From: an uncultured delta proteobacterium
GTDB taxonomy: Bacteria; Desulfobacterota; WTBG01; CAIYCZ01; CAIRTM01
Assembly (NCBI GenBank): GCA_903881505.1
Contig: CAIRTM010000031.1
Location: forward strand, 1-33,299
Reading direction: 5' to 3'
DNA length: 33,299 bases
Under the pieces are notes generated by a model. The model was not told the DNA's origin. It searched no databases and was given only the letters and a program-made list of their open reading frames with translations. Shown here piece after piece: positions 1 through 33,299 of the stretch. A program made the position numbers and the translations under genes. Positions within the stretch are counted from its first letter, which is position 1. Every line of letters starts with the position of its first letter.

Positions 1-225
1 GAGGACTGCACCTATAATTTGGATCTTACCTAGTTTAATTCTTTTTATTGTAGCTAGCCTTTTCTTTTCAGCGTCGTTGCTTTCGCCTTGTACCCAAACG
101 GGCTTATCTGGGCTAATTCGTCCACCAAAATCTGTCAGTTGACTGAAACCACCTTTGAGCAGATATTTCATAGCTTCCAAGTAGTTTTTAGGTGTACCTA
201 CATCGAACCAATTTCCTTTTAATGT
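1..225 (-). CDS. Fragment of a sugar-phosphate nucleotidyltransferase (both ends missing)
   Basis: The minus strand is open for 75 codons from about 225 down to base 1. It contains GNWFDVGTPKNYLEA, which matches the segment after the catalytic core of NDP-sugar pyrophosphorylases (glucose-1-phosphate thymidylyltransferase or mannose-1-phosphate guanylyltransferase type). After it comes a stretch that looks like the start of a left-handed beta-helix. No start codon exists: a stop (TGA, 231-229) lies two codons upstream of the recognisable homology. Bases 1-225 are about 40 percent GC, against mid-to-high 50s elsewhere. The piece is unrelated in composition and content to the operon beside it, and the homology breaks exactly where the composition changes. 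It may be a chimeric contig end or a real rearrangement breakpoint. The family call is fairly firm; the substrate cannot be given. Confidence 0.6.
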
Positions 226-278
226 ATATCAGTGGCTGCGGCACTAACGGCTGCATGTTCGGACCGAAAGGAGAAAGC

Positions 279-1991
279 ATGGAAAAGAAAAAATGTGTCC
301 CCAATAAGCTTCCGCAGGAGGTTTATAAGGCGCTGGAAAACATCGTCGGCCCTGAATATATCTCGCAGGACCGGGCGGTTGTCGAATGCTACAGCAATTT
401 TTGCGTGGATTCAACCGGTGCGCTGAAAAAACACGCCAAAGACCCGAGCAACATCCCGGCCTGCATTGTCCTGCCCGCAACGACCGAGGAGGTTCAGGCA
501 ATCGTGCAGGTGTGCAACCGTTTCAAGATCAAATTCATCCCGTTTACGAACGGCATGATCACATTCAACGGCCCGACAACGAACGAACCGACCGTGTGCA
601 TTCATGTAAGCCGCATGAACCGGGTGCTGGACGTGGATGAAGTTACCATGACCGCACGCCTTGAAGCCTATGCCGACTACGCCCAGGTACAGGCCGATGC
701 CATGAAAAAGGGGCTTTGGAACGGAGGTTCGCCGCTGGCAACCACGCTGTGCAAGCTATCCTCGCAGAGCGCATTCGCCGGCGTGTGGCAGACAGACCAC
801 AAGTACGGAACCCTTGGCCGCAACATCGTCAGCATCAAGCTGGTGACCGCTGGCGGTGACATTCTCGTCACCGGATCGGACACCGTTGCCGGTGTGGATG
901 ACTTCTGGGAATACGGCCCCGGCCCCGACCTGTTTTCGCTGGTTCGCGGCAGTGGAGGCACAACCGGAATCGTTACCGAAATCGTCGTGAAACTGCATGC
1001 CTGGCCGGGCGGAAAATCCCTGCCCGAACCGCCGGCGGGCAGGCCTTCAATCCCGACCTACGCGGACCCGAAGCATGACACAGGCCCGGCACCCGACCGC
1101 TACAGGCTGCTGTGGATAGAATTCCCGGATTTTGAATCCGAACTGGCCGCGCTGCGCAAGATCGGCCATGCCTGCATTGGCCAGGGGCTCAACGCCACGG
1201 GCGTCTACAATGCCTACTACTGCTCGCAGACCCAGGACATGACGCTTGAACGCGTCGAAAACAAATTTTTCCCCCCCTACAACTGCTACGTAATCATTGC
1301 CGGTGTGACGAGCGAAAAACAAATCGCTTACGAAGAAGCCGTGGTGCGCGATATTATCGCCGAAACCGGGGGCATATTCCTGTGCGACGGTCACAAGCCC
1401 GATGTGCTTGAAGCCCTTGCCCCTTGGAACCTCGACTGCATTCGCCACGTGACCGGTTTCCGCATGAACCGGCACTCCTACTGCGGCTCAAACATCCTCG
1501 GCGGCCCGGTCGACACGGTTGCCCGCAAAACCCGTCAGGTATGGTCAAAAGCCATCGAAACCTTCGGCGAAACCTATGTGACCGACCGCGGCGGCATGGA
1601 TGACACGCCGTTCTTGTATTCATCAAATCATGGGGGCCGCTTCTGGCTCACGGAAGCCGACGTGTACCCCGACCAGACCAACCCTGAACTGCTGCAAAAA
1701 GGACAGGCCCTGGTCGTGTGCGGCATTATCAATACGATTGCTGACAAATACGGACCGGGAGCCAACGGACTGGGTGTCTCCATTGAGCCGGTCACCTCGT
1801 TTATGCCCGAGGTCGGCCCGAATGCGCATCTTGTATTCCGCGGAATCCGCGACATGTTCGACCCCAACGGCCTGTGTGCGCCCGGACGGCAGATCTTCAG
1901 CAAGCAGGAATATGAGCAGTTCCCTGAGCAGGTCCTGGCAGGCCTGAACAAGCTCCGCCAGATGCACGGACTCGCTCCGGTTGAGCGCTGA
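279..1991 (+). CDS. FAD-binding oxidoreductase, GlcD/vanillyl-alcohol-oxidase type
   Basis: The 570-residue product is a soluble flavoprotein of the FAD-binding type 4 family. The PCMH-like FAD domain occupies roughly residues 50-250 (pyrophosphate-binding loop around IPFTNGM, then RGSGGTTGIVTEI). The FAD-linked oxidase C-terminal domain ends with a MFDPNGLCAPGRQIF motif, as in 4-cresol dehydrogenase, vanillyl-alcohol oxidase and GlcD relatives. I start at ATG 279 because AAAGGAG (267-273) sits five bases upstream. The frame stays open further upstream, but only into the suspect left-end junction. No Fe-S cysteine cluster is visible, so an external electron acceptor is expected. It is the first gene of a tight operon with two more flavoproteins (45-base gap to the next). 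The substrate is unknown; a hydroxy acid or aromatic alcohol would fit the family, but this is inference. Confidence 0.85.
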   Translation: MEKKKCVPNKLPQEVYKALENIVGPEYISQDRAVVECYSNFCVDSTGALKKHAKDPSNIPACIVLPATTEEVQAIVQVCNRFKIKFIPFTNGMITFNGPTTNEPTVCIHVSRMNRVLDVDEVTMTARLEAYADYAQVQADAMKKGLWNGGSPLATTLCKLSSQSAFAGVWQTDHKYGTLGRNIVSIKLVTAGGDILVTGSDTVAGVDDFWEYGPGPDLFSLVRGSGGTTGIVTEIVVKLHAWPGGKSLPEPPAGRPSIPTYADPKHDTGPAPDRYRLLWIEFPDFESELAALRKIGHACIGQGLNATGVYNAYYCSQTQDMTLERVENKFFPPYNCYVIIAGVTSEKQIAYEEAVVRDIIAETGGIFLCDGHKPDVLEALAPWNLDCIRHVTGFRMNRHSYCGSNILGGPVDTVARKTRQVWSKAIETFGETYVTDRGGMDDTPFLYSSNHGGRFWLTEADVYPDQTNPELLQKGQALVVCGIINTIADKYGPGANGLGVSIEPVTSFMPEVGPNAHLVFRGIRDMFDPNGLCAPGRQIFSKQEYEQFPEQVLAGLNKLRQMHGLAPVER

Positions 1992-2036
1992 ACCGGACAG
2001 TTACGAAATACCTACATGCACAAGAGAGGAATAACC

Positions 2037-3503
2037 ATGGCATTGCAGAAAAGCGATATCGAAGCGATTGTCGGTGCCGGCAATGTAGCCGATGATGATG
2101 CAACCATTGCCGCATTTTCAAGCGATCAAAGCGCGGTTGCGCCGCGGCGGCCCGACATGGTTGCGTATGTTGCGGGCGTGGAACAGATCCAGAAAATTGT
2201 GAGACTCGCCAACGACACCCTGACGCCGGTGACGCCCTACAGTTCCGGGCTGAACCTGCACGGGGCAGCCATCGCCGGCCAGGGCGGCATTATCATCAAC
2301 ATGTGCCGCATGAACAAAATTCTGGCCCTTGATGAAAACAACTGGTACGTAATCATCGAGCCCGGCGTGACCTACGAACAGCTGCAAAATCACCTCGCCG
2401 CCAAAGGCTACCGCATCATGGTTCCCTTCGGTGTCCCCCCGGCGCGCTCGGTTCTGACGAGCTACCTGGAGCGCGACCCGGTTATGGCAGCGCCCAGCTT
2501 CGAGCACGGCAACTTCCTGATCATGGACACTGAGATTGTGCTGCCCAATGGCGTACTGTTCAAGACCGGCAACTGGACCTCAGGCGGTGATCCGGGCGCT
2601 CCTGCAGGCCCGATCAGAAACTCCCTGTTTCGCATGTGGACAGCGGCTCAGGGAACGCTTGGCATCATGACCAAGATGGTCCTGCAGATCGAGCCTGTTC
2701 CCGAGAGAAAAATCTTCTTCGTCCCGCTCACAACCGCCGGTTCGGCTGCCACGCTCATCAAGCAGATTCAATACCGCGAAATCGGCACCGAATGCCTGCT
2801 GCTCAACAACTTCAACCTTGCGGCCATGCTCAACGACGATTGGACGGTGCCCGGGAAATTTCCCGCTGCACCGGTGCCGTCCGAGGGCTTCAGCGCTCTT
2901 CGCGGTCTGCTGCCGCCCTGGATGCTGATTGTGTCTGTCAACGGGCTGCCGCGCAGGTCTGCAGAAAAAATCGCCTACGAGCAAGAAGCTCTTCGGCAGG
3001 TGTGCGATGAGGCCAATATCGAGCTCATGGAGACAATACCGCATGTGAGCGGTGCGGCAAAAATCTTTGAGTCGGAAATGCTGCGGCCATGGAGCGTCCT
3101 GAAAAAGTTTAATTTCAAGGGGCACGTTCGCGACTTAAGCTTTAAGTGCCCTATTAATAAAATAGATGAACTCATTGATATTGCTTCAAAAATTTTACTA
3201 AAAAATGGCTATCCCCAGAGCAATGCAGGCGTATATATACTGCCGCTTGAGCGCGCTCGGGCCCTGCACTGCGAAATAGACCTGCACTGCACGGATGCCG
3301 AGGCCGCCGCTGTGAATGCCGTTTGGCTGAAAGCATCTGAAGCGCTGATGAACGCAGGAGCCTATTTCGACCGCCCCTACGGTCCGTGGGCGCCAATGGT
3401 GTACGGACGCGCCGCAGCCTACAGCACCATGCTGCGCAAACTGAAAATGGAAACCGACCCCAACAATATCATGAATCCGGGCAAGCTCTGCTTTACGAAT
3501 TAG
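2037..3503 (+). CDS. FAD-binding oxidoreductase, GlcD type (second of pair)
   Basis: The 488-residue protein has the same overall architecture as its upstream neighbour but is clearly divergent. The FAD-binding PCMH-type domain spans about residues 40-220, with TPYSSGLNLHG as the likely pyrophosphate loop and AAQGTLGIMTKMVLQIEP at its end. A C-terminal FAD-linked oxidase domain closes with DPNNIMNPGKLCF. ATG 2037 is preferred because AGAGAGGA (2023-2030) lies six bases upstream; an ATG at 2016 would add seven residues but sits ahead of that site. Two distinct members of one flavoprotein family in tandem suggest either a heteromeric enzyme or two sequential oxidations. No signal peptide and no Fe-S motif are seen. 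The family is confident; the substrate is unknown. Confidence 0.85.
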   Translation: MALQKSDIEAIVGAGNVADDDATIAAFSSDQSAVAPRRPDMVAYVAGVEQIQKIVRLANDTLTPVTPYSSGLNLHGAAIAGQGGIIINMCRMNKILALDENNWYVIIEPGVTYEQLQNHLAAKGYRIMVPFGVPPARSVLTSYLERDPVMAAPSFEHGNFLIMDTEIVLPNGVLFKTGNWTSGGDPGAPAGPIRNSLFRMWTAAQGTLGIMTKMVLQIEPVPERKIFFVPLTTAGSAATLIKQIQYREIGTECLLLNNFNLAAMLNDDWTVPGKFPAAPVPSEGFSALRGLLPPWMLIVSVNGLPRRSAEKIAYEQEALRQVCDEANIELMETIPHVSGAAKIFESEMLRPWSVLKKFNFKGHVRDLSFKCPINKIDELIDIASKILLKNGYPQSNAGVYILPLERARALHCEIDLHCTDAEAAAVNAVWLKASEALMNAGAYFDRPYGPWAPMVYGRAAAYSTMLRKLKMETDPNNIMNPGKLCFTN

Positions 3504-3544
3504 AACAGGAAGTTTATATACTACCACGGGAGGTATAGACACGA

Positions 3545-4879
3545 ATGGCAACTGATTATGATGTAATTGTTGTAGGATGCGGCCCCGCAGGACTGATGGC
3601 CTGCGGCGAGCTGGCAAAACGCGGCGTCAAGGTGCTGGGCGTTGATAAAAACCCCGACCTCGGCCGCAATACACGCACGGCTTCCGGGTACTGCTTTTTA
3701 AACCAGCCCTTCAACAATCTGGTTATCCGCACTGAAGAAAAGCCGGAAGAGAACCGCACCTATATGCATTTCGACACGCTCGGTTTTTCAACCTACTATA
3801 CCGGTATCATGCAGGGTGTCTATCACTCATACATGTTCTCTGATTCAGGCAAATGGTGGCGGGCATCCACAACGAAGAAACCCTTCTACAACCTGTTCAA
3901 CCCGAGCCAGTGCAAGAACGACCGCTATACATGGGCTGTTAAAAAAGGCGCTGAGTTTTTGCCCGAGACCCTTGCGCTGCGCGTCGAGCAGGACGCCTCG
4001 AAGGTGACGCTCGCCGTGCGCACCCGCGGAAAAAACCGGACGCTAACCTGTAAAAAAATGATCGCCTCTGACGGCCTGTCATCCCGCATGGCCAAACTCT
4101 CCGGCGCAAATAAAACCCGCACATTCTACGGCAAGGGACCGACAATCGAGTATGAAATGGTCGGCGTCAAGCCGCCCTACGAGCGCGGCGACATGTTTTT
4201 TTTCGGTGCAAAGAACTTCGGCGGAATGGCCGGCGGCCTGATCATGGTACCAAGCCCCATTGCCGAAGATGCCTACCGGCTTGAAACCATCTCTACCCTG
4301 CCCGCTTCAACCGCCTCGCTGCTGATTGAGCATTTCACGCAAAAAGGGCCCTTTTCCAGCTGGTTTAAAAACGCCGAAATTGTCGACAAAAGCGGCGCCA
4401 TGGTCGAGATGCTCACCCCCATGCTGGTGCCGCATCTGGGCAATATCCTGTTCGTGGGCGACTCGGCCGCCTGGCTTGAGTGCCTCTACCAGAGCGCGAC
4501 CATGGCAGGCTACATGGGAGCCGTTGCCTGCGAGGAAGAGCTAAAAGGCAAAAAGGGCTTTGACGGCTATACGCAATTCTGGGAAGACCATTTCGAGTGG
4601 GTCAAGAACCCTGTCCGCATGGCCGACTATATGAAGCGCGTCATGTTCCCGCGCTTTTTCACCGTACAGGAACTGGACTTTCTGTTCGACCTGTCGCAGA
4701 AATATCCGATCATCATGGAAGAGGCCGAAGCGACGCCGTACGACTTCACCACCATGGTCATGCAGCAGTTCATCGCCATGGACGAAGTGCCCGAGGAACT
4801 CAAGGATCGCATGCGAATGGTTATCAAGGCCGACATGGGCGTCCTGTCGCAGCTTATCGGCAAGGTTCAGAAGGCCTGA
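3545..4879 (+). CDS. FAD-dependent oxidoreductase, geranylgeranyl-reductase/FixC-like
   Basis: The 444-residue protein begins with a Rossmann dinucleotide fold: YDVIVVGCGPAGLMA with GxGxxG at residues 11-16. A second FAD-contact motif (ILFVGDSAAW) lies near residue 300. The order of motifs fits the GR2/geranylgeranyl-reductase-like superfamily that includes FixC and ETF-quinone oxidoreductase. The Shine-Dalgarno GGGAGG lies 11 bases before ATG 3545. It is the last gene of the flavoenzyme operon (41-base gap from the previous gene) and is followed by an intrinsic terminator. A role passing electrons between the two GlcD-type enzymes and a quinone or another carrier is plausible from the fold and context, but it is inference. 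No ferredoxin-like Cys cluster is present. Confidence 0.8.
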   Translation: MATDYDVIVVGCGPAGLMACGELAKRGVKVLGVDKNPDLGRNTRTASGYCFLNQPFNNLVIRTEEKPEENRTYMHFDTLGFSTYYTGIMQGVYHSYMFSDSGKWWRASTTKKPFYNLFNPSQCKNDRYTWAVKKGAEFLPETLALRVEQDASKVTLAVRTRGKNRTLTCKKMIASDGLSSRMAKLSGANKTRTFYGKGPTIEYEMVGVKPPYERGDMFFFGAKNFGGMAGGLIMVPSPIAEDAYRLETISTLPASTASLLIEHFTQKGPFSSWFKNAEIVDKSGAMVEMLTPMLVPHLGNILFVGDSAAWLECLYQSATMAGYMGAVACEEELKGKKGFDGYTQFWEDHFEWVKNPVRMADYMKRVMFPRFFTVQELDFLFDLSQKYPIIMEEAEATPYDFTTMVMQQFIAMDEVPEELKDRMRMVIKADMGVLSQLIGKVQKA

Positions 4880-4918
4880 GGTCCAACGGGCCACGCCCGT
4901 CAGATGCCGGCACACGAT

Positions 4919-4955
4919 AAGCGTCCCCCTTTCATGCGGGTGGACGCTTTTTTTT
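4919..4955 (+). terminator. Intrinsic terminator of the flavoenzyme operon
   Basis: The stem is AAGCGTCC (4919-4926) paired with GGACGCTT (4942-4949). The loop contains a further CCC/GGG pairing, and a run of eight T follows (4948-4955). It lies 40 bases after the stop of the third flavoenzyme gene and before the promoter region of the next gene, so it probably separates the two transcription units. Confidence 0.85.
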
Positions 4956-4977
4956 GGGATGACGGAATGCACGAGGC

Positions 4978-5006
4978 TTGACATCATGTATATATTTCTG
5001 CACTAT
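4978..5006 (+). promoter_or_regulatory. Candidate sigma70 promoter of hom
   Basis: A perfect TTGACA (4978-4983) is followed at 17 bases by CACTAT (5001-5006), a weak -10 matching three of six positions. The gap between the upstream terminator and hom must hold a promoter, and this is the best candidate seen. The -10 assignment is uncertain. Confidence 0.35.
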
Positions 5007-5082
5007 TGAATAACACCCTCCGGTGCGGCAATGCCTTTGCAGCAATCGCCGCCGGTCAAACGCATGACGAGGAGATAGCGCA

Positions 5083-6402
5083 ATGAAGCATGTCAATGTA
5101 GGCATACTGGGCCTGGGCACTGTCGGTACCGGCGCTGCAAAGATACTCAAAAAAAACGCGGCCCTGATTACGAAGCGAACCGGCTGTCCGATCCGCCTGA
5201 AGAAAGCCGCTGATGTAGACAGATCCCGTACCCGAGGTCTGTCGCTGCCTGAATGCGTGTACACAAACGATGCAGCATCCGTCATCAGCGATCCAGAAAT
5301 CGATATCGTAGTTGAGCTGATCGGCGGATTGGAACCAGCCCGTTCGCTGGTGCTGCAGGCCCTCAAAAACGGCAAGCACGTAGTCACAGCGAACAAGGCC
5401 CTGCTTTCGCACCATGGCGCCGAATTGTACGCTGCAGCAGCGCGGCATGGTGTTGAAATCGCTTTTGAAGCCAGTGTCGCCGGCGGCATACCCATCATCA
5501 GGACAATTCGGGAAGGTTTTGCCCCCGACCGCATTTTAAAATTTTACGGGATACTGAACGGAACATCCAATTACATCCTCAGCCGAATGACAGACGAGGG
5601 CGCTGATTTTGCGACTGTTCTCCGGGATGCCCAGGACAAGGGCTATGCCGAGGCTGACCCGGCCTTTGACATTGAAGGTATCGATACCCTTCACAAACTC
5701 TGCATCCTGATCGAACTGGGCTACGGCATCAGGGTAGATTACCGTAAAATCTATACCGAGGGCATCAGCAGAATCACATCGCTTGATATAGAGCATGCGC
5801 GCGAACTGGGCTACCGCATTAAGCTGCTGGCAATCTGCCGCCGCGCAGGCAGCCTGATCGATGCTCGCGTGCATCCAACACTGGTTCCCGAGCAGCACAT
5901 GCTGGCCCAGGTTCACCGGACATTCAACGCTATTTTTCTTGAGACCGCCGATGTCGGACCGACCATGTTCTACGGCCGCGGGGCCGGCATGCTTCCGACC
6001 GGCAGCGCGGTTGTCGCCGACATAATGGCAATCGCGCGCACCATGCGCAGCGCCTGCACTCACCGCGTGCCGCTGCCACTGGCAGATGCTTCCGGCAGCG
6101 GCCTGAGACTGCAGCCGGTGAAAGACATTCAATCACGTTATTATCTTCGTTTGTCAGTGGATGACCGTCCCGGAGTGCTGTCCCGCATCGCGGGCGTCCT
6201 CGGCCGCAACCGTATCAGCATATCATCGGTCATACAAAAAGGGCGTACGTCTCGCGGCGGTGCAACCGTACCTATCTTCATGCTCACGCATGAAGCACGC
6301 GAATCGGACATGCAAAACGCCATGCGTCAAATTAACCGGCTGGCGCTTGTGCGGCAGAAAACCATGCTGATTCGCATCGCAGATGAGATAAGCGGCGAAT
6401 AG
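5083..6402 (+). CDS. hom: Homoserine dehydrogenase
   Basis: The enzyme makes L-homoserine from aspartate semialdehyde, using NAD(P)H, in the threonine/methionine/isoleucine branch of aspartate-family synthesis. The 439-residue length is normal for the monofunctional enzyme. An N-terminal NAD(P)-binding fold (VGILGLGTVGTG) is followed by VTANKALL, then the catalytic domain with GILNGTSNYILSRM, and DAQDKGYAEADPAFDIEGIDTLHKL split across the family signature. A C-terminal ACT domain starts near residue 350 (YYLRLSVDDRPGVLSRIAGV), the usual allosteric site for threonine. GAGGAG lies eight bases before ATG 5083. A short hairpin without a T-run (TGAAGCA 6410-6416 with TGCTTCA 6426-6432) follows the stop. 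Confidence 0.95.
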   Translation: MKHVNVGILGLGTVGTGAAKILKKNAALITKRTGCPIRLKKAADVDRSRTRGLSLPECVYTNDAASVISDPEIDIVVELIGGLEPARSLVLQALKNGKHVVTANKALLSHHGAELYAAAARHGVEIAFEASVAGGIPIIRTIREGFAPDRILKFYGILNGTSNYILSRMTDEGADFATVLRDAQDKGYAEADPAFDIEGIDTLHKLCILIELGYGIRVDYRKIYTEGISRITSLDIEHARELGYRIKLLAICRRAGSLIDARVHPTLVPEQHMLAQVHRTFNAIFLETADVGPTMFYGRGAGMLPTGSAVVADIMAIARTMRSACTHRVPLPLADASGSGLRLQPVKDIQSRYYLRLSVDDRPGVLSRIAGVLGRNRISISSVIQKGRTSRGGATVPIFMLTHEARESDMQNAMRQINRLALVRQKTMLIRIADEISGE

Positions 6403-6473
6403 CGTCAGTTGAAGCACGTTACGTTTGCTTCACCTGCGGTGGGGATCAGGCGTTATGATGATTACTTCCCGGC

Positions 6474-6989
6474 GTGAACGACTACATCGAAATTAAGCTG
6501 CACAAAAACAAACCCCCGCAGCAGTTTTGCTGCACGCTGCTGCACAGGGAACCCGGTTATGCGGTGCTTCGCTACGTTTCCAATGAACCCGGCCAAATCG
6601 CCGACATACGCATTGGAGCAGGCTCTACGACTGTTGCACATTACTGGAGCGGACGGCCGTATGTCGTCTGGCGCATGTTTGACAGAACCGGCCGCCTGAT
6701 CGGCACCCTGTTTCACATCTGTGCTGATGTAAGGATTTTCGCCGATCATCTCAGCTATGAGGACCTGCTGCTCGACATCTGGATCGATCCCGGCGGAGCA
6801 CTGCGCATCCTTGATGAAGACGAGCTGCACGCGTGTACTGCCCGCGGTTTGCTCAGCGCCGAGGAACTGCAGCGCATAGGGCAGGCCCAGCAGCACGTTA
6901 CTGTCGCGCACGCCGGTATTATTGCCGCTCTGACCGCATTCGAGCCCGGCAATCAGCCCGAACGGACCTGCAGCGGGCCCTCATCATAA
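6474..6989 (+). CDS. DUF402-family protein (FomD-like phosphatase fold)
   Basis: The 171-residue protein carries the DUF402 hallmark in its C-terminal half: YEDLLLDIWID followed by RILDEDELHAC and a LLSAEEL helix. This is the acidic metal-binding pattern of FomD/nucleoside-diphosphatase-like members. The frame has no ATG near its start, so GTG 6474 is taken; no convincing Shine-Dalgarno site precedes it, which leaves the start uncertain. The N-terminal half is a beta-rich segment without other motifs. It lies 71 bases after hom on the same strand and 78 bases before the beta-CASP gene. The substrate is unknown; hydrolysis of a nucleotide-linked phosphate is suggested by characterised relatives, not by this sequence. 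Confidence 0.75.
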   Translation: MNDYIEIKLHKNKPPQQFCCTLLHREPGYAVLRYVSNEPGQIADIRIGAGSTTVAHYWSGRPYVVWRMFDRTGRLIGTLFHICADVRIFADHLSYEDLLLDIWIDPGGALRILDEDELHACTARGLLSAEELQRIGQAQQHVTVAHAGIIAALTAFEPGNQPERTCSGPSS

Positions 6990-7067
6990 TGTGCGTGACA
7001 ACAGTCCTTCGACTGATATATAACGGTGCAGCTGCAAAACGCTGCCTGCACGACAGAAAGGAACGGC

Positions 7068-8468
7068 ATGATTGCGAAAATAACATTCCTGGGGGCAACC
7101 GGCACGGTCACCGGTTCTAAGTACCTGCTCGAAACAAACGGGAAAAAGCTGCTGGTCGACTGCGGCCTTTTTCAGGGCCTGAAAGAACTGCGGCTTCGAA
7201 ACTGGGACAATTTTCCCGTTTCCCCTGCGGGAATCGACGCCGTCATCCTGACGCATGCCCATATCGACCACTGCGGATACCTGCCCCGACTGACCCGCCA
7301 GGGCTTCAGGGGTCCGGTCTACTGTACCCATGCGACCCGGGCCTTTTGTGATCTGCTGCTGCGCGACAGCGCGCATCTGCAGGAAGAAGATGCCCGCTGG
7401 GCCAACAAGAAAGGCTTTTCAAAGCATAAACCCGCCCTTCCGCTCTATACTCAACAGGATGTAGAAACCTGCCTTAAACAGTTCATTCCCTGCCATTACG
7501 GAGAAGACATTGTCCCGGAAGAGGGCTTGCGAATTAAATTCCGGGATGCCGGCCACATTCTGGGATCGGCCTTTGCCGATATCAAAATCACCAGGGGCGA
7601 AACCACCCGCAAAATTCTCTTCAGCGGCGATATCGGCAGCCCCAACCGGCCAATCCTGCACGACCCTGTACAGGTATACGAAGTCGACTACCTTATCGTT
7701 GAGTCAACCTACGGCGACCGCCTGCACGGCGACAGCCAGAAGGCACGCGAGCAGGATCTCGCACGGGTGATCAACGACAACTGCAAGCGGGGCGGCATTT
7801 TGATCATTCCTGCGTTTGCGGTAGGTCGCACACAGGAATTGCTGTACCACATACGGGAGCTTGAGAACCAGGGCTCAATCCCACCGCTTCCTGTGTTTAT
7901 TGATTCACCCATGGCGATCAATGCAACAGCAATCACGGCCCAGATGCAAAACGACTATGATTTGCAGGCGCGCATGCTGGTTATTGACGGCCAGGAAATC
8001 CTTAAAACAGCCAACCTGCATATCGCCAAAAGTGTTGAGGAATCTAAAGCACTGCACGCTGTCCGGGGCCCCGCCATTTTTATATCGGCCAGCGGCATGC
8101 TTGAAGGAGGCCGTGTCCTGCATCATCTGCAGGAACGCCTGCCAAAAGAGGAAAACACCGTCCTGTTCGTCGGTTATCAGGCTGAAGGCACGCGCGGCCG
8201 AGCGCTGCAAAACGGCAATGCCGAGATAAAAATCCATGGAAGCATGGTGCCGGTCAAGGCGCACGTTGAAAGCATTTCCGGCTTTTCAGGCCATGCCGAC
8301 TACCGTGAAATCCTGGCCTGGCTCATGGGTTTCAACCGGCCGCCCCGGCAGACATTTATCGTGCACGGTGAACCGGTTTCCTCGCAGGCCATGAGCGACA
8401 GGATCAAACAACACCTCGGCTGGCCCGTACATATTCCCGTTTTGGGCCAGTCGTTTGTTCTTAACTGA
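7068..8468 (+). CDS. Metallo-beta-lactamase-fold beta-CASP RNase-like protein
   Basis: The 466-residue protein is of the CPSF73/Ysh1-like class. Zinc motif 2 is LTHAHIDHCGYLP (HxHxDH), preceded by LLVDCGLFQG. Later metal ligands lie in FRDAGHILGSA and LFSGDIGSP. The beta-CASP insertion (VESTYGDR, PAFAVGRTQELL) and the RNA-specificity region (SASGMLEGGR, GYQAEGTRGR, SGFSGHADY) follow in order, so all catalytic elements appear present. ATG 7068 is chosen over an in-frame ATG-like start at 7026 because AAAGGA (7057-7062) lies five bases upstream and homology begins at IAKITFLGATGTVTGS. Family members are endo- or 5'-exoribonucleases; the cellular substrate cannot be inferred here. Confidence 0.9.
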   Translation: MIAKITFLGATGTVTGSKYLLETNGKKLLVDCGLFQGLKELRLRNWDNFPVSPAGIDAVILTHAHIDHCGYLPRLTRQGFRGPVYCTHATRAFCDLLLRDSAHLQEEDARWANKKGFSKHKPALPLYTQQDVETCLKQFIPCHYGEDIVPEEGLRIKFRDAGHILGSAFADIKITRGETTRKILFSGDIGSPNRPILHDPVQVYEVDYLIVESTYGDRLHGDSQKAREQDLARVINDNCKRGGILIIPAFAVGRTQELLYHIRELENQGSIPPLPVFIDSPMAINATAITAQMQNDYDLQARMLVIDGQEILKTANLHIAKSVEESKALHAVRGPAIFISASGMLEGGRVLHHLQERLPKEENTVLFVGYQAEGTRGRALQNGNAEIKIHGSMVPVKAHVESISGFSGHADYREILAWLMGFNRPPRQTFIVHGEPVSSQAMSDRIKQHLGWPVHIPVLGQSFVLN

Positions 8469-8592
8469 AGCACCCCCGATGATCTTGTTGCCCAGCGGCA
8501 GTTCCTGCAGTGGACATATACAGGCACCGATACGGCATAAAATCAGGAACGCGGCCTCACAGCATCGGGGATAACCTGCGTCGCTTTTTACC

Positions 8593-8623
8593 TTGCCTTT
8601 TACGCATGTTAACTATATATAAT
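8593..8623 (+). promoter_or_regulatory. Candidate sigma70 promoter of tatA
   Basis: TTGCCT (8593-8598) is followed by TATATA at 17 bases (8616-8621) or TATAAT at 19 bases (8618-8623). This puts the transcription start roughly 30 bases before the tatA start codon. Confidence 0.5.
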
Positions 8624-8659
8624 TTTAAGCCGCAATAGACCATACAGGGAGAAACCAAT

Positions 8660-8845
8660 ATGTTTGGCCTTGGAATGCCCGAATTAATCGTCATTCTTGT
8701 TTTAGTGCTCATTATTTTCGGTGCCGGCAAACTCCCGGACATCGGCCGGGGACTCGGCAAGGGGATCAAGAACTTCAAGGCTTCGCTCAACGAGCAGGAT
8801 GGAAGCGAACAGAAGAAACTCGATGACTCTTCAAAAGATCAGTGA
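8660..8845 (+). CDS. tatA: Twin-arginine translocase subunit TatA/TatE
   Basis: This small 61-residue membrane protein is part of the Tat export pore for folded proteins. An N-terminal hydrophobic helix ([15 protein letters not shown], about residues 7-21) is followed by the [17 protein letters not shown] hinge and amphipathic helix typical of TatA, then a charged tail. GGGAG lies seven bases before ATG 8660. The length is at the short end for the family. No tatB or tatC is in the window, so the partners must be elsewhere. TatA and TatE cannot be told apart from sequence alone. Confidence 0.92.
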
Positions 8846-8919
8846 TGCTGGCGCGGGGTTAAAGACTGTTCAGCGGATACTGAAGGCGGCGGATATAATG
8901 ACGCCACAACGCCAGGCCT

Positions 8920-10083
8920 TCAAAAGCCCAAATCAGACAGCAACGAATCAATAGCCTGCTGATCAAGAATATTCTTACCGGATCCGTCCTTGGATGCATC
9001 GTTCCTGAACCGGCTCATCAATTCGTCCACTTCCGCTTCAGCGCTTTGTTTTTCAATAGCCCTGCCTTCACGCAGCCGTTTCAGCTTGACACCGGATGAA
9101 ACCAGGATGCTGAGAAGCTGTATCTGGACATTGGAGAGCAGATCAACAATCTTTATGATGCGCTGGCCCGAGAGATCCTGAAACGAAAGCGACTCGAGTA
9201 TCCTGCTGATATTGACGATAATACATTGTATGACATGATCGGATGCCTCAAGCGCGGCAACCAGCCGGTCATGGTCCTCTTTGCGAACCATTGAATAACT
9301 GTCGTTGACAATCATGTAGCGGTCCGAAGACTGCAGCTGTCCGTTATACTCCGTCTCAAGAAACGTGATCTGGGCGTCAAGGTCGGCAAGCGTGCGCACC
9401 ACCGCGGCCCGGTCGATAGAGGGCCCAGATTCAGCAGCAGAAGCAGCCTGTCCTCCCAGCAGACCAGACAGCGCATCGCCCAGCGCGCGCATGTTCAGCA
9501 GCATTTCGCGCATCAGCAGCAGCGGGTCCTTGCGGGCCGTGCCAGCAGCTCCGGTCACGGCATTGCCGACGAAGTTCAGCGCGCGAACGTCATCAAGGGC
9601 CTTCTTGATGATGGCGCACTGGTCCTGCATGTCTTCGGATATGTCCATGATCGTCATGGTAGCGGTTTCCGTCATCTTAACAACCTCTTCAAGCATGCTT
9701 TTGGCGCTTTCAAGATCGAGTCCGGCCTTTTCGAAATCGACTTCCTTTTCATAGGTGCTGGGAAGGTCCTTGATCGAGATGGAGAGATCCCGGGCGAGAC
9801 GTCCGATTTCCTTGAACATTTCCTCGGAAATTTCCTTATACAAGGCAATTCTCTGGAGCTCACCCGGCACCGGCGTTACTGCGTTATCAGAATTACGAAG
9901 GCTTGCTGAGGGAGCACCGGCAACGGGCGCGCTGATTTCATGGGTGACAATGGCGTCGAGCGCCTCACTGATCGAGGGACTCTGGCGTACGGTGATTTCG
10001 TAGAGCTTGTCGCCGGCAGGTATCGTAAAAGTGCCGCTGTTGATTTCAATACGCACTACCGGCATGGTGTCTTTTTTCTTCAT
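8920..10083 (-). CDS. cheZ: CheZ-type chemotaxis phosphatase, long form
   Basis: The protein is predicted to dephosphorylate CheY-P. The catalytic helix reads ESLSFQDLSGQRIIKIV, with D303 and Q307 at the positions equivalent to the E. coli catalytic Asp and Gln. The C-terminus QQAIDSLLSDLGF matches the CheY-tethering tail of CheZ. The 387 residues far exceed the roughly 214 of E. coli CheZ. The extra part comprises a beta-type N-terminal segment (residues 1-50), a helical region with TATMTIMDISEDMQ near 141-153, and an Ala/Gly linker near 205-222. The start at 10083 has GAGG 12 bases upstream; Met7 is an alternative. It lies 51 bases downstream of a PilZ gene on the same strand, suggesting one transcript. 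No other che gene is in view. Confidence 0.82.
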   Translation of the reverse strand: MKKKDTMPVVRIEINSGTFTIPAGDKLYEITVRQSPSISEALDAIVTHEISAPVAGAPSASLRNSDNAVTPVPGELQRIALYKEISEEMFKEIGRLARDLSISIKDLPSTYEKEVDFEKAGLDLESAKSMLEEVVKMTETATMTIMDISEDMQDQCAIIKKALDDVRALNFVGNAVTGAAGTARKDPLLLMREMLLNMRALGDALSGLLGGQAASAAESGPSIDRAAVVRTLADLDAQITFLETEYNGQLQSSDRYMIVNDSYSMVRKEDHDRLVAALEASDHVIQCIIVNISRILESLSFQDLSGQRIIKIVDLLSNVQIQLLSILVSSGVKLKRLREGRAIEKQSAEAEVDELMSRFRNDASKDGSGKNILDQQAIDSLLSDLGF

Positions 10084-10134
10084 CCTGAGTCCCTCGAAAG
10101 AAGACAGCGTTAGTATGGTGTCCGCTCTGAAGCG

Positions 10135-10479
10135 TTAGTGCAGGCGGCCGACAAACCTGGCGCCGGTCCTGTAGCAGCCCGTATCCTCATCATGTTCAAC
10201 CCGTACTATCTCAGCAATCGCCTGAAGATGCAGTTCGGACCCATGATCGGGGCAGGGAACGGGAGAACCGTTTTCCTGTTTCCATCCGCTCACATATATC
10301 GACATGACAATCTTGCTACCGACTGGTAATTGCTCATGTGCACTGAACAAAACGCCGGATCCGCTCACATTTTTAACACGGGTGGCCGTAAGGGGGGCCG
10401 GAAAAAAAACCGCTGCGAAGGGACCGTATTCGAGCCGGTAATCCCGTGTAATGCGCGTGTATTGTCTGCGATTAAGCAT
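10135..10479 (-). CDS. PilZ-domain protein (c-di-GMP receptor), upstream of cheZ
   Basis: This 114-residue protein is a single PilZ domain. Both c-di-GMP-binding motifs are intact: RRQYTR near the N-terminus (RxxxR, residues 5-9) and NVSGSG (N/DxSxxG) about 30 residues later. GCYRTGARFVG ends the barrel. A stand-alone PilZ domain usually acts as a c-di-GMP-dependent adaptor. It is followed after 51 bases by cheZ, which makes a c-di-GMP link to motor switching or motility the simplest reading (inference). ATG 10479 has only a weak AGG upstream. A second PilZ gene lies divergently 258 bases away. Confidence 0.85.
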   Translation of the reverse strand: MLNRRQYTRITRDYRLEYGPFAAVFFPAPLTATRVKNVSGSGVLFSAHEQLPVGSKIVMSIYVSGWKQENGSPVPCPDHGSELHLQAIAEIVRVEHDEDTGCYRTGARFVGRLH

Positions 10480-10614
10480 GGTGCATATAATTGCCTAAAA
10501 TAAAAATAATTACAAGATGCAATAATTAAGGGCGTACAGATAGTCGGATCTTTGTTGTAGTGGTATACATATCGTTCAATTAAATGCCATTCTAAAGTAT
10601 AAAAAAAATAAATT

Positions 10615-10643
10615 TTGACTGCAAACAAATTATACTCTATAAT
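10615..10643 (+). promoter_or_regulatory. Strong sigma70 promoter for the second PilZ gene
   Basis: TTGACT (10615-10620), a 17-base AT-rich spacer, and a perfect TATAAT (10638-10643). The predicted start near 10650 leaves a leader of about 88 bases before ATG 10738. The leader contains a short stem (GTCAC/GTGAC), but nothing I recognise as a riboswitch. The rest of the 258-base divergent region is AT-rich and must also drive the minus-strand PilZ-cheZ pair, though no clear promoter was found for it. Confidence 0.7.
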
Positions 10644-10737
10644 ATTATTCAAGACACAAAGCCGTATCGAACCGCACGTTACAGCACAAGCATCCGGTCA
10701 CAGTGCGGCAAACGGCCCGTGACTGCAGGAACAACAC

Positions 10738-11079
10738 ATGACACAACGATGCACGCCGCGGCTCAAGGCTGCATTCAACGCCAGCTACAGCATGGCAGAC
10801 GATCAGATGCTGTACCCCTGCCGGGTCGTTGATATCAGCCGGTTCGGATCCAGGATTGCACTGATTTCAAAACAGGCTGTTGAGAGCGGCTCCCGGATCG
10901 AACTGCATATTGAGGTGCCCGGGTATGAAAAGAGAATCATAGCCAAATTCACCTGCACATGGACGCGCCGTACACCCGATGCCGATGACAGCGGAGGCTA
11001 TGAAGCCGGCGGCTTTTTTACCGAGGTTAATCCTGAAGAACGCGACTTTCTGCTCAGCTGGGCGGAAACGCCCGCATAA
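10738..11079 (+). CDS. PilZ-domain protein (c-di-GMP receptor), divergent
   Basis: This second stand-alone PilZ domain has 113 residues. It has RCTPR (RxxxR, residues 4-8) and DISRFG (DxSxxG) about 30 residues later, so c-di-GMP binding should be retained. The barrel ends in YEAGGFFTEVNPEERDFLLSW, typical of PilZ. AGGA lies seven bases before ATG 10738, and a near-consensus promoter lies upstream. It is divergent to the PilZ-cheZ pair and precedes the remains of a possible sensor gene. It is not a close copy of the other PilZ protein, so a recent duplication is unlikely. Confidence 0.83.
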   Translation: MTQRCTPRLKAAFNASYSMADDQMLYPCRVVDISRFGSRIALISKQAVESGSRIELHIEVPGYEKRIIAKFTCTWTRRTPDADDSGGYEAGGFFTEVNPEERDFLLSWAETPA

Positions 11080-11139
11080 CGCCAGCCGTTCATCCTTGCA
11101 CAACTGCCAGCAAGGCCGAACCGGGCACTCTCAGACAGT

Positions 11140-11741
11140 ATGCATATCCGTATCAGTTTCAAATCCGTCCTGCTTACACTGCTGACCATCGTTACCATCG
11201 GGCTTGCAGCAGGTCTTTACCTGCGTTCGCGCGCCGATCAGGAACGCCTCCTGCATGACAGCCAAACCATCGAAACGATGCTTTCTGAAAGCCCTCCTTC
11301 CAGACCGTGACGGTTGCCCTGGCGCAGCCTGGCGCCGCCTGCGTTCCGGCATGCGATGTATGCTGTACTGCATCGCTGCATGCTTGGCGGGCGCATGCGG
11401 TGGACCGGTCATCGACGCATCCCACGCAAAGCACCATGCAGGCATCTATCGAGCACATACGCGAAACGCTTGATGCCGGTAAAAGGGCACAATTCGATAC
11501 GGTCCTGGACGTTCTCAATAACCTGCTGTTCAACAGGACGTATGCCGTCAGCCAGGCCACTTTCAGCCAGTAGCGTCCCGATGCCCTCGTTCGAAAAATA
11601 CTGCACCGCAAAACCGCCCATGAAGTCATCCGCATGGTAGCGAACCATCGCCGGCAGGAATACCGGCCATCCGGAACTGGGGGTGCCATACCATCGGAAT
11701 CGCCAATGCCGCAAACCAGGCCGAATTGCAGCCCGTAAACG
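11140..11741 (+). pseudogene. Possible decayed membrane-sensor gene
   Basis: An ATG at 11140 opens a 56-codon frame encoding a basic N-terminus, one membrane helix (VLLTLLTIVTIGLAAGLYL) and a short polar segment. It stops at 11310. This is how many chemoreceptors and histidine kinases begin. In another frame, bases about 11430-11741 read through one TAG (11571-11573) as helical, protein-like sequence (IEHIRETLDAGKRAQFDTVLD, then ALVRKILHRKTAHEVIRMV). The two parts look like pieces of one gene broken by a frameshift and a nonsense change. No family match can be claimed, and the segment could be non-coding. From 11742 to the porin start at 11850 only an AT-rich leader is seen. Confidence 0.3.
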
Positions 11742-11849
11742 GCGGCGAGCACAAACTTTTTATTGCAGTTTCAATATATTTATGGCATTTTTTCCCCGTT
11801 CAAAAATAGTCACCGGCACAAAAAACGCCGTGTACATGAGGAACAGGCA

Positions 11850-13088
11850 ATGATGCAAAAGATACTGCTTCTTGCAACCCTGACCACGCTGCTGGCCGGT
11901 GCACCAGTTGCATGGCCAAAAGACCTGGTTTTGCCCAGGGACGAGGCTTTCGGGACATGCGATCACTTTTCAGACAATCTCTGGGGACTGCACAGCCGGC
12001 TCGAAGAGAACTACGGCCTGAGTTTTGAAATAATCTACCGCCAGGATATTTTCTGGAACACCCGGGGCGGCAACAGCACCAAAAGCCCTCCCGACCATCC
12101 CCGCATGGCAGGCCTGTATCTTGAGCTTGACACGGCCGCAGCGGGCCTGTGGCAAAATGGAACCTTTTTTGCCGGCCTTGAGTATATGTCCGGCACACAC
12201 CCGTCCGAGTCCCGGGTGGGCGACTGGCAGTATATGTCCTGGATTTCGACCGACCATACACGGGCGCAGATATCCGAATTCTGGTACCGGCACAGTTTCC
12301 TTGAGGATGCTTTCTGGGTCAAACTGGGCAAAATGGAGGCAAACACCGACTTCAACGCCATAGACTACAGTCTTGACTTTATTAACTCTTCAGCAGCGCT
12401 GAACCCGACGATTCCAATACCATCATATCCTGACCAGGACTGGGGCCTGGTGGCGGGCATCGAGCCCTCCGAGCACTTCGCCGTCAATGCCGGCATCTAT
12501 CAGGGCACACTCAACGGCAGCCGCTCAATCGGCAATACGCTTGACGACCTGCGCGGCCCCATGCTGATCATCGAACCCTCCTTCAAATATGAGATCAACG
12601 GCCTGCCCGGTAAAATCAACGCGGGCGCATGGTGGAACGGGCGTAAATTCGACGCCTACCATGAATACAGGACAAACCGCACTACCTACGGACGCTCATA
12701 CGGCTTTTATGGTTTCATCCAGCAGCTGCTATGGAAGGAAAACCCGGACGATGCCGAATGCACGCAGGGCGTCGGCGTCTACGGCCAGTACGGCTGGGTG
12801 CCCAAGGACCGTTCAGAAATCGACAGTTTCATCGGCGGCGGCCTGACCTGGCAGGGCGCTGTCAGGGGCAGGGATGAGGATGTGGCGGGGCTTGGCGCTT
12901 TCTGCGTGTACTTCAGCGACAGCGCAGGTTTTGACGATCGAGCCGAAACCGCTGTCGAGCTATTCTATAAGGCGTGGCTGACGGGCTGGCTGGTCCTGCA
13001 GCCGGATGTGCAGTTCATCAGCAACCCCGGCGGCGTCGGCAACCGCAACGCACTCGCCGTCGGAGGCCGGGTCGAATTCGTCTTTTAA
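11850..13088 (+). CDS. OprB-family carbohydrate-selective porin
   Basis: This 412-residue outer-membrane beta-barrel has an N-terminal signal peptide (MMQKILLLATLTTLLAGAPVAW) with probable cleavage just after it. The mature start WGLHSRLEENYGLSFEIIY is the OprB pattern. Alternating aromatic and polar strands follow, including FWYRHSFLEDAFWVKLGKM and DFNAIDY, and it ends in a C-terminal phenylalanine (GGRVEFVF) as required for BAM insertion. I start at ATG 11850, with GAGGA seven bases upstream; the adjacent ATG at 11853 is an alternative, and a longer open frame upstream has no signal-peptide character. Substrate selectivity is not predictable; family members pass sugars. It is monocistronic, since it faces serA tail to tail. 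Confidence 0.85.
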   Translation: MMQKILLLATLTTLLAGAPVAWPKDLVLPRDEAFGTCDHFSDNLWGLHSRLEENYGLSFEIIYRQDIFWNTRGGNSTKSPPDHPRMAGLYLELDTAAAGLWQNGTFFAGLEYMSGTHPSESRVGDWQYMSWISTDHTRAQISEFWYRHSFLEDAFWVKLGKMEANTDFNAIDYSLDFINSSAALNPTIPIPSYPDQDWGLVAGIEPSEHFAVNAGIYQGTLNGSRSIGNTLDDLRGPMLIIEPSFKYEINGLPGKINAGAWWNGRKFDAYHEYRTNRTTYGRSYGFYGFIQQLLWKENPDDAECTQGVGVYGQYGWVPKDRSEIDSFIGGGLTWQGAVRGRDEDVAGLGAFCVYFSDSAGFDDRAETAVELFYKAWLTGWLVLQPDVQFISNPGGVGNRNALAVGGRVEFVF

Positions 13089-13107
13089 CGCCGGGGCCGG
13101 ATGCACG

Positions 13108-13138
13108 TACGCCCCGCTGATACAATCGGCGGGGCGTA
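13108..13138. terminator. Hairpin between convergent porin and serA genes
   Basis: A perfect ten-base-pair stem, TACGCCCCGC (13108-13117) with GCGGGGCGTA (13129-13138), has an 11-base loop. It sits in the 88-base gap between two converging stop codons. No T-run follows on either strand, so it is a bidirectional transcription-end hairpin by position rather than a textbook intrinsic terminator. Confidence 0.6.
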
Positions 13139-13176
13139 TAGTGTATAATAGTAGAGCCGCTGCAGCACGCGCAACT

Positions 13177-14340
13177 TCAGATAACGCGGACCAGAACAAC
13201 ACCATTGACGGATTTAAGCCGGGCAATCACGGAGTCATCGATCGGGCTGTCAATATCAATGATATTATAGGCATAATCGTCGCGGCTGCGGTTGAGCATA
13301 TCTGCAATATTGATTTTCTCATCAGCCAGAATGGTCGTAAACTGACCGATGATGTTGGGCACATTGCGGTTGGCAATGGTGATGCGCATCTGGCCGGATG
13401 AAGGCAATATGCACTCGGGGAAATTAACCGAATTTTTTATATTACCTTTTTCAAGGTAATCGCGCAGCTGGTTGACTGCCATGGTCGCACAGTTGTCCTC
13501 GGATTCAGGCGTTGAAGCGCCCAGATGCGGCACGGGTATGATATTGTCGATGGCAAGCAGTTTTTCATTGGGAAAGTCGGTCACATACATCTCGACAATG
13601 CCTTCATTGATTGCTTCAATGAGATCATCATCATTGACCAGCTCCCCCCGGGCAAAATTCAGGATTCTGATACCCTTGCGCATCAGGCGAAATTTTTCGC
13701 GGTTGATCTTCCCGCGCGTATCAGCGTTCAGCGGCATGTGCAGCGAAATAAAATCAGACCCGGCAAGCAGCTCATCAAGGCTGATGGCTTTCCTCACCGT
13801 GCGTGACAGGCCCCAGGCCGAATCAACCGACAGATAGGGATCGTAGCCGGCAACCTGCATGCCCAGTGCCTCGGCATCATTGGCGACCATGACCCCAATG
13901 GCGCCGAGTCCGACAACACCGAGCTTTTTCCCCTTTATCTCAGGCCCGGTGAACTGTTCCTTGCCCTTCTCAACCAGTTTGCCGACGTCCCCTCCCTGTC
14001 CTGCAAGCCCCTTGGCCCAGGTAATGCCTCGGTAGACCTTGCGGGATGAAATAAAAAGACCCATAAGGGTCATTTCCTTAACAGCATTGGCATTGGCGCC
14101 GGGTGTGTTAAAGACAACAATTCCACGCTCGGAGCACTTCTCAACCGGAATGTTGTTGACGCCTGCGCCGGCACGCGCTATCGCCTTGAGGGAACCGGGC
14201 AGTTCAAGATCATGCATTTTCTGGCTGCGCACCAAGATTGCGTCCGGGGAGACAATCTCGGAAGCGTATTCATAGTCGTCATGCGGAAGCAGTTCAAGGC
14301 CCAGTGCCGATATTTTGTTGAGTAGCTGAATTCTATACAT
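13177..14340 (-). CDS. serA: D-3-phosphoglycerate dehydrogenase (ACT-domain form)
   Basis: The enzyme catalyses the first step of serine synthesis, oxidising 3-phosphoglycerate with NAD+. The 387-residue protein has the D-2-hydroxyacid dehydrogenase fold: a substrate-domain half with ARAGAGVNNIPVEKC and FNTPGANANAVKEM, then the NAD-binding motif LGVVGLGAIG. The catalytic pieces LNFARGELVNDDDL and HLGASTPESEDN follow, the latter with the general-acid His. A C-terminal ACT domain occupies about residues 315-387 (ITIANRNVPNIIGQFTTIL), usually a serine sensor. The start at 14340 has GGGGGAG eight bases upstream; a GTG three codons earlier overlaps that site and is less likely. TGCTATAGT (14400-14408 region, minus strand) upstream is a candidate extended -10 element. 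Confidence 0.93.
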   Translation of the reverse strand: MYRIQLLNKISALGLELLPHDDYEYASEIVSPDAILVRSQKMHDLELPGSLKAIARAGAGVNNIPVEKCSERGIVVFNTPGANANAVKEMTLMGLFISSRKVYRGITWAKGLAGQGGDVGKLVEKGKEQFTGPEIKGKKLGVVGLGAIGVMVANDAEALGMQVAGYDPYLSVDSAWGLSRTVRKAISLDELLAGSDFISLHMPLNADTRGKINREKFRLMRKGIRILNFARGELVNDDDLIEAINEGIVEMYVTDFPNEKLLAIDNIIPVPHLGASTPESEDNCATMAVNQLRDYLEKGNIKNSVNFPECILPSSGQMRITIANRNVPNIIGQFTTILADEKINIADMLNRSRDDYAYNIIDIDSPIDDSVIARLKSVNGVVLVRVI

Positions 14341-14545
14341 TGCTAACACTCCCCCTGCAGGTAAGAAATTATTCTCTGCGACTCCTTAATCAGGGAAAAA
14401 CTATAGCATTATTCTTTTTTTTTCGCCATACTTAATCGTCAAAGCTGGTGGATTTTATCATAACATAACGCCGGCAACGGCATTCAAAAAATACATGCTA
14501 TATCTCGCCCTGTTATACTGTCAAAGAACATGAAAACATCATTGT

Positions 14546-15190
14546 ATGGCAGCTGACGAATACCAACCTCGCTTACGCTCGTTTCATGTGTTTCTGGGTG
14601 CGTCCCTGATAATACACGCGGCGCTTTTAATGATGCCGTTCAAACCGTCCATCGTCAGCACTGAAAGACCTGCCTGCAACAGGCTGTTTGCCGTAGAACT
14701 GCTGCCGGAACACACGCCCGTACCCGATGCTGATGCGAGTGCCGAAAACCCCGCCCCTGCCCTGCCCGCTCCGTCTCCCGCGAAGAAGCCGGCCCCCAAA
14801 ACCAAACGGCCAGACAGCCGGGAATCCGCCGCGCCTGAAAAAGCCCGGCAGCACGAAGCGACCATATCGCTTGACCGGCCAAGCGACGCTGACGGGCAGT
14901 ACCGATCCTATCTGGGACACCTGCGCTCCAAAATCAGTTCCGTCTGGCGGTACCCGTCGGAGGCAAGCGCGAAGGGACTGACCGGCACCGTAACGGTTCG
15001 TTTTTCAATCGCACGCAGCGGCCGTCTGACATCGCTGAGCGTTACAAACAGCTCTGGCCAGCACCTGCTTGACGATGAGGCGCTGCGCACGATCAAGGCA
15101 GCGGCCCCTTTTCACTCCTTCCCGCAGGAATTTACCATCAGCAAACTCAACGTGCTTGCATCTTTTGAATACGAATTAAGCGGGCGCTGA
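14546..15190 (+). CDS. TonB-family energy-transducing protein
   Basis: The 214-residue protein has the TonB layout. A short cytoplasmic tail is followed by one membrane helix at about residues 15-32, which contains SLIIH (S20-xxx-H24), the conserved Ser/His of TonB needed for coupling to ExbB-ExbD. Next come a periplasmic Pro/Ala/Lys-rich linker (residues 55-105) and a C-terminal TonB/TolA-type domain from YRSYLGHLRSKISSVWRYP to the end. TGTVTVRFSIARSGRL and LLDDEALRTIKAAAPF are typical. No exbB, exbD or TonB-dependent receptor is nearby. There is no good ribosome-binding site before ATG 14546. TolA-like function is the alternative. It transcribes away from serA. Confidence 0.82.
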   Translation: MAADEYQPRLRSFHVFLGASLIIHAALLMMPFKPSIVSTERPACNRLFAVELLPEHTPVPDADASAENPAPALPAPSPAKKPAPKTKRPDSRESAAPEKARQHEATISLDRPSDADGQYRSYLGHLRSKISSVWRYPSEASAKGLTGTVTVRFSIARSGRLTSLSVTNSSGQHLLDDEALRTIKAAAPFHSFPQEFTISKLNVLASFEYELSGR

Positions 15191-15709
15191 AGGTTTTCGC
15201 ACGGCGCCGGCAGGCCATCCACGCAGACGCGGCGCAGTGCATACACGCAGCCAGGACATTCAGGCTTGCAGGCTCAGCGACGCTATGCATGCCGATGGAC
15301 TTCGCAAAGGGACCTGCAATGCCATCCAGACCGCAGCGAGACATTGACAGTACATTGTCGCGTGCCAGTCCCGACGGCCCGGTGAATGCTGCGATAAGCC
15401 CCACAGACAAGGGATATAAACACCGATCGATGCCCCCCAACGCCAGCACCATGCTGCGGCGTCCGATCCGGACATCGCGCGTGCCGAGAACAGGCATGTG
15501 CCGCCGCGGGCGAGCATGCTGATGTTCGAAAACGGCGAACGTTACCGGAAGTTCGATTCCGTAACCAAGGCAAGCAGCGAATGTTGCGAATTAGATGTTG
15601 ATGAAATGGCTGGATGCCAGGGAGCATGAATCATGCATGTACTTGTATTCCGCGCTGGCGGTCTGTCTCAGGCAGGCTGCCGCCCGAGATTGTTGAAAAC
15701 AGTGGACTG
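15191..15709. other. 519-base stretch without a recognisable gene
   Basis: Several overlapping frames are open on both strands, but none has family motifs, a ribosome-binding site or consistent codon use. No hairpin followed by T, tandem repeat, tRNA or promoter of note was seen. It may hold remains of a lost gene. Confidence 0.5.
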
Positions 15710-15931
15710 CTATGCATCCTCGGGCACTTCAGGGACAGCCGGATCCCCTGCAACGCGATAATCCTCTTCAAGCCACTGGCCGAGATCGATCAAGCGGCAC
15801 CGTTCAGAACAAAACGGCCGGAACGGATTTGCTGCATCATAGCTCACAGGCGTCCCGCAGGCCGGGCATCGAACCGTTTGTATACTGCGCATGGATGCAA
15901 TCGTGTCAGGCATGGCGGTTGACGGATTCAC
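15710..15931 (-). CDS. yacG: DNA gyrase inhibitor YacG (zinc-binding)
   Basis: This is a small zinc protein of up to 73 residues. The treble-clef-like signature is complete: CPACGTPVSYDAAN, then RPFCSERCRLIDLGQWLEEDY, giving the four Cys ligands and the invariant IDLG-W motif of YacG. In E. coli, YacG binds GyrB and blocks DNA binding by gyrase. Three starts are possible: GTG 15931, ATG 15913 and ATG 15892. The last gives the usual family N-terminus of a few residues before the first Cys pair. GTG 15931 overlaps the stop of a small upstream ORF in a GTGA arrangement, which argues for the longest form if that ORF is real. The usual coaE neighbour is absent. Confidence 0.88.
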   Translation of the reverse strand: MNPSTAMPDTIASMRSIQTVRCPACGTPVSYDAANPFRPFCSERCRLIDLGQWLEEDYRVAGDPAVPEVPEDA

Positions 15932-16203
15932 AGTTTTTTTCTGAACGCGGCCATTGTGCCGTCAGGGCCGCTGCGGGTTAATGCTGCAGGTGCACACAAT
16001 ATACACCATATCGGCCGGCAGCTCAAACAAATCGATGCCATTCTTTCAAAGACATGCCGCCAGACCTGCCCGGTATCGACTCGCGCGGTGCAGAATCGGC
16101 ACATGCGCGCTTGTGCATAAGTGAACCGTTTATCAGCATCCATTGTGCGCCATGCAACGGATGCTGATCCCGGCAGGAACTGCCGCATATGTGCCGCGTA
16201 CAC
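15928..16203 (-). CDS. Small Cys-rich hypothetical protein overlapping yacG
   Basis: An open frame of 91 residues from GTG 16203 (first ATG five codons later) ends in a TGA that shares bases with the yacG GTG (GTGA overlap), a hallmark of translational coupling. The product has six cysteines, including CRFC near residue 36, CLSC near 64 and CILC near 71, a pattern that could bind zinc. I do not recognise it; similarity to the zinc-finger N-terminus of ComF-type proteins is only a vague impression. No clear ribosome-binding site precedes it, and a second frame of similar length overlaps it, so it may be spurious. Confidence 0.28.
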   Translation of the reverse strand: MYAAHMRQFLPGSASVAWRTMDADKRFTYAQARMCRFCTARVDTGQVWRHVFERMASICLSCRPIWCILCAPAALTRSGPDGTMAAFRKKL

Positions 16204-16334
16204 ATAATTTTTTTCCTTTTTGCAACTTGGCTTTTATAGTATAGTCCAGGCAGTACAGGGATTAAAAGCTGCACCGGATGCATATAATGCAGCACACGCG
16301 GCATGCGCAGTCAGCATCCTGCAGAAATACGGAC

Positions 16335-18542
16335 ATGAACACAGATTACGCATCACCGATCGAACAGCTTATCGACGCTGTTATACACTACCGCTCTACG
16401 GCTGCAAACGTTTCACCCCTTCTGCAGAGCATGGCCGAAGAGGTGCTCAGCTATAACTGCTCGGAAAAGCGTGTTGCACTGCTCGGCGGCGGCACCGGCC
16501 TTTCAACCATTGTGGGCGGCAACTCCCAGCTGGCACAGTGGCCGGAAAACCCGAACACCGGCCTGAAACAGACGTTCCCCCTGCTTGACGTTATCGTCTG
16601 TACAACCGACGACGGCCGCTCAACCGGCAAACTGCTCAAACAGCTGCCCATGATCGGTATCGGCGATATACGCAAACTCTGCCTGTCCATGATCGTTCCC
16701 GGGCGCCTGCAGGAAATCTATCGTCTCGGCATGAGCGAACGGCGCGATCTCGTACACCTGATACACGCTGTATTCAACCACCGCTTCAGCGGCGAAACGC
16801 CCGCAGCCCCTGCACTTGCAGACCCTCTGCTGACTGCGCCCGCACAGCTCCGCAGCGCGTGTCCAGAACCGCTGCAAAAACTGCTGCGCGAGCTTGGCTG
16901 CTTTCTCGCGAACGCCGGCGCAATGCCCTCTATCGCACCGCACGGCCACTGCCTGGGCAATCTGCTGCTGACCGCGTCGATATTCATGGCAGCAGGCGCA
17001 TGCTGCCAGCGTCCGCCTTCAATCACGGCCATCCGTCGCGGCATAGACCGCATAGCACGCGCAATCGGCGCGCCCCCCGGAAGCCTGCACCCGGCAACCG
17101 CCGCTCCCGGCCAGCTCGTATTCCGGTATGCCAACGGCGTTGAAGTGCACGGCCAGAGCAAAACATCCACTGCCCGGCGCGGATTCCCAATCGAGCGGGT
17201 ATCGATTGAATTTTACAACAAACCATCCATCAACACGCAGGCCATCCGAGCGCTGCGCGCTGCCGACCTGATTATACTGGCACCCGGCAGCCTGTATACA
17301 AGCAGCATTCCGGTACTGCTGGTTCCGGCCATCGCCGACGCGATCAGGGAAAACCGGCATGCCCTGAAAATTCTGGCCGCAAACTTCTGGGTTGAACAGG
17401 GGGAAACCGACATCACGCATGCTGACAAGCGCAGAGGGTTCCGTGTTTCTGAGCTGCTGGAAGCCTATGAGCGCACGGTTCCGGGCGGCCGCACAGGCCT
17501 GTTTCACTGTGTGCTGAGCGCCAATCTTGACCATATCCCCGGAACCATTCTTCGCAACTACGCATTTGAGGGCAAGCGGCCCCTTTATCTTGACCGTGCC
17601 CGCGTTGAAGACCTGGGGGTCATGCCGGTTGAATCCGGCATCTCGTCAGTCGAACACATGCAGGCGTCGGGTTTTATCCATCATGATCCTCAAAAATTCT
17701 CTCTGGCTGTGCGCACCCTTTTGTACGCTCACAGCCAGTCACCGGTCGGCCCGCCGAAGACGGCTCCGCCCCCCCTCCCCCATGCCTACCGACCCCCGAA
17801 GCAGCCTGCCGTGCAGCGCGGCAGGAACCTGCTGTGCGATTACTGGTCATCCGTCAATGCCGCGCTTGACTCATGCGTGTTCGAGCCGGAGAGCCTGCGC
17901 AAAACCCTGCTCGACCTTGTCTGGAAGAACCGCGACATCCGTGTGGAGCATGCTGCCTGCATAAAACGGGCGCTCGTGGTTTCCGGCCGAGACTGGGCCC
18001 GCAGCACCGCGTGGGACAATGTTCTCGGCTATTACGATCCACAGGACGACTGCTGTAAATTTCACAGCCAGCTGATGGACGACCCTGATCTTCTCAACAG
18101 CACCATGCTTATCGTTCTGGGTGAAGCGGTGCTTGGACGCTATATTGAAGAGCGTTCATGGAGTGCACCTGATAATGACTGCTGCTGGGGTTCGCGCTGC
18201 TTTGAAATCAAACTGCTGGAGCCATCACGGCGCAGCTGTCTGCTGAGCCCGCAGGACCTGCACGATTATCTGCTGCTGGCGCGCATGGTCTCCCATCCGC
18301 GTCAGGCCGGCCGGTACAGAATCACCCTGAATAATGATGACGGCTTCATTCCGCCCGGGCTGCTTTTCGGGCTGATGTATGCCTGGTATCTTGACAATGC
18401 CTGCGCGCCGGTCATGGAGAATGAAATGGCGGTCCTTCATCTGCCTGAATCCAGCCTGATCCCCCATCAGGTGCAGGAGTACAGGAGAAAAAAAGCGCTG
18501 GTTGATTTTTTCCGCACGAAGGTTTTTAAAAACAGTCCCTGA
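16335..18542 (+). CDS. YvcK/CofD-family protein with extra C-terminal domain
   Basis: The 735-residue protein has an N-terminal part matching the YvcK (gluconeogenesis factor)/CofD 2-phospholactate transferase superfamily. VALLGGGTGLSTIVGG (about residues 47-62) is the nucleotide-binding loop, followed by CTTDDGRSTGKL, IGIGDIRKLCLSM, GHCLGNLLLTA and ILAPGSLYTSSIPVLLVPAIADAI. A proline-rich linker follows at about residues 465-490. A C-terminal region of roughly 245 residues (Trp, Cys and charged-rich; LVWKNRDIRVEHAACIK, NNDDGFIPPGLLFG) resembles nothing I know. ATG 16335 is preferred, with GGA close upstream; 16278 would add 19 unconserved residues. Bacterial YvcK binds UDP-GlcNAc and affects central carbon metabolism and cell-wall growth. 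Usual YvcK proteins are about 320-450 residues, so this is an unusual fusion. Confidence 0.78.
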   Translation: MNTDYASPIEQLIDAVIHYRSTAANVSPLLQSMAEEVLSYNCSEKRVALLGGGTGLSTIVGGNSQLAQWPENPNTGLKQTFPLLDVIVCTTDDGRSTGKLLKQLPMIGIGDIRKLCLSMIVPGRLQEIYRLGMSERRDLVHLIHAVFNHRFSGETPAAPALADPLLTAPAQLRSACPEPLQKLLRELGCFLANAGAMPSIAPHGHCLGNLLLTASIFMAAGACCQRPPSITAIRRGIDRIARAIGAPPGSLHPATAAPGQLVFRYANGVEVHGQSKTSTARRGFPIERVSIEFYNKPSINTQAIRALRAADLIILAPGSLYTSSIPVLLVPAIADAIRENRHALKILAANFWVEQGETDITHADKRRGFRVSELLEAYERTVPGGRTGLFHCVLSANLDHIPGTILRNYAFEGKRPLYLDRARVEDLGVMPVESGISSVEHMQASGFIHHDPQKFSLAVRTLLYAHSQSPVGPPKTAPPPLPHAYRPPKQPAVQRGRNLLCDYWSSVNAALDSCVFEPESLRKTLLDLVWKNRDIRVEHAACIKRALVVSGRDWARSTAWDNVLGYYDPQDDCCKFHSQLMDDPDLLNSTMLIVLGEAVLGRYIEERSWSAPDNDCCWGSRCFEIKLLEPSRRSCLLSPQDLHDYLLLARMVSHPRQAGRYRITLNNDDGFIPPGLLFGLMYAWYLDNACAPVMENEMAVLHLPESSLIPHQVQEYRRKKALVDFFRTKVFKNSP

Positions 18543-18632
18543 GGCCCGAACAGGCCGGATCCCTGCAGCCCTGCGTACAGTGCCCGTACCGTCTCGGCGG
18601 GATGCACATCCTGGAATCACTATCAGGCGGTA

Positions 18633-19478
18633 CTAGTTTTTCCCTTCACGCGGCATGAATGCGCGGGCGGCCTCTATGAAATCGACCGGGCGTCCGGACA
18701 GCAACGCGCTGATGATATTGGAGGCAAAGGGGATTGCAAATGATTCAAAATAGCGCTGCAGGATGTCATCGCTCAGGACACTCGTTGATGCCACTGTGCC
18801 AGAGCCCCGGGCGCAGCACTCAAAGTGCGCGTGCGCACCGTGCGTATACTGTGCGGGAGATTCAGCTTCAGCAGGCTGCAATGACATATCAAGCGTAATG
18901 CCATAGCCCTTAGGCAGAATCGCACAGTAGGTGCGAAGCGCCGGCGCCTGAAGCAGGTCCACGGCAGCCGCGCAGCAGGGCGCGGCACCAGCCAGCCATA
19001 TCCGGCCGATACCACACTGTTTGCACAGAGGTATGCACACGGCTGCCCGGTAAAAAAGACATGCCGCGCACACAAGCGCGCTGCAGACTTGCTGGCGGGT
19101 CTGGGCAGCGGCATACAGACACAAGGCAGCGCGAAACGACGGCGCACCCACAACGACCGGCTGAAGCATATGCACATGCATGAACCGGCCGAGCCTATGT
19201 TTAAGCTCCCTGAGGCCGCTGTCGTATGCGCTCAGGCGCACCCGCTCAACCCCGGTATAGACCACGGCGGGCAGCAGCGCATCCGGTGCATGCGAAGCGC
19301 ACATGCGTTCAAGGGCAGCGGCATCGCATGGCATGGTCATGTCCAGCAGGGCAATGCCGGGAATTGACGCCATCTGCTCGCGCAGCCCGGAACCGACTGC
19401 ATGTTCGGGAAAATCCGACATCATGTCGGGTTTTTCCGCAAGCAGGCGCACGATGTCCTTACGGTTGAAATAGTTCAT
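18633..19478 (-). CDS. Unrecognised Cys-rich protein, third gene of the efp operon
   Basis: I do not recognise this 281-residue protein. It has 14 cysteines, with a dense run between residues 120 and 169. One group, C148-x3-C152-x2-C155, has the spacing of a radical-SAM cluster motif. It sits mid-protein with no other radical-SAM feature visible, so that reading is weak. A hydrophobic Ala/Leu/Cys-rich segment surrounds the group. The C-terminal region (DILQRYFESFAIPFASNIISALLSGRPVDFIEAARA) is helical. Its ATG (19478) overlaps the epmA stop as ATGA, so translation is probably coupled to epmA. It occupies the place where an EF-P modification partner such as EpmB might be expected. The coding call rests on length, the overlap and the operon position. 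Confidence 0.65.
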   Translation of the reverse strand: MNYFNRKDIVRLLAEKPDMMSDFPEHAVGSGLREQMASIPGIALLDMTMPCDAAALERMCASHAPDALLPAVVYTGVERVRLSAYDSGLRELKHRLGRFMHVHMLQPVVVGAPSFRAALCLYAAAQTRQQVCSALVCAACLFYRAAVCIPLCKQCGIGRIWLAGAAPCCAAAVDLLQAPALRTYCAILPKGYGITLDMSLQPAEAESPAQYTHGAHAHFECCARGSGTVASTSVLSDDILQRYFESFAIPFASNIISALLSGRPVDFIEAARAFMPREGKN

Positions 19479-20407
19479 GGGGACGGCTGCAAGTCTTCGG
19501 GAAACAAATGTACATCGCTGATATGCGAAGCGCCGGTGAGCGCCATAATCAGCCGGTCAAGGCCGAGAGCATTGCCGGCGCACGCGGGCATGCCGGATGC
19601 AACCGCCTGGAGAAACGGCTCATCGGCCTCATAGGGCGGCCTGCCCATGGCTGCCCGGCAGCGGGCGGCCTGATCAAAACGGACACGGTGCTCATCCGGA
19701 TCGGTAAGCTCGCTGTAGGCATTGCAGATTTCAAGGCCGTTCAAAAACAGCTCAAAGCGTTCGCAGATGCGAACGTTTTCTGTTGATATTCGTGAAAGCG
19801 CTGCAAGAGCGGCAGGGAAATCATGCACGATAAGGGCCGGCTGCGTCTGCAAATACGGTTCTACCGTGGCAGCCCAGTCCCTAAAATAGCGGTCCTCATC
19901 CCAATGCCTGGTCGGCTGCCAGCCGGCTGACCGCTCGTAGAGCTGATCGACCGTGATGCGCGGAACAGGAAAGCTGAGCCCTGCGGGCATCAGGCTGCAG
20001 CAGCCGGTCACATGCCGGAGCAGCTCTTCGGTTTCCTGCATCATCTCCCGGTAGCCGCTGCCTGTGCGGTACCATTCAAGCATCAGGAATTCCCGGGTGT
20101 GCTGCGCGCCCTGCTCGTCGGCCCTGAAAGCCGGACTGATCTGAAAGATGCGCGGGGCGCCACGGCATACGAGGCGTTTCATGTGCAGTTCCGGGGAGGT
20201 TGCCAGGAACTGGCCGTTGCCGGCAGGCAGCGCCTCGACATGCCGGTCAAGCCCGGGACAGTGCACCAGGAGGGGCGTGGTAACCTCGCAGTAACCGTTT
20301 GCACGGAAAAAAGCCCTGATCGCGTCCAGGATGCTGTCCCGCAGCTCAATCAGGGCAAGCACTCTGTTCGAAAAACAGGCCGGGCGCTGAGGGGCAGCCG
20401 GTTTCAT
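19475..20407 (-). CDS. epmA: EF-P lysyltransferase EpmA (PoxA/GenX)
   Basis: The enzyme activates lysine (in E. coli, (R)-beta-lysine) and attaches it to a conserved lysine of elongation factor P. At 310 residues it is a class II lysyl-tRNA-synthetase catalytic core without an anticodon-binding domain. TSPELHMKRLVCRG and RIFQISPAFRADE (motif 2), REFLMLEWYR, ELFLNGLEICNAYSEL, and GNALGLDRLIMAL (motif 3) are all present. The start codon at 20407 overlaps the efp stop as ATGA, and its own stop overlaps the start of the next gene the same way. The adjacency to efp makes the assignment very firm. EpmB, which makes beta-lysine, is not in the window. Confidence 0.94.
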   Translation of the reverse strand: MKPAAPQRPACFSNRVLALIELRDSILDAIRAFFRANGYCEVTTPLLVHCPGLDRHVEALPAGNGQFLATSPELHMKRLVCRGAPRIFQISPAFRADEQGAQHTREFLMLEWYRTGSGYREMMQETEELLRHVTGCCSLMPAGLSFPVPRITVDQLYERSAGWQPTRHWDEDRYFRDWAATVEPYLQTQPALIVHDFPAALAALSRISTENVRICERFELFLNGLEICNAYSELTDPDEHRVRFDQAARCRAAMGRPPYEADEPFLQAVASGMPACAGNALGLDRLIMALTGASHISDVHLFPEDLQPSP

Positions 20408-20970
20408 TTTTTAACGCGCTCGACGTACTCGCCGGTGCGTGTGTCGACCACGATCGCTTCACCGCTTGTGATAAACAGCGGCACGTTGACGCTGTAGCCC
20501 GTTGAAAGCCTTGCCGGTTTTGTCGCGCCGGAAACCGTATCGCCGCGCACGGCCGGTTCCGTTTCGATAATTTCAAGCTCGACGAAATTTGGCAAGGTAA
20601 TGGCGATCGGCATCCCATTATAAAAGTCGACTTCGACGTTCATGTTTTCGGTCATAAAGTTCAAGGCGTCGCCGACCTGGGCGGCGCTCAGTTCGACCTG
20701 CTCATAGGTGTTATTGTCCATAAACGTATAGGAGCCGCCCTGCTCATAGAGAAACACCATGTTACACTCGTCGATGCGGGCCTGTTCGCCGATTTTTTCA
20801 CCGGACTTGTAGGTTTTGTCCATCGTCTGTCCGGAAACAAGGTTCTTGAGACGGGTCCGGGTGAACGCCTGCCCCTTGCCGGGTTTCACGAACTGGCAGT
20901 CGACCACGATCCACGGGTCGCCGTCGATAATGATCTTGAGGTTTTTGCGAAGCGATGTAGTGTCAAGCAT
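20404..20970 (-). CDS. efp: Elongation factor P
   Basis: The 188-residue translation factor relieves ribosome stalling at polyproline stretches. A KOW-like N-terminal domain carries the modification loop FVKPGKGQAF; Lys32 in GKG is the residue expected to be modified by EpmA. Two OB domains follow, with LPNFVELEIIETEP and GDTVSGATKPARLSTG as the usual landmarks. The start at 20970 has AGGAG six bases upstream, a strong site, and a good promoter lies at 21015-21043. It is the first gene of a three-gene coupled operon with epmA and an unknown Cys-rich gene. Confidence 0.96.
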   Translation of the reverse strand: MLDTTSLRKNLKIIIDGDPWIVVDCQFVKPGKGQAFTRTRLKNLVSGQTMDKTYKSGEKIGEQARIDECNMVFLYEQGGSYTFMDNNTYEQVELSAAQVGDALNFMTENMNVEVDFYNGMPIAITLPNFVELEIIETEPAVRGDTVSGATKPARLSTGYSVNVPLFITSGEAIVVDTRTGEYVERVKK

Positions 20971-21014
20971 ACGTTTCTCCTTTAGCTCTTATGACGCGGG
21001 TAGAAAATTTTTAC

Positions 21015-21043
21015 AGTATAGCAAATGCACTCCCGACCCACAA
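21015..21043 (-). promoter_or_regulatory. Promoter of the efp operon
   Basis: Read on the minus strand: TTGTGG (-35, plus positions 21038-21043), a 17-base spacer ending in TGC, and TATACT (-10, 21015-21020). This is an extended -10 promoter. The predicted start leaves a leader of about 35-40 bases before the efp ATG at 20970. Confidence 0.6.
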
Positions 21044-21063
21044 TATAAATCAGCGCCTGCCCT

Positions 21064-21471
21064 CTAGAGCATGCCCGCAAGCGCGCGCACGCCGGTAGCA
21101 GTCTGCACGCACAGCAGCGCAAGCGCAGCGATATTGCTGTAGCGATGAAGGAACACGATCCATGCGGGCCCGCTTTTTTTCAGCAGCATGAATCCACTCA
21201 CCGCACCGGAAAGCAGGACAGCGATAACAACGGAAGCCGACAGCCTGTGTACGGAAAACGGCAGTTCCATGCCGCTTGCGGCCGCCATGCGTGCAGAGAG
21301 TACGCCCATGCCCGAGCCGAAAACCATCAGGGTATAGAAAAGCACGCCGAAGTTGATATGCAGGGCAGGAATAAAGCACCTGCGCGTCAGGCCGGTTATG
21401 AGATTGAACACGCCGAACGCACAGCCTGCAGCCTGGCCGATGGGGTGTATCAGCAGCACTTCTTTGATCAT
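21064..21471 (-). CDS. Four-helix membrane protein, cytochrome b561/DUF4079-like
   Basis: The 135-residue protein has four predicted membrane helices, each carrying one histidine at or near an end: LLIHPIGQ, ALHINFGV, SVHRLSAS and FLHRYSN. This distribution is what b561-type and DUF4079 proteins use to hold two b hemes across the membrane, so an electron-transfer role is plausible. The frame is open 78 codons further upstream, but that part is Cys-rich and unlike a membrane protein. I therefore start at ATG 21471, with GAGAG seven bases upstream. It lies upstream of the efp promoter and is probably a separate unit; no physiological link to efp is claimed. Confidence 0.62.
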   Translation of the reverse strand: MIKEVLLIHPIGQAAGCAFGVFNLITGLTRRCFIPALHINFGVLFYTLMVFGSGMGVLSARMAAASGMELPFSVHRLSASVVIAVLLSGAVSGFMLLKKSGPAWIVFLHRYSNIAALALLCVQTATGVRALAGML

Positions 21472-21730
21472 GGCGAAACTCTCGCGGTATAATTGGCAAT
21501 GCGGAACATGCAGTCCTCTGCGGGGTCCGCAGATGCACCGTTGTACCGTAATGCCCGAGGAGTTGTCAAAACATAATTCACACGTGCCGCACACCGCCGA
21601 CGCCTTTGGCGACCCGGGCATCTGCATGTCTTGTTTTGACTCGCAGCCCGAATAATGATATAAGGGTACCTGTAATCGAATACAGGTGCTGCACCCCTGC
21701 AGCATCGCAACCGTGCAACAAACCGGTACC

Positions 21731-21804
21731 GCCCCTGTAGCTCAGAAGGATAGAGCGACGCCCTCCTAAGGCGTAGGTCGCACGTTCGAATCGTGTCGGG
21801 GGCA
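21731..21804 (+). tRNA. tRNA-Arg, anticodon CCT
   Basis: A 74-base cloverleaf. The acceptor stem pairs GCCCCTG with CGGGGGC, with one G-U pair. The D-arm is GCTC/GAGC, and the anticodon stem ACGCC/GGCGT carries loop CTCCTAA, giving anticodon CCT, which reads AGG. The T-arm has GTTCGAAT, and the discriminator is A. The 3' CCA is not encoded. Protein-like frames on the minus strand here are the familiar false translation of an antisense tRNA. Confidence 0.95.
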
Positions 21805-22163
21805 CTACTGAATTCATCCAGCGAACAGATGCACGCGAATGCATACGTGTACGAAAGCCCCGCCGTCGATGTCCTTTGCAGCAACCCACCGGCTCTCGAT
21901 ACTGTCCCCCGCGCTGGCAGCGTAAAACACGGCGCACGACATCTGGAATCCGACCTACAAACACCTTGCCACGCACAATCGATTGTGCTATGCTGAAAGA
22001 AATTACCCACATATTGTGCTGCTGTTGTTTTTTTGCTTTACTTTTTAAACTTTTTTGATAGTATGCTGGGCACACACTAAAAAAAAATACCACTGATAAA
22101 TAATAAAATAAGCAATATCAATGTGTTAAAAACCATAACGACATTATTTGCTTGAGGTCAACC
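21805..22163. other. Intergenic region before smc
   Basis: No gene is seen in these 359 bases. The region holds a promoter-like element with a palindromic spacer at 21966-21994, followed by an AT-rich leader of about 160 bases with T-rich and A-rich runs up to the smc ribosome-binding site. Confidence 0.6.
21966..21994 (+). promoter_or_regulatory. Palindrome-spacer promoter upstream of smc-ftsY
   Basis: TTGCCA (-35, 21966-21971) and TATGCT (-10, 21989-21994) are separated by 17 bases. Sixteen of these form a perfect palindrome, GCACAATCGATTGTGC (21973-21988), whose last bases also give the extended -10 TGC. A dimeric regulator bound here would sit between the two promoter elements. The promoter points to smc and ftsY; the identity of any regulator is unknown. 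Confidence 0.5.
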
Positions 22164-25100
22164 ATGCAGGTAAAAGAGCTCGAAATCGCCGGCTTTAAAT
22201 CCTTTGTCGATCCGGTCCGCCTTTCGTTCCAGCCAGGCATCACCGCCCTGGTGGGACCGAACGGCTGCGGTAAAAGCAACGTAATCGACGCGCTGCGCTG
22301 GATCATGGGCGAGCACAATGCACGCAACCTGCGCGGCACTAAAATGGAAGACCTTATCTTCAACGGCAGTGAAACACGCAAAGCAACCGGCATGGCCGAG
22401 GTGAGCCTGATTTTACGCAATACCGGCGGCAATGGTAATGGGAACGGCAATGGAGCAGCGCTCGGCGCGGCCTCCGAGATTCAGATTACACGCCGCCTCT
22501 ACCGCTCAGGCGACAGTGAATACTTTATCAACAAAATCCCCTGCCGCCTGAAGGATATTGTCGAGCTGTTCCTTGATTCCGGCATCGGCAGCAAGTCCTA
22601 TTCAATCATGGAACAGGGCAAGGTCGACTTCATCCTGAGCCTGAAGCCAAACGACCGCCGAATTTTAATCGAGGAGGCTGCCGGCATAGCCAAGTACCGG
22701 GCCCGGAAAAAAGAAGCCGTGTCAAAAATGCAGTCCACCAAAACCAATCTGTCACGTCTCAAGGACATCCTGCACGAGCTGGAGATTCAAATGAAGGCGC
22801 TTGACCTGCAGGTCAAGCGCCTGAAGCGCTACCGCGTGATAAAAGATGAAATCAAAACCATCGACCTGAATCTGTGCGCGCACCGTCTTGATACCCTGAT
22901 GCAGGAACGGCGACAGCTTGAGGACGCCTTGCTGGAAAACCGCGACCGGGAAGTGCACATTACCGCCGAGAAAAATACGCTTGAGGCTTCCATCGAGCAT
23001 CAGCGCCTGCAGCTGACCGAACAGCAGAAAGCCCTTGGAGAGCTGCAGCAGGAATTCTTCGAGCTTAAAAACGCTATCCAGCAGGCTGAAAGCGCCGCCG
23101 TGTTCAATGAGCGTGAACTGTCAGCAGCCCGCGAACAAAGCGAAAAAAACACATCCGCCCGCGCTGAGCTTGCCGCACAGATAGAAAGCCTGCAGGGGGA
23201 AATCGCCGGCCTGACAAATGAAGCAGGCGCAGTCAAAACGGGCATCGACGAGCTTGAGAACAGCTGCCGTGCGTCGTCCGAAAACCTGAGCGAATCAAAG
23301 AACAGCCTGCGCGAACTGCAAGCGCGCATCGAACAGGAAAACGCCGCACTCATCAAACTGAACTATGATGTAACCGAGGTCAAAAACGCCCTGCTGCTCA
23401 ACACGCGCCTGCGTGAAGAGATCGAACTCAGACAGGAGAAGCTTCTCCGCGAACGGCAGGGATGCGACGAGCGCGTGCACGAGCTGACGCTGACCAGAGA
23501 CCAGCAGGCCGCAGCCCTTCATGAGCTCGCAGACCAGCGTGCACGGGTCGAGCAGGAGCTCGAACGCCAGCGCGCCGATATCGACGCCTACACGGCAGAC
23601 CTGCAGGCACGCACCGACGCGCTCAACGCCGTCCGCGAGCAGATCGGCACCCTGCGCGCCCGGTTGCAGTCGCTCAACGAACTGCAGGAAAACCTTGAGG
23701 GCTTCAGCGACGGCGTGCGCGCTCTTCTTATGGCCGGCGAGGATCAGGCCGCCCATGCCGTGCCTGGCATACGGGGCCTGATCGCCGACATGATTGAAAC
23801 GACCTCACGCTACGAGCTGGCGGTAGAGGCAGCGCTTGACCGGCGGCTGCAGGCTATTATCATTGAAACGCCTGACATCGCGCTGCGGGCCATTGAGCAT
23901 CTCAGGAACGGCAAAAGCGGGCGCGTCGCCTTTATCCCGCTCACCACGGGCGGAGCACCTGAGGCAGAACAGATGCCTGATTCCGTCCGCCTGACGGAGG
24001 TGCTCACGATCAAAGCCGGCTATGCCGACATGGTCAACGCCATTCTCGGCAGTGTCTATATCGTCGACGACCTGCCGGCGGCACTGCGTCTGCGCGCAGC
24101 ATACTCCCCGGACGCAATGCTGGTAACCATGCAGGGCGAAACCGTCGACACGCTTGGTATTATTACCGGCGGCAGCGCCGCCAGCAGCGGAACCGGCATT
24201 CTGAAGCGCAACCGCGAACTGCGTGAATTCGCCCTCGTGCTTGAGAAACTTGAAGGCCGCCATGCTGATCTGGCCGCCGAACGCGCACGTTCAGAAAAAA
24301 TTCTGGCCGGCGCTCGCGAAAACCTTGAGACGCTTGTGCAGCGCAGACAGGAACTCGAGATCACCCTGGTTCAGCAGCAGTCTCTGTTTGACCAGTCAGA
24401 ACGCGACCTGCAGCAGCAGAACGAAAAAAGCGGGCTGCTTGCGTTTGAACTCCAGCAGGCGGCTGCGCAGCTTGAGCGGCAGCATACCGAACACCAGCTG
24501 CTGCAGGCGCGCCTGGGCCAAATACGCCAGTCCTCCGAGGACAAGCAGCTCAAGCTCGCCCAGCTGCAGCAGCAGGAACATGACGTGCGCTCGGGCGTCG
24601 AGGATAAGGAAAACCAGACCACGGAACTGCGTATCGGACTTGCCTCCCAGCAGCAAAAATATGAAAGCCTGCAGGCCTCTGCAGCCTACCTGACCGGCCA
24701 GCAGGCCGCGTGCGAACAGAAGCTTGGCGCGCTCGAAACCGAATACCGGCAGCTGACCGATAAGCAGAAACTGCTTGCGGATACGATCGAGCAGGGCACA
24801 TCACACCTTGCACGCCTGCTCGAAACCAGCCGCGACCGCGAGGCCGTCTTGCAGTCCCGGCATACGGACGTACAGGTTCTCACCGGCGCAGTTGCGCAGG
24901 CAGAGGAAAACCTGAAAGCCGTCCGCGGAGAGCGCGAACTCATTGAGCCCGCCATACATGATCTGCAGATGAAGCTCTCAAACTGCACGATCCATATCGA
25001 CCATCTCAGCCAGGATGTGAATGAACGCTACGGCTGCGCTGCCCCGGAGCTGCCGCCGCCGCCGGACCCTGCCGCCTTCGACGCACAGCAGGCGGGCGAG

Positions 25101-25727
25101 CGCCTCGACATGCTGAAGAAACGCCTTGAAAATATCGGCGACGTCAATCTCGGCGCCGCAACCGCCTTTGACGAGCTCGACACGCGTTACCGTTTTCTGC
25201 AGGAGCAGGAGGATGACCTGCTCAGGGCCATCGACTCGCTGCAGAAAGTTATCTCAAAAATCAACCGCATTACCAGGGAAAAATTCCTGGAAACATTCAC
25301 AACGATCAACGACCACTTCAAGCGGCTGTTTCCGCTTCTGTTCAACGGCGGCAAGGCCTACATGGAGCTCAGCGATGAAACCGACCTGCTTGAAACCGGC
25401 ATCAACATCTTCGCGCAGCCACCCGGCAAAAAGCTGCAAAGCCTTGATCTGCTCTCCGGCGGCGAGCGCGCACTGACGGTTATCGCACTGATGTTCTCGA
25501 TATTCCTGACAAAGCCGAGCCCCTTCTGCCTGATGGACGAAATTGACGCCCCGCTTGACGACACCAATATCGGGCGCTTCATCGATCATATGCACACCAT
25601 GGCGGAACGGTCGCAGTTTATTATCGTAACCCATAACAAGCTTTCAATGGAGGCGGCCGATTCCATGTACGGTGTAACCATGGAAGAGCGCGGCGTTTCC
25701 AAAATCGTGTCGGTTAATCTCAATTAA
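22164..25727 (+). CDS. smc: Chromosome segregation protein SMC
   Basis: The 1187-residue condensin ATPase organises and segregates the chromosome with ScpA and ScpB. The N-terminal head has Walker A GPNGCGKSNVID (about residues 31-42). Two long coiled coils rich in Glu, Gln and Leu flank a hinge (around VPGIRGLIADMI to AFIPLTTGG). The C-terminal head has signature LLSGGERALT and Walker B PFCLMDEIDAPLDD, so it is complete. ATG 22164 is preferred over an upstream TTG because GAGG lies six bases before it. An uncommon Gly-Asn repeat sits in the N-head at about residues 88-97. ftsY follows after 67 bases on the same strand, a conserved smc-ftsY arrangement. Confidence 0.96.
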   Translation: MQVKELEIAGFKSFVDPVRLSFQPGITALVGPNGCGKSNVIDALRWIMGEHNARNLRGTKMEDLIFNGSETRKATGMAEVSLILRNTGGNGNGNGNGAALGAASEIQITRRLYRSGDSEYFINKIPCRLKDIVELFLDSGIGSKSYSIMEQGKVDFILSLKPNDRRILIEEAAGIAKYRARKKEAVSKMQSTKTNLSRLKDILHELEIQMKALDLQVKRLKRYRVIKDEIKTIDLNLCAHRLDTLMQERRQLEDALLENRDREVHITAEKNTLEASIEHQRLQLTEQQKALGELQQEFFELKNAIQQAESAAVFNERELSAAREQSEKNTSARAELAAQIESLQGEIAGLTNEAGAVKTGIDELENSCRASSENLSESKNSLRELQARIEQENAALIKLNYDVTEVKNALLLNTRLREEIELRQEKLLRERQGCDERVHELTLTRDQQAAALHELADQRARVEQELERQRADIDAYTADLQARTDALNAVREQIGTLRARLQSLNELQENLEGFSDGVRALLMAGEDQAAHAVPGIRGLIADMIETTSRYELAVEAALDRRLQAIIIETPDIALRAIEHLRNGKSGRVAFIPLTTGGAPEAEQMPDSVRLTEVLTIKAGYADMVNAILGSVYIVDDLPAALRLRAAYSPDAMLVTMQGETVDTLGIITGGSAASSGTGILKRNRELREFALVLEKLEGRHADLAAERARSEKILAGARENLETLVQRRQELEITLVQQQSLFDQSERDLQQQNEKSGLLAFELQQAAAQLERQHTEHQLLQARLGQIRQSSEDKQLKLAQLQQQEHDVRSGVEDKENQTTELRIGLASQQQKYESLQASAAYLTGQQAACEQKLGALETEYRQLTDKQKLLADTIEQGTSHLARLLETSRDREAVLQSRHTDVQVLTGAVAQAEENLKAVRGERELIEPAIHDLQMKLSNCTIHIDHLSQDVNERYGCAAPELPPPPDPAAFDAQQAGERLDMLKKRLENIGDVNLGAATAFDELDTRYRFLQEQEDDLLRAIDSLQKVISKINRITREKFLETFTTINDHFKRLFPLLFNGGKAYMELSDETDLLETGINIFAQPPGKKLQSLDLLSGGERALTVIALMFSIFLTKPSPFCLMDEIDAPLDDTNIGRFIDHMHTMAERSQFIIVTHNKLSMEAADSMYGVTMEERGVSKIVSVNLN

Positions 25728-25794
25728 ACCCCATGATGATGCGGCCGCATGCGTACCGCATTGTCGTCGCGGCACCCTATTCCGGAACCCTGCC

Positions 25795-26736
25795 ATGCCA
25801 GAATCCAGCACCTCCCGCAGCGGCTTTTTCGCCCGGCTGAAAAAGGGCCTTGCAAAAACCCATCAGGCCGTTACCCGCAAGATTGAAGAAGCAACCATGG
25901 GGCGGCGTGAGATCAGCGACGCGGTGCTTGAGAAAATCGAAGAGGCGCTGGTAACCTCCGATCTGGGCATCGCAACGGTTGACCATCTGATGGAACAGAT
26001 CCGCTGGCAGGTCAGGCGCAATGAGCTCAACGACGCCGAAAAAATAAAAGACAGCCTTCGCAGCGCCATCCGCGAAATCCTCGTAAAAACCGAGCAGCCG
26101 CTCGCGATTGCCCCGGTTCAAAAACCGTTCACCATCCTGACGATCGGCGTGAACGGCACGGGCAAGACAACAACCATCGCAAAACTTGCCGAAATTTTCA
26201 GGCAGCAGGGACATACGGTCATGCTGGCAGCTGCCGACACGTTCCGCGCAGCCGCCATTGAACAGCTCGAGATATGGGGGGAGCGCACCGGCTGCAGGGT
26301 CGTCAAGCATGCTCCGGGAGCCGACCCGTCAGCGGTAGCCTTTGACGCCCTCCGGTCGGCTCGTGCGCGCTCCGCCGATATACTGATCATCGATACGGCA
26401 GGACGGCTGCACACCAAGGCCCCGCTCATGGAGGAGCTGAAAAAAATCGAGCGCATTATCGCGCGCGAGCATCAGGGTGCTCCCCACGAAACCCTGCTGG
26501 TGCTCGATGCAACCACCGGCCAGAACGCCATTTCACAGGCAAAGCTATTCAGCAGCGCCATCAGGGTTACCGGCATCGCCCTCACAAAACTTGACGGAAC
26601 AGCCAAGGGTGGAGTAATTGTCGGCATATCCGATGCCCTGCACATACCCATCCGCTTCGTCGGCGTCGGAGAAAAGGTTGAAGACCTGCGGCCGTTCAAC
26701 GCCTGCGACTTCGTCGATGCTTTGTTTGACGAATAA
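25795..26736 (+). CDS. ftsY: Signal recognition particle receptor FtsY
   Basis: This SRP-receptor GTPase targets membrane proteins to the translocon. The 313-residue protein has a short, basic, amphipathic N-terminus ([13 protein letters not shown]), the helical N domain, and the G domain: [15 protein letters not shown] (G1), [11 protein letters not shown] (insertion box), DTAGRLHTK (G3), and [10 protein letters not shown] (G4). It lacks the long acidic A domain of E. coli FtsY, as in many other bacteria. The ribosome-binding site before ATG 25795 is weak (GGA). It is probably cotranscribed with smc and converges with the helicase gene, with only 27 bases between stops and no terminator visible. 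Confidence 0.95.
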
Positions 26737-26763
26737 TGTGCGGCGGGAAAGCTGAACAGGCTG

Positions 26764-29166
26764 CTAGAGCGGAACAACCACGGGCTCGCGCAGCAGCAGC
26801 TTGATGCAGGCGCCGGCCTTGAAGGCGAGGCCGGGATGTGTCGCCTCGAGCGAGACGATCTGGCGCAGGTTGTCCGCGGTCCTGAAAATCAGCATGGCCA
26901 GATCACCTTCGTCAGCGCCGGTCAGCTGCTGCACATCCTCCCACGAGCGCTGCATGCTCCACAGGTACAGCGCTGCCGCCGGCCAGAACTGCAGCACGGG
27001 CACGGCAAAGCCGCGCTGTTTTTTCAACTCCACAAGCGGGCCGATCTCACCTTTCATGCGGGCAAAGGTCTGCCTGAGCTCGCGCGGATCCCAGCTGACC
27101 TGATCATCAAAATCAAGATCACGGAATTTGTCATTCACAAATACCGCCAGCATGGCGCACAGCAGTTCAGGCGCCAGTTTCTCGAGCATGCCCCGCCTGA
27201 TCAGCTCGGCAATGATGAGCGGCTGGTCAAGCCTGAGCTTGGCCGCCCAACGGCCGTCGACGGTAAGGGCGCCGTCTGGAGTTGCAAAACCGTTCATGAC
27301 CAGAAAATCGAAGTGCCGGCCGAATTCGATCCACAGGGCGTCACGGGCATCGTGCAATGCCCGGCTGATCCAGGAAGCCTCCTCTGCAAGCCGGACGAAC
27401 TCGTGCCTGTTGCCGTGCGCGCACACATCCCTGTTCCGGCAGCGGGCGCACGGCAGCCGGTCCAGAACCTCCTGCTGCCGCAGGATATCGCGGTCTATAT
27501 CCTGCAGGGGAACCGATGCATCGATGTCGCTGTTAAACAAGCGCAGCTGACGTGCTATTTTTTTCCGTTTGTTCCTGAGGCGCCGCAGCCGGAGAAGCGC
27601 CTCAGATGCCAGACCCGAGCGGTCCAGCACCTGCTGCGCTTCCCTGCACAGCGTGCCGTTGAGATGGCTGCCGAAGCTGCCTACGATACGGTCATGGCGC
27701 TCCTCCAGGGCGCGCAGCGGCGCCATGTTCTGAAATGTTGCCAGCGAGGCATTCAGCAGATCGTGAATGCCCTCGGGAGACTGGCTGAGGAGCAGGTTCA
27801 GGCACATCGAAAAATTGATGCTGATACGGCTGCGGATAGGCTCGGATGGAGCCTGCATAAGCGACTCGATCAGGCGGGGATTCTGGTACGGTCCGTGCAG
27901 CATGACAGCAAAGCCAACATTATCCTTGCCCCTGCGCCCTGCCCTGCCGGTTGCCTGCTGCAAATCGGTTGCCGTCAAGTCGACAAACTCCCTGCCGTTA
28001 AAGCGGTCGCTTTGCGCCAGCACCACCGTGCGCGCCGGAAAGTTGACCCCGGCAGCCACCGTTGATGTAGAAAAAATCGCGTCAAGGCAGCCGGAGTTCA
28101 TCAGTTTCTCGACGACAATTTTCCAGTGGGGCAGCTGGCCGCCGTGATGCGCGCCGACGCCGTGATAGCTCATTGCCTGAAGCTGCGGATGATCCGACAA
28201 AAACGGATACTCCGCGATAATCGCGTCGAGCAGGCACTGTATGCGGCGCGACTTTTCCCGGGATACAAACCGGTGCCTGCAGGCGTAGAGAGCATTGTTG
28301 CAGTCGCTGCGCGATTTAAGAAAAAAAATCGCCGGCAGGAGATTGAACTGCTCAAGCGCGCGCAGTATGGCCTCATAGGGCAGTTGGGCCTGTGAGCGGC
28401 GGAAGCGGCCGCCCTGCGCGTGCTGCAGGGCATGCTCGATCTTATGGGCAATGCCGTCGGCTCCTCCGCTGAGCGGCACCAATTCTCCGCCGGGCAGCAG
28501 GTACAGGGGATAGAGCGGCACCGGCCGTTTGACAGAATACACCACCGCGCAATGATGGGAGCGGATCGAGATGAGCCAGTCCGCAATTTCGGCGGCATTC
28601 GACACGGTGGCTGACAGCATCAGCAGGCGTACCCGCTTGGGCAGATAAATCATCACCTCCTCCCATACAACGCCGCGATCCTCATCGCCGAGATAATGGG
28701 CTTCATCCAGAATGACCAGGTCGGCATTGAAGTCCTGCACATGCGCCATGGCATCATAAAGCTGGTTGCGTAAAATTTCAGTCGTGCCGACGATAATGCA
28801 TGCCCCTGTATTTTCCTTGCGGTCGCCGGTCAGCACGCCGACGTTGCCGTCGCCGAATTCCGCGCAAAACTCATGATATTTTGAATTGGACAGCGCCTTG
28901 AGAGGAGAGGCATACCAGCAGCGCCCGCCACGCGCCATCAGGGTGCGCATGGCCTCCTGCGCTATCCAGGTTTTGCCGCTGCCGGTCGGGGCGCTGACAA
29001 GGACATCGGATTCGGTGATTTTCCGCAGGGCTTCAATCTGAAAATCATCGGGCGTAAAGCGTGCCTGGTCCGGACTGCCGATACGGCTAAAGATTTTTTT
29101 AAGCGAGCGGTCGGCTTTAGGAAGAAAGGCCTGCGGCTTCTCGGTGTGCTGACGGCGTTTTTTCAT
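26764..29166 (-). CDS. Ski2/Mtr4-like superfamily II RNA helicase
   Basis: The roughly 800-residue DExH helicase has all core motifs: SAPTGSGKT (I, near residue 60), [16 protein letters not shown] (II, DEAH), LMLSATVSN (III), [27 protein letters not shown] (V) and [10 protein letters not shown] (VI). A C-terminal helical region ([22 protein letters not shown]) resembles the DSHCT domain of Ski2/Mtr4 proteins, so a role in unwinding structured RNA is likely. A cysteine group, [10 protein letters not shown], lies before that domain. ATG 29166 is preferred; the frame extends 32 codons further but that part is not protein-like. The substrate and partners are unknown. It is divergent from the SHMT gene. 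Confidence 0.88.
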
Positions 29167-29300
29167 ACCTGTCCGGTGTGTAGCGGAGACGTGCATTCGC
29201 GGGGTCGGGGCCAACCCGCGGCAGGCGCCGGCAACCCTTTGAATATGAACCACCATACCCAATTTTGTTAAAGCAAATCAACCTAATTTTTCAAAATTAC

Positions 29301-29329
29301 TTCACATTATCAAAATTATATGGTAATCT
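29301..29329 (+). promoter_or_regulatory. Candidate promoter of the SHMT-like gene
   Basis: TTCACA (29301-29306), a 17-base AT-rich spacer ending in TGG, and TAATCT (29324-29329) form a plausible extended -10 promoter. It lies in the AT-rich divergent region between the helicase and SHMT genes, about 75 bases before ATG 29405. Confidence 0.45.
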
Positions 29330-29404
29330 TATTAAATTTTAACCCCGCTGCAGAAACGCTCTGCATACCGGCACATGCACTATATATCCGAAGGATCAAG
29401 CACC

Positions 29405-30652
29405 ATGAACTACCAGGAATTCAAAAAAACAGTTGAGCTGATTCAAAAGCAGGATGAATGGCGCGAAAAAACCATCAACTTGATCGCCAGTGAAAACGTC
29501 TTGAGCCGCACGGTCCGTAATTATGCCGGCACGGATTTCGCGCACCGCTACGCTGAAGGCCATCCGGGCGAACGCTATTATCGAGGCACGGCCTTCATAG
29601 ATGATATTGAAAACCGCCTCAAGGCGTGCATGAAGATGATATTCCAGTGCAACCACGGCGAAGTGCGCCCGATCAGCGGCACCAACGCCAATGAAGCCGT
29701 GTTCAGCAAGCTGGTCAACCGCGAGGACGTGGTCATGGCAAATTCTACGCCGGGCGGAGGTCATATCAGCCACCACCGCATCGGCGCCCTGGGTAAGTTC
29801 ACAAAAAACATCATCGACATTCCCATGAGCCCTGACGGCTATCACATGGATGTCGAAAAAACCATATACCTTATTAAAACAGCCAAGCCGAAAATGATCG
29901 TCCTGGGTAAAAGCCTGTTTTTGTTTCCCGAGCCGATCGCCGAGATTCGCGAGGCATGCGAAAAAACCAAAACCACCATTATGTACGATGCGGCCCACGT
30001 GCTCGGCCTGATCGCCGGCGGACGGTTTCAGGACCCGCTGCGCGAAGGCGCCTTCCTGATGACCGGCAGCACGCATAAAACCTTTTTCGGCTCACAGCGG
30101 GGTGTTGTTCTGAGCAATATGGACAATGACACCTGGCGCAAGATCGACCGCGGCGCATTCCCCGGCTCGTCCAGCAACCACCATCTGCACACTCTGGCAC
30201 AGCTGGCCCTTGCCACCAATGAAATGATGGAATTCGGCGCCCGGTATGCCGAAGACGTCATCAACAACGCGAAAGTCCTGGCAGCCGCCCTTGACAAGCA
30301 GGGCTTTGATGTAGAGGCCCGTGAATTCGGCTACACCGAAACCCACCAGGTCGCCGTCAACGTCAGCAAACAGGGCGGCGGTGAAAAGGTCTCGCGCGTG
30401 CTTGAAACCAACGACATCATCCTCAACATGAACATGCTGCCGCATGAGGCCCTCAGCCGCCACGACCATCCCGACGGAATCCGCATCGGTGTGCAGGAGA
30501 TGACCCGCTTCGGCATGGGCCCGGCGGAGATGGAGTACATCGCCGTTCTCATGAAGGAATGCGTCATGGACAACAGGGAAATCCGCCCCGAGGTCCACGC
30601 CTTCAGGGGGAAATACACCGATGTGAAGTACAGCTTCGACGACCGCCAGTAG
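29405..30652 (+). CDS. Serine hydroxymethyltransferase-like PLP enzyme (divergent)
   Basis: The 415-residue fold-type I PLP enzyme has the SHMT framework. NLIASENVLS lies near the N-terminus, RYAEGHPGERYYRG is the substrate/dimer loop, and YDAAHVLGLIAGG carries the cofactor-binding Asp (about 195). The Schiff-base Lys is in GSTHKTFFGSQRG (Lys225), and IRIGVQEMTRFGM is near the C-terminus. Several of these differ from bacterial GlyA (TTTTHKTLRGPRGG, IRIGTPA) and look closer to archaeal SHMT or threonine transaldolase-type enzymes. SHMT activity, interconverting serine and glycine with a pterin carrier, is the default guess. ATG 29405 has AAGGA nine bases upstream. An intrinsic terminator follows. 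Confidence 0.8.
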   Translation: MNYQEFKKTVELIQKQDEWREKTINLIASENVLSRTVRNYAGTDFAHRYAEGHPGERYYRGTAFIDDIENRLKACMKMIFQCNHGEVRPISGTNANEAVFSKLVNREDVVMANSTPGGGHISHHRIGALGKFTKNIIDIPMSPDGYHMDVEKTIYLIKTAKPKMIVLGKSLFLFPEPIAEIREACEKTKTTIMYDAAHVLGLIAGGRFQDPLREGAFLMTGSTHKTFFGSQRGVVLSNMDNDTWRKIDRGAFPGSSSNHHLHTLAQLALATNEMMEFGARYAEDVINNAKVLAAALDKQGFDVEAREFGYTETHQVAVNVSKQGGGEKVSRVLETNDIILNMNMLPHEALSRHDHPDGIRIGVQEMTRFGMGPAEMEYIAVLMKECVMDNREIRPEVHAFRGKYTDVKYSFDDRQ

Positions 30653-30693
30653 CGCATACCCTGAGCCGGACAATAAAGAATCTCGATACGCCC

Positions 30694-30726
30694 GCGGCGC
30701 ACAAAGGATGTGCGCCGCTGTTTTTT
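30694..30726 (+). terminator. Intrinsic terminator after the SHMT-like gene
   Basis: A nine-base-pair GC-rich stem, GCGGCGCAC (30694-30702) with GTGCGCCGC (30710-30718), has a seven-base loop and is followed by TG and a run of six T (30721-30726). It lies 41 bases after the stop codon and before the amidohydrolase gene. Confidence 0.85.
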
Positions 30727-30764
30727 CCCGGATAGATTGCGCTGCCGCTGTTTAAACTCAACCC

Positions 30765-31565
30765 ATGATTATCGACACGCACACGCACATTTTTCCCGAT
30801 GAACAGGCCGCCGCGATCCTGAACAGGACCGCGCGCCTTTTCAACGTGCCGACCTTCGGCACGGGGACAGCGGCGGATTTGCTGCAGCGGATGAATGCCT
30901 GCGGCATTGACCGCAGCGTTATCCACATGGTCGCCCCCTTGCCGTCACAGGTCCTGCCGACCAATACATGGCTGATACAGCTTGACCGCGACCGCTTTAT
31001 AAAATTCGGGACACTGCATCCCGCGCATGCGGGTTTTAAGGATGAAATTGGGCGGCTGCGCGATCACGGCGTTCAGGGTATCAAGTTCCAGCCCGACATT
31101 CAGCAGTTTTCACCCGATGACAAACCGGGCATGTATCCCCTGTATGAAGCCATGTGCGCGAGCGGACTCACGGTTATGTTCCATGTAGGCGGCGAGCCCC
31201 TGCCCGGTCCGGACGACCGATCAAAACCTTCCATGATCGCCAGGGTTGCCCGCGATTTCCCGGATATGTCAATTATCGCGGCCCATCTTGGCGGCCTGAA
31301 CATGTGGGATGATGTGCTTATCCATCTGGCCGGACTCCCCAACGTATTCCTGGAATCATCACTGAGCTACGACTATATCAAGCCGGCAGTCGCCGAAAAT
31401 ATTATCCGCAGGCACGGTCACAAAAAAATATTCTTCGGCAGCGACTACCCGTTCGGCGACATAGCCCGTGCCGTGTACGCTGCCCGCAATGTCGGCTTTT
31501 TAACAGAAGCACAGCGCGCTGATATCCTCGGGCTCAATGCTGAACGCTTTTTTATGACAGCCTGA
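30765..31565 (+). CDS. Amidohydrolase family 2 protein (metal-dependent hydrolase)
   Basis: The 266-residue TIM-barrel hydrolase is of the amidohydrolase-related (ACMSD-like) family. The metal motifs are in order: IIDTHTHIFPD (HxH, residues 6-8), GIKFQPDIQQF mid-protein, MFHVGGEP, IIAAHLGGLNMWDD, and FGSDYPFGD with the catalytic Asp near the C-terminus. Family members are hydrolases or non-oxidative decarboxylases of small carboxylated compounds; the substrate here is not predictable. No convincing ribosome-binding site precedes ATG 30765, and a terminator separates it from the SHMT-like gene, so it may have its own promoter. Confidence 0.82.
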   Translation: MIIDTHTHIFPDEQAAAILNRTARLFNVPTFGTGTAADLLQRMNACGIDRSVIHMVAPLPSQVLPTNTWLIQLDRDRFIKFGTLHPAHAGFKDEIGRLRDHGVQGIKFQPDIQQFSPDDKPGMYPLYEAMCASGLTVMFHVGGEPLPGPDDRSKPSMIARVARDFPDMSIIAAHLGGLNMWDDVLIHLAGLPNVFLESSLSYDYIKPAVAENIIRRHGHKKIFFGSDYPFGDIARAVYAARNVGFLTEAQRADILGLNAERFFMTA

Positions 31566-31730
31566 ATACAATTCACACGGTGTCATGTGTTATTGCTTAT
31601 TATTTTCTGCTTTATTTCAGCTCGGTTACATGGTATTTTTTTCCGCGCGCACTAAAAAGAACAGCCCGGCTGCCGACAGCGCATAACGTTCAATGAACAT
31701 GCGTCACACCCTGGAGTAAGGAGACAGACC

Positions 31731-33128
31731 ATGAACAAACGATACGATTCAATACGCCCGGCTATGGCCGCTGTTGCCGTGATAATCATGCTGTCCTGCG
31801 CCGTGAGCGCTGCTGCCGAGCAGCCGGCATTCCCCTTTTTCCCCTCGCAGGCTCGAACCGCCTCCGGCAAACCTGTTAAGCACACGGACTATGAATCGCC
31901 CGAAATCTGCTCGGGCTGCCATACGGATATCCATGCGCAGTGGAAAGGCTCCATGCACGGCGCAGCATTTATTGACCCTATCTTTCAGGCACTCTGGAAA
32001 CTGGGAGAAAAAGAAACAAACGGCCTGACCAACAACCTGTGCGGCGGCTGCCACGGTGCTGTCGGCGTTCTTTCAAATGAACTCACGTTCAAGGACGGAG
32101 AATTCCACGCCCCCGACATTGCCAGGGAAGGCGTTCACTGCGATCTGTGCCACACCATCACGACCAGTTCCTTTGCCGACACGCCCAATTATGAACCCGG
32201 CAATGCTTCATTCGTGGTAGCTCCCGGCAGCGTGAAGCGCGGCCCGCACGCTGACGCTGAATCCCCCTATCACGAGACCGCCTACTCGAAGCTGCATACT
32301 TCATCGCTTTTCTGCGCCAACTGCCACCAGGTATTCCACCCGGTCAACAACTTTCATATCGAACGAACCTATGACGAGTGGAAATATTCGGTCTATGCCC
32401 GCAACGGAATTCAGTGCCAGGACTGCCACATGATGCCTGTTGCCAAGGCGGCGGAAACGGCACGCACGCTTAAAAAACAGAAGAATCCCGGACAGTCTGC
32501 CCCCATGGGTCCTGTGCGGGACAACATCTTTACGCATGAATTTGTCGGCGGCAATTTCACGGTTACGGAAATCCTCGGCAACAAGGAACACGCCGAAGCC
32601 GCCCGCCAGCGGCTCCGAAGCGCAGCGGAGCTCTCCGTCGATACGGCTTCAAGCGTTACATCCGGCGCCATGGCCAGCATCACCGTGACGGTCACCAATG
32701 TAGGCGCAGGCCATAACCTTCCGACCAGCCTGACTGAAGTCAGACAGATGTGGCTTGATGTAAAGATTGCGGACGCCGCCGGAAAGGAAATTTTCCGCTC
32801 GGGAAGCCTGGATCCCAAGGGTGACATTGTGAATGATCCGCGGATATTCAACGCCCACGCGCTGGACAAGGACGGCAGGGATACGCTCAAGCCGTGGGAG
32901 ATTGCCTCCTTCAAGTATAACAAGACCATCCCGCCGAAAGGTTCGGCGATTGAAAATTTCTATTTTCTCGTGCCCGCGGACGCCACGGGCGCGCTCAAGG
33001 CCAGCGTAATCCTGCGCTACCGGTCCTATCCGCAGGCGCTGGCGAACGCGCTGCTGGGCGAAAAGAGTTTTACACTTCCCGTATTCAACATGGCTGAGAA
33101 AGAAATTTCAATTCCGGTGAAGCGTTAA
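31731..33128 (+). CDS. Periplasmic pentaheme cytochrome c
   Basis: The 465-residue exported protein has an N-terminal signal peptide (MAAVAVIIMLSCAVSAAAEQ, residues 12-31) with likely cleavage after the AAA. Five heme-binding CxxCH motifs follow: C60SGCH, C104GGCH, C137DLCH, C195ANCH and C229QDCH. All lie in the first half, with several extra His available as distal ligands, resembling the cytochrome c554-type multiheme fold. Residues about 280-465 form a heme-free, beta-rich domain. AAGGAG lies seven bases before ATG 31731. The next gene, 22 bases on, is an FprA-type flavodiiron protein, so the pair is probably cotranscribed. It is likely a periplasmic electron carrier or reductase; the acceptor is unknown. 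Confidence 0.87.
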   Translation: MNKRYDSIRPAMAAVAVIIMLSCAVSAAAEQPAFPFFPSQARTASGKPVKHTDYESPEICSGCHTDIHAQWKGSMHGAAFIDPIFQALWKLGEKETNGLTNNLCGGCHGAVGVLSNELTFKDGEFHAPDIAREGVHCDLCHTITTSSFADTPNYEPGNASFVVAPGSVKRGPHADAESPYHETAYSKLHTSSLFCANCHQVFHPVNNFHIERTYDEWKYSVYARNGIQCQDCHMMPVAKAAETARTLKKQKNPGQSAPMGPVRDNIFTHEFVGGNFTVTEILGNKEHAEAARQRLRSAAELSVDTASSVTSGAMASITVTVTNVGAGHNLPTSLTEVRQMWLDVKIADAAGKEIFRSGSLDPKGDIVNDPRIFNAHALDKDGRDTLKPWEIASFKYNKTIPPKGSAIENFYFLVPADATGALKASVILRYRSYPQALANALLGEKSFTLPVFNMAEKEISIPVKR

Positions 33129-33150
33129 TGCCCCACACAGGAGCCGCATC

Positions 33151-33299
33151 ATGGCTGTTGAGCTGAAAAAAGGGATTTACTGGGTCGGCGCCATCGACTG
33201 GAACCTGCGCGACTTTCACGGATACGTGACCGGCCGGGGCGCAACCTATAACAGCTATCTTGTCATCGATGAAAAGGTAACGCTCATCGACACGGTCAA
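33151..33299 (+). CDS. FprA-type flavodiiron protein, N-terminal fragment (runs off window)
   Basis: Only the first 49 residues are in view: MAVELKKGIYWVGAIDWNLRDFHGY, followed by GRGATYNSYLVIDEKVTLIDT. This is the characteristic start of A-type flavoproteins (rubredoxin:oxygen oxidoreductase or NO reductase flavodiiron proteins), at the beginning of the metallo-beta-lactamase-like diiron domain. AGGAG lies seven bases before ATG 33151, just after the cytochrome gene. These cytoplasmic enzymes reduce oxygen to water or NO to N2O in anaerobes. The metal ligands and flavodoxin domain lie beyond the end of the sequence. Confidence 0.85.
   Translation, partial: MAVELKKGIYWVGAIDWNLRDFHGYVTGRGATYNSYLVIDEKVTLIDTV

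Follow-up and report, generated by a model that had tools for sequence, protein, structure and literature searches.

Analysis of the window, a stretch of 33,299 nt from an uncultured delta proteobacterium, showed three overlapping genes on its minus strand: efp (20404-20970, 188 aa), epmA (19475-20407, 310 aa) and a third ORF, here called X (18633-19478, 281 aa). The efp product matched the elongation factor P (EF-P) families NF001810 and TIGR00038, carried all three EF-P domains in a Pfam search, and kept Lys32 in its loop, within KPGKGQAF. The epmA product, a homologue of EF-P-(R)-beta-lysine ligase, scored 287.7 bits against TIGR00462 in an NCBIfam search, where the cut-off is 286.9 bits. 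It retained the Ala equivalent to Ala298 of E. coli EpmA, a residue which we take to favour beta-lysine. As a preliminary description of this DNA had stated, two ATGA overlaps join the genes, at 20404-20407 (efp stop, epmA start) and 19475-19478 (epmA stop, X start), and a residue count gave the 14 cysteines reported there for X. Such overlaps alone are ordinary operon architecture. X closes the gene run in the window; its neighbour (16278-18542) lies on the opposite strand and encodes a 754-aa YvcK/CofD-like protein, whose best TIGR01826 stretch spans residues 222-479, with a long C-terminal extension beyond.

Comparison with the sister species (G001) gave 69% identity between X and its counterpart, and dN/dS values of 0.28 for X, 0.20 for epmA and 0.02 for efp. 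X is under purifying selection, and this ratio, together with the level of identity, indicates that X is a real gene.

Searches with X and its relatives found no family match in Pfam or NCBIfam. A profile of the nine X proteins did identify a larger group of unannotated relatives, family W, which is present in another 17 genomes of the phylum and is homologous to X along most of the sequence (E = 1e-35 to 1e-58). Searches with X and W against Pfam, NCBIfam and PDB sequences returned nothing, the best PHROGs matches were weak and single-member, and hhalign comparison of the family with E. coli TtcA was not significant (E = 0.2). AF2 models were obtained at pLDDT 81.5 and pTM 0.86 for X, and at pLDDT 91.8 and pTM 0.91 for W. 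In Foldseek searches, the best solved match to the X model was YcfA (E = 2.3e-6). The W model also matched YcfA first (E = 1.3e-9, TM 0.83 on target length), followed by MnmA, TtuA, GMP synthetase and LarE, among others. With YcfA at the top for both, the models and matches make the prediction that X and W are PP-loop/HUP-fold proteins well supported.

Family W is marked by the motifs AGRDS, CXGCH, GERxxH and KxNQ, plus a CXXC...C triad. AGRDS, GERxxH and KxNQ were present in 12/12 W sequences and in 0/9 X proteins, and these differences are well supported by the motif table. At the site of the missing PP-loop, where W has AGRDS, the alignment places TMPCD in X (residues 48-52; 19323-19337, minus strand). 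X thus combines the predicted HUP/Rossmann-like fold of the PP-loop superfamily with the absence of an SGGXDS-like motif. Since the PP-loop motif occurs in every W sequence and in no X, X is, by its sequence, a superfamily homologue and not a working PP-loop ATPase. The two groups were divided by a 100/100 branch split in a tree whose root is not known, and 'loss in X' assumes that the PP-loop is ancestral to the superfamily. The genomic settings also differed. At 23 of the 25 W loci (L045-L061 and L145-L152, e.g. L045:8176-9036), a gene for an ApgM-type phosphoglycerate mutase lay on the same strand within about 1 kb, the other two loci being on short or truncated contigs. A xylose-isomerase-like TIM-barrel gene was often present too, and efp was not a W neighbour. 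Comparison of X with W also brings to light a PP-loop family, W, that is undescribed and linked to ApgM.

Unlike the PP-loop motif, the CXXC...C triad was found in all 21 sequences (9 X and 12 W) of the motif table. In X it consists of C137-A-A-C140 (19059-19070, minus strand) and C221 (18816-18818, minus strand). A fourth cysteine, C152 in PLCK (19023-19025, minus strand), is invariant with these three across the nine X proteins, and is replaced by Ala in W, or by Ser in one. The single CX3CX2C group singled out in the preliminary description does exist, at C148/C152/C155, but it is not conserved: both C148 and C155 are confined to the window and its sister species, that is, to their own genus (2/9 X). 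Its proposed reading as an Fe-S or SAM site did not hold up, given this distribution and the predicted PP-loop/HUP fold, and a radical-SAM site in X was rejected on the same grounds. X had no conserved radical-SAM motif, and no match to EpmB or a radical-SAM family in Pfam or NCBIfam. We consider it very probable that X is a degenerate PP-loop protein with the CXXC...C triad kept.

Members of the X group were found in nine genomes: the genome of the window (G000), seven of the same family-level group (G001-G004 and G006-G008), and G010, a more distant member of the order. The reading frame was intact in 9/9. The order efp-epmA-X was kept in 9/9 recovered efp-epmA loci of the order, with junction gaps of -4 to +36 nt, and efp-epmA was the sole neighbour common to all nine X loci, while the remaining neighbours varied; these nine loci represent one related lineage and are not independent. 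Together with the dN/dS of X, the kept order takes the arrangement beyond chance. Two genomes without X (G005 and G009) also lacked efp, probably through an assembly gap, and were left out of the count. The earlier suggestion that homologues might track epmA is supported within this order, in every genome with a recovered efp-epmA locus, but not beyond it. EpmA exceeded the cut-off in 153/395 genomes of the phylum, whereas full X-type proteins occurred in one order only, and class relatives with efp (G011, G013, G014 and G015) lacked both the short EpmA and X. Most EpmA genomes of the phylum thus do without X, and X is not a general requirement for EpmA. Within the phylum, the EpmA proteins of X genomes scored at the low end of the range (about 272-293 bits; the highest scores reach 375), as if EpmA had diverged together with X. 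A two-peptide-pattern scan of genome contigs returned 13 loci, and those with a precisely named lineage were all of Desulfobacterota type.

Some individual loci had further features. In G010, a 605-aa ORF joining EpmA and X was considered as a fusion and rejected: the neighbouring frame has a DRL-stop at this point, resembling the canonical EpmA C-terminus, which the in-frame ORF lacks. The fusion is doubtful and was not counted as evidence; an indel or an error of assembly in this single MAG may account for it. Tungstate-type ABC genes (tupB-like, with the ATPase too in two cases) directly follow X in G006 (L013:10458-12183), G003 (L011:2197-3917) and G007 (L015:4674-5363), and no tup genes adjoin X in the window or in G001, G002 and G008. 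By eye, genes near X in G010 (L017:2834-5433), G003 (L011:111-1535) and G006 (L013:12793-13938) resemble those for peptide-maturation proteins of the PqqD/radical-SAM type and for a kinase-like protein.

EpmA is an adenylating enzyme and a paralogue of class-II synthetases. X, which has no PP-loop, is constantly found beside it. The simplest reading is that X serves as an accessory to EpmA. X would then be a PP-loop pseudoenzyme with a cysteine site, acting as a lineage-specific, non-ATPase accessory of EpmA/EF-P, which is our leading, though tentative, interpretation. By the coupling of the three genes, X is produced in step with EF-P and EpmA. With the PP-loop gone, it is unlikely to adenylate a substrate itself, and its cysteine site probably holds an Fe-S cluster or Zn, as suggested by the retention of the triad and the fourth invariant cysteine where AGRDS, GERxxH and KxNQ are missing. 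X could aid EF-P lysylation as a scaffold, or as a substrate-orienting or redox-sensing partner. Computation supplies the gene calls, their coupling and synteny, the fold prediction, the motif contrasts, the conserved cysteines and the KamA-type aminomutase outside the window; we infer the metal binding, the absence of ATPase activity and any interaction with EpmA or EF-P. Of the earlier proposal that the product might be a new partner in EF-P modification, the part that stands is that an unusual protein is fixed next to epmA at all recovered loci of its order; a functional role in this modification falls somewhat short of probable. Pathways of EF-P modification vary by lineage, and operon context has yielded new components before. 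If correct, the accessory reading would add to the beta-lysylation pathway a component particular to this lineage, and would make X an example of a bacterial PP-loop fold without its ATP motif in which the cysteine site is kept.

The main rival to the accessory reading is that X is an operon passenger, with a function of its own (e.g. in tRNA, small-molecule, or tungstate/molybdate-linked sulfur chemistry), sharing the efp-epmA transcript for expression only. This would fit the tupB/tupC-like genes right after X in G003, G006 and G007, the position of the W relatives beside ApgM and the TIM-barrel gene rather than efp, and the absence of X from most EpmA genomes. The tup genes, however, are missing beside X in the four other genomes named above, and efp-epmA alone is kept as neighbour in 9/9 loci. 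We regard the passenger explanation as doubtful, but a serious contender.

A different kind of link to EpmA would be ATP-independent sulfur transfer, in which the cysteine site of X uses an adenylate from EpmA, or from another partner, in place of the lost PP-loop. In its most specific form, X would carry an Fe-S or persulfide site that works on an intermediate activated by EpmA, yielding EF-P with a modified, e.g. sulfur-containing, beta-lysyl group. We know of no thiolated EF-P modification. The triad resembles that of CXXC-C [4Fe-4S] PP-loop sulfurtransferases, and the motif lost from X corresponds to the adenylation motif, which holds S55 and D59 in TtuA (PMC7138817), while it is EpmA that adenylates. 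Against this, GERxxH and KxNQ, probably active-site motifs of W, are absent too, and an Fe-S cluster on X is only putative. Sulfur transfer of this kind therefore seems unlikely, and its specific form on EF-P more unlikely still. If true, the latter would be a new EF-P modification, and a case of a PP-loop protein whose adenylation step is outsourced to a class-II synthetase paralogue.

X might instead be a decaying gene of little function, retained through its operon position. All three catalytic-looking motifs are missing, the own-genus branch of X is long (2.2 changes per column), and X has changed more quickly than either epmA or efp, a pattern compatible with relaxed constraint. The dN/dS of X is, however, close to that of epmA, the frames are intact throughout, and about 30 invariant positions, along with the four invariant cysteines, are kept across very divergent copies. 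Decay is accordingly an improbable account of X.

The remaining explanation concerns EpmB, the radical-SAM lysine 2,3-aminomutase that is the expected partner of EpmA. Its reported absence is true of the window but not of the genome to the same extent, since a KamA-family radical-SAM aminomutase gene of EpmB-like size lies outside the window (G000:C91:23044-23991), where it overlaps a following LOG-like gene (by eye) via ATGA (L102:3553-5513). The genome encodes two KamA-family proteins, on C91 (382 aa) and C94 (436 aa). Both fell below the EpmB cut-off, as did the EpmA-adjacent KamA proteins of the phylum. In a KamA tree, the C94 protein was placed within a long AblA-like clade (support 99/98). 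Its C91 counterpart fell outside this clade, together with short relatives encoded in the other X genomes, nearer to the EpmA-adjacent short KamA proteins, with moderate backbone support. The C91 protein also carries CAVHCRFC and the lysine motif GGGGKVP. Together with its tree position, these motifs make a source of beta-lysine without X plausible. That X replaces EpmB or supplies lysine or beta-lysine, as the lack of EpmB in the window and the co-translation of X with epmA had suggested, is largely refuted and most improbable, since the X-bearing relatives also encode KamA-family proteins, short ones included, X shares neither fold nor motif with EpmB, and no evidence in support of lysine supply was found.

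The accessory reading can be set beside several known systems of the same fold. YcfA (PDB 9kq6/9kq7/9kq9), the top solved fold match for X and W, is a PP-loop ATPase of 6-thioguanine biosynthesis (PMC6225789). Sequence identity is about 16%, however, the PP-loop motif is absent from X, and X neighbours efp-epmA with no ycf operon. The sulfurtransferases TtuA, NcsA and TtcA, and LarE of the [4Fe-4S] type, share with X a PP-loop-type fold and a CXXC...C triad. Three cysteines bind the [4Fe-4S] cluster in T. maritima TtuA and LarE (PMC7138817, PMC9283937); T. maritima LarE does so via CXXC-C, with a fourth cysteine close by (PMC9283937), and some LarE proteins resemble X in this respect also. The CXXC and distal cysteine of this group are present in X as C137, C140 and C221. 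X differs from these enzymes in lacking the SGGXDS-like motif and detectable sequence similarity, as in the comparison with TtcA, and its own cluster is putative. For an accessory protein, a precedent is Ctu2/Ncs2, a diverged PP-loop-family subunit thought to assist its catalytic partner Ctu1/Ncs6 (PMC10067955). Ctu2 has lost the cluster cysteines that X keeps, and Ctu1 and Ctu2 are paralogues of each other, whereas EpmA and X are not.
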